64,000 bases of DNA from Thermosipho sp. (in: thermotogales) (lineage in GTDB: Bacteria > Thermotogota > Thermotogae > Thermotogales > Fervidobacteriaceae). The translations under genes and the position numbers were made by a program. The DNA is taken from positions 248,001 through 312,000 of the forward strand of contig JACDOA010000001.1 in NCBI GenBank assembly GCA_017656335.1. The letters are read 5' to 3'. Below, in pieces: positions 1 through 64,000 of the stretch. The notes below the pieces were generated by a model. The model worked only from the letters and a program-made list of their open reading frames with translations, did no database searches and had not been told where the DNA came from. Position 1 is the first letter of the stretch. Every line of letters starts with the position of its first letter.

Positions 1-274
1 ATTAGGTTATAACTATTTTGTAAGAAAGTTAAAAATAATAAAATGTATTTTTAACTTGGATTCCTATTTTTCTTTATCTGTTTATGTTAGAATTGCTTTG
101 AAATGCACTTATTTATTGTTAATGAATTATTTTTTGTAAGCCTAAAGGATTTTGAATGATCTAAATATTTGCTAATTTCAAAATTGAAAGTTATCTTGTG
201 TAAGTTTGTCAGAGTATTTTGTGTTTAGAATTGTAGATAGTCACGAAGATGTTGGTCAGATTTGAGATAATATA

Positions 275-1037
275 ATGGGGGTAAATGTAATTGAGGATAA
301 AATACTTGTGAAACATCAAAGAAAAGTGAGGATTTGACAGATATGGTAACACTACCCAAAAACTTTTTTTGAGAATACTTTGGGCGTGTTGGTTGAAGAA
401 AAATATCAAAAGTATTAAGTGTTTTCTTCCAATATTTCTGGCACTATCGGTAATATTGTCTGTTACATTTTCATTTTTGGAAGTAAAAAGAGTTAAAAGC
501 CATCTGTTGCACGTTTATCTTAGAAACGAATAAAAGCTGCTTGAAACTACAAAAACATGGAAAGATGGTACTAAGCCTGTTCTTCCTTCAAGCAACATTG
601 AGGAACTTGAAAAAACGGTAATACAACTTAGAAGAGTCATGAAACGGGTTAACGAAACTTACGAAGAAACAATGAGATTGGAAGATATATTCGAAAAAAT
701 CATTCAGGCGGCTACTAATCCGATACTGTTTGTAAACAATAAGTTATATATTGGTGTGTTACGGGTATGATATGTCAGATATTCCTGTTTTCCAAAAAAA
801 GAATACCAAGTAAGGACTATATGATACCACGAATGAACAGGTTGAAATTTGCCAGCCTCCTGAGTCCAAAAAGGGGGAAAAGTTATAATAATCGAAGATT
901 ACGCAGACAAAAAGCTGAAACACAAGAAAATAAACTACGTGTACCAGATTATTTCGAAATCCTTCGAATTGAATGAGTTGTTGAAAATCATAGCAGAACT
1001 TGGAAATGAGAGAACGTCTCAGGAGGTGCTCCAATGA
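275..1037 (+). pseudogene. Decayed membrane-anchored PAS-type sensor
   Basis: No intact frame is present, but consecutive pieces in different frames read as one protein. A piece from about 330 gives a hydrophobic helix (KCFLPIFLALSVILSVTFSF) and a short periplasm-like stretch, hits a stop near 528, then continues in the same frame as a coiled linker (IEELEKTVIQLRRVMKRVNE) and a PAS-like beginning (IIQAATNPILFVNNK). The text then jumps frame to YGYDMSDIPVFQKK and again to GKVIIIEDYADKKLKHKK, ending at a TGA at 1035-1037. The order of helix, HAMP-like linker and PAS is that of a sensor kinase or similar signalling protein. No kinase or output domain is visible, so the output is unknown. The extreme 5' boundary (ATG at 275, another frame) is a guess. 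Confidence 0.5.
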
Positions 1038-1080
1038 AAAAAAGAAAGGTGTGTAATTGCTGGTGGGTTGGACACTAAGC

Positions 1081-1136
1081 TGTATCCCTCCCTGGATATT
1101 TTTATAGGTAAAAGACAAAGGAGAAGGAGGGATACA
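1081..1136 (+). promoter_or_regulatory. Inverted repeat that can mask the transporter's ribosome binding site
   Basis: The 11-base arm TGTATCCCTCC (1081-1091) is perfectly complementary to GGAGGGATACA (1126-1136), with a 34-base loop. The 3' arm contains the GGAGG Shine-Dalgarno sequence of the GTG start at 1138. Folding in the mRNA would close the site. This suggests translational control of the transporter, but no ligand domain is recognisable. Confidence 0.5.
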
Positions 1137-1137
1137 T

Positions 1138-2154
1138 GTGAGGATTGTCAGGGATTTTTCGCCATCTTGGTTTGCAGTAGTTATGGGAACAGGAATACTA
1201 GCAAACACAAGCCTCATATACTCGGAAAAAGTCCATATCCTGCTTCCATTTTCAAAATTTCTTTTCTACCTTAATGTAACGTTGTTTTTTATAATCCTTA
1301 TACCATGGATTCTAAGGTGGATCCTTTACCCGAAAAACGCAATGGAGGATCTTGTTCATCCCATATTTTCTAATTTTTATCCAACATTTTCGGTCGCCAT
1401 GCTAGTACTTTCGGGAAACTTTTATGTGTTTATAAAAAGCGTTTCCGTTTCTTTCACATTCTGGCTTCTTGGAACGGTGTTTACAATGTTTTTCTCTGTC
1501 TTCATTCCTTACCTCGTATTCAAGGGTGAACATGTGAAGATTGATCATATATGCCCTGCATGGTTTATTCCTCCAGTGGGGCTTATTGTCGTTCCTATTA
1601 TGGGTTCTGTTTTTGTAAAAATATTTTCAGGCACACTAAATCTTACGATTGAGCTTATCAACTATGTGTGTTGGAGTTCTGGCTTCTTCCTGTACATATC
1701 GCTCTTTGCTATAGTAATGTACAGGTTCATTCTCCATACACCTCTTCCCAATACTCTGGCACCAACGATCTGGATAAACCTCGGTCCTATTGGTGCAGGA
1801 ACCGCCGCACTCTTAAATATGATGAGTTCAACAACCGTACTGCAAAACAATGCGTCATTTAAAGCATTCGGATACATATTTTGGGGGTTTGGAATCTGGT
1901 GGGTTGCAATGGCTATTGTTATGACACTACATTATCTGAGAAAACTGAAGCTTCCATTTACCACATCATGGTGGGCCTTTACATTCCCACTTGGAGCATA
2001 CGTACTTGCAAGCCATGTCGTTTCAAAAGCAGTCGGGGTTACGCTTCCAGACTACATCGGACTTATTTTATATTTCCTGTTGCTATTCATATGGTTGATT
2101 ACGATGTTCAACACATTAAAAGGAGCGATCACAGGTAAAGTTTTCAAAAGATAG
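1138..2154 (+). CDS. TDT-family (TehA/Mae1/SLAC1-like) C4-dicarboxylate or anion transporter
   Basis: This 338-residue, very hydrophobic protein has about ten membrane segments. It opens with the family signature FSPSWFAVVMGTGILAN, typical of TDT proteins (tellurite resistance/dicarboxylate transporters such as TehA and the malate permease Mae1, plus plant SLAC1 channels). The length is normal. The start is a GTG with GGAGAAGGAGG upstream. The substrate cannot be read from sequence; malate, sulfite or another small anion is possible. The gene is richer in G+C than its surroundings (31 of 60 bases in 1741-1800), follows a broken sensor gene and ends at its own hairpin, which together suggest acquisition by transfer. 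Confidence 0.85.
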   Translation: MRIVRDFSPSWFAVVMGTGILANTSLIYSEKVHILLPFSKFLFYLNVTLFFIILIPWILRWILYPKNAMEDLVHPIFSNFYPTFSVAMLVLSGNFYVFIKSVSVSFTFWLLGTVFTMFFSVFIPYLVFKGEHVKIDHICPAWFIPPVGLIVVPIMGSVFVKIFSGTLNLTIELINYVCWSSGFFLYISLFAIVMYRFILHTPLPNTLAPTIWINLGPIGAGTAALLNMMSSTTVLQNNASFKAFGYIFWGFGIWWVAMAIVMTLHYLRKLKLPFTTSWWAFTFPLGAYVLASHVVSKAVGVTLPDYIGLILYFLLLFIWLITMFNTLKGAITGKVFKR

Positions 2155-2240
2155 AGATTACTCAAATTACAAGCATAAAAAATACGAGAAAACAAAAAAA
2201 CCGAGAAATTTGCACTGAATCCAAAAATGAAACAAAATAA

Positions 2241-2288
2241 AAAACACCCCCTTGATGACTATATTTTACCACTTCGGGGGTGTTTTTT
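2241..2288 (+). terminator. Terminator after the TDT transporter
   Basis: AAAACACCCCC (2241-2251) pairs with GGGGGTGTTTT beginning at 2276, and a run of T follows. The loop is long (24 bases). It lies 86 bases past the transporter stop and could also serve transcripts arriving from the minus strand. Confidence 0.7.
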
Positions 2289-2335
2289 TATCGTATTTCA
2301 TTCCTTAGGTTTAGTGCAAAGCTTGTTTTTTATCT

Positions 2336-2850
2336 TCATGATTTAAAAGATAAAGAAAGTAGACTACAAAAAATTGACAAAGTTTTTACAAAAAATTTAA
2401 CCATTAAACTCTCGTGTTTTTTACCTCTCAATACAGGAATAACATTACCTACAAACACGTAAAGCACAGCCATCCATAGACGTACACCTAAAATGTACAT
2501 TTCAACAAACGCTGCTAAATCAACACATAATACTATAAATTTTTCTTTCTTTTCATTTATCTTAAAAGCTAAACCAGAAAAGAAAAATGGTAGAAATAAG
2601 TCAAAACCTCCACCATGTTATAACTTTCAGTTGAAGAAAAATCCATACAAAAGTTATAACATATTCTGCCGTATATGTAATATAAATATTTTTGACAAAA
2701 ACAATGATTAAAAGAAACGAAATTAACAGCATATCTGCAATAATATCATTTAAATTTGAAGTATAAACATCATAAGTCAATAAAAATCTTTTCCCTTAAA
2801 CTTAATTCTTTCCAAAGTAATCTCCACCTTTTCCCACATTTTTCAATCAT
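2336..2850 (-). pseudogene. Frameshifted small membrane protein, family unknown
   Basis: Read on the minus strand from an ATG at 2850, three overlapping frames join into one protein of roughly 170 residues. The first piece is a charged N-terminus (MIEKCGKRWRLLWKELSLRE, stop near 2773). The second is a long hydrophobic stretch (NDIIADMLLISFLLIIVFVK, then YVITFVWIFLQLKVITWW). The third begins GGFDLFLPFFFSGLAFKINE and ends MVKFFVKTLSIFCSLLSLSF before a TGA at 2336. Two frameshifts are enough to restore it. About four membrane segments are visible. I do not recognise the family, and no clear ribosome binding site precedes the ATG. The alternative is an accidental hydrophobic frame in A+T-rich DNA, but the continuity across both breaks argues against that. 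Confidence 0.5.
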
Positions 2851-2990
2851 TTAAAATTTTTTGTTTCACTCAAATAAACACAAACTATGTTAAATGCTAA
2901 TTTGAAACTTTTTTAAAGTATACATTCTCCTTTTTACTTTATCAAAATATACAAAATCTCACAAAACACGACAACAAGTTATATATTTTT

Positions 2991-3389
2991 TTATTTCTTA
3001 TCTACTTTATAATTTCCACTTACTTCAGCATTAAAGTATTTTTTTCTCAAAAAATTATAAAATTTTTGAAAAAGTTCTTCTGCTTTTTCACGAGCTTTTT
3101 TCCAACTTAATGCTAAAAGCTCATCAAAAAATTCAAACAATTTCGTTTCAACATTATTAAACAAATAATCTTTTACAACAAATGTTGTCGCCATAGTAAA
3201 TGCGGCACCTATACCGTTTCCTCCGCCATTTCCAGGAGTTAATTTTTGTTCGTCTAAACCAAGAATTGCAATTTCTCCTTTAACATCACTATTTACACTT
3301 ATGGTTTTGGATACAAACTCTTCTGAAAATACGTTAACAGCTATAACTAGCAATAAAATCACTGCCAAAATCAACCTTACATTTTTCAT
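2991..3389 (-). CDS. Secreted protein of unknown function
   Basis: The 132-residue product begins with a textbook signal peptide: MKNVR, a long hydrophobic core (LILAVILLLVIAVNVF), then SEE, with cleavage likely after VFS. The mature part has a glycine-rich patch (TPGNGGGNGIGAA), a hydrophobic turn, and a strongly charged amphipathic helical C-terminus (LSWKKAREKAEELFQKFYNF). There is no lipobox cysteine. No family is recognised. It sits alone between a decayed membrane gene and an IS21 remnant, with only a modest ribosome binding site (GGGATGGG), so it may be a lineage-specific gene or the surviving part of a lost module. Confidence 0.6.
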   Translation of the reverse strand: MKNVRLILAVILLLVIAVNVFSEEFVSKTISVNSDVKGEIAILGLDEQKLTPGNGGGNGIGAAFTMATTFVVKDYLFNNVETKLFEFFDELLALSWKKAREKAEELFQKFYNFLRKKYFNAEVSGNYKVDKK

Positions 3390-3457
3390 AAAAACCCATC
3401 CCAGCTTGAATTTTAGTTTTCAAATGGTTTATTTTTGAATATTTTGTTCTTACCGGA

Positions 3458-3503
3458 AGTAAATTTTACGCTACTCATCAAGTAAATTTTACGCTACTCA
3501 TCA
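3458..3503. repeat. Tandem 23-bp repeat resembling an IS21-type end
   Basis: Two perfect adjacent copies of a 23-base unit (AGTAAATTTTACGCTACTCA plus TCA) occupy 3458-3480 and 3481-3503. Read on the minus strand they begin TGATGAGTAGCGTAAAA, like the tandem repeats found at IS21-family ends, which start with TG. A truncated istA lies 72 bases away. If 3503 is the outer edge, the element interior would lie to the left, which does not fit the istA position, so the assignment is tentative. Confidence 0.5.
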
Positions 3504-3574
3504 ATATATCACTTATTATATTAAATATTAAAAAAAGATCATCAGTATACTTTACATCTCTTTCTATTAGTTTT

Positions 3575-3838
3575 TTATATCACACCCCCTTCTTCATCTT
3601 TCAACCTTTCATATGCCGCTCTAATTGTGAATCCTTTAATTGAAATTAACGTTGCTATTTTTTCAAAATACTTATCCAGTTTACTGGGTTTGTTTCTAGT
3701 TTTAGGTTTTCCCTGATAACCGTTCCAATATTTCTTTACTGTCCTTCTATCAATTCCATATATTCTGGCTAGTTCAGAAAAGTTAGGTTTCAAATCCATC
3801 TCTCTTAACATTTGCAAATGTTGTTTGATTTTTTCCAC
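3575..3838 (-). pseudogene. istA: Truncated IS21-family transposase (IstA N-terminus)
   Basis: Only about 87 residues remain of a transposase normally near 400-500 residues. The kept part is the N-terminal helix-turn-helix typical of IstA: NFSELARIYGIDRRTVKKYW, then a basic linker and AAYERLKDEEGG before a stop. The DDE catalytic core and the ATPase partner istB are absent. The start chosen is the GTG at 3838, preceded by GGAAGGAGGG, rather than the upstream ATG at 3883. The family call is based on the HTH pattern and the familiar start MEKIKQHLQMLREMDLKPNF. Confidence 0.7.
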
Positions 3839-3842
3839 TTTT

Positions 3843-3871
3843 GGTATCCCTCCTTCCAAAAGAAGGATACC
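3843..3871 (-). promoter_or_regulatory. Hairpin over the istA ribosome binding site
   Basis: GGTATCC (3843-3849) and GGATACC (3865-3871) are complementary, and the Shine-Dalgarno sequence (minus-strand GGAAGGAGGG, 3848-3857) lies within the hairpin. A folded leader would restrict transposase translation, a common way for insertion sequences to limit expression. The same GGAGGGATAC string occurs in the hairpin before the TDT transporter. Confidence 0.4.
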
Positions 3872-3922
3872 TTTGATGTACAATTTTGTGCATCTTTATT
3901 TTCCTCTTTTGGCTGTTTGTAT

Positions 3923-3943
3923 GCTTCTTTCCAAAGATACTTG
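3923..3943 (+). repeat. Left terminal inverted repeat of the ISL3 element
   Basis: The repeat core TTCTTTCCAAAGATACTTG (3925-3943) is the exact reverse complement of 5170-5188. The outermost pair differs by one base (GC here, GG in the other end). Confidence 0.85.
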
Positions 3944-3987
3944 TAATAAAATATGAAGATGGTAAAATCAAGAAAAAAACGAAGGGA

Positions 3988-5161
3988 ATGAATTATGTGG
4001 ACGAAATTGTTAATTTACTCGATAAGAATTTAAAGTATATTAAGCATGAAATTACAAAAGATACTATCTATAACTATGTAGTTTCAAATAGAAAAAAGGT
4101 TAAATGTCCAACTTGTGGCGTAGAAACAGATAAGGTACATTCGAAATATAAAAGAAGTTACCAACTGGTTGAAAGAATATTTGAATCTTGAAATAGTATC
4201 AAGAGATGGGTCATTGAGTTTTAAAAATGCTATTGAAAAAGCAAATAAAAAAATAATACAAGTAGGTGATAGATTTCATATATTCAAAAATTTAATAGAT
4301 TATTGCAAAGAATATATACTTAATATACTGTTAAAACGAAAATAAAAATAGATGAAGAAGAAATAATACCTGATGAAGATAATAAATTAAAATCGAAAAA
4401 AAAATACAGTAAAAAAATTAACTAAGGCAGAAAAATACAAAAATGCGCGAATATTAAAAGCAAAACAACTAAGAAATAAGGGATCAAGTTATTCAGAGAT
4501 AGGTAGAATAATGGGTTTGGATAGAAGAACCGTGAAAAAATATGTTGAATTTACCAAAGAATGGTCTCATAAATTGCGTAAAAAGGGAGTATATTAGATA
4601 AATATCGAAAAATAATTTTAGATTTACTAAATGGTGGATATTCAAATAAAATGATACATAAGGAAATAACAAATTTAGGATATAGAGGAATTGTTGAGAA
4701 AATATATAAAGAAGGTAAAAGAAAATAACCTAGCGTCAAATAAAAATGAAAAAATAATAAGTCGTAGTAAAATAATTAAGCTTCTTTATATGCTAATAGA
4801 GAAGATAAAAGGATTAAGTAAAGAAGATTTGAGAAAAATAATGGAAAAATATAAGTTTTTAAAAGAAATATATAGAACATTGAAAGAGTTTAAAGAAATA
4901 TTTTCAATGAAAAGCATTAAAAAACTTCATGGGTGGATAAAAAAATATGAAAAGAGCAAGATAAGAGAAATAAGAAAATTTATAGTCGGATTGAAAAGAG
5001 ATATAGTAGCGGTAGAAAATGCAATAAAATATGATTATAGCAATGGATTAGCAGAAGGAAAAATAAATAAAATAAAATTAATAAAAAGGAAAATGTATGG
5101 AAGGAATAATTTTGAAACATTGAGAAATAGGGTACTTATGTTAGAACATAACTGCAATTAA
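3988..5161 (+). pseudogene. ISL3-family transposase, broken into four or more pieces
   Basis: From the ATG at 3988 (GAAGGGA upstream) the frames give the zinc-finger N-terminus (VKCPTCGVETDKVHSKYKRS), a stop, then in another frame the catalytic core (LEIVSRDGSLSFKNAIEKAN followed by QVGDRFHIFKNL), another break, an internal HTH (NKGSSYSEIGRIMGLDRRTV), and an open C-terminus from about 4691 ending NGLAEGKINKIKLIKRKMYG and NNFETLRNRVL. The CPxCG motif, the DRFH core and the final EGxxNKIKxIKRxxYG block are ISL3 hallmarks. At least three frameshifts or stops make it inactive. Confidence 0.85.
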
Positions 5162-5169
5162 TTAAGTAT

Positions 5170-5190
5170 CAAGTATCTTTGGAAAGAACC
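5170..5190 (-). repeat. Right terminal inverted repeat of the ISL3 element
   Basis: This is the partner of 3923-3943. It ends 78 bases before the TTG start of mrnC, so the insertion lies immediately upstream of that gene's promoter region. Confidence 0.85.
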
Positions 5191-5240
5191 TTTCGTATTT
5201 TATCATTTACAATATTTAACATTCAAACGAAATTTTATTG

Positions 5241-5246
5241 TATAAT
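5241..5246 (+). promoter_or_regulatory. Probable -10 element for mrnC
   Basis: TATAAT lies 22 bases before the TTG start. A weak -35 candidate, TTAACA (5216-5221), sits 19 bases upstream, a slightly long spacer. It lies between the ISL3 right end and mrnC, so the IS may have replaced the original upstream region. Confidence 0.45.
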
Positions 5247-5268
5247 ATATTTAAACGGGGGCGAAAGT

Positions 5269-5649
5269 TTGAATATCTTTGAAAAAATTAAATTAGATAT
5301 TGATATTAGAGAAATCCCCACTGATTCTTTGGCATATATTGGAGATGCAGTTTTTAATCTGTACATAAAACTGTATTATTTCAAAAAAACTTCCGCTTAT
5401 AGCCTACACAAAAAATCGCAAAATTTTATTAATAGAAAATACCAAGCGGAAATCCTTAATTTACTTCTTCCTCTCCTTAACGAAGAAGAATTTTCTTATG
5501 TAAAAAGAGGCATAAACAGCAAAGGAGCCGGAAAATATGGTAATGATCCAAGTTACAGAAAAAGCACCGGCTTCGAAGTTCTTATTGGATATCTTTACCT
5601 GACCAACCAAGAAAGACTTTACGAGTTACTTAAGGAGGTTATAAAATGA
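5269..5649 (+). CDS. mrnC: Mini-ribonuclease 3
   Basis: A 126-residue RNase III-type catalytic domain without the double-stranded-RNA-binding domain, the architecture of mini-III enzymes that trim 23S rRNA precursor ends in Gram-positive bacteria. The signature helix DSLAYIGDAVFNLYIKLYYF carries the catalytic Asp/Glu positions, and the C-terminal EVLIGYLYLTNQERLYELL matches the second helix. The TTG at 5269 is preferred because it follows GGGGGCGAAAG and gives the expected length; the longer frame would begin inside the insertion sequence. It overlaps the next gene by 4 bases (ATGA), implying translational coupling. Confidence 0.88.
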   Translation: MNIFEKIKLDIDIREIPTDSLAYIGDAVFNLYIKLYYFKKTSAYSLHKKSQNFINRKYQAEILNLLLPLLNEEEFSYVKRGINSKGAGKYGNDPSYRKSTGFEVLIGYLYLTNQERLYELLKEVIK

Positions 5650-7370
5650 AGCGCACAGTTATTATTGATGGTTCAGTGATATACACAAATTTTAGTCAAA
5701 TAATGGGGCACAGAAAATTTGAAGAATTATTATATGAATTTATAAATGTTTTAAAAACTAAAAACAGCCCTCTTTTGAAATCTTTAAATCCTTTTAAGAT
5801 AGGCGAAGAAATTGATGTGAAAAGACTGGTTGAATATTTGCATCTTTTATCTATGAGAAAAATAAAAGAAATTACTAATATTATGAATTATATAAACCCA
5901 AAAGATTTGGAAAAATTCATTGAAAGTTTTTATTCATTTTGGAGAAATAAACATAGGTTTATGATAAGACAAGAAAAGTACGCAGATGATTATAATAGGC
6001 GAACGAGTCTGGAGTATACTATGACAATGGTTGGAGATCAGTTTAAAGCTGTAATTAAAAATATGTATAGACAACTTATTTCTAATACAACAAACGAGTT
6101 TCCAACTATTATGAGGCAGCTCCCAAGTGGAGCCCAGGTTATGTTTTTATATGATTTTATCAAATGTGAAAATTTTGATACAAAATGGATAGAAAAAATA
6201 CCCACTATTTGGGGCGCAATATTTGATCCCCCTGCTATTTTTTATACGAAATCTAACAAAAGAAAAGGTATTATTCCTTTGGAAAAGAGTAATTCAATTT
6301 TGGATAAAATTGAATTATCACCAAAAGAATGGTTTAGAATACCTATTTTTGTAGGAGATTTATTACTTTTTAATTTTGTACATAAAGAATATTTAGCTCA
6401 TGGTGCGGGACTTGCAAATTTATTTGAAATTGCTTCTCCAAAAGTTATCAAAAATAAAAAACCTGATGGAATAATTATTTTTGGTTTAGATCCAAAAATG
6501 ATTCCAAATTACAATGAAAAATGGAAAAATGCAGTTGTTTTTAAAGATGATACATATAAGACTTATATTGGAATAATCCCAGACTTAAATGAAAACGACT
6601 ATTTTGGTTATATGAAAAAAACGACTCTTACAGTACACAACCTTATAAAAATTGATAATGAAAAGTTGCCTATTCATGGCTCAATGGCAAAAATAACTTT
6701 AAAATCTGGAAAAAGTGCTGTTGCCATGTTTGTAGGAGATAGTGGTGCAGGTAAAAGTGAAACTTTAGATGCATTAAATAGATTGGATGAAGTGGCTGAA
6801 GTAAACATAATTATCGATGATATGGGAAGTTTAGATATAATAGATGGCAAAGTTGTTGCATTTGGAACAGAAACAGGTGCATTTGTGCGTTTGGATGATC
6901 TTCCACCAGGATACGCATATCATACTATGGATAGAAGTATCTTTATGAATCCAGATAAAATTAATGCAAGAGTTATCGTTCCATTTAATAATTATAAAGA
7001 AATTATTCAACCTACACCAATAGACTTTTTCTTCTATGCAAATAACTACACTGAAGTCAAAAATGACAATGAAAGAATAGTATTCTTCAAAAGTTTTGAA
7101 GAAGCATTAAATGTTTTTTCCGAAGGTAAAAGAAAAGCTAAAGGTACTACTGCTGAAGTTGGACTTACAACATCATACTTTGCCAATCCTTTTGGTGCAA
7201 TTCAAACTAAAGAAAAACATCATAAAATTGCTGAAAAATACATTAAAAAAATGTTTGAAACAGGTGTTAAAGTGGGAGAAATTCGAACTATGCTCGGTAT
7301 TGAAGGATATGAAAAAGAGGGAACTTTATTAGCTGCTAAAGCTTTATTAAAGTTAATTGAACAAATTTGA
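5646..7370 (+). CDS. PEPCK/HPr-kinase-like P-loop protein
   Basis: The protein has 574 residues. The last third resembles the nucleotide-binding half of phosphoenolpyruvate carboxykinase or HPr kinase: Walker A GDSGAGKSET (residues 364-373), a Walker B-like IIIDDMGSLD, and a downstream RLDDLPPGYAYHTMDRSIFM segment. The P-loop is closer to the HPr-kinase form than to GLSGTGKTT of true ATP-PEPCK. The first 340 residues have no recognised domain. It follows mrnC with an ATGA overlap and lies 13 bases ahead of tldD, so all four genes probably share a transcript. The reaction is unknown: a small-molecule or protein kinase is as plausible as PEPCK activity. Automatic pipelines may label it PEPCK, which I would not accept without the catalytic carboxykinase residues. 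Confidence 0.65.
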   Translation: MKRTVIIDGSVIYTNFSQIMGHRKFEELLYEFINVLKTKNSPLLKSLNPFKIGEEIDVKRLVEYLHLLSMRKIKEITNIMNYINPKDLEKFIESFYSFWRNKHRFMIRQEKYADDYNRRTSLEYTMTMVGDQFKAVIKNMYRQLISNTTNEFPTIMRQLPSGAQVMFLYDFIKCENFDTKWIEKIPTIWGAIFDPPAIFYTKSNKRKGIIPLEKSNSILDKIELSPKEWFRIPIFVGDLLLFNFVHKEYLAHGAGLANLFEIASPKVIKNKKPDGIIIFGLDPKMIPNYNEKWKNAVVFKDDTYKTYIGIIPDLNENDYFGYMKKTTLTVHNLIKIDNEKLPIHGSMAKITLKSGKSAVAMFVGDSGAGKSETLDALNRLDEVAEVNIIIDDMGSLDIIDGKVVAFGTETGAFVRLDDLPPGYAYHTMDRSIFMNPDKINARVIVPFNNYKEIIQPTPIDFFFYANNYTEVKNDNERIVFFKSFEEALNVFSEGKRKAKGTTAEVGLTTSYFANPFGAIQTKEKHHKIAEKYIKKMFETGVKVGEIRTMLGIEGYEKEGTLLAAKALLKLIEQI

Positions 7371-7383
7371 AAGGGGTGATCTC

Positions 7384-8772
7384 GTGCTAAGTAAAGCTAT
7401 TATTCAAGATATTATTGGAACGGTTTTAAAACATGGTGGGGATTTTGCTGAAGTTTTTGTTGAAAAAAAATATCAAAACAGATTCGAACTTAAAGATGGA
7501 AAATTAGAAAAGGCAAATACTGGAACTATAGTTGGTGTTGGTATTAGAGGCTTTCTTGGAACCAAAGCAATATACGCTTATACTAATGTTCTTGAAAGAG
7601 AAAATTTGATTTCTGTTGCCAAACGTGTTGGAGAAGCTCTTGGAGAAGCAAAACTAAGTGATTTAGTTTTAAATTTCGACGATAAAAATCTTAAAAACAG
7701 ACATATTGTATATTTTAATCCAAAAGATATAGAAAAAGATAAGAAAGTTGATGTAATGAAAAGGGCTTATCATTCTGCCAAGAATTTTTCCGAACTAATT
7801 AAACAAGTTGCTGTTATGTATTGGGATTATGACCAGGAAGTTTTAATTGCCAATTCAGAAGGAACCTGGGCTGAAGATAGAAGAATTAGAACAAGATTAA
7901 TGATAAGTGCTGTAGCTGAACATAACGGTAATATGGAAAGAGGATTTTACGGACCTGGTGCAGGAATGGGATTTGAATTTTTTGATAGGATTAATGTTGA
8001 AGAAGCTGCAAAAAGAGCTGCAAGAATTGCTGTTCGCATGGTCGATGCTGAACCTGCTCCAGCAGGTAAAATGCCAGTTATAATTTCTAATGAATTTGGA
8101 GGAGTTATTTTTCACGAAGCAGTTGGGCATGCTCTCGAAGCTACATCTGTAGCAAAAGGTGCTTCAGTCTTTGCAGGAAAATTAGGGCAAAAGGTTGCCG
8201 CAGAATGTGTTTCAGCCGTAGATGATGCTACAATCCCAAATGCATGGGGATCTGCTAACATAGATGATGAAGGTGTTCCAACAAGAAGGAATCTATTGAT
8301 TGATAAAGGTGTGTTAGTAAGCTACTTAATTGATAAACTTGGAGGAAGAAGAATGAATATGGAAAGTACAGGTAGTGGAAGAAGACAAGATTACACTTTT
8401 GCTCCAACTTCAAGAATGAGTAACACTTTCATCCTACCGGGAAATTATTATCCAGAAGAAATTATCGCTGCTACTGAATATGGTTTATATGCAAAAACTA
8501 TGGGAGGCGGTTCTGTTATTCCCGGAACTGGCGAATTCAATTTTGCAGTAATGGAAGCATACCTCATTGAAAATGGAAAAATAACAAAACCTGTTAAAGG
8601 TGCAACATTAATTGGTAAAGGTTATGAAATAATTCAAAAAATTGATATGGTCGGTAATGATCTTGATAGAGGTCAAGGTATGTGTGGCTCACTTTCAGGT
8701 TCAATTCCAGCTGATGTAGGTCAACCTACTTTAAGAGTTTCTGAAATAACAGTTGGGGGGCGAAACAAATGA
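7384..8772 (+). CDS. tldD: Metalloprotease TldD
   Basis: The 462-residue TldD subunit carries the zinc motif HEAVGH (H244, E245, H249) in the context FHEAVGHALEA, followed by DDEGVPTRRN and a glycine-rich C-terminal sheet (AKTMGGGSVIPGTGEFNF). TldD works with TldE as a heterodimeric protease that unwinds and cleaves peptides; known roles are microcin B17 maturation and CcdA degradation in Escherichia coli. The GTG start at 7384 follows AAGGGGTGAT; an upstream in-frame TTG would overlap the previous gene. The stop overlaps tldE by 4 bases. Confidence 0.93.
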   Translation: MLSKAIIQDIIGTVLKHGGDFAEVFVEKKYQNRFELKDGKLEKANTGTIVGVGIRGFLGTKAIYAYTNVLERENLISVAKRVGEALGEAKLSDLVLNFDDKNLKNRHIVYFNPKDIEKDKKVDVMKRAYHSAKNFSELIKQVAVMYWDYDQEVLIANSEGTWAEDRRIRTRLMISAVAEHNGNMERGFYGPGAGMGFEFFDRINVEEAAKRAARIAVRMVDAEPAPAGKMPVIISNEFGGVIFHEAVGHALEATSVAKGASVFAGKLGQKVAAECVSAVDDATIPNAWGSANIDDEGVPTRRNLLIDKGVLVSYLIDKLGGRRMNMESTGSGRRQDYTFAPTSRMSNTFILPGNYYPEEIIAATEYGLYAKTMGGGSVIPGTGEFNFAVMEAYLIENGKITKPVKGATLIGKGYEIIQKIDMVGNDLDRGQGMCGSLSGSIPADVGQPTLRVSEITVGGRNK

Positions 8773-10076
8773 CATTTAATGAATTCAAGGAAAAAATATT
8801 TTCCCTTGCAAAAAAGGATGGATTTGAAGCACAAGTTGAATTTAGTGAAGAAAGCGAATTCTCAATTAGGTATGCTAATGATGATATAGACCAGTACACA
8901 GATGCTTCAAAATTTTCAGTAATAGTAAAAGTTCTAAAAGATGGAAAAATTGGTAATTCTTTTACTGAAACTTTAGAAAATCCTGAAGAAACTTATAATG
9001 AAGCTCTTTCCAGCTGGAAAATTGTTGATAGTGATGAAGAAAATTTCTTTTATGATGGTAAAGGAAAATATCTAAATATGGAAACATACTATGGAGAATT
9101 TGAAAAAGTTCCAGTTAAAGAAAAAATAAATTTTGTAAAAGAACTTTACCAATCTGCTAAATGTAACGAAAAGATTGTCATGGTTCCATATGCCCTATTC
9201 CAAAATTTTGCAATCAATAAAAAACTTTCTAATACTCTTGGATTAGATCTTGAATTTAAATCTGATGGCGCCTATTCGTTTGCAATGGCAATTTCACAAG
9301 ATACTTCAAATCACTCTGGAGTCTGGTTAAAAGTTGGGAAAAAACCTAAAGATTTAGATCCTAAAGAAATTGGGAAAAAAGTTTGTGATGAAGCACTTTC
9401 ACTTTTAGGTGCTCAAACTGTAAATAGTGGAAAATATCGGGTAATTTTGAGAAATACTGCTTTTGATGACATGTTAGGTTTATTACGTTCAATGATTTCG
9501 GCAGAAAATGTTCAAAAGAATATGTCTCCATTAAAAGGTAAACTCAATGAAAAAGTAGGTAGTGATGTATTAAATATCTTAGATGTTCCTTATCATCCAC
9601 TTAGCATTTCAAACAGACCGTTTGACGATGAAGGTGTTCCAACCAAAGAAAAATCAATTATTGAAAATGGAATTCTTAAAACTTATCTTCATAATTTAAA
9701 AACGGCAAAGAAGGATAACGTAGAACCAACCGGTAATGCAATCCGTTCTGAGATTTCTCCTATCAATTTGTTTGTTAAGCCTGGTGAATTATCTTTTAAA
9801 GAATTAGTTGAAAAATTGGAAAATGGATTGATTATCATAGGAGTTGATGGAATGCACTCTGGAGCTAATCCAATTTCTGGAAATTTCTCTTTAGGTGCAA
9901 GAGGATACAAAGTGGAAAATGGCCAAATCGTAGGAGCAGTTGAACAAATAACCATTTCTGGAAATTTCTTGGAATTACTTAAAAATATTGAAGATGTTGG
10001 AAATGATTTGTTTGTAACCTTTGGAACTTTAACTCCGAGTGTGCTTGTAAAAGAATTAGATGTTGCTGGAAAATAA
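8769..10076 (+). CDS. pmbA: TldE (PmbA) protease partner
   Basis: This 435-residue paralogue of TldD lacks the HExxxH zinc motif, as expected of the TldE/PmbA subunit. Family features are FDDEGVPTKEKSIIENG and GANPISGNFSLGARGYKVEN near the C-terminus. It forms the non-catalytic half of the TldD/TldE protease and shapes the substrate cleft. Its ATG overlaps the end of tldD, which favours equal synthesis of both subunits. A terminator follows directly. Confidence 0.93.
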   Translation: MTFNEFKEKIFSLAKKDGFEAQVEFSEESEFSIRYANDDIDQYTDASKFSVIVKVLKDGKIGNSFTETLENPEETYNEALSSWKIVDSDEENFFYDGKGKYLNMETYYGEFEKVPVKEKINFVKELYQSAKCNEKIVMVPYALFQNFAINKKLSNTLGLDLEFKSDGAYSFAMAISQDTSNHSGVWLKVGKKPKDLDPKEIGKKVCDEALSLLGAQTVNSGKYRVILRNTAFDDMLGLLRSMISAENVQKNMSPLKGKLNEKVGSDVLNILDVPYHPLSISNRPFDDEGVPTKEKSIIENGILKTYLHNLKTAKKDNVEPTGNAIRSEISPINLFVKPGELSFKELVEKLENGLIIIGVDGMHSGANPISGNFSLGARGYKVENGQIVGAVEQITISGNFLELLKNIEDVGNDLFVTFGTLTPSVLVKELDVAGK

Positions 10077-10078
10077 AG

Positions 10079-10107
10079 AAGTGGGGATTAATCCCCACTT
10101 TATTTTT
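10079..10107 (+). terminator. Terminator after tldE
   Basis: AAGTGGGGATT and AATCCCCACTT form a perfect 11-bp stem (10079-10100) followed by TATTTTTTA. It separates the mrnC-tldE unit from the dipeptidase gene, whose ribosome binding site begins about 10 bases later. Confidence 0.85.
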
Positions 10108-10122
10108 TAGGGGGATCAAAAT

Positions 10123-11073
10123 ATGATAATTGTTGATGGTCATTTTGACTTACTTCCATTAGTTTATGAACATAGAAGAAAAAATGAAAAAAATGTTATA
10201 CAAAATCAATTTTTTAAAGATTTTACTGAGGGCAAAATCAATATAATTGTCTCTTCCCTGTATATTATGGATAACTATCTTCCAGAAATGGCACTTAGGG
10301 TAGCTCTTGATCAGATAAGCTCATTATATTACGAAATTGAAGAAAGTGGTGGAAAATACTTGCTCTGCAAAAATTATAATGACATTGAATTGGCAATTAA
10401 CAATAAATTAATTGGGATTCTATTATCTTTTGAAGGAGTCGAACCTATTTATAATGACATTTATCTTTTAAGAATATTTTATAACCTTGGTGTTCGATTT
10501 GTTGGTTTAACCTGGAATAGAAGAACATATGCCGCCGATGGAATTGGAATACAAAATTCTAATGGTGGGCTTACCGATTTTGGCCTTAACGTTCTTAAGG
10601 AATCTCAAAAATTGGGAATGTTAATTGATGTAAGTCATTTAAACGAAAAAGGATTTTGGGATGTTATTAAAAACACAACAAACCCCGTAATTGCCTCTCA
10701 TTCAAATGCAAGAAAAATTTTTGATTCTCCACGAAATCTTACAGATGAACAAATTAAGGCTATAGCAAACACTGATGGTATTATTGGTATAAATGCAAAT
10801 GGAATGTTTGTTTCTGAAAAAAAAGAAGAAAATAACGAATTAGGACTTTTAAAACATATTGCTCACATAGCTAATTTAGCAGGTGTCCAACATGTAGCTT
10901 TGGGTCTCGATCTTTGCGATGGTTTTAGAAATCAGTCAATGGATTCACTTAATGGCTATAAATCTTTAGAAAAACTTTACCATATTTTAGATAAAAACGG
11001 ATTTTCAAAAAAAGAAATTGAAATGATTTTTGGTAAAAATTACCTGAATCTTTACAAAAAATATCTAAAATAA
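10123..11073 (+). CDS. Membrane dipeptidase family (M19) zinc peptidase
   Basis: The 316-residue protein has the amidohydrolase-fold signature of renal-dipeptidase-like M19 enzymes: DGHFD at residues 5-9 (HxD metal ligands), the bridging glutamate in LLSFEGVEP, LTWNRRTYAADGIG, DVSHLNEKGF, and the later histidine in IASHSNARKI. There is no signal peptide or membrane anchor, so it acts in the cytoplasm. M19 enzymes cleave dipeptides, often with a C-terminal D-residue, which fits the racemase immediately downstream. The start follows TTAGGGGGATC. The product is slightly shorter than many family members. Confidence 0.88.
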   Translation: MIIVDGHFDLLPLVYEHRRKNEKNVIQNQFFKDFTEGKINIIVSSLYIMDNYLPEMALRVALDQISSLYYEIEESGGKYLLCKNYNDIELAINNKLIGILLSFEGVEPIYNDIYLLRIFYNLGVRFVGLTWNRRTYAADGIGIQNSNGGLTDFGLNVLKESQKLGMLIDVSHLNEKGFWDVIKNTTNPVIASHSNARKIFDSPRNLTDEQIKAIANTDGIIGINANGMFVSEKKEENNELGLLKHIAHIANLAGVQHVALGLDLCDGFRNQSMDSLNGYKSLEKLYHILDKNGFSKKEIEMIFGKNYLNLYKKYLK

Positions 11074-11142
11074 TAAAAAATAATTTACAAAAAATTGTTT
11101 TTATTTTAAAATAAAAGTAGATAATAAAAAGGAGGAGTTTTT

Positions 11143-12210
11143 GTGCCATACCCTCGATTAATAATAAATCTCAACGAAATATACCTGAATGCTTTAAAAC
11201 TTCAAAAAATGTGTGAAGAAAATAATATTGAACTAGTTGGAGTTACGAAGTTAACTTTAGGCGATCCAAAAATTGCCTTAGTACTAAAAAAAGCAGGAAT
11301 TAAGAAACTAGGAGATTCAAGACTCAAAAATATCAAAAAATTGGTTGAAAATAATATACCTGGTCCCTTCCAATTGCTTAGAATTCCAATGATTTCTGAA
11401 CTTGAAGAAGCTGTAATTTATGCCGACGAAATACTAGTTTCAGAAGAAAAAACTGCTTTAATAATTGACAAAATTGCTCAAAAATATGATAAAAACGTTC
11501 AATTAATATTAATGATTGACGTTGGGGATTTAAGGGAGGGTATCTGGTACGAAGAGGCTCCACAAAAAATTTTAAAGTTACACCAAAAATTAAAATTTGC
11601 TAATATTAGAGGAATAGGTACTAATTTAGGATGTTTTGGAGGGGTATTACCAACTGTAAAAAATATGAATTTAATGATTGAAATTAAAGATTATCTTGAA
11701 GAAAAATTAGATAAACAGTTAATTGTTTCTGGTGGTAATACTGCTGCTTTAAATTTACTTGAAGAAAAGAAGCTTCCAAAAGGTATCTATCAATATAGGA
11801 TTGGAGAAGCTCTTTTGTTAGGAACAGATGCAACTGGGCACAGGGATATTCCTTACCTTTCTCAAAATACTCTTTTACTGGAAGCTGAAATCATTGAAGT
11901 TGATTATAAATCTTCTGTACCTATTGGAGAAATTGGAAGAGATGCAATGGGAAGAATACCTCATTTTGAAGATAAAGGATGGCGAAAAAGAGTTATACTT
12001 GCTATCGGTGAACAGGACATTCTTCCAAATGGGTTAAAGTCACTTGATCCAACTTTGGAAGTACTACATGCCTCAAGTGACCATACTATTGTAGATATAA
12101 CTGATTCAACTACTAATTATGATGTTGGCGACGTCATAAAATTTAGAATATCTTATGGATGTGCTTTGAGAGCTTTTACTAGCCCTTTTGTTGAGAAAAT
12201 CTATATATGA
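11143..12210 (+). CDS. Ornithine/lysine/alanine racemase-like PLP enzyme
   Basis: The 355-residue fold-type III PLP protein opens PRLIINLNEI and has the PLP lysine region ELVGVTKLTLGDPKIALVL. The order of motifs (GDSRLKNIKKL, MIDVGDLREGI, GTNLGCFGG, IVSGGNTAALNL, YRIGEALLLGTDATG) matches the ornithine-racemase (Orr)/YhfX-like branch rather than Alr. It would interconvert L and D forms of a basic amino acid. Some Thermotogota put D-lysine in their peptidoglycan, so a wall role is possible (inference), as is D-amino-acid catabolism with the M19 dipeptidase just upstream. The ribosome binding site is AAAGGAGGAG, and the start codon is GTG. Confidence 0.82.
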   Translation: MPYPRLIINLNEIYLNALKLQKMCEENNIELVGVTKLTLGDPKIALVLKKAGIKKLGDSRLKNIKKLVENNIPGPFQLLRIPMISELEEAVIYADEILVSEEKTALIIDKIAQKYDKNVQLILMIDVGDLREGIWYEEAPQKILKLHQKLKFANIRGIGTNLGCFGGVLPTVKNMNLMIEIKDYLEEKLDKQLIVSGGNTAALNLLEEKKLPKGIYQYRIGEALLLGTDATGHRDIPYLSQNTLLLEAEIIEVDYKSSVPIGEIGRDAMGRIPHFEDKGWRKRVILAIGEQDILPNGLKSLDPTLEVLHASSDHTIVDITDSTTNYDVGDVIKFRISYGCALRAFTSPFVEKIYI

Positions 12211-12211
12211 A

Positions 12212-12240
12212 AAACTCCCGCGGTTGCGGGAGTTTGTTTG
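12212..12240. terminator. Terminator between convergent genes
   Basis: AAACTCCCGC (12212-12221) pairs with GCGGGAGTTT (12226-12235) across a GGTT loop, with T-rich sequence to the right and A-rich sequence to the left. It can serve the racemase on the plus strand and the recombinase-like gene on the minus strand. Confidence 0.85.
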
Positions 12241-12252
12241 TTAACCATTATT

Positions 12253-13350
12253 TTAAACCTCTGAAGAATCTATAAATGCTACTCTTAATTTTCCAACTAA
12301 CAATATGAAGTAATTTTCTTTTGGTTTCCTCTTAATTTCATATCCAAGTTTTTCTAAGAAATTTTGCCATTCGTCCAAATTTCTAACAACAAATAATGTA
12401 TTAAGTCTTGAAAATTTTTCACCTTTCTTTATATACGCTGTTCTAGAAACAATATAGGTGTGATCAATTTTTCTAATAGGAATTGATAATTTATTGAAAA
12501 ATTCAAGAACGGATGTAAGATCATCTACTACCTCTACTGATAAAATTGTTCTTAAATCACCTTTTTCAGCAATATACCTCGCTATATCCTCTATTGTTTT
12601 CGTTGAGTTATATTTAAATAAATCCATAACATATGGAAGTGATGGTTGGGCTATAACTTGTCTTCCAACTGCAACATTTCTCAATATTTCCACAGATAAT
12701 GGTCTTGATAGTTTAAGATCAATTTTTTTCTGTAACCCTCTCAACATTAAAGCTAAATAAGAAGGTTTAACAGGCTGTCCTTCAGAAGTAGCAATAAGAT
12801 ACATATTCTTACCTTCATACTTTTTCAACCATTTGTCTACAGGGGGTGTAATATTATATGTAGTGTTTTCAGCTTTTATGTGAATTTTTCCATCTTTAAT
12901 ATCAGTACCTTTTAAATTAACTATTTCGCCAGATTTTAAGCCAATAATTCCTGCTAATCCAACAAGCAAAACATACTTTTCATTTCCTTTTTCGGCCATT
13001 TTTTCTGCTTCTTCGTATAATTTCCAAAAATCCAAATAAGATATCATCTCATAATCTGCTTTTTTGTATGGAACCTTTAATTCTTCTACAACAGCTGAAA
13101 AAATCAATGGGTAAAACCTTTGTAAGAATGAACGCAAAGGTACAAAATATTGTCTCCAAGCAGTGTGTTTATAATTGCTCCTGATAAAATCTAGCCATTT
13201 CCTTACACTTTCTAAATTTACCTTTCCATTAACAAAATTTAAAAAAGATTCTAACATTGTTATATAATTTTTTCTTGTATTTTCAGAAATATTCTGCGTT
13301 TTTAGATATTCAATAAATTTTTTCAAATCCTTACTTTCAATCTTTTTCAT
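12253..13350 (-). CDS. Tyrosine-recombinase-like protein lacking catalytic residues
   Basis: The protein has 365 residues. Residues 1-100 form a SAM-like core-binding domain (ISENTRKNYITMLESFLNFV, then LRSFLQRFYPL), as in Xer/phage integrases. The next 170 follow the catalytic-domain layout, but key residues are changed. The first arginine box reads GLKSGEIVNLKG (usually GLRxxEl). The H-x-L-R box reads EILRNVAVG, keeping only the arginine. The region that should carry LGH and the tyrosine nucleophile reads LFKYNSTKTIEDIARYI. About 100 extra C-terminal residues match no recombinase I know. It is probably a DNA-binding pseudo-recombinase. The ATG at 13350 follows GGAGGTGCTGAA. Confidence 0.65.
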   Translation of the reverse strand: MKKIESKDLKKFIEYLKTQNISENTRKNYITMLESFLNFVNGKVNLESVRKWLDFIRSNYKHTAWRQYFVPLRSFLQRFYPLIFSAVVEELKVPYKKADYEMISYLDFWKLYEEAEKMAEKGNEKYVLLVGLAGIIGLKSGEIVNLKGTDIKDGKIHIKAENTTYNITPPVDKWLKKYEGKNMYLIATSEGQPVKPSYLALMLRGLQKKIDLKLSRPLSVEILRNVAVGRQVIAQPSLPYVMDLFKYNSTKTIEDIARYIAEKGDLRTILSVEVVDDLTSVLEFFNKLSIPIRKIDHTYIVSRTAYIKKGEKFSRLNTLFVVRNLDEWQNFLEKLGYEIKRKPKENYFILLVGKLRVAFIDSSEV

Positions 13351-13445
13351 TTCAGCACCTCCATTAAAAATAATCAATATCATTATAACATATTAAATGT
13401 TTGGAATTATTTGTAAGATTGTTTCAAAAATTACAATTAGCATGA

Positions 13446-13556
13446 CGAACTTTTCTAAATTGTAACAATATGTAATAAGTTTTTTAACTCACTTTAGTTC
13501 TTTCATTTTAGTACTTTTATTAATTGCTTAGATTATCGAACTTTTCTAAACTGTAA
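13446..13556. repeat. Two direct copies of a 20-bp motif
   Basis: CGAACTTTTCTAAATTGTAA at 13446-13465 recurs at 13537-13556 with one change (C at the 15th base). The copies are 91 bases apart, start to start. They lie in the non-coding gap between queA and the promoter region of the recombinase-like gene, so they may be protein-binding sites or mobile-element debris. Confidence 0.6.
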
Positions 13557-13561
13557 AACCA

Positions 13562-14572
13562 TTAATATATAAAACAAGCATCCCCAAACGAAAAGAAGCG
13601 GTATTTTTCTTTTACAGCAATTCGATATGCATTTAATATAAATTCATATCCAGCAAAAGCAGAAACTAACATTAATAGTGTAGACCTTGGCAGATGAAAA
13701 TTTGTTATAAGAGCATCAGTAAATTTAAATTCAAAGGGAGGATATATAAAAATATCAGTTTTTCCATGATAATGATCTTTTTCTGGCAATCTAGCAATTG
13801 TTTCAAGAGTTCTAACACTTGTTGTACCAACTGCAATAATTCTCCCTTTATTTTTTCTATATTCCCTAATTTTTTCAACAGTTTCTTTTGGAACATAATA
13901 AGTTTCAGAATGCATTTTATGTTCTTCAATTTTCTCAACTTTTACGGGTCTAAAAGTGCCAAGTCCAACATGCAAAATTACATCCGCAAATTCTACACCT
14001 TTTTCTTTTAATTTCTTTAATAAAGATTCTGTAAAATGTAGCCCTGCAGTGGGAGCTGCAACTGAACCCATTTCCCTTGAGTAAACTGTTTGATATCTAT
14101 CAATAGAAATTTTACGATTTTTAACATACGGTGGTAACGGAGCTCTTCCATATTTAAAAATTTCTTCATCATTCACAGAATTAAATTCCAATATTCTTGA
14201 ACCTTCTTCAGCCCAATCTTTACAAACAGCTTTTAAATTGTCATTAAAAAGTATTTCTGTGCCTTTTTTTACTTTACTTCCTGGCTTGACTAATGCTTTC
14301 CAAATCCCTTTATCAACTTTTTCAAGCAATAAAATTTCTATATTTGCACCTGTAGTCTTTTTCCCATATAATCTTGCAGGAATAACTTTTGTAATGTTTC
14401 TTACCAATAAATCTCCTTCCCCCAGATAATTTATAATATCTCTAAAAATTCTGTGTTCAATTGTTTTTTCTTTCTTATTCAAAACCATCAACCTAGAAGA
14501 ATCTCTAGGTTCAACTGGTTTTTGAGCAATTAATTCCTCGGGTAAGAAATAATCAAAATCTTTTACTTCCAA
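13562..14572 (-). CDS. queA: S-adenosylmethionine:tRNA ribosyltransferase-isomerase
   Basis: QueA moves the ribosyl part of S-adenosylmethionine onto preQ1-modified tRNA to make epoxyqueuosine. The 336-residue product shows the family blocks FDYFLPEELIAQKPVEPRDS at the N-terminus, VAAPTAGLHFTESLL, VGLGTFRPV, MHSETY, AVGTTSVRTLE and ITNFHLPRSTLLMLV. The start is TTG at 14572, with AGGAGGGG eight bases upstream. It lies 50 bases after rpsO, with a hairpin between, so expression may depend partly on readthrough from the rpsO promoter. Confidence 0.95.
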   Translation of the reverse strand: MEVKDFDYFLPEELIAQKPVEPRDSSRLMVLNKKEKTIEHRIFRDIINYLGEGDLLVRNITKVIPARLYGKKTTGANIEILLLEKVDKGIWKALVKPGSKVKKGTEILFNDNLKAVCKDWAEEGSRILEFNSVNDEEIFKYGRAPLPPYVKNRKISIDRYQTVYSREMGSVAAPTAGLHFTESLLKKLKEKGVEFADVILHVGLGTFRPVKVEKIEEHKMHSETYYVPKETVEKIREYRKNKGRIIAVGTTSVRTLETIARLPEKDHYHGKTDIFIYPPFEFKFTDALITNFHLPRSTLLMLVSAFAGYEFILNAYRIAVKEKYRFFSFGDACFIY

Positions 14573-14595
14573 CTAAAGCCCCTCCTTAAAAATAT

Positions 14596-14617
14596 GGGGA
14601 GGTTTTATAACCTCCCC
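14596..14617 (-). terminator. Hairpin between rpsO and queA
   Basis: GGGGAGGTT and AACCTCCCC form a 9-bp stem with a four-base loop, followed on the minus strand by ATATTTTT. It is a plausible partial terminator or attenuator that lowers queA relative to rpsO. The same G-rich strand resembles the queA Shine-Dalgarno region. Confidence 0.65.
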
Positions 14618-14622
14618 TTCTA

Positions 14623-14877
14623 TTATTTCCTTAATCCCAATTTTTGAATTACTTCTTTGTAAGATTCTGGATTTTTACTTCTAAGATACTTTAAAATTTT
14701 TCTCCTTCTACCAACCAACTTCATGAGACCTCTTCGTGAGTGAAAATCTTTAGGGTGCTTTTTTAAGTGTTCAGTTAAATGTTTAATTCTAGCAGTTAAA
14801 AGAGCTATCTGAACCTCTGCACTTCCTGTGTCTCCCTCATGAATCTGAAATTCTCTAATAATTTCCTCTTTATTCAT
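14623..14877 (-). CDS. rpsO: Ribosomal protein S15
   Basis: S15 binds the central domain of 16S rRNA early in 30S assembly. The 84-residue product contains the universal core [20 protein letters not shown], then [20 protein letters not shown] and [10 protein letters not shown]. The ATG at 14877 is preferred; the upstream ATG at 14892 is part of the ATGGAGGTG ribosome binding site. The N-terminus is a few residues shorter than in many bacteria. A strong promoter and a duplicated hairpin motif precede it. Confidence 0.96.
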
Positions 14878-14900
14878 CCACAACACCTCCATAATATATT

Positions 14901-14941
14901 CCCACTACCAAGTAGGGGCATTGCCCACAACCGAGTAGGGG
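14901..14941 (-). promoter_or_regulatory. Duplicated hairpin motif in the rpsO leader
   Basis: The plus-strand copies CCCACTACCAAGTAGGGG (14901-14918) and CCCACAACCGAGTAGGGG (14924-14941) match at 16 of 18 bases. The first can fold as a short hairpin (CCCCTAC pairing with GTAG-GGG around a bulge). They occupy the extreme 5' end of the predicted transcript, just upstream of the ribosome binding site, the place where S15 autoregulatory RNAs lie in other bacteria. S15 binding is inferred. Confidence 0.5.
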
Positions 14942-14949
14942 TCATTAAT

Positions 14950-14978
14950 ATATTAAACCATAAAATCTGAAAAGTCAA
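14950..14978 (-). promoter_or_regulatory. rpsO promoter
   Basis: On the minus strand TTGACT (14973-14978) and TAATAT (14950-14955) are separated by 17 bases. Transcription would begin near 14943, at the edge of the duplicated leader motif. Confidence 0.8.
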
Positions 14979-14983
14979 TACCA

Positions 14984-15011
14984 TTGACAAAATTTTACCT
15001 TTTGCTACAAT
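14984..15011 (+). promoter_or_regulatory. Promoter for the FTR1 permease gene
   Basis: TTGACA (14984-14989) and TACAAT (15006-15011) have a 16-base spacer. It points away from the rpsO promoter, and the two -35 boxes are separated by only 5 bases. Confidence 0.75.
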
Positions 15012-15015
15012 TGAA

Positions 15016-15034
15016 ATTGAAACTCAGTCTCAAT
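15016..15034 (+). promoter_or_regulatory. Dyad operator candidate before the iron permease
   Basis: ATTGAAACTCAGTCTCAAT has two 9-base arms around a central C, with one mismatched pair. It starts 5 bases after the -10 box, covering the transcription start, a typical repressor position. A metal regulator (Fur or DtxR class) is plausible from the gene controlled, but the sequence is not a textbook box for either. Confidence 0.45.
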
Positions 15035-15052
15035 AACGAAAGGAGTGTGAAT

Positions 15053-15844
15053 ATGGCAACATTATTGATAACTTTCAGAGAAAGTTTAGAAGCTGCGCTC
15101 ATTGTTGGAATTCTTTTAGCATTTCTTAAAAAAAACGATCTTTCTAGCTTCAAAAAGCAAATTTGGATTGGAGTAATTTTTGGTATTGTGCTAAGTATAA
15201 TTGTTGGGATTATTTTTGTTGTAGCTGGAAATGCTTTTGAAGAAACTGCCGAAAAACTGTTTGAAGGTATTGTATCACTTATAGGAGCATTTCTTATTTC
15301 AACACTTATTCTTTGGTTAAATAAGAATAAATCTTTAAAAACTCACTTAGAAGGCAAATTGAATAATTTGATTATATCTCGTAATTTTGGCAAAGTTTTG
15401 TTATTTGTTACTCTTTTAAATATTCTCCGCGAAGGTTTTGAAACCGTTATATTCCTATATTCAATACCCGGTGAAAATTATTCTTTCTTTTTTACAGGTA
15501 TTCTTGGAATAGCTATTGCCATTATTCTTGCTTATCTTCTATTTAAAGGTTTTGTAAAACTGAAACTTTCTAATCTTTTTAAAATTACTAATTTCCTGCT
15601 TATCTTATTTGCGGGCGGTTTAGTCGCATATGGAATTCATGAACTTCAGGAGGCAAATGTTATACCTACAATAATTGAACACGTGTATGATATCAATTGG
15701 CTAATTAACGAAAAAGGAACTCTTGGCAGTATTCTGAAAGGATTACTTGGATATAATGGAAATCCATCATTAATCGAAATAATAGCATACTGGACATATA
15801 TAATTCCTTCTTTGTTTCTTTTATTCTTAAAAAAAGAACATTAA
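15053..15844 (+). CDS. FTR1/EfeU-family high-affinity iron permease
   Basis: The 263-residue integral membrane protein has about seven helices. It carries both REXXE-type iron-binding motifs of the FTR1 family: RESLEA in the first helix (MATLLITFRESLEAALIVGI) and REGFET in the fourth (LLNILREGFETVIFLYS). The ATG at 15053 follows AGGAGTGTGAAT and gives the usual N-terminus. No EfeO or EfeB partner gene lies beside it, so it may work with a partner elsewhere or alone. Ferric or ferrous substrate cannot be told from sequence. It has its own promoter, dyad and terminator. Confidence 0.88.
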   Translation: MATLLITFRESLEAALIVGILLAFLKKNDLSSFKKQIWIGVIFGIVLSIIVGIIFVVAGNAFEETAEKLFEGIVSLIGAFLISTLILWLNKNKSLKTHLEGKLNNLIISRNFGKVLLFVTLLNILREGFETVIFLYSIPGENYSFFFTGILGIAIAIILAYLLFKGFVKLKLSNLFKITNFLLILFAGGLVAYGIHELQEANVIPTIIEHVYDINWLINEKGTLGSILKGLLGYNGNPSLIEIIAYWTYIIPSLFLLFLKKEH

Positions 15845-15850
15845 AAAGAT

Positions 15851-15880
15851 AAGCCACCTTAAGAAAAAGGTGGCTTTTTT
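15851..15880 (+). terminator. Terminator after the FTR1 gene
   Basis: AAGCCACCTT (15851-15860) pairs with AAGGTGGCTT (15867-15876), followed by TTTT. The stem is nearly the same as that at 54305-54330. Confidence 0.85.
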
Positions 15881-15974
15881 ATCATTATTTAAATTAGTTT
15901 TAAAGTTTACAAAAACATATAATAAAAAATTTGATTTCGACCACTTTACATGCTTTATATAGTTAAGCAGATTT

Positions 15975-17678
15975 TTATCTTAAATATTCACTTTTCATTT
16001 CATTTAACGAAGCTAGAATTTCATTTAAATCTGCACTAACTACTCTCTTTTTCCCAGTTCTATCTTTTAACTCAACTTGTCCATTTTTGTATAATTTACC
16101 AATAGTTATTCTTATTGGAAAACCAATTAAATCTGCATCTTTAAATTTGACACCAGGTGAAACCTCCCTATCATCAATAATAACGTCAATATTATTTTTG
16201 ATCAGAAAATCATAAAGCTTTTCAGAAAATTCCTTTTCCAACTGCTTTCCAACAATTGTTATAACGACTTCAAAAGGAGCCACTGAAATTGGCCAGATTA
16301 TTCCATTTTCATCATGTAACTGTTCTACAACTGCTCCTAAAGTTCTAGAAATACCCCATCCGTAACATCCCATGATAAATGGCTTCATCTTACCATCTTT
16401 GTCCATATATTTTACATCCATTGTTTCAGAATATTTTGTTCCTAACTTGAAAATATGTCCTAGTTCAATACCTTTTTCTCCCTTTAAAGGTTTGCCGCAC
16501 ACAGGGCAAGGATCGCCAGGTTGAACAACTATTAAATCAGTCCATTCTTTTATTTCAAAATCTCTACCATAATTTACATTTATATAATGATGGTCTTTCT
16601 TCATTCCGCCTACTACAAAATTTTTCATGTATTTAACTCCATTGTCAGCAATTATCCTTACCTTTTTCAAATCAACAGGGCCAAGAAAACCAATTGGAAC
16701 CCCAAATTCTGCTAAAATTTCATCTGGTAGAGCCATTTGAAGAGACTGATCATTTAAATATGCTTTCAATTTCTCAAAATTTAATTCTTTATCTCCAGGA
16801 ACAAGTGCCATAACAAAACCTTCTCTACCTTTGAAAATCAAAGATTTTACAATTCTTCTAACGTCAACATTTAGGAAGTCAGCCACCTGTTCAACTGTTC
16901 TAACATTTGGAGTATAAACCAGTTCAATTTCTTTCTCGTCTTCGTCGTACTTTGGATAATCCCCCTTGTATGGTACCCTCTCATCACTTCCAGCATATCC
17001 ACATTCACAATACAAAATGTTGCTTTCACCAGAATTTGCAAAAGCAACAAATTCATGAGACTCACTTCCACCAATAGCACCAGATGAAGCTTCAATAATT
17101 GTGTATCTTAAGCCCACACGTTCCATTATTTTTGAATAAGCTTCTTTAAATTTTAAATAAGTATCGTTCAAAGATTCCCATGAATCATGAAAGCTATATG
17201 CATCTTTCATAATAAATTCTCTAGCCCTTAAAACTCCAAATCTTGGTCTTATTTCATCTCTATATTTATTTGCTATTTGATATAAAGATAAGGGTAATTG
17301 TTTATAAGATGTAAGCTCATTTTTAATTAATTCTGTAACAAGTTCTTCATGGGTGGGACCCAACGTAAAATCTCTGTTATGCCTATCTTTCAATTTCATC
17401 ATTTCAGGTCCATAATCATCCCATCTTCCACTTTTTTGCCAAAGTTCTGCAGGTTGAACTATTGGCATCAAAATTTCTTGCGCACCAATTCTATTCATTT
17501 CTTCTCTTACAATATTTTCTATTTTTAAAAGTGTTTTCCTAGCAAGTGGTAAATAAGTATAAATTCCTGCAGCAATTTTTCTGACAAATCCAGCTCTTTG
17601 CAATAAAGCTTGACTGGGAATTTCTGCGTCAGCAGGATTTTCTCTCAAGGTTGGTGCATAAAGTTGAGAAAACCTCAT
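15975..17678 (-). CDS. proS: Prolyl-tRNA synthetase (bacterial type)
   Basis: ProS charges tRNA(Pro). The 567-residue enzyme has the class II motifs ([20 protein letters not shown] as motif 2, [17 protein letters not shown] as motif 3), the bacterial editing insertion between them (residues about 220-400, including [20 protein letters not shown] and a CPVCG region), and a C-terminal anticodon domain ([14 protein letters not shown]). Starting at the ATG 17678, preceded by GGAGGTGAACGA, gives the normal [14 protein letters not shown]-terminus. It overlaps the end of cysS by 4 bases (ATGA) and is the last gene of a three-synthetase operon. Confidence 0.97.
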
Positions 17679-19087
17679 TCGTTCACCTCCGTATTTTTCT
17701 CCCACTTTGTTCCTTCAGGGGTATCCAGTATTTTAACATTTGAACGTACAAGCGCATCACGAATTTTATCTGCAGCTGTATAATTTTTCTCTTTTCTAAA
17801 TTCTTGACGAACTTTTAAAATTTCTTCAATTATTTTATCTTCATTTGTTTCTTCTTTTAATTTAGATCCACCTTCAAAAATTCCAAGAACATTACCAAAT
17901 ACTCTGGCTATTAAATGATATCTTTTTAATGCTTCTTCATCTTTTCCCTCATCCATTGATTTGTTTAATTCCTTAGCAAGGTCAAAAATTAAAGCAATTG
18001 CTTTTGGAGTATTAAAATCATCCTCAAGTGCTTCTATAAATTTCTGTTCCATTTCTACCATATAGTGATCTCTTTTAGGTACCAACGGATATGGATATTT
18101 TTCTTCAAATCTATTCAAAGATTTAATAACTTTTGTTGCTGCTTTTTTATTATCCAAAAGAATATTATCAGAAAATTCAATAGGAGTTCTATAATGTTTT
18201 GATAATAAAAATAATTTTAAAGCTTCTTTTCCATATCTTTTAACTGCCTCTCTAACCAAAAAAACATTTCCTATGGATTTACTCATCTTATCACCACGAG
18301 TTATTATCATTCCATTATGCATCCAATATTTAGCAAAAGGTTTATCAGTTAAGGCTTCGCTTTGGGCTTTTTCATCCTCATGATGGGGAAAAATTAAATC
18401 TTCTCCACCAGCATGAATGTCAAAGGTATCACCCAGTAATTTTTGAGACATAACTGAACATTCAATATGCCATCCCGGCCTTCCACAACCCCACGGACTT
18501 TCCCAGCTAGGTTCACCTGGTTTTACAGCCTTCCACAAAGCAAAATCAAGTTGGTCTTTTTTTAAAGAACTTACTTCTACTCTTGCTCCTGAAATCAACT
18601 CTTCTATTTTTTTTCCTGAAAGTTCGCCATATTTTTCAAATTTTCTAACACTAAAATACACATCACCGTTATCTGCAACATATGCATATCCTTTTGATAT
18701 AAGTTTATTCACAGCTTCAATTATCTCATTAACATAATCTGTTGTTCTTGGGTGAAAGTTTGCTGCTCTTATTCCAAGATTTTGAGCATCTCTCCAATAT
18801 TCTGCAATAAACGTATCAGCAACATCTTTAAAATCGACTCCCCATTCATTTGCTTCATTGATTATCTTATCATCTATATCAGTAAAATTTTGAACCATTA
18901 TCACTTTATAACCTCTATATTCTAGAAATCTTCTAAATGCATCAAATACAACTGCTGGTCTAGCATTACCAACATGAATGTAATTATAAACAGTAGGTCC
19001 ACAAACATACATCTTAACAACACCAGGTTCAATTGTTTTTAATTCCTCTTTTTTACCAGTAGCGGTATTCGTGATATAAATAGCCAT
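17675..19087 (-). CDS. cysS: Cysteinyl-tRNA synthetase
   Basis: CysRS of 470 residues. The zinc site cysteine is in [18 protein letters not shown], which also holds the HIGH-like motif; the other ligands are in [10 protein letters not shown] and [12 protein letters not shown]. The KMSKS loop is [10 protein letters not shown]. The start follows AGGTGATGAT. It sits 4 bases after gltX and overlaps proS, so gltX-cysS-proS are very likely co-transcribed. Confidence 0.97.
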
Positions 19088-19091
19088 ATCA

Positions 19092-20513
19092 TCACCTCAA
19101 ATGTTTTTGTAACCTGCTTATAAGTTTTTGTTTCCCTAACAAATAAACTATATCAATAAGCTCAGGACCTTCCTCTCTACCAGTAAGAGCAATTCTAAGA
19201 TTCATATAAAATTCTTTGCCCTTTACTTTGCTACCTTTCATCGCATTTTTAAAAGCTTGATAAATTTTTTGTTCATTCCATTCTTCAATTTTGTTTATTT
19301 CTTCAATAAGTTTTTTATAAACCTCTTTTACTTCCTCAGATAAACTTATATTTACTTCAGGTTCTATAAAGAAAAATTCAATCAAATGTGGAATATCAAT
19401 TAATTCTTCCACCCTATCTTTTATAGCATTTAAAAGTCTTACAAACCACTTTTTATCTTTATCTATTTCTTCTTCTGAAACAAATTTCATAAGGTATGGT
19501 TTTGACACTTTTAATATTCCTTCTTCATCTAAATTTCTGAAGTGTTCTGCGTTCATCCATTTCAACTTTTTAGGATCAAAAATTGCAGGATTTTTACCAA
19601 GTCTATCCAGAGAAAATACACTTATCATTTCTTCCATGGTCATTATTTCTTTACCTTCAGGATGAGACCAACCAAGTAATGCTAAGAAATTAACAACAGC
19701 TTGAGGTAAATAACCTCTTTCTCTAAATTCTTCAACTGAAGTAGCTCCGTGTCTTTTACTTAATTTTTTTGCATCAGGTCCTAAAATCATTGAAACATGT
19801 CCAAATTGAGGAATTTCCCAGCCAAGAGCCTCATACAATGCTATTTGCTTAACAGTATTAGATAAATGATCGTCTCCACGAATTACATGAGTAATTTTCA
19901 TTAAATAATCATCAATAACACAAGCAAAATTGTAAATAGGAACTCCATTACTTCTTATTATTGCAAAATCTCCAACAGTTCCTTCTTTAAAAGTAACCTC
20001 ACCTTTGACAATATCATTTAATACATACTCTTTTCTCGGCATAGAAAAATAAATTGCAGGCTTTAATCCTTTTTCCTCGTATTCTTTTTTTCTTTCTGGA
20101 GTTGTAAATTTTTCAAGCATTTCTCTTGTATAGTGTGGAGCTTTTCTTTTTGCCAAAAGTTCTTCTCTTAATTTTTCAATTTCTTCAGGATAAGCATAAA
20201 CCTCATAAGCTTTACCTTCTTCAATCAATCTATTTGCATATTTATGATATATTTCAAGCCTCTCACTTTGTCTATAAGGCCCATATTCTCCTCCCACATC
20301 TGGACCTTCGTCCCATTCAAGTCCCAGCCATTTTAGGGCATTTATTAATCCTTCTTCGAATTCTTTTTCAGACCTTTCAATATCTGTATCTTCAATTCTT
20401 AAAATAAATTTTCCTTTCATCCTTCGTGCGTATAAAAAATTAAATAAAGCAGTTCTTGCACCTCCCACATGTAAATATCCTGTAGGACTAGGTGCAAACC
20501 TCAATCTAACCAT
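19092..20513 (-). CDS. gltX: Glutamyl-tRNA synthetase
   Basis: Class I synthetase of 473 residues with HIGH motif [20 protein letters not shown], the RIEDTD signature, [11 protein letters not shown] and the KMSKS equivalent [12 protein letters not shown]. Some Thermotogota carry two GluRS copies, one specialised for tRNA(Gln); from this sequence alone I cannot say which type this is. No GatCAB genes are nearby. It is the first gene of the synthetase operon, with GGAGGTGTATCA before the ATG. Confidence 0.96.
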
Positions 20514-20632
20514 TGATACACCTCCATTTTATCTTAATTTATCTTTGCTAAATTATACCACATATTACTAAAAGTATATTTTTCCTCTCTTTAAAATAAT
20601 ATCACAATTAATGTTACAAATATATGTAAAAT

Positions 20633-20654
20633 GCAGAGAGTATATACTCTCTGC
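20633..20654. repeat. Perfect 22-bp palindrome in an otherwise empty gap
   Basis: GCAGAGAGTAT (20633-20643) is followed directly by its reverse complement. It lies in the 227-base gap between gltX and the copper operon. On the minus strand it is followed by a short T-rich stretch (ATTTTACAT), so it may be a weak terminator for the copper operon; a dimeric-protein binding site is the alternative. Confidence 0.55.
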
Positions 20655-20740
20655 GTGAAAAATGAGATAAGTAAACTAAAGGTTTTCAAAACATAATTTT
20701 AATTTTTATCATTTAGTAACCACAAAATACATTTAATTTT

Positions 20741-20944
20741 CTATTGCTCAATAAGTTTTTTTCTTCTAAGATACTCTTCTTCACTAATTTCATCGTTAGC
20801 AAACTTCTCATTTAGAATTTTTAATGCTTTACTTTTTGCATCATCTCCATCATTCTGAAAAATTCTTAATTTTTTTAATATATTTTCATCTTTCAGTAAA
20901 TACCAAACTATAAAAATGAATCCTAACATAAAGAAAAACATCAT
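20741..20944 (-). CDS. Short SHOCT-domain membrane protein
   Basis: A 67-residue protein with one N-terminal membrane helix (MMFFFMLGFIFIVWYLL) and a C-terminal SHOCT motif (KALKILNEKFANDEISEEEY followed by LRRKKLIE). SHOCT domains are short two-helix modules often placed at the ends of membrane or nucleic-acid-binding proteins; their exact role is unclear. It is the last gene of the copper operon and resembles its upstream neighbour in the C-terminal 35 residues, suggesting a duplication. Confidence 0.75.
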   Translation of the reverse strand: MMFFFMLGFIFIVWYLLKDENILKKLRIFQNDGDDAKSKALKILNEKFANDEISEEEYLRRKKLIEQ

Positions 20945-21040
20945 TTTATCCTCTCCTTTTCTTTTTATTAATTTCTCATTTAAAGTTTACAAAAGAGTAC
21001 TTATAATAGCTTTCATCAACTTTAATTAACAATTCTTTAG

Positions 21041-21313
21041 CTAATCTTTCATTATAATCTCTTTTTTTCTTAAATATTCTTTCTCATTAATCTCACCTTT
21101 GGCTAGTTTTTCATTTAAAATTTTTAATATTTCTTTTTGAGTATTTTTAGTTTTATTTTCTTTTGAAGTTACTTTATGAACACTTTTATAAATGATGTAC
21201 ACCACAAATATAAACAGTAAAGTTATAAATACAACACCAATAAAATAACCAAACATTCCATATCCAAAAAAACCATAAGGTCCAAAACCACACCAACCTA
21301 AACCATGAAACAT
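21041..21313 (-). CDS. Gly/Phe-rich SHOCT-domain membrane protein
   Basis: The 90-residue protein starts with an unusual Gly/Phe/Tyr-rich stretch (MFHGLGWCGFGPYGFFGYGM), continues into a membrane helix (GVVFITLLFIFVVYIIY) and ends in a SHOCT motif (EILKILNEKLAKGEINEKEY). The early His, Cys and Met residues could bind copper, which would suit its place behind copA (inference). It is 22 bases after the preceding gene. Confidence 0.75.
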   Translation of the reverse strand: MFHGLGWCGFGPYGFFGYGMFGYFIGVVFITLLFIFVVYIIYKSVHKVTSKENKTKNTQKEILKILNEKLAKGEINEKEYLRKKEIIMKD

Positions 21314-21334
21314 AATTTTTCCTCCTTTTCCTTA

Positions 21335-21565
21335 TTATTCATTCTCTAAAATTATTTTCTCAATATAATTTATTTCTTCAACTTTCTCATTTAATTTGTT
21401 TAGAACTTCTTGAGTATCCAATCCTTTATCTAAACAGCTATCCTTTAAGGTTTTCATCTTTGAACAACAAATATCAAAACCTAACTTTGAAATTTCATTA
21501 AATAATCTTTCATCCATTTCCATTATTTCTTTCAGTGTCATATTTTCATTTATCTTGTTAATCAT
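21335..21565 (-). CDS. DUF1858 (ScdA N-terminal-like) small protein
   Basis: The 76-residue protein follows the DUF1858 pattern: an N-terminal MTLKEIMEMDERLFNEISKL, a FDICCS cysteine pair, and a second cysteine region KDSCLDKGLDTQEVLNKLNE. Such domains occur alone or at the start of iron-sulfur repair and hybrid-cluster-type proteins. The ATG at 21565 is chosen because GGGAGGTGAT precedes it. In a copper operon a cysteine-bearing helper could act in metal binding or cluster protection (inference). Confidence 0.65.
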   Translation of the reverse strand: MINKINENMTLKEIMEMDERLFNEISKLGFDICCSKMKTLKDSCLDKGLDTQEVLNKLNEKVEEINYIEKIILENE

Positions 21566-21587
21566 AAAATCACCTCCCATATAAAAT

Positions 21588-21785
21588 TTAATCTTTCTTA
21601 ATTAAACATTTAAATTCATCCAAAGTATCTGCAACAATTATTTTCCCATCTTTGACAACAAAAAGCTCTCTGGTACCACAACATATTTCGCATTTATCCA
21701 CGCAATCTTCAATTTGAAGTTCTTCATTTTCAAATATTTTTACTAACTCCTCAAAATTCTTTACGTGTTTGCAAATTCTTATCAT
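21588..21785 (-). CDS. Cysteine-rich small protein, DUF1450-like
   Basis: The 65-residue protein has four cysteines in a tight group (EDCVDKCEICCGTRELFVVK), then DGKIIVADTLDEFKCLIKK. The pattern of a Cys cluster, a short beta stretch and a final helix resembles DUF1450 (YuzB-like) proteins. It is 46 bases downstream of copA and may bind metal or a thiol ligand (inference). Family assignment is moderate because the sequence is short. Confidence 0.6.
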   Translation of the reverse strand: MIRICKHVKNFEELVKIFENEELQIEDCVDKCEICCGTRELFVVKDGKIIVADTLDEFKCLIKKD

Positions 21786-21831
21786 ATTCTCACTCCCTAC
21801 TTTTCGTATTCAACTCATTTTTCACCTGCAA

Positions 21832-23985
21832 TTATTTATCATATTTTTTTAAATTAATTTTAGAAGAATTCAATATTACAGTTATAGAACTAAATGCCAT
21901 AGCTGCCTCAGCAATCGCTGGATGAAGAAACCCCATCATTGCCATTGGTATAGCAATTATGTTATAGAAAAATGCCCAGAATAAATTTTGCTTTATCACA
22001 CTAAATGTAAGCTTAGAAATCTTTATAGCATCGACTATTTTTGAAATCCCACTTTTTGTAATCACAATATCTGCATTATCAATTGCCAAATCTGTACCTG
22101 TTCCAATAGCTATCCCAACGTCCGCTCCTTTCAAAGCAGCCGCATCGTTCATTCCGTCCCCAACCATTAACACCTTATAACCTTCCAACTGGTACTTTCC
22201 AACAATATTTAACTTTTCGTGAGGTTTTACTTCTGCATAAAATCTTTCTATTCCAACTTGCTTTGCAACTATTTCTGCCGTCTTTTTATTATCACCAGTT
22301 ATCATAACAGGGACTATCCCCATTTCTTTCAGTACATTTATCGCTTGTTTTGAATCTTCCCTTATAGGATCTGTAATACCTAAATAACCAATGCATTTTC
22401 CATTCTTCCTGATTTCAACTACTGTATAACCCCTACTTAGTAATTCATAGTACTTTGTGTAATCAACAGGTTTACCAATAAAGTATTCATTACCGTTGAT
22501 CGTTGCTTTTACACCCTCTCCACTTATCTCCTTAATTTCTTTAACTTCAATAAATTCTTCTGATAACTCCGCAATAGCTTTTGCAAGTGGATGATTTGAA
22601 TGCTTTTCAATTGAAGCAACAATATTTAACATTCGTTGATCAAGATTATGCTTAACTACCTTAGGATTTCCTTCAGTTATAGTACCTGTTTTGTCCATAA
22701 GGACTGTCTTAATTTCTTTCATTGTTTGAATTGCTTCTGCATTTCTAATTAATAATCCTTTTTTAGCTGCCAAGCCCGTTCCAGTGACCAAAGCCATAGG
22801 AGTTGCCAAACCTAATGCACATGGACATGCAATCACAACAGTCGCTACAAATACAAAGATTGCAAATGAGAGAGGATCATTTGTTCTTAAAATCCATGGT
22901 AGAAATTCTCTTGCTTTTTCCACAAGTGGATAGAACCTTTCAAATCCAAAATACCAAAAAACACCACTAAAAACCGCTAAAGAAATTATTCCAGGAACAA
23001 ACCAGTTAGTAATCTTATCTGCTAGAGCTTGAATAGGAACTTTTGCACCTTGCGCTTCTTGAATTAACCCAATCATTTTTGACAAAAATGTATCCTTTCC
23101 AACTTTTGTTGTTTTAATTTTTAATGTTCCCGTCAAATTTAAAGAACCACCAATTACTTCTTCACCAATTGTCTTTTCTCCAGGCATTGATTCACCACTT
23201 ACAACAGATTCATCTATCCCGGACATTCCTTCTATTATTTCTCCATCTATTGGTATCCTTTCTCCAGGTTTTACCAGTACTATCATTCCCTCTTTTACTG
23301 CTTCAATAGGCATTAAAACTTCCTTTTCACCCAAAATTACTCTGGCTTCTTTTGCTTGTAATTTAAGAAGATTTTTAATTTCTTTCGAAGCTTTATCTCT
23401 CAAATAGGATTCAATAAATCTTCCCAAAAGATGGAAAGATACTATCATGGTTCCAATAGCACCAAAAGAAACTATTTCAAAACCTATTAAAGCTAGAATT
23501 GATGTGAACCACGACGTTACAGCTCCAAAAAATATCAATGTATCCATATTTGTATGTTTGTGTGTCAATGCAATCCAGGCACCTCTAATAGTATCTCGAC
23601 CGGCATAAAATGTGACAATTGCTCCACCAAATACTTCCATAATTGTAAAATACGGAATTTTAGTGATAAACATATCAATGATCATTAATATTGAAATAGG
23701 AATAGTAAAAAACAATGCGATAATTAAATTTTTCTTACTTCTTCTATATCTCTTTTCTTCGATCATCTCTGGGGACTCCTCCGAAACTCTATAACCTACA
23801 CTTTCAACAATATCTTTAATTTCCTCTATATCAACTTCATCTCCAATCACAAAACCTGTGTTTGTAGCAAGATTTACTGCGGCAAATTTAACTTTTTCGT
23901 TTTTTTGAAGTGCTTTTTCAATAGTTTTTGCACAATTAGCACATGTCATCCCTGATATGGTGAAGGTTTTCTTTTCTTTAGGCAT
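21832..23985 (-). CDS. copA: Copper-exporting P1B-type ATPase
   Basis: CopA pumps Cu(I) out of the cytoplasm. The 717-residue protein has one N-terminal metal-binding domain (GMTCANC at residues 12-18), then membrane helices, the transport site CPC in VIACPCALGLATPMALVTG, the phosphorylation motif DKTGTITEG, the nucleotide-site HP pair in KHSNHPLAKAI, TGDN, and the hinge VGDGMNDAAALKGADVGIAI. The final helices carry a conserved methionine-rich segment (MAMMGFLHPAIAEAAMAFSS). It starts 16 bases after csoR and is repressed with it. Confidence 0.95.
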   Translation of the reverse strand: MPKEKKTFTISGMTCANCAKTIEKALQKNEKVKFAAVNLATNTGFVIGDEVDIEEIKDIVESVGYRVSEESPEMIEEKRYRRSKKNLIIALFFTIPISILMIIDMFITKIPYFTIMEVFGGAIVTFYAGRDTIRGAWIALTHKHTNMDTLIFFGAVTSWFTSILALIGFEIVSFGAIGTMIVSFHLLGRFIESYLRDKASKEIKNLLKLQAKEARVILGEKEVLMPIEAVKEGMIVLVKPGERIPIDGEIIEGMSGIDESVVSGESMPGEKTIGEEVIGGSLNLTGTLKIKTTKVGKDTFLSKMIGLIQEAQGAKVPIQALADKITNWFVPGIISLAVFSGVFWYFGFERFYPLVEKAREFLPWILRTNDPLSFAIFVFVATVVIACPCALGLATPMALVTGTGLAAKKGLLIRNAEAIQTMKEIKTVLMDKTGTITEGNPKVVKHNLDQRMLNIVASIEKHSNHPLAKAIAELSEEFIEVKEIKEISGEGVKATINGNEYFIGKPVDYTKYYELLSRGYTVVEIRKNGKCIGYLGITDPIREDSKQAINVLKEMGIVPVMITGDNKKTAEIVAKQVGIERFYAEVKPHEKLNIVGKYQLEGYKVLMVGDGMNDAAALKGADVGIAIGTGTDLAIDNADIVITKSGISKIVDAIKISKLTFSVIKQNLFWAFFYNIIAIPMAMMGFLHPAIAEAAMAFSSITVILNSSKINLKKYDK

Positions 23986-24001
23986 TCTCTATCACCCCAA
24001 A

Positions 24002-24274
24002 TCATACAACTTTGTTTAAATACTTGATTACTTCTTCAAGTTCTTTTATTTTTGTTTCAACTTCATCTGGATCTTTTGAATTTATAGCATTTTTTACACA
24101 AGATTCAAGATGAACATTTAAAACTTGAACATTAGCCTTTTTTAAAAGAGAAATTGCCGCCAAAATTTGTTTTGAAATATCAATACAGTATCTTTCATTC
24201 TCAATCATTCTTATAACAGCATCTATTTGGCCTCTTGCGGTTTTTAAAATATCCAGACTGTCTTTGTGTTTCAT
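24002..24274 (-). CDS. csoR: Copper-sensing repressor CsoR
   Basis: A 90-residue all-helical CsoR/RcnR-family (DUF156) protein. The Cu(I) ligands of true CsoR are present: C30 (ERYCIDISKQ), H55 and C59 (VHLESCV). This C-H-C set favours copper over nickel or formaldehyde sensing. CsoR releases DNA when it binds Cu(I). It is the first gene of the operon with copA, directly behind a CsoR-type palindrome, so it is probably autoregulated. Confidence 0.92.
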   Translation of the reverse strand: MKHKDSLDILKTARGQIDAVIRMIENERYCIDISKQILAAISLLKKANVQVLNVHLESCVKNAINSKDPDEVETKIKELEEVIKYLNKVV

Positions 24275-24335
24275 TTTCTCACCCCTTAATTAGTTATTTA
24301 CTAAACTTTCAACTTTAAAATCTTGTTTTTTGATG

Positions 24336-24354
24336 CCTCCCCCCGTCGGGGGGG
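24336..24354 (-). promoter_or_regulatory. Predicted CsoR operator
   Basis: CCTCCCCCCGTCGGGGGGG is a G/C-run dyad in a very A+T-rich region. CsoR operators known from other bacteria have C-run/G-run arms around a short centre. It lies at the predicted transcription start of csoR, between the -10 box and the gene. Confidence 0.75.
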
Positions 24355-24362
24355 TTAACATA

Positions 24363-24391
24363 ATTATATAATATATTTTTTATCTTGTCAA
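24363..24391 (-). promoter_or_regulatory. csoR-copA promoter
   Basis: Minus-strand TTGACA (24386-24391) and TATAAT (24363-24368) with a 17-base spacer, a consensus promoter. The CsoR-like dyad begins 9 bases downstream of the -10 box. Confidence 0.85.
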
Positions 24392-24444
24392 ATAAGTAAT
24401 TAAATAACTTTTTAAGCCAAAATAAAACTAATTTTTAAAAACTA

Positions 24445-24473
24445 TTGACAAAATTGGATAAAAATGTTATTTT
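24445..24473 (+). promoter_or_regulatory. Promoter for the uracil permease gene
   Basis: TTGACA (24445-24450) with TATTTT (24468-24473) after 17 bases. The -10 box is imperfect. Transcription from it would include the PyrR-type hairpin downstream. Confidence 0.6.
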
Positions 24474-24486
24474 TATTTCGAGTGTA

Positions 24487-24517
24487 CCTTTAAATTGGTC
24501 CAGCGAGGCCAGAAAGG
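24487..24517 (+). promoter_or_regulatory. PyrR-binding-type RNA hairpin that covers the ribosome binding site
   Basis: CCTTT (24487-24491) pairs with AAAGG (24513-24517), and the inner GG/CC stem presents GGTCCAGCGAGGCC. This matches the conserved PyrR-binding loop (UCCAGAGAGGCU) and the spacing of known PyrR hairpins. Because AAAGG is part of the AAAGGAGG ribosome binding site, UMP-bound PyrR would block translation of the permease directly, not by a terminator. Confidence 0.8.
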
Positions 24518-24526
24518 AGGAATAGT

Positions 24527-25738
24527 ATGGTTGAATTTCAGGAAACACTTGGTGTTTACACAAGTGTAGGTGGTTGGAAAAAAGCTATTCTCGGTCTTCA
24601 ACATTTTGTAGCTATGTTTGGTGCCACCGTTCTAGTCCCCCTTCTTACAGGTCTAGATCCCCTCGTTTCCCTTTTCACAGCCGGTCTTGGAACCTTGATA
24701 TTCCATTTTATCACCAAAAAAGAAGTGCCAGTTTTCCTTGGTTCTAGTTTTGCATTTATAGGACCTATTTTAATAGTAAAATCACAAACTGGAGATCTAA
24801 GATATGCAACTGGCGGAATTGTAGCTGCAGGTTCGGTATATATTTTACTTGCCTTCTTAGTAAAATTCATCGGTGTAGAAAGAATTAAAAAATTATTTCC
24901 ACCTGTTGTAACTGGTCCTATGATCATGGTAATCGGATTAAGTTTAAGCCCAGTTGCCATTGGATGGGCATCACAGAATTGGGGAATTTCAATAACAGTT
25001 ATTGTATCTGTAATATTGGCATCAACAGTATTTAGAGGATTCTTTAATTTAATTCCAGTTCTTATTGGTGTAAGTGTAGGATACTTTGCTTCAATTATAA
25101 CTGGAAACATCGATTTCACACCCATAACTAATAGCAGTTGGATCTCCGTGCCAAAATTCATGTTTCCAAAATTTGATCTCTCATCTATTTTATTAGTTGC
25201 CCCAGTTGCTCTAGCAACTTTTATGGAACATATTGGTGATATAACAACCAATGGAGCTGTAGTAGGAAAAAACTTCTTAGTAAAGCCAGGATTACACAAA
25301 ACTTTAATAGGTGATGGAATTGCTACAATGGTTGCAGGATTTTTAGGTGGTCCAGCGAATACAACTTACAGTGAAAATACAGGTGTTCTTGCATTAACAA
25401 AAGTATATGATCCCTCAGTTCTAAGAATGGCTGCTATTTTTGCAATCTTTATGTCATTTTTATCAAAATTTGGTAGTATTCTGCAAACCATTCCTCAACC
25501 AGTTATCGGTGGAGTAAGCCTGATTCTGTTCGGTATGATAGCTTCGGTAGGTATTAGAACTATTGTTAATGAAAAGGTCGATTTTTCAAAACCCAAAAAT
25601 TTAATTGTAGCATCACTTATTTTAACAATAGGAATTGGTGGCGCGAGCGTAAAAATTGGTACAGTTGAATTAAAAGGCCTTGCTTTAGCAGCATTAGTTG
25701 GAATAATTGCAAATTTGTTAATACCTGAAAAAAATTAA
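24527..25738 (+). CDS. uraA: Uracil permease (NCS2 family)
   Basis: UraA/PyrP imports uracil with protons for the pyrimidine salvage pathway. The 403-residue protein has the NCS2 layout with about 14 membrane segments, the N-terminal GLQHFVAMFGATVLVPLLTG, the substrate-site glutamate in ATFMEHIGDITTNG, and the GGPANTTYSENTGVLALTKV block that contains the second conserved Glu/Asn region. Uracil over xanthine is supported by ENTG and by the PyrR-type hairpin upstream. It is transcribed alone, ending at a terminator. Confidence 0.93.
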   Translation: MVEFQETLGVYTSVGGWKKAILGLQHFVAMFGATVLVPLLTGLDPLVSLFTAGLGTLIFHFITKKEVPVFLGSSFAFIGPILIVKSQTGDLRYATGGIVAAGSVYILLAFLVKFIGVERIKKLFPPVVTGPMIMVIGLSLSPVAIGWASQNWGISITVIVSVILASTVFRGFFNLIPVLIGVSVGYFASIITGNIDFTPITNSSWISVPKFMFPKFDLSSILLVAPVALATFMEHIGDITTNGAVVGKNFLVKPGLHKTLIGDGIATMVAGFLGGPANTTYSENTGVLALTKVYDPSVLRMAAIFAIFMSFLSKFGSILQTIPQPVIGGVSLILFGMIASVGIRTIVNEKVDFSKPKNLIVASLILTIGIGGASVKIGTVELKGLALAALVGIIANLLIPEKN

Positions 25739-25764
25739 AAAAAACTCATATATCTAATTAAATT

Positions 25765-25792
25765 GGCTCCAGTTCTAGCTGGAGCCTTCTTT
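25765..25792 (+). terminator. Terminator after uraA
   Basis: GGCTCCAG (25765-25772) and CTGGAGCC (25779-25786) form an 8-bp G+C-rich stem, followed by TTCTTT. Confidence 0.8.
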
Positions 25793-25888
25793 ATTGCTAA
25801 AAAAACAAAATTTTCTTATAAGCTTTCAATTCATTATTCATTTTTATTATAACTAATAACTAAATATTCTAATATAAAATCTATTAAA

Positions 25889-26294
25889 AATTTGTTGAAT
25901 GCTTTAGAATTTGCCACTACAACAAATAATATTGCACATGTAAATGCAACTTCTCAAGGAAATGAATGGTATCACATTTAGCTATCATAATGAATCGATC
26001 TAGTTGATGAAAAAACCTGTACATTTAACTTTGACACTTCAGTCTCTTTAAAAACTTTTATTCCTGTAAAATAACTTATTGTTCAAACGAACCTGATTTC
26101 TGGAATTATGAATGGTGGAAACCTGTAAAAACTTTAACTCCAAAAGCAACAACTTTTACATTTGAATTTAACTCACATAAAACTGATGACCCATCTTTAC
26201 GGAAAGTTGTGTAGTTAGACTTACTTTTAAGTTGGAAAAATCTTCTACAGGAACTAAAATCCATATAGATAATGTTTCAATATTCGAAAAATAA
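25889..26294 (+). pseudogene. Decayed carbohydrate-binding module (first copy)
   Basis: There is no intact frame, but successive frames give pieces of a CBM4/9-like beta-sandwich: EFATTTNNIAHVNATSQGNE followed by WYHI and a stop, a central EWWKPVKTLTPKATTFTFEF with NSHKTDD, and a last piece RLTFKLEKSSTGTKIHIDNV then SIFEK and TAA at 26292-26294. The order and final DNVSI strand match the intact-looking module just downstream (TFTFEFT ... IYLDDVNI). Several stops and frameshifts separate the pieces. It looks like an older duplicate. Confidence 0.6.
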
Positions 26295-26300
26295 CTTTAA

Positions 26301-26948
26301 TTTAGAAGTGATAAAATAACAATAAATCAAATTTTATCCTATGTAACAATCGGTCTTTTAGCAGTATTTTTAGTTGGTGGTTTTGTATTTAATAATATAA
26401 CTGTTCAACCACCGGAAGTACAACAACCTGCAGTTGAAGAACAAGTTGAAACTGCTTCTACAACAAGCAAAACTGGACAAATAGTTAAAAACGGAACTTT
26501 TGATAAAGTTGAAGATCTTAACGACCAAGCTGAAAATCCAAATAGTTGGTGGCTTTGGCAGGCTTCTGATTATGATATAAGTCCAGCAAAAGCTGTTGCA
26601 AAAATCGAAAATGGAAATGCATTAATTAAGGTAATTAATCCTGGTGGAGAAACATGGCATATTCAATTTGATCAATGGATAAATTTAGAAAGAAAAGCAA
26701 AATATGAAATATCTTTCAAGGTAAAAGCTGATATTTCAAGAATTATCTTTGTAAAAGTCCTTCAAAACCATGATCCGTATACAATTTATTTTGAGCAAAA
26801 AATTAATTTAACTCAAGAATGGCAGACTTTTACATTTGAATTTACTCTACCACCTGATGCAGATGAAGTAGTAAACTTAAGCTTTGAACTTGGACTTGAT
26901 AAACCTACCACAATATATTTAGATGATGTAAATATTATCAAAGAATAA
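26301..26948 (+). pseudogene. Membrane-anchored CBM4/9-like protein with no standard start codon
   Basis: An uninterrupted frame of 215 sense codons runs from just after a TAA (26298-26300) to a TAA at 26946-26948. It encodes a membrane anchor (ILSYVTIGLLAVFLVGGFVF), a Pro/Gln/Glu linker (VQPPEVQQPAVEEQVETAST) and a full CBM4/9-like module (IVKNGTFDKVED, SWWLWQASDYD, ENGNALIKVINPGGETWHIQ, LTQEWQTFTFEFTLPPD, TTIYLDDVNIIKE). No ATG, GTG or TTG precedes the anchor. An ATA near 26313 after GAAGTGAT is the only start with Shine-Dalgarno-like sequence. It is either a gene that lost its start or one using a non-standard start. Confidence 0.6.
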
Positions 26949-26966
26949 GCATGTGTTTTTTTAAAG

Positions 26967-26998
26967 AGCCTTCCAGTTTAAGCTGGAAGGCTTTTTCT
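26967..26998 (+). terminator. Terminator overlapping the 3' end of the acyltransferase gene
   Basis: AGCCTTCCAG (26967-26976) pairs with CTGGAAGGCT (26983-26992), then TTTTC and T-rich sequence. It is placed for the CBM gene on the plus strand. The stop codon of the minus-strand acyltransferase lies inside the hairpin. Confidence 0.8.
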
Positions 26999-27961
26999 TT
27001 TTTTTATTAAATGAAATTGTCCAGAAAGAAAATATATAATATTTTTTGGAACAAACTTTAAAAAGAAATATAAAATGAAAAGTGCAATAATATAATAAAG
27101 CCACCATAATTTTTCAAGAAGCGAAATAGGGTCATTAAAAAATGGTGCTATTAATCCAGGTAGAACAATATGATACCCTAAAACAAATATTGTATATTTT
27201 CCAAACAATTCAAAAAAACTTTTGATTCTTTCATTCGTAATTAAATTAGAAAGAGAAATAATAATTAAAATAAATGCTAATTCTCCTAAATATGAAAGAA
27301 AAGGATAATTACCATAGTTGTTTTCACGCCAATCATTAAGTCCGTTTACCTTTCCTATTAATATCAATCCCAAAAGAGAAATTAAAAAAATTGAAAATGG
27401 TTTTTTAATTTTATAAGTAAAACCCTTTTTTCTAAAAATATATCCAAAATAAAACCATATTAATCCATGAAATGCAACATCTAATTTAAAGAAACGATTT
27501 TGGCTATGAAAAAAAGCGGTAGATATGAATGACAAAACTGGAATAAAATGAATCAATCTTAATTTTGTTAAAACCAAAAAAGTAATTTCAGCTATTACAA
27601 ACATATATAAATACCATAATGGAACTACATTAACGGGAATTGTAAGAGGACTATATCCAAAAATTATAAAATCAAAAAGTGTTGTAAATACACTATTATT
27701 ATACTGCACAAATTTATTGATAAAATAATAAATTGTATATCCCACAAAACTTAAAAAAATAAAAGGGACCCATAGATTTAATAAAACCTTTTTAAGCTTT
27801 ATTGTAAAATTTTCATCTTTGAAAAGATATCCGGAAATAAACATAAAAGCAGACAAAAGGTACGAAAAATAAACAACTAAAGAATATGGAACATAAGAAT
27901 GAGCAAGAACAACCAGTAAAATCAAAATCCCTTTTGAAACATCAATTTCCCTTATTCTCAT
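26978..27961 (-). CDS. Acyltransferase 3 family membrane protein
   Basis: The 327-residue protein has about ten membrane segments and the acyltransferase-3 start: MRIREIDVSKGILILLVVLA followed by HSYVP, with the conserved histidine at the end of the first helix, and SYLLSAFMFISGYLFKD. Such enzymes O-acylate extracellular or membrane-bound sugars. The acceptor is unknown; no glycan cluster is adjacent, though the carbohydrate-binding remnants lie next door. A GGAGGGATGAA site precedes the ATG. The last codons lie in the convergent terminator. Confidence 0.85.
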   Translation of the reverse strand: MRIREIDVSKGILILLVVLAHSYVPYSLVVYFSYLLSAFMFISGYLFKDENFTIKLKKVLLNLWVPFIFLSFVGYTIYYFINKFVQYNNSVFTTLFDFIIFGYSPLTIPVNVVPLWYLYMFVIAEITFLVLTKLRLIHFIPVLSFISTAFFHSQNRFFKLDVAFHGLIWFYFGYIFRKKGFTYKIKKPFSIFLISLLGLILIGKVNGLNDWRENNYGNYPFLSYLGELAFILIIISLSNLITNERIKSFFELFGKYTIFVLGYHIVLPGLIAPFFNDPISLLEKLWWLYYIIALFILYFFLKFVPKNIIYFLSGQFHLIKKRKSLPA

Positions 27962-27990
27962 TTCATCCCTCCTTGTTAAGATTTTAACAC

Positions 27991-28010
27991 ATTTAACACT
28001 TCTGTTAAAT
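27991..28010. promoter_or_regulatory. Perfect dyad between the divergent acyltransferase and miaB genes
   Basis: ATTTAACA (27991-27998) and TGTTAAAT (28003-28010) flank CTTC. On the minus strand it overlaps the -35 (TTAACA) and spacer of a likely acyltransferase promoter whose -10 is TAAAAT. A repressor site is the simplest reading. Confidence 0.45.
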
Positions 28011-28076
28011 TTAATTTGTGCAAAATTACTGTTAAAATGATAGAATTATCTTGATAATTTAATTGGGAGGGAAAAG

Positions 28077-29366
28077 ATGAAAGTATTCATTAAAACTTAC
28101 GGCTGTCAAATGAATGAAAATGACAGCGAGGTTGCACAATATTATTTAGAGCAAGACGGCTTTGATATAGTTGATAATGAAAATGATGCCGATATAGTAA
28201 TATTGAATACCTGTGTAGTTAGAAAAAAAGCAGAAGATAAGTTTTTCAGTACTATTGGCGAGTTAAGAAAAAAGAACAAAAAAATAGGAGTTATGGGATG
28301 TGGGGCTGAAAAAGAAAGAGAAAACCTCTTTAAAAGAGGAGTTAATTTTGTTATAGGAACAAGAGCAATTCCAAGAATATCCGAAGCTGTAGAACTTTCA
28401 CTAAAAAATAAAAAAGTAGCATTTTTTGATGATTTGCTTGATCAAATTGATTACAAAAATGTATTAAAAAGAAATTCTAAGTATCATGCCTGGATTACTA
28501 TTATATATGGATGCAACAGATTTTGCACTTATTGTATTGTTCCTTATACCCGAGGTAGAGAAAAATCGCGTAAAATGACAGATATATTAGAAGAAGTTGA
28601 AAACCTGACAAAAAAAGGCATAAAAGAAGTTACTTTTTTAGGTCAAAATGTTGATGCATATGGAAAAGATTTAAATGATGGAACAAGTTTGGCAAAATTA
28701 CTTCACGAAACATCTAAAATTAATGAAATAGAAAGAATTTGGTTTTTGACATCATATCCAACCGATTTTTCTCCAAATATTGCTTACGAAATTGCTAATA
28801 GTCCAAAAATTGGTAAAAATATCCATTTGCCTGTTCAACATGGTAGCAATAAAATCTTAAAAAAAATGAACAGGAGATATACTAGAGAAGAATATATTGA
28901 ATTAATCAAAAAAATCAGAGAAATTGTTCCAGACGCATCAATCTCCAGTGATATTATTGTTGGGTTTCCAGATGAAACTGAAGAAGATTTTAAAGCTACC
29001 GTTGATTTAGTAAAAGAAATTGAATTTGAAAGATTAAACTTAGCAATTTATTCGCCAAGGGAAGGGACAATTGCTTGGAAATTTTTTGATGATAATGTTC
29101 CAAGATTAATAAAAACAAAAAGAATGGCATACCTTCTCAATCTACAAAAGGAAATAAATCGGAAGTTAAACGAAAAATATTTAGAAAAAAAAGTAGAAAT
29201 AATTGTTGAATCAGAAGGAAAAAATGGGTATTTTTATGGAAGAGACATAAGAAATAAAATTATAGCTTTTAAAGGAAATCCTGATCTTATTGGAAAAAAA
29301 GCAATTGTTAAAGTTAAAAAAATTACTGCAGGACCATTATACGGAGAAATAATAAAAATATACTGA
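28077..29366 (+). CDS. miaB: tRNA methylthiotransferase MiaB
   Basis: MiaB adds the methylthio group to N6-isopentenyladenosine at position 37 of tRNAs. The 429-residue protein has the N-terminal cluster domain with three cysteines ([33 protein letters not shown]), the radical SAM motif [20 protein letters not shown], and the C-terminal TRAM domain (ending [16 protein letters not shown]). VRxxAExK and YTRGREKSR separate it from RimO and MtaB. The ribosome binding site is TGGGAGGGAAAAG. It is first in a four-gene plus-strand run. Confidence 0.95.
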
Positions 29367-29384
29367 GTTAGGGGGGATTTAACA

Positions 29385-30245
29385 ATGACTCATATATCCA
29401 AAAAACAAGTCATTAAAGAGTATATTTTCTCAACTATAGGTGTAGCTTTAACAGCTTTAGGATTAGTTATGTTTTTAGTTCCAAACAATATTGCAGCTGG
29501 TGGAGCTTCAGGTCTTGCAATTATTCTTCATTCGCTAATTTCTTTGCCCGTTGGTATTTGGATGTACATTATTAATATAGTCTTATTTTTAATAGCTTTT
29601 CTAACAATTGGTTTTGATTTTAGTTACAAAACAATATATTGTACATTTATGTTAAACTTTTTAATTGATTTTTTTGATAGAATTGTGAAAGTTCCTAAAT
29701 ACACAACAAATGATCTTATGCTAGCAGTCTTTTTTGGCGACATCCTTACAGCAGTTGGAATGGCAATTACTTTTGCCCAGAACTCTTCTACTGGTGGAAC
29801 TGATATTATTGCCAAAATAATGAATAAATTTTTCAGCCTTCCAATTGGTACAAGCCTATTGATCATAGACTTTACAATAGGATTCTTTGCAGGTGTTGCT
29901 TTCAATCCTCAAATTGGTATGTACTCAATTCTTGCAATTATTATAAATGGTTTAACAATTGATTTTGTGTTAAAAGGTTTAGAACTTGCAATTACCGTTA
30001 CAATTATTACTGATAAAAACAAACCAATAGCCGATTTTATTCTAAACGATATGGGAAGAGGGTTTACTTATCTTAAAGGAAAAGGTGGATACACTGGAAA
30101 AGATAGAGAAATAATCTTTGTTTCAATAAGAAGAAGAGAATTGAATGAATTAATAAATTATGTAAAAAAGATTGATCCTAATGCCTTTGTAATAGTTAAT
30201 GAATCTAGATATGTTCTTGGAGAAGGATTTAAAAAGACAATTTAG
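29385..30245 (+). CDS. YitT-family membrane protein (DUF161/DUF2179)
   Basis: The 286-residue protein has five or so membrane helices with repeated glycine-rich motifs (FLVPNNIAAGGASGLAIILH and AQNSSTGGTDIIAKIMNKFF), typical of the YitT family, followed by a cytoplasmic DUF2179 domain (GRGFTYLKGKGGYTGKDREI). The transport substrate or function is not established for the family. It follows miaB by 18 bases, with TTAGGGGGGATTTAA before the ATG. Confidence 0.85.
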   Translation: MTHISKKQVIKEYIFSTIGVALTALGLVMFLVPNNIAAGGASGLAIILHSLISLPVGIWMYIINIVLFLIAFLTIGFDFSYKTIYCTFMLNFLIDFFDRIVKVPKYTTNDLMLAVFFGDILTAVGMAITFAQNSSTGGTDIIAKIMNKFFSLPIGTSLLIIDFTIGFFAGVAFNPQIGMYSILAIIINGLTIDFVLKGLELAITVTIITDKNKPIADFILNDMGRGFTYLKGKGGYTGKDREIIFVSIRRRELNELINYVKKIDPNAFVIVNESRYVLGEGFKKTI

Positions 30246-30258
30246 GGAGGAGAAAAAT

Positions 30259-30783
30259 ATGAAAGCCCTTTTTGTTATTGATATGCAAAATGATTTCGCC
30301 AAAAAAGATGGGGCTTTATATTTTGAAGGAGCTGATAAAATAATCCCTTATGTATTAAATTTAATTGAAGATTATAAAAAACAAAATCTTCCAATTATTT
30401 TTACTCAAGATTGGCACGAAGAAAATGATAAAGAATTTAAGATTTGGCCTAAACACTGTATAAAAAATTCCTATGGTGCAGAAATAATTGATGAAATAAA
30501 AGAATCAATAAAAAACTACAAAAAAGTTTTTTCCATTAAAAAAAGTAGATATTCTGCTTTCTATAAAACAAATATTGATGAAACTATAAAATCTCTAAAT
30601 ATTACTGAAGCTGATGTGGTTGGACTAGTAACAAATATTTGCGTTTTATTCACCGTCGAAGAACTGAGAAATAGAGATATCATAGTAAACGTATTTAAAA
30701 ATGCTACTATCACTTATGACACTGATATGTATAAGTTTTCTTTAAAACTGATGTCCGATGTTTTAAACGCTAATATCATATAG
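30259..30783 (+). CDS. Isochorismatase-like cysteine hydrolase, probably nicotinamidase
   Basis: The 174-residue protein has the catalytic triad of the family: D in FVIDMQNDFAKK, K in FSIKKSRYSAF, and C in VTNICVLFT. The metal-binding D/H pattern of nicotinamidases is seen in TQDWHEEND and WPKHC. Deamidating nicotinamide to nicotinate would link to the NiaR-controlled niacin transporter and nadE elsewhere in the window (inference). The ATG at 30259 follows GGGAGGAG and lies 13 bases after the YitT gene. Confidence 0.8.
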   Translation: MKALFVIDMQNDFAKKDGALYFEGADKIIPYVLNLIEDYKKQNLPIIFTQDWHEENDKEFKIWPKHCIKNSYGAEIIDEIKESIKNYKKVFSIKKSRYSAFYKTNIDETIKSLNITEADVVGLVTNICVLFTVEELRNRDIIVNVFKNATITYDTDMYKFSLKLMSDVLNANII

Positions 30784-30794
30784 AGGTGATTTAA

Positions 30795-31712
30795 TTGGAA
30801 AAATCGCTAAAAAGAATTACAACTCTTGCAGTTTTTACTAATGCAATTTTAGCTGGCTTAAAAATTTTAACAGGTTTAATCTTCAATAGCATGTCCATAC
30901 TTGCAGATGGTATTGATTCTTCTACTGATATTTTAACTTCAACTATAGTTTATTTTGCAACTAGGCTTTCTTCTAAACCTCCAGATAAATTGCATCCTTA
31001 TGGACATCATAAAATTGAAAATATTGCTGCAAAAATTATTTCTTTTATAATGTTTTATGCAGGAATTTCACTTTCCATAGAAAGTATAAAAAGACTTATA
31101 AATGGGGAATATTTTACAATTATTGGCTTTGTTCCATTAATCATTACTTTAATTTCCATAGCCGGTAAATTGACATTATTTTTGATTGAATATCGTGCAG
31201 GAAAAAAGTACAACAGACAATCTATAATAGCCGAAGCATTAAATATGAGAAATGATATTATGCTTTCTTCAATTGTATTTATTGGCATATTTCTAAACAA
31301 AATAGGATTACCATGGATGGATCCTTTAGTAGGTTTGATTATTTCTATTTTCATTATAAAAGTTTCTTTTGAAATTTTTAGCGAAAATTTTTACTCCTTA
31401 ATGGATGGAATTCATCCAGGTGAAGAATGGCTTTATGATGTGGTATTTGAATCATGCAAGCAATGTGAAGGCGTGCACAATCCTCACAAAGTTAGAATCA
31501 GAAAAATTGGAAATAAATATGATATAGATATGGATATAGAGGTTGATCCAAATCTTACAGTAAAAAAGGCTCATGAAATAACGAATTGTTTAAAATCAAA
31601 GATTTCTCACTCACTTGATGAAAAATTATTTGATTTAGTAATACATGTGGAGCCCATTTCAAATGTTGAATCAGAACCATATGGATTAAGCGAAAAAAAT
31701 AAGAGGCGATGA
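30795..31712 (+). CDS. Cation diffusion facilitator family metal transporter
   Basis: A 305-residue CDF exporter with six membrane helices. The transport-site residues are in SILADGIDSSTDILTS (helix 2, DxxDSxxD-like) and in helix 5 (SIVFIGIFLNKIG region). HPYGHHKIENIAA is the characteristic loop. The C-terminal cytoplasmic domain (GEEWLYDVVFESCKQCEGVH to VIHVEPISN) has the ferredoxin-like fold. Helix 5 appears altered from the usual HxxxD, so the metal (Zn, Fe, Mn) is not predictable. The start is TTG at 30795, with AGAGGTGATTTAA upstream. Confidence 0.88.
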   Translation: MEKSLKRITTLAVFTNAILAGLKILTGLIFNSMSILADGIDSSTDILTSTIVYFATRLSSKPPDKLHPYGHHKIENIAAKIISFIMFYAGISLSIESIKRLINGEYFTIIGFVPLIITLISIAGKLTLFLIEYRAGKKYNRQSIIAEALNMRNDIMLSSIVFIGIFLNKIGLPWMDPLVGLIISIFIIKVSFEIFSENFYSLMDGIHPGEEWLYDVVFESCKQCEGVHNPHKVRIRKIGNKYDIDMDIEVDPNLTVKKAHEITNCLKSKISHSLDEKLFDLVIHVEPISNVESEPYGLSEKNKRR

Positions 31713-31730
31713 ACATCGCCTCTTATTTAT
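31699..31730. terminator. Bidirectional terminator, CDF gene and galT
   Basis: ATAAGAGGCGAT (31699-31710) pairs with ATCGCCTCTTAT (31715-31726) over a GAAC loop. A-rich sequence to the left and TTTAT to the right allow use in both directions. The CDF stop codon is in the loop. Confidence 0.85.
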
Positions 31731-32725
31731 AATTCTGCTTCTTTAAGATATTTTGCTGCATCTTCAGGAGGAACAGGATTAATATAAAAACCAGATCCCC
31801 ATTCAAATCCCGCAATTCTCGTCAACCTTGGCATGATCTCCACATGCCAATGATAATAAATTTTTCCTTCTTCGTATGTTGGAGAAGTATGAATAACAAA
31901 ATTATATGGTGGATTATCTAAAACTTTATAAATTCTGTACAAAGTATTTCTCAAAATTTTAGAAAATTCTTTTACTTCTATCTCACTTATATCTCCAAAA
32001 TTATGCAAATGTTTTTTAGGGACAACCCAAACTTCAAAAGGAAATCTGGAAGCAAATGGAGCAAATGCAATGAATTTGTCATTTTCTTCAATTACCCTTT
32101 TATTTTCAATTTTTTCTTGTGATACCATATCACAAAATACACATCTTTCTTTATATTCAAAATAATCTTTTGCACCATTCATTTCTTCTAAAACTCTTTT
32201 AGGCACACTAGGAATCGCAATAATCTGACTATGAGGATGTGAAAGTGAAGCTCCTCCTAAAATTCCATGGTTTCTAAAAATAAGTATGTATTTTATTCTT
32301 TTATCTTTTGAAATTTCATTATATCTTTTAACATATGCCCAAACCACTTCTTCAGCTTGTTTATCGTCAAAAAGTGCAAAAGTGCTATCATGATCTGGAG
32401 TTTCAATAATTACTTCGTGATACCCAAAACCAGTCATAGCATCATACATCCCATGACCATACTTTCTAACCTCAAGCTCTGGACTAACTGCTGGAAATTT
32501 ATTGGGAACCACACGAACCCACCAACCTGGAGAATTTGGTTCTGTATCTTCAGGCCTAAAAGCCAAAATTTCGGGTGGAGTAGTATGTTCATTGCCGTAA
32601 TCAAACGGGCAAAAACCACTTTTGCTTTCTTCTTTTAAAACTGTAAAATCATGTGGCCTTTTTGCTCTATCAGTTGCAATAATTACCCATCTTTTTACAA
32701 CTGGATCTTTCCTATATTCAGGCAT
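31727..32725 (-). CDS. galT: Galactose-1-phosphate uridylyltransferase
   Basis: GalT moves UMP from UDP-glucose to galactose-1-phosphate in the Leloir pathway. The 332-residue protein has the HIT-superfamily active site SHPHSQIIAIP (HxHxQ, nucleophilic histidine), the N-terminal RKDPVVKRWVIIATDRAKRP, a zinc-binding pair in CVFCDM, and the second-domain HWHVEIMPR. It ends the long minus-strand run behind glgA; galM is elsewhere in the window, and galK is not present. Confidence 0.94.
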   Translation of the reverse strand: MPEYRKDPVVKRWVIIATDRAKRPHDFTVLKEESKSGFCPFDYGNEHTTPPEILAFRPEDTEPNSPGWWVRVVPNKFPAVSPELEVRKYGHGMYDAMTGFGYHEVIIETPDHDSTFALFDDKQAEEVVWAYVKRYNEISKDKRIKYILIFRNHGILGGASLSHPHSQIIAIPSVPKRVLEEMNGAKDYFEYKERCVFCDMVSQEKIENKRVIEENDKFIAFAPFASRFPFEVWVVPKKHLHNFGDISEIEVKEFSKILRNTLYRIYKVLDNPPYNFVIHTSPTYEEGKIYYHWHVEIMPRLTRIAGFEWGSGFYINPVPPEDAAKYLKEAEL

Positions 32726-32737
32726 TTCATTACCTCC

Positions 32738-34192
32738 TTAAACTTTCTTATTAACTGCAATTTTGTACAAGTTTAAATACTCTTTTGCAGATTTTTCCCA
32801 TGAAAGATCTGTTTTCATAGCATTTTCAATAATCTTTTTCCAGTGTACTTTTTTATTCCTGTAAAAATCCACTGCTCTAGCAACAGATTTCAAAAGAAAA
32901 GCAGAATTGTATTCTTTAAATCCAAAACCATTACCGCTGAAAGTCTTTTCATAATATTCTTTAACCGTATCAGCTAAACCACCAGTATATCTAACTATAG
33001 GAATAGTTCCATATCTCAAGCTATACATTTGCCCCAAACCACACGGTTCGTATCTGGAAGGCATCAAAAACATATCGGAACCCGCATAAATTTTTTGAGC
33101 TAAATTAATATCAAATTTTATATTAGCAGATACTTTATCAGAAAATTCTTTTTCAAATTCTTTAAAAAGTGTTTCATATTTTCTATCTCCAGTGCCAAGT
33201 AAAACAAATTGAACATCCAAAAGTGTAATATACCTGAAAACATCAGCTAAAATATCAAGTCCTTTTTGATCAACTAACCTAGTTATCATACCTATTACCG
33301 GAACTTCTCTAACAGGAAGACCTAATTCTTCCTGCAATTTTCTTTTATTTTCGTATTTTTTTCCAATTTCTTTCAAAGAATAGTTTGCATAAATTCTCGA
33401 ATCAGTTTCAGGATTGTATACATCATAATCAATTCCGTTTAAAATCCCATATAAATCTTCGCTCCTAAGTCTTAAAACACCATCCAGTTTTTCTCCATAC
33501 TCTTTTGTTTGTATTTCCTGTGCATACGTAGGACTTACTGTATTAATAACGTCTGAGAATAAGATTCCACCTTTTAAAAAGTTTATTTTTCCATAAAATT
33601 CTAAACCATTAATATTGTAAAGTGAATCCGGCAACCCCGTAAATTTTAAATATTTACTTTCGAAAACTCCTTGATATCCAAGATTATGGATGGTTAAAAC
33701 TGAAACTTTTTTTGAGAAGTAGGGATCTTCAGCATACAATGTTTTTAAATAAACCGGAATCAACGAAGTTTGCCAATCATTTACATGAATAACATCAACA
33801 TCTAATTCTAATGCCTTTAAGGCTTCCAACACTGCTGCAGAAAAATAAATTGCTTGTTCTGCAAGATCAGGTCCGTTATAAACATCCTCTGCAGAAAAAT
33901 AATATTGGTTTGAAATAAAATAAACCGGCACATTGCTACCAGGAATTTTAGAAATGTAAATATCAAATTTTTCGTCTGTTTTTAGATATGGTATTTCTAA
34001 ATTTTCTTTAACTTTTTCTAATGTGTATGAAAATTTTTTAGCATTATCTTCTACAATTTTATGTTTTGGCATAAAGACAAAAGGAGCTACTGACAACTTT
34101 TCTAAGTATTTCGGGAGAGCACCTACAACATCAGCAAGCCCTCCAACCTTTGCAAAAGGATACACTTCATATGAAATTAATGCAATTTTCAT
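32738..34192 (-). CDS. glgA: Glycogen synthase (ADP-glucose type)
   Basis: GlgA of 484 residues (GT5). It has the N-terminal substrate site KVGGLADVVGALPKYL (KxGGL motif), HVNDWQTSLIPVYLKTLY, and the C-terminal donor-site block SRYEPCGLGQMYSLRYGTIP with VRYTGGLADTVKEY. It extends alpha-1,4-glucan from ADP-glucose (or UDP-glucose in some lineages). The ATG at 34192 is used because GGAGGTG precedes it; the ATG at 34207 is part of that site. glgC is not in the window. Confidence 0.94.
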   Translation of the reverse strand: MKIALISYEVYPFAKVGGLADVVGALPKYLEKLSVAPFVFMPKHKIVEDNAKKFSYTLEKVKENLEIPYLKTDEKFDIYISKIPGSNVPVYFISNQYYFSAEDVYNGPDLAEQAIYFSAAVLEALKALELDVDVIHVNDWQTSLIPVYLKTLYAEDPYFSKKVSVLTIHNLGYQGVFESKYLKFTGLPDSLYNINGLEFYGKINFLKGGILFSDVINTVSPTYAQEIQTKEYGEKLDGVLRLRSEDLYGILNGIDYDVYNPETDSRIYANYSLKEIGKKYENKRKLQEELGLPVREVPVIGMITRLVDQKGLDILADVFRYITLLDVQFVLLGTGDRKYETLFKEFEKEFSDKVSANIKFDINLAQKIYAGSDMFLMPSRYEPCGLGQMYSLRYGTIPIVRYTGGLADTVKEYYEKTFSGNGFGFKEYNSAFLLKSVARAVDFYRNKKVHWKKIIENAMKTDLSWEKSAKEYLNLYKIAVNKKV

Positions 34193-34197
34193 TAATT

Positions 34198-34827
34198 TCA
34201 CCTCCATTTTTCCAAACTCATGGTACTATCATGCGTAAAAACCAAATAATCACAATTAGAGACAATTTCGCGAACAAATCTTGCGCATTCATCATTTCTC
34301 AACATTCTTATTATATCATAAAACTCAACTCGAGTCATTACAATATCACCCGGGAAAAAAACTTTTCCATAATTTTCTGTTTGAACTACAAAAGAAGAAT
34401 GCTCTCTTGCATGCCAAGGGGTATGGAAAACCTGTATAGAATCAAACAATACTTCACCATTACTAAAGGTTTTAACATCTTTCCAGCTATTTAGAATCAT
34501 TTTGTATTGTTTCCCGATAATCATACCAAAAGATTCATAATTTTTCTTTAAGTAATTTTCGTGAATATGTACAATCGCATTAGGAAAAAAGATAGAATTG
34601 TAAGCGTGATCTAGATGAAAATGTGTAAGTACTATATCGCTAATCATTTCCACAGAAATTCCGATTTCTTTTAACTTTTGTTCCAAAAAACTGTGAGTTG
34701 TATAATCTCCAGGTTCCAATAAAATTTTCCTATCACCGTGTTCTAAAAGTGTAATAGTTGAAAAGGTAGCCTTTACTATATTTGAAACATTAATTATTCC
34801 ACCCTCAAGTAATATTTTCAATTTCAT
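34198..34827 (-). CDS. Metallo-beta-lactamase-fold hydrolase
   Basis: The 209-residue protein has the MBL zinc motif THFHLDHAYN (HxHxDH), a later histidine in FHTPWHAREHSSF, and FFPGDIVMTR supplying the bridging aspartate. The final HDS is a likely last ligand. The size and motifs fit a single-domain hydrolase; glyoxalase II-like, lactonase-like and RNA-processing roles cannot be separated. It lies 13 bases after the AAA+ regulator and 5 before glgA. Confidence 0.82.
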   Translation of the reverse strand: MKLKILLEGGIINVSNIVKATFSTITLLEHGDRKILLEPGDYTTHSFLEQKLKEIGISVEMISDIVLTHFHLDHAYNSIFFPNAIVHIHENYLKKNYESFGMIIGKQYKMILNSWKDVKTFSNGEVLFDSIQVFHTPWHAREHSSFVVQTENYGKVFFPGDIVMTRVEFYDIIRMLRNDECARFVREIVSNCDYLVFTHDSTMSLEKWR

Positions 34828-34840
34828 TTAAAATCCTCCC

Positions 34841-36532
34841 TTATAACAAACCATATCTTTCCATTTTGTAGTATAAAGTTCTTAAGCTTATTCCTAATTT
34901 TTTTGCAGTTTTTGTTCTATCTCCATTGTTTTCCTTTAATACTGTTTCTATAATCTTTCTTTCAAAATCTTCAATTAGAGATTTTAATGAACCTTCATAT
35001 TTATAATTCTCAGTGGTTTTTTCAAGAAACAATGTTGGAAAATGTCTTTTTTCAAGCACTGTCTCATTAATATTCATGTTTATAATTGCCCTTCCTATAA
35101 CATTTTCTAATTCTCGCACATTTCCCGGCCATTCATAACTCATTAAATATTTAATTGCAACTGAAGACACATCATCAACTTTTCTACCAAATTGTTGTGC
35201 AATTTTTTTTGATATGCATTTTACTAAAATTGGAATGTCTTCTTTTATCTCTCTTAAAGGGGGAAGATAAATAGGGAAAACATTTAACCTAAAATATAAA
35301 TCAGCTAGAAATTTCTCTTTTTTTACAAGACCCTCTAAATCCATATTTGTAGCAGCAATTATTCTCACATCAACTTTTTTTACTTTAGTTGAACCTACTG
35401 GTAAAAACTCTTTTGTTTCAATAAATCTTAAAATTTTTGCTTGAATGCTTAAAGGCATCTTACCTATTTCATCTAAAAACAAAGTTCCACCATCAGCTTC
35501 CTCAATTAATCCGGTTTTACCTTCAGATTTTGCTCCAAAAAAGGCACCTTCAGAATAACCAAAAAGTTCCAATTCTAATGTATTCTCGGGAATTGCTGCA
35601 CAATTAACACTTACAAATGGTCCATCTTTTCTTTTGCTCTCATTGTGAATTGCATGTGCAAATAATTCCTTGCCAGTACCACTTTCACCCCTTAATAAAA
35701 CAGTTGCCGGAGTTTTGGCAACTTTTTTGGCTTGTTCTTTCGCTATTACTATCTTTTCACTATTACCAATAATATCCTCAAAAGTATATTGAGCTTTTAC
35801 CTGTCTCATAATCCTTCTCATTTCCTCAAGTTCTCTCGTTAACGCTAATATTCTAGAAACGTCGTGTACAACTGCAACACTTCCACTAAATTTACCCTTT
35901 ATGAAAAGTGGTTGAGCATTAACAATAACTTCTTTTTTAGTTGGTCCAACTTTTAATCTAGCATTGTAAATTGGTTTCTTTGTTTTTGCTATTGTCATGT
36001 GTATACTTTCTCCTTCTGCTACATCAACTGTTGCTGGCTTGCCAATTACCTCTTCTGGTTTAAATCCTGTTAATTCCGTATATGCCTTATTAACAAGTAC
36101 AACATTTCCATATTCATCAGCTACTGAAATAGCATCATATGTTGAATCAATAATCGCTTTTAATCTTGCCTCAATTTCATGTAAATTTGTAATTTCTTCT
36201 GCTAGTTTTCTAACACTTGTTATATCTCTGAAAACTGCAACTGCACCAACTATGTTGTCATTTTTGTCTTTCAAAGGAATTCTAGAAGTTACTATAATAT
36301 TTTCACCAACATGCTGAACTTCATCAATTTCTGGAATACCTGTTCTCACTACAATATGCAATCTTGTGTTGGGAATTACTTTTGTAACCGGCTTCCCGAT
36401 AAAATCACCAGATAAATTTAAAAGACGCACGGCTGTCTTGTTAATATACAAGATCCGTGCGTCTTTATCAATTATTATCACTCCCTCAACTATTGATCCC
36501 AATACAGTTTTGTAAAATTGTGAAAGTTCCAT
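34841..36532 (-). CDS. PAS-PAS-AAA+ transcriptional regulator with a GAFFGA loop
   Basis: The 563-residue NtrC-type protein has two PAS domains (residues about 8-110 and 125-230), a sigma-54-interaction-type AAA+ domain with Walker A GESGTGKE and Walker [11 protein letters not shown], and a Fis-type HTH at the C-terminus ([20 protein letters not shown]). The loop that normally reads GAFTGA and touches sigma-54 is GAFFGA (residues 329-334). The conserved threonine is therefore lost. There is no receiver domain; the PAS domains probably sense a ligand or redox state. The ATG at 36532 follows AGGTGAATAAT and lies right at the end of yjbQ. Confidence 0.88.
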
Positions 36533-36533
36533 A

Positions 36534-36944
36534 TTATTCACCTATCACTTTAACAACTACCCTTTTTCTTCTCTGACCATCATATTCAGCATAAAAAATT
36601 TGTTCCCAAGGTCCTAAATCAAGTTTTCCATTTGTTACCGGTAAAACAACCTGGTGATGAGTTAAAATCCTTTTTAAATGAGCATCTCCATTATCTTCGC
36701 CAGTCCAATGGTGATTATAATTAGAAACAGGAGCTAATTTCTCTAACCATTCCCAGATATCTTTGTGAAGTCCAAGTTCATCATCATTTACAATTATACC
36801 AGCTGTAATATGCATAGCAGATACTAAGCATAATCCTTCTTTAATCCCACTTTCACTAACAATTTCTTCTATTGTATCAGTAATTCTAATAAGTTCTTTT
36901 CTTTTTTTGGTATTAAACCAGAGGTATTTAGTATAACTTTTCAT
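36534..36944 (-). CDS. YjbQ (UPF0047) family protein
   Basis: The 136-residue protein has the conserved histidine-rich active-site blocks of the YjbQ/UPF0047 family: [35 protein letters not shown] and [13 protein letters not shown]. Some members show weak thiamine-phosphate synthase activity, but the true role is unsettled. It overlaps the ATP-grasp gene by 4 bases and abuts the AAA+ regulator, so it belongs to the long operon. Confidence 0.88.
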
Positions 36945-37888
36945 TTTTCTTCCTCCTTGTATCTTTTGATTGCACTTTCAAGAATTTTCAGAATCAAATC
37001 ATCATATTCCATGCCAGCAGCTTTTGCCATTTTTGTTATATCAGAATAAACTGGGACAAGCTGTGGGAGTGAATTAACCTCAATAAAATAAATTTCATCT
37101 CCACGAATTCTAACATCCATTCTTGCGTAATCTTTCAATGAAAGCACTTTAAATATTTTTTTTGCATAAAATTCTAATTTTTCCTTGATTTCATAAGAAA
37201 TTCTAGCAGGGCAGACATAATTTGTTAATTCTCCATAATTATGTTTCACCTCAAATGAATAAAATCTTTCAAGACCTTTAGGAAGATTAGAAAAATCTAT
37301 TTCTAAAATTGGCAAAACTTCCAAGTTATCAGCATTTCCAATCAATCCAACACTAACTTCTATACCATCAATAAACTCTTCCACAAGTGCTGGCTGTTTA
37401 AATTCTTTATGTATTTTTTTTATTTGCTTTTTCATATCTTCCAAATTGTTAACAACTGATTTTCGAGTAATTCCCCTTGCACTTCCTTCTCTAGGAGGTT
37501 TAACGATATATACTTTATTTTCATCAATTTTATCTGGAAATTCTCCAATATCAAAATATATAAAGGAAGGAGTTGGAATATTATGGAATTTCATTATTAT
37601 TTTTGTTGTAATTTTGTCCAAACACAGGGCATGAGAATATGCATTTGAAGCTGTATATGGAATTCCTAATTTATCTAAAATTGAAGGAACGTGTAATTGC
37701 TTAGTTTCTCTTCCACCTTTATTTGAAAGATTAAAAACAAAATCATAATTTTTTATTTTACTAACAAAATTATCATCAAAAGGAACTAATTCACAATTAT
37801 ATTTTTTTGAAATTGCATTATTTACACTTTCAACCATTTTACTTTCTTCATTGTTTATATTTAAATCATGCACAATTGCAATTTTCAT
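36941..37888 (-). CDS. D-Ala-D-Ala-ligase-like ATP-grasp protein
   Basis: The 315-residue ATP-grasp enzyme resembles the D-alanine-D-alanine ligase fold: N-terminal [20 protein letters not shown] (equivalent of GxxYTG...DK), the ATP-lid region [36 protein letters not shown], and the metal site [18 protein letters not shown]. The family motif NxxPG is NSLPQ here. These features suggest joining of amino acids or similar carboxylates, but the substrate may not be D-alanine. It overlaps the B12-protein gene by 4 bases, so a shared pathway is likely. Confidence 0.78.
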
Positions 37889-39522
37889 ATTCCAGCCTCC
37901 TTTTTAATAAGTTTAATTCTCTCTTCTTCATCTAATATTTTTCCTTGATCATCTACAGCAAAACACGCTCCGTTAATAATTCTCGTATCAAATCTTGCTT
38001 TTGCCACGGACATTCCTTTCAGCCCCGGAGCATCTAAAATTCCCAACTTAATGGCATTAAAAATTACTTCTGGTTCAATAAGCGGGTCTTTGAAACTTTT
38101 CCCTAATTCTTTAATCGCTTGAATTATAATCATAGCTTCATTTTTTAATTTTTCTACTCTATTTTTAATTTCTTTATCACTTAAAAGATCTGGTAACCCA
38201 AACATAGCATTCCTCATGGCTTGTTTTACCATTTTCACACTTTCGATTATTTCTTTACTTGTGGCACGTCTAATAGCTTCAGAATAAGAAACAATGTGCA
38301 ATATATCTGGCTTTAAATACATTCCATAAAACATTGTACTTACTAATTGTCCCATGGCTGCATTTTCATCTGCAGGAAAGGAAAGGAGGCCAGTTCTTAT
38401 CATTGTATAGGATACAAAACTATCATCATGTAAGGTTTCAATCAATTCTTTTTTAGCAATTTGCTTTGCTAAATCAAATTTTGGTGAAAGACCAGGAGGA
38501 GTTGTTAGCATATATTGAGCAACATAGTATCTTACACCAAGTTTTTTGGCGTTGTAAGCTGATAAATAAAATGTAGCAACTTCCATTGCATCGTGAGCAT
38601 ACCTAAGAGCCCATTGGTGTGCTTCATTTATTTCCACAGGTACGTTATTTTCCGCATTCCATCTAATTGCCTGCTGGTTTTCTCTAATTGCACTTAAAAG
38701 ATCCCTATCTGATCTTCTATCAAGATCAGAATACCAGCTTAAAGGAATAGCAGCCCAAGCGTTATTGATTGTTTCTTTTAAAATCTTAGAAAACTCAACT
38801 AAATTCCTTGTTCCAGAGTAACTTCTCATTAAAGGATAATTTCCTCTACGCGTAGCGTTATATAATTTTTTAAAATCCTCAATTGATCTTATTGGTGCAC
38901 CACCAGCACCATCTTGTTTTTTATCCATTTTCTCTGGTTCAAAAAAATACTGTTGACAATTTTGATCGGGTGCAAGAGAAATTATATCTAACAAGCCTGA
39001 ATCCGCCAAAGTTTTAATATGCTCTTCAGTTTCTTCAAGTGTTGGAAGTCCAATATGATGTCTAATTAATGGGAAAGGACTTTTATATTTTACCCTTTCT
39101 GGAAGACTTTGTGGTGGTAATTTTGACTTTTTCTTTTTTACTTCAGCATTCCTTAGCCATAAAATAACATCTTCAATTTCCTGAGTGCCATCAAATACTT
39201 TGGAAATAAATTTAAATTTTTTTGCAACTGAACCTGTTTCAACAGTACCACCAAACACATAAATTCTATTTAGTAGACCGTTATCTTTTAACCTTTTTTC
39301 TAGCTCTTTTAATAGTTTTTCTAATGCTTTAGGATCCAATCTATAGCTAATAGCTACAATATCTGGATCCGATTCAATAATTGCACCAACTAATTTATCT
39401 AAATCAACAGCACCACCAAGATAAATTGTCTTATATCCTTCATTTTCCGCCAATTTTAAAAAATTAAAAAGTCCTGCTACATGAACACAACTTCCAATTG
39501 CAGCTCCTAAAATTTTTCTCAA
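37885..39522 (-). CDS. Cobalamin-binding domain protein fused to a mutase-like C-terminal region
   Basis: The protein has 545 residues. The first 130 form a B12-binding Rossmann domain: SCVHVAG (residues 11-17, the DxHxxG position with Cys for Asp but His kept), PDIVAISYRL and YVFGGTVETG. The remaining 400 look like an alpha/beta barrel with strongly conserved-looking polar blocks (SLAPDQNCQQYFFEP, KKQDGAGGAPIRSIEDFKKL, MRSYSGTRNL, NEAHQWALRYAHDA, DDSFVSYTMIRTGLLSFPAD). A single-chain, glutamate-mutase-like arrangement is the closest analogy. I do not recognise the reaction. It is embedded between an opine dehydrogenase-like gene (2 bases) and an ATP-grasp gene (overlap). Confidence 0.65.
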   Translation of the reverse strand: MRKILGAAIGSCVHVAGLFNFLKLAENEGYKTIYLGGAVDLDKLVGAIIESDPDIVAISYRLDPKALEKLLKELEKRLKDNGLLNRIYVFGGTVETGSVAKKFKFISKVFDGTQEIEDVILWLRNAEVKKKKSKLPPQSLPERVKYKSPFPLIRHHIGLPTLEETEEHIKTLADSGLLDIISLAPDQNCQQYFFEPEKMDKKQDGAGGAPIRSIEDFKKLYNATRRGNYPLMRSYSGTRNLVEFSKILKETINNAWAAIPLSWYSDLDRRSDRDLLSAIRENQQAIRWNAENNVPVEINEAHQWALRYAHDAMEVATFYLSAYNAKKLGVRYYVAQYMLTTPPGLSPKFDLAKQIAKKELIETLHDDSFVSYTMIRTGLLSFPADENAAMGQLVSTMFYGMYLKPDILHIVSYSEAIRRATSKEIIESVKMVKQAMRNAMFGLPDLLSDKEIKNRVEKLKNEAMIIIQAIKELGKSFKDPLIEPEVIFNAIKLGILDAPGLKGMSVAKARFDTRIINGACFAVDDQGKILDEEERIKLIKKEAGI

Positions 39523-39524
39523 AT

Positions 39525-40604
39525 TTACACCCCCTCAAAAAGTAAATTCTTTATTTCATCAATAGTCCTATCTTTAATATCTAATCTTTCCAAAGTTCTT
39601 CCTTCTCTATAAAAATCTCTGTTCATCATTATAGAAGCTAAATAAATTATAGAATCTATGGCTGGTGTATCAAGTCCTAATTTTTTACCCATAGATGAAA
39701 TTGGCACCAAACTCATAGGAACATCCTCGAAAATATACCTGTTTTGAAGACTCGGTGGTGCTATAATTCCCTGATAACCACTGTTGTTATGAATGGCGTC
39801 ATACAAATTACTACCTTGAACATCATAAGCATAATTTAACCATTCAACTGCAGTCATCGGTTCAATTCCCAGAGTCCTTGCAACATGGCATCTTTCTTGA
39901 TCAATTTTTTCTAAAACTTTAGCAACAGAAAAAGTTATACCTTCAAGATAAAATTCAAATTTTCCATAGGTGCTCTCCACACGACCAGAATTCAAAATTA
40001 AAGTTGCCGGGTGAAATACTGCACCTATATTGTTAAAACTTGTATATAAAGTTGAATCAACAACCTGAAATTCAGGTAGTACTTCCTCTAAAATTTCTTT
40101 TAAAAGAGTATTTTTCTTAGAAGGTAAGGCAGAAACTGGTACTGCATTTTTTATTCTAAAAATGTGAGAGACTCCAGGATTTGAGGTTCTAGAAGCAAAA
40201 AGAAAAGTTTGAGCTTCTGCTACAATAATTTCTTTTTTTACATCTAAACTTTTTAAAACACTCCAAAATTCAAGTGCTCCAAAAGTTCTTCCAGGATTTA
40301 AAACAAAAACCTGCCCATCTTTTACATACTCTGCAACTTTTTTCGCTATATCCGCATGAGCAAAAGCAGGAACAACTATCATTATAAGCTGGGCATTTTC
40401 CAAAGCTTCTTTAAGATCAGTTGTAATATTCTCAATGGTAACTTTTCCATTAACCTCTCCTTCAAGTTTAATGGTTTTCGATTTCATAAAGGGCAAAATT
40501 CTTTTAAGAGACCTGTTATATAATGTAACCTTATAACCCCTCATTCCCAAAAATCCAGCAAGAGCAAGTCCACCATTTCCAGCTCCAACTACAGTAATAT
40601 TCAT
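39525..40604 (-). CDS. Opine-dehydrogenase-like NAD(P) oxidoreductase
   Basis: The 359-residue protein begins MNITVVGAGNGGLALAGFLG, a Rossmann GxGxxG motif, then shows the octopine/nopaline dehydrogenase layout: HPATLILNSGRVESTYGKFE with the catalytic histidine, and a C-terminal helical domain. Opine dehydrogenases reductively join an amino acid with an oxoacid. Here the partner is unknown; the neighbours suggest a role in a B12-linked amino-acid route. The ATG at 40604 follows AAAAGGAGTGATAAT; the longer frame to 40634 would overlap the gene before it. Confidence 0.78.
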   Translation of the reverse strand: MNITVVGAGNGGLALAGFLGMRGYKVTLYNRSLKRILPFMKSKTIKLEGEVNGKVTIENITTDLKEALENAQLIMIVVPAFAHADIAKKVAEYVKDGQVFVLNPGRTFGALEFWSVLKSLDVKKEIIVAEAQTFLFASRTSNPGVSHIFRIKNAVPVSALPSKKNTLLKEILEEVLPEFQVVDSTLYTSFNNIGAVFHPATLILNSGRVESTYGKFEFYLEGITFSVAKVLEKIDQERCHVARTLGIEPMTAVEWLNYAYDVQGSNLYDAIHNNSGYQGIIAPPSLQNRYIFEDVPMSLVPISSMGKKLGLDTPAIDSIIYLASIMMNRDFYREGRTLERLDIKDRTIDEIKNLLFEGV

Positions 40605-40630
40605 ATTATCACTCCTTTTTTGAAAACTTA

Positions 40631-41599
40631 TCAATACATTTTCTCTGGATCTACAATATTTTTTGGTTTTCCTGTTGTCAAATATTGAATAATATTTTCA
40701 AAAAGCTCGTCAATTCGTCCGTTTTGTCCTTCAATGGTATATCCACCAACATGAGGAGAAATGACAACATTTTTAAATAAGTGGAAAGGATAATGAAATG
40801 GTAAAGCAACTTCTCTATTTTTGTCAGGATACTCATACCAAACGTCACTCGCAAATCCAGCAATTTTTCCTTTCAACAAAGCATTATATAAAGCTCTTTC
40901 ATCAATTAATTCTCCACGTCCAACATTTATTAAATACTTTCCTTTCATTTTGTTTAAAATTTTTTCATTTATAATATGATAAGTTTCATTTGTAAGTGGC
41001 AAAGTTAAAAAAACAACATCAACATCTTTTATTGCTTCAAAAATTGAATCTGTAATTTTGTCAAATCCTTCTACCTTTTCAACATGTCTTTTAAATCCCT
41101 TTATGGTACATTCAAATCCCTTTAATAATTTTGCCAAATGTTTTCCAATAACTCCCGTCCCCAAGATAGCTACTGGCTTTTTTTGTAAAGAAATCCAAAG
41201 GTCTTCAACTTTAAAACCCTTTACAAAACCATGCCAAATTCCCTTTTCCAAATCCTTATGAAATTCAACAACTCTTCCAAGCAAAGCCAAAGCAAGGCTT
41301 AATGCTCTTTCAGCAACAATTTTTCCATTACCATGAGAATTAGACACCAAAATCTTTCTTTTTTTAATTATTTCCCAGGGAAGCTTTTCTGCTCCAGCCC
41401 AGGGAATAAATATCAATTTTAAATTTTTTGCTTTTTCTATTTGTCGTGTTGTTAAAGATGCCCCTATTACTGCATCAATTTTTGGAAGAACTCTTTCGAT
41501 ATCCTTGGTTGTATACCAGGTCAGATCATAAGTTTCAGAATATTTTTTCATCATTTTTTCAAAATAATCGGTTATTTTTGTTAAAACCAAAATTTCCAT
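40631..41599 (-). CDS. D-isomer-specific 2-hydroxyacid dehydrogenase
   Basis: The 322-residue protein has the NAD-binding motif VAILGTGVIGKHLAKLL, the substrate-binding arginine in INVGRGELIDERAL and the catalytic histidine in ISPHVGGYT. The Asp/Arg after the Rossmann beta strand is replaced by a KGFKRH stretch, hinting at NADP preference (inference). Next to glycerate kinase it may act as a hydroxypyruvate or glyoxylate reductase, but a role with the downstream opine/B12 genes is also possible. It starts 3 bases after the glycerate kinase stop. Confidence 0.85.
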   Translation of the reverse strand: MEILVLTKITDYFEKMMKKYSETYDLTWYTTKDIERVLPKIDAVIGASLTTRQIEKAKNLKLIFIPWAGAEKLPWEIIKKRKILVSNSHGNGKIVAERALSLALALLGRVVEFHKDLEKGIWHGFVKGFKVEDLWISLQKKPVAILGTGVIGKHLAKLLKGFECTIKGFKRHVEKVEGFDKITDSIFEAIKDVDVVFLTLPLTNETYHIINEKILNKMKGKYLINVGRGELIDERALYNALLKGKIAGFASDVWYEYPDKNREVALPFHYPFHLFKNVVISPHVGGYTIEGQNGRIDELFENIIQYLTTGKPKNIVDPEKMY

Positions 41600-41602
41600 A
41601 TT

Positions 41603-42838
41603 TTATCTCCCAATAAGTAGAAAACCAAAATCATTAACATTCGTACCAGTTGGTCCAGTTTTTAGTAGATCACCCGAAATCAAAAGACCATTATACGTAT
41701 CGTTATTTTCTAAATATTCATATGGATTTTTTCCTAATCTCTTTATTTTTACTATTGTTTCACCATCTACAATCCCCCCAGCTGCATCTGTAGGACCATC
41801 TGTACCATCGCTACCTACTGAGACAATCACAATATTTTTCATACCCTCAATTTCCAAAGCTGCAGAAAATACAAGTTCTTGATTTCTTCCACCTTTTCCA
41901 TTTCCTCTAACTTTTACAACAGTTTCTCCTCCATAAATAATACATGCAGGGATTTTAAAACTTGTTTGATTTATACTCTTTGCTATACTTGCAACAAACC
42001 TTCCAGCTTCTCTTGCTTCACAATTAAGTTGAGTTGTAAGAATATAAGTATTAAATCCCTCTTTCTTGGCATGTTTTTCAACAGTTTTACAAGCCATATC
42101 AACGCTTCCTATAACATAATGAACAGCATTTTTGATTTCTTTTGGAGTCTCTTTTTTTAGAACTTTTAAAACATTGTCAGTTATTCTTAAATTATACTTT
42201 TTAACAATTTTCAATGCATTATCTTTGGTTGTTATATCTGGATATGCAGGGCCAGAAGCTATAGATTCAAGCCTGTCTCCCAAAACATCAGATAATACTA
42301 AAGCCGTAATTTTTGCTGGGTAAACAATTTTAGCAAATTTACCACCTTTTACCCGCGAAAGTCTTTTTCTAATGGTATTTATTTCAACAATATCTGCACC
42401 TGAATTTAAAAGTTGTTTTGTAATATCTTGAATTTCTCCAAAGCTAATGCCTTCCTCAGGAAGCTCAAAAAGAGCTGAGCCCCCTCCTGAAACTAGAAAA
42501 ATCAAATGGTCATCTTTACCTAACTTTTCAAAATTTTTAATTACGAACTCAGTAGCCTTTAAAGAATTATCATCAGGAATTGGATGACCTGCTTCAAAGA
42601 TATCAAAACCATCAATATTACCCAACGAATGACCATATTTTGTAATCACAATTCCTTTTTTTACTTTTAAAACTTCAGAAGCAGCTTTTGCCATTCTCCA
42701 CGCAGCCTTTCCTATAGAAAGAACATAAACTTCCTCATTAATATTTAATTCTTTCAATTTGGATTTAACAAGATTTTCAGGCAAAATTTCTTCAATAGTT
42801 TCTTTTACAATTGATTCTGCTATATTCTTCAAACTCAT
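41603..42838 (-). CDS. Glycerate 2-kinase (GckA/MOFRL type)
   Basis: The 411-residue protein matches the DUF4147/MOFRL glycerate kinase family: GKAAWRMAKAA, ITKYGHSLGNIDGFDIFEAG with HPIPD, FLVSGGGSALFELPEEGISF, LSDVLGDRLESIASGPAYPD, and the C-terminal GTDGPTDAAGGIVDGETI with GPTGTNVNDFGFLLI. It phosphorylates glycerate to 2-phosphoglycerate, linking serine or sugar-acid breakdown to glycolysis. It lies 4 bases after nadE. Confidence 0.92.
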   Translation of the reverse strand: MSLKNIAESIVKETIEEILPENLVKSKLKELNINEEVYVLSIGKAAWRMAKAASEVLKVKKGIVITKYGHSLGNIDGFDIFEAGHPIPDDNSLKATEFVIKNFEKLGKDDHLIFLVSGGGSALFELPEEGISFGEIQDITKQLLNSGADIVEINTIRKRLSRVKGGKFAKIVYPAKITALVLSDVLGDRLESIASGPAYPDITTKDNALKIVKKYNLRITDNVLKVLKKETPKEIKNAVHYVIGSVDMACKTVEKHAKKEGFNTYILTTQLNCEAREAGRFVASIAKSINQTSFKIPACIIYGGETVVKVRGNGKGGRNQELVFSAALEIEGMKNIVIVSVGSDGTDGPTDAAGGIVDGETIVKIKRLGKNPYEYLENNDTYNGLLISGDLLKTGPTGTNVNDFGFLLIGR

Positions 42839-42842
42839 TTTT

Positions 42843-43709
42843 TTACCCCTCTTTTATGCTTAATAAATTAATATTTCTAACTTTATTCCTTCTCTCTCCT
42901 AAATCGTATAATCTTTTAACCACAGCTACCTTTCGAGGATCTTCATCGTCTAAATTATTTCCTTCAATAATTTTTTTAAGGATTCTATCAATGTCAACAT
43001 AACTTAATCCTAGGGCTTCTTCATCAGTTAATCCTGGAATCAAATCAGGTGAAGCAGGTTTTTTAATAATTTTTTCAGGTACATCTAGCTCTTTTGCAAG
43101 TTCAAAAACTTCAGTTTTATAAAGATGAAGAATAGGTTCAATGTCTGAAGAATCGTCTCCCCATTTAACATACAAACCAGTTAAAAACTCTGTTCTGTTC
43201 GTGGTTCCAATAACTGCATAATTTCTGAGCTCAGCTTCTTTGTATAAATAAACCATTCTAATACGATGTTTTGCTCTATAATAAGAAATTCCTTTAAGAA
43301 ATTCAGGGTCATTGGTTCCAAGCACATCCATTTCGTAAGGATTCGTATCTTTATTGAAATTTTTCCACTTTTCTTTTGCATATTTTGCTTTTATTTTCCA
43401 TGGAATTAGAGCCGCTGGAGGAAAATAGCCATATATACCCAGACTTTTTAAAATTTTAGTAATATTTTTGATCTTATACTTTACTTTATAATGTTCGCAG
43501 ACTAATTTCGCATCTTCTACACTACCAGGAGGACTATCTCTTTCAGGAAGCATAAAGCACATTATTTTATCTCTTTCAATTGCTCTTACAAGTAATCCTA
43601 AAACAACGGCAGAATCAATTCCACCACTTATTCCTAAAACAGCTCCTGAAAAATTGTTTTCTTTAATTGATTTCTTCAAAAATTCAACAATTTTTTCAAC
43701 TTCATTCAT
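42843..43709 (-). CDS. nadE: NAD synthetase (ammonia-dependent)
   Basis: NadE makes NAD from deamido-NAD. The 288-residue protein has the PP-loop [40 protein letters not shown] with SDIEP, and [20 protein letters not shown]. No glutaminase domain is fused, so it would use ammonia or a separate amidotransferase. The protein has an extra middle segment ([20 protein letters not shown]) relative to short NadE forms. It overlaps dnaJ by 4 bases, so NAD synthesis is coupled to the heat-shock transcript. Confidence 0.92.
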
Positions 43710-44821
43710 TTTTTCCTCCTTATCTTTGCAATTTCCTCAAGCAACTTCTTTTCAGCTCTTGAAACTCTTTTAGGAATTTCAACTTTGATCCTCAAGATCA
43801 AATTTCCTCTTTTTCCTGTTCTCATATCAGGCAAACCTTCCCCATATACACGAATTTCTTCACCGTTTTGAACACCTGAAGGTATTTTAATCTTCTTCAC
43901 AGCTCCATCTGGCATTTTTAGCTGTATTTCTGTACCTAAAATAGCATCAATATAATCTATTTTAATATCTCTAATTAAATTATTACCTTGTCTAATAAAA
44001 TTACTTGTACCAACTATTCTAACGTGTACATAGAGATCTCCATATTCTCCGCCGTTATAACCTGCATTACCTGCACGAGCAATTCTCAAAACTGTCCCGT
44101 CTTCAACTCCAGCAGGAATTTTCACTTCTATTCTGCGTCTTTTTTTAACTCTTCCTGTTCCACCGCAAACATGGCAGGTTTCTCCAGGGATTTTTCCAGT
44201 CCCACCACATTGATTACAGGTATATTGATTGACTATAACTCCTAAAAAAGTCCTTCTTTCTTCTCTAACAGTTCCAGTTCCATGACATTTTGGACAAGTC
44301 ACCCATCCACTTCCGGGTTCAACTCCCTCTCCGTTACAATGATAACATATTTCATATCTTTCATATTCCAAAGGAATTGTTACCCCTTTAAATAATTCCT
44401 CAAATGTAATATCCACATTAATATTAATATCTTCACCTCTTCTTGAAGTTCTTTGACGACGCCTTGAAGAAGTTCTCTGATCTCCAAAGAAGATATTAAA
44501 GATATCATTGTTAATAAAATCCCCAAAATCTTTGAAAATATCTTCAAAACCTCCAAATCCTCCAAAACCGCCATAACCACCAGCATTTGGAGGGACATCT
44601 CCTACATAACCATATCTATCATACATAGCGCGTTTTTCAGGATCTGATAAAACTTCATAGGCTTCCTGTATCTCTTTAAATTTTTGCTCTGCCTCTTTTT
44701 TATTTTCATGATGTTTATCTGGATGCCATTTTTTGATTAATTGCTTGTATGCTTTTCTTATTTCTTCTTCTGTCGCATTTCTGGAAACACCTAATATTTC
44801 ATAATAATCTTTTTTTGTCAT
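43706..44821 (-). CDS. dnaJ: Chaperone DnaJ
   Basis: The 371-residue DnaJ has the J domain with HPD ([13 protein letters not shown]), a Gly/Phe-rich linker ([18 protein letters not shown]), four CxxCxGxG zinc repeats ([32 protein letters not shown]) and the C-terminal substrate-binding domains. It stimulates DnaK ATPase. The ATG at 44821, after AGGAGGTGATTTTA, gives [12 protein letters not shown]. dnaK is not adjacent. Confidence 0.96.
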
Positions 44822-44826
44822 TAAAA

Positions 44827-45405
44827 TCACCTCCTGGGTTTGACAGTTACCTTAACTTTTGCAGGTTTTATTACTCGATCTTTAAATTTATAACCATCTT
44901 CTACTACTTCAACTACTGTGTATTCTTCTTTTTGTTCATCTTCAATTCTTTCAACTGCTTCTTGTTCAAATGGATCAAATCTTTCTCCAACTTTTAATTC
45001 ACTTAATCCCAAATTTTCAAGTGTTTTTAGTAAATTTTTGTAAATTAATTCGATTCCTTTGTAAAATTTTGTGTTTTTTAACTCATCTTCTGCATTAAAG
45101 AATGCTCTTTTAAAATCATCTACAATTGGTATAAACTTTTCAACAATTCTTCCAGTAGTACTTACCACTAATTGTTCTTTTTCTTTCATTACATCCTTTT
45201 TATAATTTTCAAATTGAGATTTTAAAAGTCTTGCATAATTTTCAAATTCTTTTAGCTGTTCTTCAAGTTCTTTTATTCTTTCTTTTAACTCTTCTTTTTC
45301 TTTCTTTTGTTTTTCCTCTTTATTGACATTTTTTTCATTACTTTTTCCTTTTTGGATTTCTTTTTCATTTATTTTTTCTTTCATTTCTTTTTTCCTTTCT
45401 TCCAT
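44827..45405 (-). CDS. grpE: Nucleotide exchange factor GrpE
   Basis: The 192-residue protein has a highly charged N-terminal coiled coil of Lys/Glu ([20 protein letters not shown]), then the GrpE signature [20 protein letters not shown] and the C-terminal beta domain with [20 protein letters not shown] and [19 protein letters not shown]. It releases ADP from DnaK. The start at 45405 follows GGAGGTGAGATT; translation of the longer frame would overlap hrcA. Confidence 0.95.
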
Positions 45406-45418
45406 AATCTCACCTCCA

Positions 45419-46432
45419 TTATTGAATATTTCTTGAAACAACTGTAAAGTATTCCGTTAATCTATTTACAACATATTCTATACTTTCAAAAACTTTATCA
45501 TAATCACTAAATTTATCAAAGATTACTGCGATTCTTCCTACTTCCCTTGTACCAACAAAATAAGGTACTATTACTATTGTATACTGTTCGAAATTTCTAA
45601 AATTGTGTTCTCTACCAATATATACTCCCTCATCAAGATTGAAAATCTGTGAATAAAAATCTGTTGAAGTTGAAAACCTGATAATCTCTTTCAATTTATT
45701 TTCATCAAATCTTTTTGCATTTATGAGGTTGAAAACACCGTCAATTATGTAATCTTCGTATTTTTCAGAGGCTATCCGTTCAGAAAGTTCAATAAATTCT
45801 TTTAATCTCCCTTCTGCCCATGAAAATCTTTCTATTAATTCTTTTAATTTTTGCTTAAAATCACTCAAAAATGCAGATTGCAAACTTTTATTCATGAAAT
45901 GTTCTATATCTTCTATATTAAATATTTCAGAATGTTGAATAGGAAGTACAGTGGTTAAACCAAGCTCAGTTATGATGTTCACAATGGAAAAATTGCTTGT
46001 AACTGGTGTTAAAACTATTCTTTTAATTCTTAGGTTCATAGGACTAGGTTTTTCGATTATTACAAACCCTTTCACGGTTGTCGCAAGTAATTTAGCAGCA
46101 CCCTGAATAACTTTATCTAAATCACCAATAGGGAAGTTTATAGCAGTATCAACAGTTAAACTTTTCTTTTTTGTTTCATTCCTTATCTTCAGTATTTCAT
46201 TTACATAGAACCGAAGCCCTTTATCAGTTGGTATCCTTCCCGCAGAAGTATGAGGTTGAAAAATATATCCTAAATAATCCAATTTTCTTAAATCATTCCT
46301 TACAGTTGCACCACTCCATTCTAAATTGGTAGATTCAAGAACTTTTTTTGAACTAACGGGAACACCAGTTTTTACATATTCTCTAACAACACAGTAAAGG
46401 ATCTTTTCTTGCCTGTCTGTAAGATCCTTCAT
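45419..46432 (-). CDS. hrcA: Heat-shock repressor HrcA
   Basis: The 337-residue repressor binds CIRCE operators in complex with GroE-type chaperones. It opens with a winged HTH (RQEKILYCVVREYVKTGVPV, then LEWSGATVRNDLRKLDYLGY and HTSAGRIPTDKGLRFYVNEI), followed by a GAF-like domain with VIVPYFVGTREVGRIAVIFD. A CIRCE element and promoter precede it, so it regulates itself together with grpE, dnaJ and probably nadE and the genes beyond. Confidence 0.96.
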   Translation of the reverse strand: MKDLTDRQEKILYCVVREYVKTGVPVSSKKVLESTNLEWSGATVRNDLRKLDYLGYIFQPHTSAGRIPTDKGLRFYVNEILKIRNETKKKSLTVDTAINFPIGDLDKVIQGAAKLLATTVKGFVIIEKPSPMNLRIKRIVLTPVTSNFSIVNIITELGLTTVLPIQHSEIFNIEDIEHFMNKSLQSAFLSDFKQKLKELIERFSWAEGRLKEFIELSERIASEKYEDYIIDGVFNLINAKRFDENKLKEIIRFSTSTDFYSQIFNLDEGVYIGREHNFRNFEQYTIVIVPYFVGTREVGRIAVIFDKFSDYDKVFESIEYVVNRLTEYFTVVSRNIQ

Positions 46433-46457
46433 TTTACCACCTCACTTATCACTTGCC

Positions 46458-46484
46458 TTATCACTCTTATGCTAAGTCTGCTAA
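46458..46484 (-). promoter_or_regulatory. CIRCE operator
   Basis: On the minus strand TTAGCAGAC, nine bases, then GAGTGATAA. This matches TTAGCACTC-N9-GAGTGCTAA at 15 of 18 arm positions with the exact spacer. It lies at the predicted transcription start of hrcA, where HrcA binding would block initiation. Confidence 0.85.
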
Positions 46485-46485
46485 T

Positions 46486-46514
46486 AGTATAACATAAAAA
46501 AATGTTCTAGTCAA
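46486..46514 (-). promoter_or_regulatory. hrcA promoter
   Basis: Minus-strand TTGACT (46509-46514) and TATACT (46486-46491) with a 17-base spacer, immediately upstream of CIRCE. It drives the hrcA-grpE-dnaJ-nadE run and possibly everything to galT. Confidence 0.85.
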
Positions 46515-46523
46515 ATTACAGCT

Positions 46524-46557
46524 TTAGAAAAATTAGTGCCCAAGTGGACACTAATTT
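46524..46557 (-). terminator. Terminator of the niacin transporter gene
   Basis: On the minus strand AAATTAGTG pairs with CACTAATTT, with GG/CC closing the loop, followed by a short T run. The transporter stop codon is within the upstream arm. It isolates the niaR transcript from the hrcA promoter. Confidence 0.7.
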
Positions 46558-47819
46558 ATAAAATTATCTTTGGTTTCTTTTCCTATTAACATTACAACTA
46601 TTCCTGAAATCACCGATAGAATAGATATAATAACCAAAGCACCAAAAATTGAACGATTAACAAAATATCCAGTAAAATATGGTGCAATAATTCCAGCTAT
46701 TCTTGCAGTTGCACCTGCAAGTCCATTCGCTGTTCCTCTTAAGCTTGTTGGAAAAAGTTCAGGTGTATATGCATAAACCATTCCCCAAACTCCAAGTGTA
46801 AAAAATGAGATTATAAGCATAATTAGTAAAAATGAGATATTTCCAGAAACAAACGGAAGTAAAAGTGCACTTAACCCCATTCCCATAAAATAGATGCTTA
46901 GAGTGCGCTTTCTTCCCCATTTTTCAATTAAATATGCCACAGATAGATAACCAGGCAATTGAGCTAAATATATATAAAAAGTATACCATTTCGCTTTTGT
47001 AATGGTTATTCCAAGCTCTGAAACGAAAATTTTGGGAGCCCAAGAAAATAAAGCATAATATACAAAACTTACTACAAACCAATTAACAATTATTAAAATA
47101 GTTTCTTTTATATGAGTTTTTTCAAATAATTTTGCATATGTAATTTTTGCTTCTTCAACTTTTTCTATTTCACCATCAATTTTTCCATAGATTTTTTCAA
47201 GTTTTTCTTTTCCATATTTCTTAAATATAAATTTTGGTGTTTCTTTTTCTTTAAGCAAAGGTATTAAAGAAAGAAGCCCAAGTAAAAAGATATAAAAGTT
47301 CCATCTCCAACCATACTTTTGAGCAAATGTAACTGCAAAAAATGCTATTAAAATACTTCCAATTGCCCAACTTGATTCCAAAAGAACTAAATATCTTCCT
47401 CTAAGTTTAATTGAAGTATATTCTGATAAATATGTATTAACAGATGGTAAAAGTCCTCCATAACCAATTCCAGATAACAATCTAAAAATTAAAGCTAGAT
47501 TGTATGATTTCGAAAAGCCAAAAAGAAATGTAGAAAAAACGGATATTAATAAATAAATTATTGTCCCGGTTTTTCTACCAAAATAATCAAGAATCAACCC
47601 AGAAGATAATGCACCAATTAACATTCCTAAAAACACCGAACTTATAAGTGAACTTACTAATGAAACACTTAAAGACCATTCCTTAGAAATATCCGGTATA
47701 GCAAAAGGCATAACCATTACACCAGCAGCACCTATAATCCATAATAAGGAAGTAATTAATAGAAGTCTTTTTTGATCTTTTTTGGAAATGAGTTTTTGAA
47801 CCACTTCATCAATTTTCAT
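46551..47819 (-). CDS. MFS transporter, probably niacin uptake (NiaP-like)
   Basis: The 422-residue major-facilitator protein has 12 membrane segments, with the DYFGRKTG loop after helix 2, the RLLSGIGYGGLLPSVNTYLS region and KWGRKRT between helices 8 and 9. It fits the sugar/organic-acid porter group that contains the niacin transporter NiaP. The substrate call rests on its place 3 bases downstream of niaR, whose regulon covers niacin uptake. Another acid is possible. Confidence 0.75.
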   Translation of the reverse strand: MKIDEVVQKLISKKDQKRLLLITSLLWIIGAAGVMVMPFAIPDISKEWSLSVSLVSSLISSVFLGMLIGALSSGLILDYFGRKTGTIIYLLISVFSTFLFGFSKSYNLALIFRLLSGIGYGGLLPSVNTYLSEYTSIKLRGRYLVLLESSWAIGSILIAFFAVTFAQKYGWRWNFYIFLLGLLSLIPLLKEKETPKFIFKKYGKEKLEKIYGKIDGEIEKVEEAKITYAKLFEKTHIKETILIIVNWFVVSFVYYALFSWAPKIFVSELGITITKAKWYTFYIYLAQLPGYLSVAYLIEKWGRKRTLSIYFMGMGLSALLLPFVSGNISFLLIMLIISFFTLGVWGMVYAYTPELFPTSLRGTANGLAGATARIAGIIAPYFTGYFVNRSIFGALVIISILSVISGIVVMLIGKETKDNFIN

Positions 47820-47822
47820 AAT

Positions 47823-48326
47823 CTATACCTCCTTGATAATGTACTCTTGAATAGCATTTAAAACTTTTTGCATAGTTTCCTTGTCAGGAGTTTCAATTGT
47901 ATGAATATGAATTCCTCCCGAAAGTTCTAATAAGGGAGTTGCATGTGTCGATTCCATCAAGGCAATAAATTTTGAAACATCATCAATTGTAGCAATATCA
48001 AGTCTTCCTGTTATTTCTCCATAAACTGGATGCTCAACTATTACATTTATAACTTTTCCACCAGCTTTGACGATTTTTAACAGTTCATTATAAATTTCTT
48101 TAGAAGAATGTTTTACTGCAACCATTTTACGTACCTTATCTTTAGAATTTTCCAGAATATATCCGTCTCTTGTGGAAAAAATCTTATAACCTTTTGTTTT
48201 TAAAACTGAAATATATTGAACAATAGCTTGTCTACTAACTCCAATAATTTCTGCAAGATCCTTTCCTTTAACTGGCTCTTTAGAATTCGACAAAATTTCC
48301 AAAATTTTTTTCATTTTTTCTCTCAT
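47823..48326 (-). CDS. niaR: Niacin-responsive repressor NiaR (HTH-3H)
   Basis: The 167-residue repressor has an N-terminal winged HTH (VKGKDLAEIIGVSRQAIVQY) and a 3H domain with conserved histidines in AVKHSSKEIY, VIVEHPVYGEI and GGIHIHTIETPD that bind metal and niacin. NiaR represses NAD salvage genes when nicotinate is plentiful. The ATG at 48326 follows AGGAGGTTGATAAA. It forms an operon with the MFS gene, and a palindrome overlaps its -35 box. Confidence 0.92.
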   Translation of the reverse strand: MREKMKKILEILSNSKEPVKGKDLAEIIGVSRQAIVQYISVLKTKGYKIFSTRDGYILENSKDKVRKMVAVKHSSKEIYNELLKIVKAGGKVINVIVEHPVYGEITGRLDIATIDDVSKFIALMESTHATPLLELSGGIHIHTIETPDKETMQKVLNAIQEYIIKEV

Positions 48327-48346
48327 TTTATCAACCTCCTAAAAAA

Positions 48347-48375
48347 ATTTTACTTTATTTTACAGCAGCTGTCAA
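48347..48375 (-). promoter_or_regulatory. niaR promoter with overlapping palindrome
   Basis: Minus-strand TTGACA (48370-48375) and TAAAAT (48347-48352) are separated by 17 bases. ACAGCAGCTGT (48362-48372), a palindrome with 5-base arms, overlaps the -35 box and is a candidate NiaR operator for autoregulation. The operator assignment is by position only. Confidence 0.6.
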
Positions 48376-48442
48376 TATGGCAAATTTAAAAAGCACTTTT
48401 TTAGTGTATAATAATCTTAGAATATCCATAGAGGTGATGATT

Positions 48443-49495
48443 TTGAAAAATAACTCAACAGGTATTATTGAAAAAGAATTATATGGTTATACAACAGAAA
48501 AAATTCCTGTATATCAATATACATTATTAAATAAAAATGGTCTTATGATAAAAATATTAAATTACGGAGGAATTATAACTAACTTCTGGGTCCCTGATAA
48601 TTCAGGAATATTCCACGATATTGTTCTCGGGTTTGATTCATTAGAAGAGTATGAAAAATTTAATTCAAACTACTTTTTCGGGGCTATTATTGGACGATAT
48701 GCGAATAGAATAGCAAATGGCAGATTTACAATCGATGGAATCTCCTATCAATTAGCTTTAAATGACGGAAATTTTCCTAATTCTTTGCATGGTGGAATTA
48801 AAGGTTTTCATACCAGAGTTTTTAAGTCAATACCTCTTAGTACTCCCATTGGTCCTTCGTTGATTTTGAAATATTTAAGCCACGATGGTGAAGAAGGCTA
48901 TCCTGGAAACCTGGATGTTTCTATAAAATATACTTTGAATAATGAAAATGAGCTAATCGTTGAATTTTTTGCAATTACGGATAAACCAACTATTGTAAAT
49001 CTTACACAACACAGTTATTTTAATTTATCAGGAGATGGAGATATTTATAACCACAGGCTTCAAATCAATTCTGATTATATTACCCCTGTTAATAACTTCC
49101 TAGTTCCAACAGGAGAAATTAAACAAACTGAAGGAACTATATATGATTTTAGAGCACCAAAGATTTTAGGTGAACTATTAACTAAAAACTATGAATATGA
49201 TATAAATTACGTTTTAAATAAATCAAAAAATGACTTGACATTTGCCGCAAAATTAGAATCATTAGATACAGGAATTTCAATGGAAATTTTTACTACTAAA
49301 CCTGGACTTCAGCTTTATACCGGAAACTATCTAAATGGCTTAATAGGTAAATTTGGAAAAATATATAACAAACATTTTGGAATATGTTTAGAACCGCAAT
49401 TTTTTCCTGACTCACCTAATCAAGAAAAGTTTCCAAATGTTATTTTATATCCAAAAGAAATCTACAACCACAAAATTATTTACAGGTTAGTATGA
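48443..49495 (+). CDS. galM: Aldose 1-epimerase (galactose mutarotase)
   Basis: GalM interconverts alpha and beta forms of galactose and other aldoses. The 350-residue protein has ILNYGGIITNFWVPD, GRYANRIANGRFTIDG, NSLHGGIKGFHTRVF, the catalytic histidine in NLTQHSYFNLSG, and a glutamate in the final LEPQFFPDSPN. The TTG start at 48443 is chosen: GAGGTGAT overlaps the ATG at 48437 and is better spaced from the TTG. A TATAAT -10 lies at 48407-48412. galT is 17 kb away. Confidence 0.9.
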   Translation: MKNNSTGIIEKELYGYTTEKIPVYQYTLLNKNGLMIKILNYGGIITNFWVPDNSGIFHDIVLGFDSLEEYEKFNSNYFFGAIIGRYANRIANGRFTIDGISYQLALNDGNFPNSLHGGIKGFHTRVFKSIPLSTPIGPSLILKYLSHDGEEGYPGNLDVSIKYTLNNENELIVEFFAITDKPTIVNLTQHSYFNLSGDGDIYNHRLQINSDYITPVNNFLVPTGEIKQTEGTIYDFRAPKILGELLTKNYEYDINYVLNKSKNDLTFAAKLESLDTGISMEIFTTKPGLQLYTGNYLNGLIGKFGKIYNKHFGICLEPQFFPDSPNQEKFPNVILYPKEIYNHKIIYRLV

Positions 49496-49526
49496 AAAAA
49501 CGGTTCCCATATGGGAACCGTTTTTT
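49495..49526. terminator. Bidirectional terminator, galM and FKBP gene
   Basis: AAAAAACGGTTCCCAT is followed immediately by its exact reverse complement, giving a 16-bp stem flanked by A and T runs. It works for both convergent genes. Confidence 0.9.
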
Positions 49527-49539
49527 CAATAAACATCTA

Positions 49540-49962
49540 TTATTCTTCAATAGAAATTACTTCAACTTCAAAAACTAGATTTTTACCTGCAAGTGGATGG
49601 TTCGCATCAAGATAAGCTGTATTATCTTTTATTTCAGAAACTCTAACCACAAAATTGTTTCCATCTGGTTGGTGAACTTCCAAATATTGACCCTCAGAAA
49701 TATCCTCAGGAAGTTTACTTTTTTCAACAGGGAAAACTAGTTCTTCTCTAAAAGGACCGTAGGCTTTATCAAAAGGTACATTTATTGTTTTTTTCTCACC
49801 AATTTCCATACCTATAATCCCTTCTTCGAAACCAGGAATTACTTGTTTATTTCCAACAGTAAATTCAAGTGGTTCTTTTTCCAAAGAACTATCAAAAACT
49901 TCCCCACTTTCGTATTTCCCAACATAATGAACCTTCACAGTGTCTCCAATTTTAACACCCAT
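49540..49962 (-). CDS. SlyD-type FKBP peptidyl-prolyl isomerase
   Basis: The 140-residue cytoplasmic foldase has the FKBP start VKIGDTVKVHYVGKYESGEV, the EFTVGNKQVIPGFEEGIIGM active-site segment, and an inserted flap (PVEKSKLPEDISEGQYLEVH) between the two halves, as in SlyD. The histidine-rich metal-binding tail of E. coli SlyD is absent. It catalyses proline isomerisation and acts as a chaperone. Confidence 0.9.
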   Translation of the reverse strand: MGVKIGDTVKVHYVGKYESGEVFDSSLEKEPLEFTVGNKQVIPGFEEGIIGMEIGEKKTINVPFDKAYGPFREELVFPVEKSKLPEDISEGQYLEVHQPDGNNFVVRVSEIKDNTAYLDANHPLAGKNLVFEVEVISIEE

Positions 49963-50022
49963 TTTCTCACCTCACATAAATTGATATTTCAATTATACAC
50001 CATATAAAACAAAAACACAAAT

Positions 50023-51240
50023 TTAGGATGCTTCTTTCTTTCCCTTAATACTGATAAAAAAAGAAAAAATTAATAAAACTAAACCGGCTATTGAAATTGC
50101 AGTACCAATACTAAATTTATCAGCAAAATAACCAACTAAAATTGAAAAAATAGCTGTTAAAAGAGTTGTAGATTGCGATTCTACGGAGAGTACTGAGGCC
50201 ATTGCATCTGCTTTTATATTTTCACTTATATATGAAACAGAAACTGGCCTTCTTAAATTTTCAATAACATATAGCAATACAAAAATTATTATTGAAATCA
50301 GGTATAATTTAAACAAATATGATAATCCAGCAAAAACAATCGATAGTGCACCTATTATTAGAGTAAGATTTAGTGCAAATGCAGAACTTTTTTTCTCAAT
50401 TTTCCATGAATTTTTTGAGGCAAATGAAGTTAAAAGGTATAAAACAAAATACACCAAACCTATAATTATTGAAGATCTTTTTTCGTTATCTAGGGAAACA
50501 AAAATTGGTATTGATAGTGCAAAAGTTTTCAATATCGGTTGCAAATAATCTTTAATACTTTTAAACATTCCCGAGTAAGATGATGTATTTAGAATAATTT
50601 TCAAAACTTTCAAGTCTAAAATAGCAGCTACAAAATCTTTTAAAGTTGCTGTTTTTGATTTTTTCCCATCAGATTTATCAAGAAAATTTGGATATGTAGC
50701 AAGATTTATAAAATTCAAAATATACGGAATAATAGTAAATGCAAAAATTTTCCGATAATCGCCACTTAAAAAAACTATTACGGCGGCCAATAAAGAATTC
50801 AAAGCAGATCCTAATTGAGAAGCCGCTCTTGTAGAACCATAATATTGAACCTTTAAATGTTCTATATCCTTTATTCTTAAATAATCAAAAATCATCGCTT
50901 TATGTGTCCCGGTTCTAAAAGCTTCTCCAAAAGAAAAGAAAATCATTGCTAAAATGTATAAATAAAAAGAATAGGAAAAATAAAAAATTAAAAAAGAGAC
51001 AATGTATGAACCCATTGAAAAAAGCATTGATTTTTTTCTCCCATATAAATCTGCAACTATTCCAGTGGGAATTTCCAAAATATTTGTCGCTATACTTTTA
51101 ATAGAATACAGAACACCAATTTGAAAATAACTTAAACCACTACTTAATAAAAAAAGTATTAAAAAAGGTTCAAAAAATCTTAAATTCTTTAAAAAACCAT
51201 ATAACTGAAAACGTCTAAATTGTAAATCTTTCTCAAACAT
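50023..51240 (-). CDS. MFS transporter paired with a radical SAM protein
   Basis: The 405-residue MFS protein has about 12 membrane segments, with GIVADLYGRKKSMLFSMGSY after helix 2 and a family-typical GEAFRTGTHKAMIFDYLR near helix 5. Substrate unknown; the sequence resembles multidrug or peptide-type exporters more than sugar porters. Its start overlaps the radical SAM stop by 8 bases, so the two are translated together. Confidence 0.82.
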   Translation of the reverse strand: MFEKDLQFRRFQLYGFLKNLRFFEPFLILFLLSSGLSYFQIGVLYSIKSIATNILEIPTGIVADLYGRKKSMLFSMGSYIVSFLIFYFSYSFYLYILAMIFFSFGEAFRTGTHKAMIFDYLRIKDIEHLKVQYYGSTRAASQLGSALNSLLAAVIVFLSGDYRKIFAFTIIPYILNFINLATYPNFLDKSDGKKSKTATLKDFVAAILDLKVLKIILNTSSYSGMFKSIKDYLQPILKTFALSIPIFVSLDNEKRSSIIIGLVYFVLYLLTSFASKNSWKIEKKSSAFALNLTLIIGALSIVFAGLSYLFKLYLISIIIFVLLYVIENLRRPVSVSYISENIKADAMASVLSVESQSTTLLTAIFSILVGYFADKFSIGTAISIAGLVLLIFSFFISIKGKKEAS

Positions 51241-52174
51241 TTATTTCCTCCTCACAAAAAATTGGATCGTAAGTTAATCCCAATTTATGCGCAAAAGCCC
51301 TGCAACCACCTTTACATTTATCAAATAATTTACAGCCATTACATCCAACCATTAAAATATCTGGATTAAAAGAATCCCAAATTTCTTTAAAAGGTTTTTC
51401 TCTAATGTTTCCCATATAATATTGAGAATCATATCTGAAATGTCCACAAGGAACAACCGTACCATCGACTAAAATTGAAGCATGAGTTTTTCCTGCTGTA
51501 CACTCACCGCCTTCAATGTTCTCTTCTACAAAAAATCTAACTTGATTTTTATATTTTTCAATTATTTTATTTATGTATTCAATCATCTCTTTTGTTGGAA
51601 TTAGAATATCTTTAAATTGTTCACCACGACCTACTGGAACAAATCTATCCACATATAAACTAACTCCCAATTCTTTTGCAAACAAGACCATTTCTTCAAA
51701 ATATTTATAATTGTGTTTATTAATAACATGTAAAATGGTAGTATCAAAACCATATTCCAAAAAATTTTTCAAACCTTTCATAGTTTTTTCAAATGTACCT
51801 GCACCTCTAACAAATTCATGTATTTCTTTTTTATGACCATCAATTGAAACCCCTATAAGTAAATTTGGATTTATATTTTTTAATTTTTTAACTACTTCTT
51901 TTGTAGCAAGAGAACCATTAGTATTAATCATTAATTGCGCTCCTATACTCTTTCCAAAAGACACTATTTCAAAAATATCTGAACGAATCAACGGTTCACC
52001 GCCAATAAGGTCAATGATTTGAACTCCTAACTCATGCAAATCTTTTATAACTTTTTTCACTTCATTTGTTGATAGTTCATTTTTTGATATCCTTCCAGCA
52101 TTGCAATAACAATGGATGCAAGAATAATTACATGAGGTAGTTAATTCAAATTCAATAATTTTAGGTGTTCGCAT
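51233..52174 (-). CDS. Radical SAM/SPASM protein
   Basis: The 313-residue protein has the radical SAM cluster motif CNYSCIHCYCNAG (CxxxCxxC), the GGEPL and SIDGHKKE segments of the barrel, and a C-terminal SPASM domain with auxiliary-cluster cysteines (GGECTAGKTHAS, VPCGHFRYD, VGCNGCKLFDKCKGGCRAFA). Such enzymes modify peptides (sactipeptide and related RiPPs) or activate other proteins. The ATG at 52174 after AGAGGTGGTGAA is preferred over the upstream frame. No precursor peptide was found nearby. Two M42 peptidases diverge from it. Confidence 0.9.
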   Translation of the reverse strand: MRTPKIIEFELTTSCNYSCIHCYCNAGRISKNELSTNEVKKVIKDLHELGVQIIDLIGGEPLIRSDIFEIVSFGKSIGAQLMINTNGSLATKEVVKKLKNINPNLLIGVSIDGHKKEIHEFVRGAGTFEKTMKGLKNFLEYGFDTTILHVINKHNYKYFEEMVLFAKELGVSLYVDRFVPVGRGEQFKDILIPTKEMIEYINKIIEKYKNQVRFFVEENIEGGECTAGKTHASILVDGTVVPCGHFRYDSQYYMGNIREKPFKEIWDSFNPDILMVGCNGCKLFDKCKGGCRAFAHKLGLTYDPIFCEEEINV

Positions 52175-52271
52175 TTCACCACCTCTCTTTATTTTTTTAT
52201 TTATATTATAACAATAATTATAGTAAATTATGTTAAAATTGTTGTAGAAATAATTAAAAGGAGGGATTAAA

Positions 52272-53288
52272 TTGACTACACAAGATTTGTTATTAAAGCT
52301 CACTTCCATTCATGGACCTTCAGGATATGAGCAAAAAATAACTGAAGAAATCAAAAATATAATGCAAGAATTTTCTGATGAGTGTTTTATTTCAAAAATG
52401 GGAAGTCTTATTTGTTTGAAAAAAGGTAAAGGTGAAGGTAAAATAGGTCTTCTTGCTCATGTTGATCAACTAGGTTTTGTTATATCAAAAATTGACAAAT
52501 TGGGTTATGCGTATGTTGAACAAATAGGTGGCTGGGACCCAAAGGTAATTGCTGGACAAAGGGCAGTTATATATTCAAATGGTAAAAAATATAATGGAAT
52601 TTTTGGTTTTTTAGCTCCTCATCTTCAGAAAAAAGATGAACGAAAAAGAATGCCTGATTTTGATGGGCTTTTTTTGGATATTAGCATGAATGAAAACTGG
52701 GATGAGATAGAAGTTGGCGATATTGTCATGCTTGATGGTTTGGAGGCTTTCGAGAGCAATAATTTTGTTTTCGCACCTGCTCTTGATAATAGAGCTAGTT
52801 GTGTTTCTATAATTAAAGTTGCAGAAATGCTTAAAAAAATGAATCACTCATTTGACGTTTATTATGTCTTTTCAACTCAAGAAGAAATCGGGGGACCAGG
52901 TGCTCCAACAAGTGCCTATTTAACAGAACTTGATTATGCATTTGTAATCGATGTGACACATGGTGACGAAAAAATACCTGGATACGTTAAAATCGAAATT
53001 AACAAAGGCCCAGCTATTGGATTTGGCCCTGTAATTAACAAAAATTTCAACGAAAAAGTAAGAGAAGTAGCTAACAAATACAATATTAATTTTCAACTCG
53101 AACCAATCCCAAGAAATTCTGGTACTGATACTGATGCTGTTCAATTGGTGCGCGACGGTGTTATGACACAACTAATATCTATTCCTTTAAAATATATGCA
53201 TACACCATATGAAAAGGTATCCATAAAAGATGTTGAAGACACAGCTAAACTTATGGCCTTTACTATATTAGAAATGGAGGTGCTATAA
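52272..53288 (+). CDS. M42-family aminopeptidase (first of two)
   Basis: The 338-residue glutamyl/deblocking-aminopeptidase-like protein has metal ligands in LAHVDQLGF, ALDNRASC, STQEEIGGPG, VIDVTHG and the late histidine in KYMHTPYE. The usual AHxDE reads AHVDQ, a non-ligand change. M42 enzymes form tetrahedral dodecamers that degrade peptides. TTG start after GGAGGGATTAAA. Its TAA overlaps the next ATG (TAATG), and both genes divide a strand run with the radical SAM gene. Confidence 0.88.
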   Translation: MTTQDLLLKLTSIHGPSGYEQKITEEIKNIMQEFSDECFISKMGSLICLKKGKGEGKIGLLAHVDQLGFVISKIDKLGYAYVEQIGGWDPKVIAGQRAVIYSNGKKYNGIFGFLAPHLQKKDERKRMPDFDGLFLDISMNENWDEIEVGDIVMLDGLEAFESNNFVFAPALDNRASCVSIIKVAEMLKKMNHSFDVYYVFSTQEEIGGPGAPTSAYLTELDYAFVIDVTHGDEKIPGYVKIEINKGPAIGFGPVINKNFNEKVREVANKYNINFQLEPIPRNSGTDTDAVQLVRDGVMTQLISIPLKYMHTPYEKVSIKDVEDTAKLMAFTILEMEVL

Positions 53289-54298
53289 TGTATTTAAAAG
53301 AACTTTCCGAACTAAATGGTGTATCCGGTAACGAATCTAAAGTGAGAGATTTTATTTTAAAAAAAATAAAAGAAAAAGTAGATAAATACTGGATTGACAA
53401 AATGGGAAACTTGATTGTTTTTAAAAAAGGAAATGGAAAAGGAAAAGTAGTTTTAGATGCTCATATGGATGAAGTCGGTTTTATGATTACTAAAATCAAT
53501 GATGATGGTACTTTTTCTTTTATGCCAGTAGGAGGTGTAGATCCTAGAGTAGTAATTGGAAAAAAAGTTTTGATAAACGATAGAATATCTGCTGTTATCG
53601 GTTTTAAGGCAATACATTTACAAAAAGAAGATTATCTGAAAACACCAAAATTTTCTGATTTAAAAATTGATGCTGGTTTTAAATCAAAAGAAGAAGCCTC
53701 TAAAAATGTGAGTGTAGGTGATTATGTTTCATTTACAACGAAATATAAACAAATCGGAAATTTTGCCACTGGTAAAGCCTTTGATGATAGAGGTGGATGT
53801 AGTATTTTATTAGACCTCATACTTAATGATGTAAAAAGTGATTATGATTTGTATTTTGCATTTGTAGTTCAAGAAGAAACAGGATTAAGAGGAGCTGCAG
53901 TTGTTTCAGAGCAAATCAAACCAGATTTTGCCATTGCTTTAGAATGCACAACTGCAGGTGATAATCCCGAATTAGGAAAAGAACACTGGGCTACACACTT
54001 AGGAGACGGACCAGCTCTTACTTTTCTTCATTCAGGATATGTTATTGATAGGAAATTATTTGAGGCTTTAGTTTCCACTGCTAAGGAAAATAACATTCCA
54101 TTCCAATACAAAAGAAGGACAGCTGGCGGAACAGACGCTGCAAGATATGCAAGAAGTGTGTATGGCGTTCCAGCAGCGGTAGTTTCTATCCCTTCTAGAT
54201 ATATACACAGTCCATTATCGGTTATAAATCTTGATGATTACCATAACACATATAAATTAGTTAAAATATTCTTGGAAAAATCACCTATAACTAAATAA
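53288..54298 (+). CDS. M42-family aminopeptidase (second of two)
   Basis: The 336-residue M42 peptidase shows the standard motifs DAHMDEVGFMI, KAFDDRGGC, VQEETGLRGA, ALECTTAGD and IPSRYIHSPLS. It differs enough from its neighbour (for example in GKEHWATHLGDGPALTFLHS) to suggest a different substrate preference, and the two may form a mixed complex. Transcribed with the first copy; a terminator follows. Confidence 0.9.
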   Translation: MYLKELSELNGVSGNESKVRDFILKKIKEKVDKYWIDKMGNLIVFKKGNGKGKVVLDAHMDEVGFMITKINDDGTFSFMPVGGVDPRVVIGKKVLINDRISAVIGFKAIHLQKEDYLKTPKFSDLKIDAGFKSKEEASKNVSVGDYVSFTTKYKQIGNFATGKAFDDRGGCSILLDLILNDVKSDYDLYFAFVVQEETGLRGAAVVSEQIKPDFAIALECTTAGDNPELGKEHWATHLGDGPALTFLHSGYVIDRKLFEALVSTAKENNIPFQYKRRTAGGTDAARYARSVYGVPAAVVSIPSRYIHSPLSVINLDDYHNTYKLVKIFLEKSPITK

Positions 54299-54304
54299 AA
54301 ATAA

Positions 54305-54333
54305 AGAAAGCCACCTTAAGGTGGCTTTCTTTT
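54305..54333. terminator. Bidirectional terminator, M42 peptidase and rpoZ
   Basis: AGAAAGCCACCTT is directly followed by AAGGTGGCTTTCT, a 13-bp perfect stem with T-rich and A-rich flanks. The core AAGCCACCTT stem is shared with the terminator at 15851. Confidence 0.9.
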
Positions 54334-54351
54334 TAGTATAGCTCAATAAAC

Positions 54352-54579
54352 TTACTTAACATCTGGAATCAAAATTTTTAAAATTTCTTCATTTTTGATT
54401 CTAATATACCCTTCGCTAAGTTCTTTTAAAGCTATACTTACGTAATTTTTATCCCATGTTTCAACGTATGCTTTTGCAAATTCTTTAAGGTTTTCAGCTC
54501 TTTTTGCAACTGCAATCGGAATCGCAAATTTATACGGAATTTTTTTCATCAATTCATCATAGTTAATAACTGGTCTCAT
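54352..54579 (-). CDS. rpoZ: RNA polymerase omega subunit
   Basis: The 75-residue protein has the omega features: [20 protein letters not shown] with RAENL and [12 protein letters not shown]. It stabilises the beta' subunit. It follows gmk by a 4-base overlap, the common gmk-rpoZ arrangement, which strengthens the call for such a short protein. Confidence 0.88.
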
Positions 54580-55196
54580 TTATCAGTTACCCCCTTAAAA
54601 AGATTTTTTATTAGTTCTTCAGTTAATACTCTTTTAGTCTTATAAGTCTCGCCGACAATTATTGATTTCATTATTTGAATGGAATTTACTAGATCATCAT
54701 TAACAATTAAATAATCAAATTCTATCATTTTTGACAACTCCCATTTCGCATTATCGAGCCTCTTCAACAAAGCTTCCGGTTCTTCTGTACCTCTTTTCAA
54801 TAATCTTTCTCTTAACACTTCATAACTGGGCGGAGCAACAAATATAAATACTGCCTCATCAAAATTTCTTTTAACCTGCAATGCACCTTGAACATCAATG
54901 TCCAGAATGATTCTTTTACCCTTTTTAATGTTTTCTTGCACAAAATTTTTAGGTGTACCATATAAATTACCATGAACCTCTGCCCATTCCAAAAATTCTG
55001 AATTATCTACCATTTCAAGAAATTTTTCTTTTGTTATAAAAAAGTAATCTACACCATCTACTTCACCGGGTCTAGGCGGACGTGTTGTACATGAAACAGA
55101 AAAAACAACATTATCTAACATATTAATTACAGAATTAATTATACTAGTTTTTCCAACTCCTGATGGGCCACTAACTACAAATAGTGTTCCTTTCAT
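54576..55196 (-). CDS. gmk: Guanylate kinase
   Basis: Gmk turns GMP to GDP. The 206-residue protein has the P-loop [20 protein letters not shown], the GMP-binding [20 protein letters not shown], and [20 protein letters not shown]. The ATG at 55196 (after GAAAGGGATA) gives the classic [13 protein letters not shown] start, and the longer frame would run through remA. It overlaps rpoZ and begins one base after the remA stop. Confidence 0.95.
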
Positions 55197-55197
55197 A

Positions 55198-55482
55198 TTA
55201 TCCCTTTCTTCTAATTTTGTCAAGTTGTTCTTCAATTTCAAAGAATGATTGCATAAATCTTTGAGCAATTGTTTCTGGTTGAATTGCACTTAAAATTATA
55301 TGATTACTATCAGAAATTAAAATAGCTCTTGTTTTTCTTCCATATGTAGCATCAATAAGTTTTCCTTCATCCTTAGCATCTTCTTTCAATCTTTTTAATG
55401 GCGCACTTTCAGGATTAACAATTGCGACAATCCTATCACCAGCAATAACGTTACCAAAACCAATATTAATAAGTCCAAACAT
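55198..55482 (-). CDS. RemA/DUF370 family protein
   Basis: The 94-residue protein has the conserved DUF370 start [20 protein letters not shown] and [38 protein letters not shown]. In Bacillus subtilis RemA is a DNA-binding regulator of biofilm matrix and osmoprotection genes that forms a ring. Its place between yicC and gmk is a conserved arrangement. The role in this organism is unknown. Confidence 0.88.
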
Positions 55483-55500
55483 GCTTACACCTCCTAAAGG

Positions 55501-56376
55501 TTATTCCAAATTCTGAACTTGTTCTTTTAATTGTGAATTAATGTATTTACCATCTATAGCTAATTTACTGATTTCAATCATTCTACTTTTTGATAAAATA
55601 GTATTAAATTCTCTATGTACCTCTTGCGTTAAAAAGTTTAATAATGTTCCAACTGGCTCATCTGCTTCTAACAATTCTTCCATACGTTTTAAATGGCTTT
55701 TAAGTCTTACTATCTCCTCTCTTATATCGGCCCTATCTGCTATTAAAGCTACAGCTGTTTCAAATTGATTTGTATCAAGTTCTACATTATCCGGAAGAAT
55801 TTCATTTATGTTTTCTTTTATTTTTTGGGCAATAATTTCCTTTAAATCTTTTGCAAAATTTTCTATTTTATCTACAATTTTTTTCATTTTTAGAATCATA
55901 CTTTTTATATCAACCCGTAATTTTTCTCCTTCTTTTTCTCTTTCTTTTAAAAGCTTTTGCAATGCAACTCGCAAAACATTTTCTACTGAAGTCCAAAGCT
56001 GTTCAATTTCTTCGTCATCTATATCGGTTCTAAAAATCTCTTTAAAAACAAGTAAATCTGATAATTTTGTAGGTGTTTGAATTCCAAAACTTTCTCTTAA
56101 TTCTTCCAAACTATCGTAATAAGACTTAGCCATTGCAAAATCTAAATTCATATCAACTGGCTTTAAAAATTTTACATTTATTTTTACATGTACCCTTCCA
56201 CGTTTTAAATATTCAGATATAACTTTAGAAATTAAAATTTCTTTTGAATTTAGATAGTAAGGTAAAGAAATAGAAATATCTAAGCCTTTAGAATTTAGGC
56301 TTTTTATCTCGCAAGTAATCTTATAATTTTCATCTACATTTTCAATTTTTGAATATCCTGTCATGCTTTTTAGCAA
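55501..56376 (-). CDS. YicC-family endoribonuclease-like protein
   Basis: The 291-residue protein begins MLKSMTGYSKIE and has the CEIKSLNSKGLDISISLPYY block and the C-terminal DUF1732 region (EPVGTLLNFLTQEVHREFNT and KSRMIEISKLAIDGK). YicC in E. coli promotes degradation of certain small RNAs. The TTG at 56376, after TAGGAGTGG, reproduces the family N-terminus better than the ATG at 56397. It begins the yicC-remA-gmk-rpoZ cluster. Confidence 0.92.
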   Translation of the reverse strand: MLKSMTGYSKIENVDENYKITCEIKSLNSKGLDISISLPYYLNSKEILISKVISEYLKRGRVHVKINVKFLKPVDMNLDFAMAKSYYDSLEELRESFGIQTPTKLSDLLVFKEIFRTDIDDEEIEQLWTSVENVLRVALQKLLKEREKEGEKLRVDIKSMILKMKKIVDKIENFAKDLKEIIAQKIKENINEILPDNVELDTNQFETAVALIADRADIREEIVRLKSHLKRMEELLEADEPVGTLLNFLTQEVHREFNTILSKSRMIEISKLAIDGKYINSQLKEQVQNLE

Positions 56377-56452
56377 AATAACCACTCCTACATACAATTA
56401 TACACAATTTTGCAAATAATTCAAAATATTTTTTCAAATTTCTCTATTTTTC

Positions 56453-56478
56453 AAAAAAGCGGGACCCATATGGGTCCC
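56453..56478 (-). terminator. Terminator of the 2-oxoacid oxidoreductase operon
   Basis: GGGACCCATATGGGTCCC is an 18-base perfect palindrome followed on the minus strand by GCTTTTTTG, 26 bases past the last operon gene. Confidence 0.85.
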
Positions 56479-56503
56479 ATAATGAGGGCTTTATCTCATC
56501 CGC

Positions 56504-57043
56504 CTACTGCTCACTAACTTTTTTCATACCTTCTTCAATTGCTTTTTTATTTAATTCAATTAATTCGGCTTTTTTCCCGGTTAATTTCTTTTCTAAAGCT
56601 TTAAACACGCTTTCCTTAGATACAATCTTTGTGGCTCCAATAACCGCTCCAAGCATTACCATATTTGCTACTTTTAAATTTCCCAACTTATCAGCAATTT
56701 CATTACATTCAATTTTGTAAATTTTGATGTCTTCTTTTTTATCAGGCTCTCTATCAATTACAGACTTATTTAAGAAGAAATAGCCATTTTCAACTAAAAA
56801 ATTCTGAAATTTAATCATTGATGGTATGTTCATTGCAACTACCGTTTCAGCTTTATCAACTACAGGAGAAGCAACTGGTTCATCACTTACTACTACTGTA
56901 CAATTAGCTGTTCCTCCTCTCATTTCAGGCCCATATGAAGGCATCCAAGTAACGTTTTTACCTTCAATCATACCAGCATATGCTAAGATCTGTCCCATCA
57001 ACATTACTCCTTGTCCACCAAATCCAGCAAATATGAATCTCAT
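56504..57043 (-). CDS. 2-oxoacid:ferredoxin oxidoreductase, gamma subunit
   Basis: The 179-residue gamma subunit has the family motif FAGFGGQGVMLMGQILAYAG, PSYGPEMRGGTANCTVVVSD and the C-terminal MVMLGAVIGATKIV. It binds the CoA-side domain contacts in the four-subunit enzyme. Last gene of the operon; its ATG overlaps the beta-subunit stop by 4 bases. Confidence 0.93.
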   Translation of the reverse strand: MRFIFAGFGGQGVMLMGQILAYAGMIEGKNVTWMPSYGPEMRGGTANCTVVVSDEPVASPVVDKAETVVAMNIPSMIKFQNFLVENGYFFLNKSVIDREPDKKEDIKIYKIECNEIADKLGNLKVANMVMLGAVIGATKIVSKESVFKALEKKLTGKKAELIELNKKAIEEGMKKVSEQ

Positions 57044-57792
57044 TTCTCATCACCAACCTTGTCAATGAAAACTCCTAAAGGATACTCAGGAATCATATTT
57101 TCTTCCAGCCATTTCATGGCTGAAATTGGATCCATCCCCCAATTTGTAGGACAGGTTGATAAAACTTCAACTAAACCAAAACCAATCCCTTTTACTTGTG
57201 CTAAAAACGCCTTTTTAATAGCTTTTTTGGTTTTTTCAACATCTTGTGGTGTTGTAACTTTAGTTCTTGCAAGATAAGCTACTCCCTTAGCTTCTTTTAA
57301 AAATTCACACATATGCATTGGATAACCGTCTTTTTGTGCATCTCTTCCGTACGGTGTGGTTGTTGTTTTCATGCCAAGCAAGGTTGTTGGAGCCATCTGC
57401 CCACCAGTCATTCCATATATAGCATTGTTAATGAAAATTGTTGTTACTTTTTCTCCTCTATTTGCAGCATGCATTATTTCAGCTGTACCAATTGCAGCAA
57501 GATCACCGTCACCTTGATAGGTAAATACATAAAGGTCTGGTCTTGCTCTCTTCATACCAGTTGCAACTGCAGGTGCTCTACCATGTGCTGCTATCGTCCC
57601 ATCCATATTAAAAAATTGATATGCAAAAACTGAACATCCTATTGGAGCAACAACAAGTGTTTTTTCTCTGATACCCAGTTCATCAATTACTTCGGCAATT
57701 AATCTATGGACTATTCCATGATGACATCCTGGACAATAAGTAAATTCTTTTCCACTTAACGATTCTGGCATTTTATATAAAAGCTTTTTCAT
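57040..57792 (-). CDS. 2-oxoacid:ferredoxin oxidoreductase, beta subunit
   Basis: The 250-residue beta subunit binds thiamine diphosphate: FTYCPGCHHGIVHRLIAEVI with the cluster-binding cysteines, APIGCSVFAYQFF, and the GDGDLAAIGTAEIMHAANRG motif followed by INNAIYGMTGGQMAPTT. This is the 2-ketoglutarate/2-ketoisovalerate rather than pyruvate style of beta subunit. It touches the alpha stop. Confidence 0.93.
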   Translation of the reverse strand: MKKLLYKMPESLSGKEFTYCPGCHHGIVHRLIAEVIDELGIREKTLVVAPIGCSVFAYQFFNMDGTIAAHGRAPAVATGMKRARPDLYVFTYQGDGDLAAIGTAEIMHAANRGEKVTTIFINNAIYGMTGGQMAPTTLLGMKTTTTPYGRDAQKDGYPMHMCEFLKEAKGVAYLARTKVTTPQDVEKTKKAIKKAFLAQVKGIGFGLVEVLSTCPTNWGMDPISAMKWLEENMIPEYPLGVFIDKVGDEK

Positions 57793-58856
57793 TATTCTCG
57801 CCTCCCAAATTCCTTTTTCAAAGCTTCATAAATCTCATTGGGTGTTGGAACAACTCCACCCATACGAGAATAGAAAGCTACTGGTTTTTCCCCGCCAATT
57901 GCTAATTTTACATCTTCGAGCATTTGTCCCATATTCATTTCAACATCAAAGAATAAATCAACCTTTTCAGCTAATTTCTTAAGTGGTTCATACGGAAATG
58001 GCCATACAGTTATAGGTCTAAATAATCCAACTTTTAAACCATCTTTTCTTGCCATTTCAACAACACTTTTTGCAATTCTTGCAACAGTTCCAAATGCAGT
58101 AATTACAATATCAGCATCTTCTGTTTTAAATTCTTCCCATCTTACTTCATTTTTTTCAATTTCCCTGTATTTTTTTACCAACTCCAAATTCATTTTTTCT
58201 AAAATATAAGGATCTATATCAAATGATGTAATTATATGTGGCTTTCTACCCTTTGCACCTGTCATTGCCCAACTACTATGGTCAGGTAAAGTAGATAAAT
58301 CTCTAAATTCTGGAAATTCAACAGGCTCCATCATCTGACCTAGTAAACCATCTGCTAAAATCAACGTTGGAGTCCTATACTTATCTGCAAGGTCAAACGC
58401 AAGAACAGTTAAATCTACTGCTTCTTGAACTGTTGCAGGTGCAAGTACAATTAATTTATAATCGCCATGTCCGCCGCCTTTTGTTGCTTGCCAATAATCT
58501 CCTTGTGCTGGTTGAATATCTCCAAGACCAGGACCACCACGAACTACATTTACAAAAACAGCAGGTAGTTGTGCACAAGCCATGTATGATACGCCTTCCA
58601 TCATCAAGCTAAAGCCAGGAGAAGAAGTAGAAGTCATTACTCTTGTCCCTGTACATGCTGCTCCATATAACATATTTACAGTTGCAACTTCACTTTCAGT
58701 TTGCAAAAACACTCCATCAACTTCTGGTAGTCTTTTTGACATATATTCTGGAAGCTCGCTTTGAGGTGTAATAGGATAGCCAAAAAAGTGTCTACAGCCA
58801 GCTCTAATAGCAGCTTCTCCAATTGCTTCTGTACCTTTTACCATTACTTTTTCCAT
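57792..58856 (-). CDS. 2-oxoacid:ferredoxin oxidoreductase, alpha subunit
   Basis: The 354-residue alpha subunit carries GYPITPQSELPEYMSKRLPE (thiamine pyrophosphate and substrate cleft), VATVNMLYGAACTGTRVMTS with TSSPGFSLM, and GGPGLGDIQPAQGDYWQATK. Pyruvate enzymes usually have a fused or longer alpha; this shape and the butyrate kinase genes upstream point to branched-chain 2-oxoacids, with 2-oxoglutarate as the alternative. The ATG at 58856 follows GAGGAGGGAAAGT. Confidence 0.93.
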   Translation of the reverse strand: MEKVMVKGTEAIGEAAIRAGCRHFFGYPITPQSELPEYMSKRLPEVDGVFLQTESEVATVNMLYGAACTGTRVMTSTSSPGFSLMMEGVSYMACAQLPAVFVNVVRGGPGLGDIQPAQGDYWQATKGGGHGDYKLIVLAPATVQEAVDLTVLAFDLADKYRTPTLILADGLLGQMMEPVEFPEFRDLSTLPDHSSWAMTGAKGRKPHIITSFDIDPYILEKMNLELVKKYREIEKNEVRWEEFKTEDADIVITAFGTVARIAKSVVEMARKDGLKVGLFRPITVWPFPYEPLKKLAEKVDLFFDVEMNMGQMLEDVKLAIGGEKPVAFYSRMGGVVPTPNEIYEALKKEFGRRE

Positions 58857-58867
58857 ACTTTCCCTCC

Positions 58868-59089
58868 TCACTCTTCCCTGTAAACTGTTATACAAACATC
58901 TGGGCACATTCTATAACAAAAACCACAAGCAATACACCTATCCAAATACTTTGCTTCAGCAGGATGATATCCTTTACTGTTAAAACTTTCAGAAAAATCT
59001 ATAACCTTTGTAGGACATGCTTTTATACACAAACCACAACCCTTACATCTTTCTTGATCAATTTCAATATAACCTTTTACTTTTGGCAT
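58868..59089 (-). CDS. 2[4Fe-4S] ferredoxin-like delta subunit
   Basis: The 73-residue protein has two clusters of the type CKGCGLCIKACP and CIACGFCYRMCP, each with the CxxCxxCxxxCP pattern. As the delta subunit of the oxidoreductase it carries electrons from the thiamine site to external ferredoxin. It is 11 bases ahead of the alpha gene. Confidence 0.94.
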   Translation of the reverse strand: MPKVKGYIEIDQERCKGCGLCIKACPTKVIDFSESFNSKGYHPAEAKYLDRCIACGFCYRMCPDVCITVYREE

Positions 59090-59103
59090 TTTCTACAACC
59101 TCC

Positions 59104-61720
<2,617 letters not shown>

Positions 61721-61737
<17 letters not shown>

Positions 61738-62797
61738 ATTTCTCACCCCACGTTAATTCCTCTTCTTCCCCACTTAAAACCCTTAAGGCACCTAAAGCCA
61801 ATGCTTCCATTTCAAATTCACCTGGTACATTAAAAACTGGGGCAAAATTGTATATATATGATTTTATATTTTCAACAAATTCCTGGTTATTTGCTATACC
61901 ACCTGTAATAACAATAGCATCAACTTTTCCTTTTAAAATTGCACACATTCCACCAATTTCTTTTGCAATTTGGTAAGCCATAGCATCTACTATTAATTTT
62001 GCATTTTCATCATTTTTTGCCATTTCTAAGGCTTCTTTCATGTTATTTGTGCCTAAATATGCAACAACACCACCTTTTCCTACAAACATCTTTTTTATTT
62101 CTTTATGACTATACTTTCCAGAAAAACATAATTTTACAACATCACCTACAGGAAGCTCTCCCGTTCTTTCTGGACTAAATGGACCCTCATCATTAGCATT
62201 ATTTACATCTATCATTTTCCCCTTCAAATGAGCAGTAACAGAAATACCTCCACCAAGATGGGCAACCACCATGTTGAGGTCTTCATATTTTTTACCTAAC
62301 TCAGAAGCTACCTTTCTAGCAACAGCTTTTATATTCAATGCATGTGCAAGACTTAATCTTTCTATCTCTGGAATACCAGAAATTCTTGCTTCATCTATCA
62401 TTTCATGTACTGAAACTGGATCGGTTATAAATACAGGGACTTTTCCATTTGACATTTCAAATCCAATTACTGCTGCAAGATTTGAAGCATGACTTACCTT
62501 TGATTTATGTTTTAAATAATCAACCATCTCTTCATTAACCCTATAGGTTCCACTTTTTAATGGCGGTAAAATTCCTCCACGACAAGCTATAGCATCAAAA
62601 TCCTCTAATTTGTATCCATATTCTTTCAAAAATTCAAAAATGGCTTTTTCTCTGTATTCTTTTTGCTTCATTAAAGAGTCAAATTTTTCCAAATCTTCTG
62701 GAGGATGATGCAAGGTTTTTTGAATTTTTTTATTCTCATCCACAAAAATTGCCACCTTTGTACTTGTAGAACCTGGATTTATTACCAAAATTAACAC
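61721..62797 (-). CDS. buk: Butyrate kinase (first copy)
   Basis: The 358-residue protein has [60 protein letters not shown] and AIVITGGIANNQEFVENIKS. The same reaction as the second copy is expected. The GTG start at 62797 has AAGGGGTTGATATA upstream and overlaps the aminotransferase stop by one base. Finding two kinases around one transferase is a Thermotogales habit. Confidence 0.93.
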
Positions 62798-64000
62798 TAT
62801 ATCAACCCCTTGGATTTTCCATATGTAATTATTACCTCTTTTAATCTTTTAACACCTTCAATGATTTTTTCATGGGGTGGTAAACAGTAAGACATTCTCA
62901 TTGAAGGAGATGGGCTATCATCTGGAGTAAATGCTTGTCCTGGAATGTAGAAAACTAATTTTTCCTTTGCAAATTCAAACATTTCCATAGTATCAAAACC
63001 TTCAGGCAATGTTACCCATGTAAATAATCCACCTTTAGGATTAATCCATTTAATTCCTTTTATATCTGAGAAATATTCATCAAAAGCTTTCATCATAGTA
63101 TCTTTTTTAGATTTATATAACTTTATTGTAGGTGTAATTTGTTGAATAAGGTCATATCTTTCCAAATATCTTGCTGCAATTCTCTGGGTTAAGGCAGAGC
63201 TACAAAGATCAGTTCCTTGTTTTGCCAAAACAAATTTTCTAACAATTTCTTTATCTCCTGCTACTGCTCCTATTCTCAATCCAGGAGCAAGAATTTTACT
63301 GAAAGTATTTAAAAGGACTACTCTTTCCATACCAGCAAGTTTAAAGAGGGAAGGAATATGTTCGCCTTCAAATCTTAATAATCCATATGGATCATCTTCT
63401 AAAATCAAAAGATCATATTTTTCGGCAAGTTCTATTATTCTCTTTCTTTTTTCTAATGAAAGTGTTACACCTGCAGGGTTATGAAAATTAGGTATAACAT
63501 AGATAAATTTTACTTTCTTAACTAAACCTTTGTTATCCAAATCTTTCAACTTTCTTTCCAAAATATCTACATTCATTCCATCATCTTCAATAGGAATAGT
63601 TATAAACTTTGACATTTGCATTTTAAAAGCACTGGCTGCTCCAAGATAAAATGGATTTTCCACAATAGCAATACTATCTTTATCTAGAAAGATTTTTCCA
63701 GCTAGTTCAAGAGCTTGTTGAGAACCCGTTGTAAACATAAAATTATCAACATCAAGATTTTTAATTCCGAAAATCTTATCAAATAAATTAACCATTTGTC
63801 TAGCTAATTCAGGATCACCTTCTGTGGTACTGTATTGAAGGACATAAGAATATTCTTTTTCAATAACTTCTGAAGCAATCCGAGCAAGCTCATTTCTAGG
63901 GAAAGTTTCAGGATCTGGAACACCACCACCAAAAGAGATAGAATTAGGTACGGAGGCGTACTTTAAAAGTTCTCTTATCAAAGACGAGCGCAAAGATTTA
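62797..64000 (-). CDS. PLP aminotransferase (Aro8/LysN-like), 5' end outside the window
   Basis: The visible 400 or so residues are a fold-type I aminotransferase: SISFGGGVPDPETFPRNELA, LQYSTTEGDPELARQMVNLF, FTTGSQQALELAGKIFLDKD, PNFHNPAGVTLSLEKRKRII, LLILEDDPYGLLRFEGEHIP and the PLP lysine in LLNTFSKILAPGLRIGAVAG. The group includes 2-aminoadipate and broad branched-chain/aromatic aminotransferases; there is no GntR domain in the visible part. The frame continues past 64000 with no convincing start. It should supply 2-oxoacids to the oxidoreductase encoded by the same operon. Confidence 0.9.
   Translation of the reverse strand, partial: KSLRSSLIRELLKYASVPNSISFGGGVPDPETFPRNELARIASEVIEKEYSYVLQYSTTEGDPELARQMVNLFDKIFGIKNLDVDNFMFTTGSQQALELAGKIFLDKDSIAIVENPFYLGAASAFKMQMSKFITIPIEDDGMNVDILERKLKDLDNKGLVKKVKFIYVIPNFHNPAGVTLSLEKRKRIIELAEKYDLLILEDDPYGLLRFEGEHIPSLFKLAGMERVVLLNTFSKILAPGLRIGAVAGDKEIVRKFVLAKQGTDLCSSALTQRIAARYLERYDLIQQITPTIKLYKSKKDTMMKAFDEYFSDIKGIKWINPKGGLFTWVTLPEGFDTMEMFEFAKEKLVFYIPGQAFTPDDSPSPSMRMSYCLPPHEKIIEGVKRLKEVIITYGKSKGLI

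Follow-up and report, generated by a model that had tools for sequence, protein, structure and literature searches.

The open frame and its missing start codon

Can an open and conserved reading frame without any canonical start codon still be a working gene, or is it one that was lost only recently? This question is raised by a locus within a 64,000-nucleotide stretch of a Thermosipho genome (hereafter, the window), in which the stop-to-stop frame at positions 26301–26948 (plus strand) comprises 215 codons, interrupted by neither a stop nor a frameshift. According to the first-pass annotation, ATG, GTG, and TTG are missing before the membrane anchor encoded by this frame, which was confirmed by a frame scan; furthermore, none of the three occurs in frame downstream of the anchor. 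The nearest upstream in-frame stop is the TAA at 26298–26300, and five codons (TTT AGA AGT GAT AAA) immediately precede the ATA at position 26316. The proposal of this ATA as the best-placed codon was upheld by its alignment with the starts of orthologous genes, but it follows GAAGTGATAAA rather than directly GAAGTGAT, as had been assumed. All 210 codons from the ATA to the last sense codon are free of ATG, GTG, and TTG, and a canonical restart further downstream was ruled out, since the frame holds no such codon. A frame open by chance was also ruled out, the probability being approximately 7e-9 for 215 open codons at the local base composition. The features of the locus are compiled in Table 1.

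Table 1. Features of the locus and of related loci (window positions, unless residues or a locus are named)
Feature	Position	Strand	Remarks
Xanthine/uracil-type permease gene	24527..25738	+	Ancestral upstream neighbour; same order in G012
Terminator-like hairpin	25765..25786	+	3' of permease, before remnant
CBM lipoprotein pseudogene remnant	25880..26291	+	Residues 68-210, in three frames with stops; 5' third missing
15-codon frame	ATG 26272 to TAA 26317-26319	+	Stop overlaps the ATA as ATAA, preceded by four A
Decayed Shine-Dalgarno region	26303..26315	+	TAGAAGTGATAAA; orthologs AGGAGGAGTGAAAAA, AAGGAGGAGTAAAA; evaluated by anti-SD duplex
ATA replacing ATG (G012) or GTG (G001)	26316..26318	+	Ungapped protein alignment, MAFFT DNA alignment
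Anchored CBM4 gene, open frame	26316..26948	+	From ATA at the ancestral start position to stop TAA
Parts of the CBM4 protein	Residues 1-5; 6-24; to ~55; ~57-208		Counted from ATA: N-terminal residues; transmembrane anchor; linker; CBM4 module
Terminator-like hairpin	26963..26996	+	3' of CBM4 frame
Acyltransferase gene (Acyl_transf_3)	26978..27961	-	Conserved convergent downstream neighbour
Outer-membrane-like protein gene, first of the operon in relatives	L031 1039-1905; L035 7565-8437		288-290 residues
Permease-acyltransferase gap, G002 and G003	L060 6356-6408; L061 8120-8158		51 and 37 nt
Identical 91-base ends in G001	L031 1-91; L032 end; L033 end; L034 1-91		
infC start, G000	L063 near 2002-2005	-	Relatives at L065-L069

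The encoded protein

The hydrophobic segment forming the anchor has a mean hydropathy of 2.34, and the frame matches the Pfam family CBM_4_9 with 83.2 bits (E 2.9e-23) against a curated cut-off of 25.9. The top match of a profile built from 30 aligned sequences was the PDB entry 1gui (E 1.3e-85), which was also matched by the window protein alone over residues 57–207 (phmmer, E 2.4e-53). In the AlphaFold model, pLDDT is approximately 95 over the module, 128 of the 210 residues reach at least 90, and residues 1–52 form a low-confidence part. When the predicted module was compared with the PDB using Foldseek, 1gui again ranked first (target TM 0.95, rmsd 1.2, 56% identity). The C-terminal part is thus predicted to be a CBM4 module with a beta-sandwich fold like that of 1gui, and its closest counterpart is the CBM4 of the Thermotoga maritima laminarinase 16A. 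The 1gui module binds beta-1,3-glucan.

Of the 38 alignment columns with a conservation of 90% or more in the remaining rows, the window sequence deviates at 5; 26 of the 29 other sequences deviate at none to two of these columns, and three distant ones at 9–12. These departures give the protein a relaxed look that would suit a recent inactivation. The only other module match in the genome at an E-value of 1 is a 5'-nucleotidase with a C-terminal CBM_4_9 (L002 1495-3336, minus strand).

Orthologs and the ancestral start

A match to the CBM protein was obtained in 25 of the 61 genomes searched, most of the remaining strong matches being CBM modules within larger frames. The anchored gene was matched in synteny only by G012 (57% identity, residues 2–214) and, in two pieces covering residues 5–130 and 102–214, by G001, a MAG that, like the window, belongs to Thermosipho. 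Four genomes of this genus were compared, namely G001, the window's own genome (G000), and the congeners G002 and G003. An initial contig search returned no relative; when repeated with an alignment, it gave six loci, four of them G001 contigs, and a further anchor-bearing ortholog was found neither there nor among the 61 genomes.

Comparison with related genomes had been proposed as a means of finding the ancestral start, and both relatives carry a conventional one at the same codon. The G012 gene begins AGGAGGAGTGAAAAA-ATG-TCT-ACT-AAC-CAA-ATT and that of G001 AAGGAGGAGTAAAA-GTG-TCG-TTA-AAT-CAA-ATT, the window counterpart being TAGAAGTGATAAA-ATA-ACA-ATA-AAT-CAA-ATT. In both the protein and the MAFFT DNA alignments, the ATA falls on the ATG and GTG with no adjacent gap. 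Identical 91-base contig ends are shared in G001 by the anchored CBM gene and the CBM module of a 5'-nucleotidase, and the assembly breaks at these ends, as a recent gene conversion or duplication would cause.

Loss of the ribosome-binding site

The anti-SD duplex at the leader of the ATA amounts to -2.2 kcal/mol, compared with -10.2 and -11.1 kcal/mol for the orthologs in G012 and G001, respectively. A value as good as -2.2 was reached by 36% of 2000 random 20-mers from the window. Of 36 comparison genes picked from the window's list of open reading frames, with the listed starts used, 35 have a stronger Shine-Dalgarno sequence (median -10.05), and the sole exception has a leader of just 7 nt within the window. 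The Shine-Dalgarno sequence of the CBM4 frame is lost, its value lying at background level.

These results bear on two explanations that would spare the gene. Firstly, a sequencing or assembly error, or a polymorphism of this strain, may conceal a normal start in the species: the ATA is one base away from ATG, the assembly is a draft of 33 contigs, and none of the four genomes of the genus is a second genome of the window's species. However, one wrong base is insufficient to account for several independent changes in the Shine-Dalgarno region together with a wrecked upstream operon, and we regard this explanation as improbable. Secondly, translation might enter the CBM frame from the 15-codon frame upstream, by termination-reinitiation or by -1 slippage on AAAA, for which the overlap and the A run are indeed present. 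However, neither the ATG at 26272 nor the GTG at 26308 is preceded by a Shine-Dalgarno sequence (+0.4 and +0.2 kcal/mol), no heptameric slip site was seen, and the orthologs, with their conventional start, show nothing similar, so that such an entry is very hard to believe.

Could the ATA itself be in use?

The gene infC is known for non-canonical starts and was used as a control. In six of the eight loci read, translation of this gene begins at ATT or ATC, preceded by a Shine-Dalgarno sequence of the GGAGGG type, the codon being ATC in G000 and ATT in G001, G002, G003, G010, and G012; in G016 the scripted search did not locate the site, and G029 showed no evident start of this kind. In two of these genomes, no upstream choice is left, an in-frame TGA lying directly 5' of the ATT in G012 and an in-frame TAG three codons before it in G010, with no canonical codon between. 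For G000, the ATC is the probable start as judged from the sequence, in which an in-frame TTG is also present upstream; its Shine-Dalgarno value is -10.7. The lineage therefore seems to combine non-canonical starts with a strong Shine-Dalgarno sequence, which the CBM site is without.

In the available part of PMC13009471, Staphylococcus aureus infC, ccpN, and citZ are described as starting at AUA and cvfC1 at AUU, the non-canonical start of infC being stated explicitly. Reporter assays reached approximately 10% of AUG for AUA starts, with ccpN attaining as much as 30% in rich medium; extended Shine-Dalgarno motifs are given for infC, ccpN, and cvfC1, and the starts of ccpN and cvfC1 are described as conserved (PMC13009471, available part). 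The available part of PMC11497404 contains nothing on AUA as a start codon.

A living gene, translated at a low level from the ATA without a recognisable Shine-Dalgarno sequence, would accord with the intact and recently constrained frame, with the AUA starts of S. aureus, with the ATT/ATC reading of infC in this lineage, and with a Shine-Dalgarno sequence whose erosion apparently took place during continued constraint on the frame. Against this, two features expected of a functional AUA start are both absent: the site has no strong or extended Shine-Dalgarno sequence (-2.2), and the codon is replaced by ATG and GTG in the relatives. Furthermore, the ATA site lies partly inside an A/U hairpin, although 17 of 200 shuffles gave an equally good fold, so that the hairpin is not significant. 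Overall, we consider a living ATA-started gene unlikely.

Selection on the frame and timing of the losses

A codon model with three taxa rejected omega = 1 for the window branch as a whole (lnL -1608.89 vs. -1590.24); only likelihood contrasts were used, and the branch omega values were set aside, synonymous sites being saturated and some branch lengths lying at bounds. The best value for a neutral tail on the window branch was zero for all 204 codons, and in five other triples, using the module alone, small positive values gained at most 0.39 lnL. With the stop-survival term included, a neutral tail of 0 to roughly 0.035–0.075 substitutions per site fits, these bounds combining lnL drops with the stop term (by hand for the module-only triples); bounds without the stop term are looser, ranging from approximately 0.06 (204 codons) to beyond 0.167 (the G012/G001 module-only triple). 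Rejection of omega = 1, together with a neutral tail for which zero fits, indicates that purifying selection on the frame lasted until very recently or still continues.

The decay of the Shine-Dalgarno sequence corresponds to about three hits in 8 nt, counted on the alignment after the fact; the probability of this is 0.0025 for a divergence of 0.033 substitutions per site and 0.027 for one of 0.08. Such a decay is improbable within the neutral time of the frame, so the loss of the Shine-Dalgarno sequence and that of the start codon were probably not one recent event, and the former is read as having eroded earlier than the point at which selection on the frame ended, or independently of it. 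This timing is the main tension in a simple story of gene loss and the ground for considering a live AUA. In that case, selection after the truncation of the operon would have kept the frame, tolerating or even favouring very low initiation at an AUA without a Shine-Dalgarno sequence, which we hold to be a small but real possibility. If true, it would provide a start site in a thermophile with neither an AUG-like codon nor a Shine-Dalgarno sequence and, if the ATA is used, a test of whether a bacterial gene can persist without both.

The surrounding operon

The remnant upstream of the CBM4 frame had been interpreted as an older copy of the same module, which proved to be wrong. Its pieces (25880–26056, 26077–26166, and 26202–26291; combined E 8.6e-6) match the CBM lipoprotein of G012, a different gene, which in the orthologous operon lies 5' of the anchored CBM gene, and the older-duplicate interpretation was rejected because the remnant resembles this lipoprotein rather than the anchored gene. 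The gene order in G012 is gltX, permease, outer-membrane-like protein (290 residues), CBM lipoprotein, anchored CBM, acyltransferase, and miaB. In G001, the three operon genes are located next to gltX on one contig, and the 3' half of the anchored gene is followed by the acyltransferase and miaB on another; an orthologous permease was not found in this genome, the best match being a 55% paralog.

The outer-membrane-like protein, a putative partner of the CBM proteins, has no Pfam match. Neither it nor the lipoprotein was matched elsewhere in G000 at an E-value of 0.01. A candidate survivor of the former at 20721–20975 (E 0.002 without composition correction) contains a stop and was taken as a chance match, since its position next to gltX and its orientation agree with the layout of neither relative. 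In G002 and G003, the permease and the acyltransferase nearly abut (Table 1), and none of the three operon genes was matched. G010 has 1.46 kb between the two neighbours and no recognisable operon remnant therein (best match to the outer-membrane-like protein, E 0.009). A promoter search was uninformative, with 11 promoter-like sites compared with 7.9 (sd 2.8) in shuffles. Elsewhere in the window (3575–5161), short frames on both strands resemble, by eye, broken pieces of a transposase.

A dying operon as the most probable explanation

The window lacks the first operon gene and retains only fragments of the second; the third is open, with an ATA and without a Shine-Dalgarno sequence. Most probably, the CBM4 gene is the last of a decaying operon and was inactivated recently, its frame still being open, and we favour a recently lost initiation site over a working ATA start. 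Of the two readings offered by the first-pass annotation, fresh start-codon loss is the one retained, with ATG and GTG in the relatives and the Shine-Dalgarno sequence lost as well, and a non-standard start is disfavoured.

The ancestral operon would have encoded the outer-membrane-like protein, the CBM lipoprotein, and the membrane-anchored CBM4 protein. Judging by the distances in G012, a net deletion of approximately 1.2 kb in the interval separating the permease from the lipoprotein remnant may have taken the operon leader, the first gene, and the beginning of the second gene, which would then have drifted. The third gene would have stayed under selection for a time before losing its initiation site, and may now be translated little or not at all. 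The arrangement in G002 and G003, where the operon is gone, represents a possible end point. The event is ordinary in kind; the locus offers a snapshot of a small operon dying, whole in some relatives, partly decayed here, and missing altogether from the site in two congeners. The locus further illustrates that an open, conserved frame is no proof of a live gene.

Comparison with known systems

The CBM4 frame resembles the anchored CBM genes of G012 and G001 (Thermosipho sp. MAG JASKLO01) in synteny, anchor, linker, and module, with 55–63% protein identity; in contrast to the window, both relatives have a conventional start, a strong Shine-Dalgarno sequence, and intact upstream genes for the lipoprotein and the outer-membrane-like protein. 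In module sequence and predicted fold, it resembles CBM4-2 of the T. maritima laminarinase 16A (PDB 1gui); unlike there, the module is free-standing and membrane-anchored, outside any glycoside hydrolase, and a glucan ligand is putative. With infC and the S. aureus genes ccpN, citZ, and cvfC1, it shares a non-canonical first codon of the ATA type, but neither the extended Shine-Dalgarno motif of S. aureus infC, ccpN, and cvfC1 nor the conserved start of ccpN and cvfC1 (PMC13009471, available part). In its history, it resembles bacterial start-loss pseudogenes, in which the initiation site is destroyed in one lineage while relatives remain intact and neighbouring genes decay; here as well, orthologs in synteny are intact and have a conventional start at this codon. 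Unlike such pseudogenes, however, the frame in the window is fully open, and recent selection on it is detectable.
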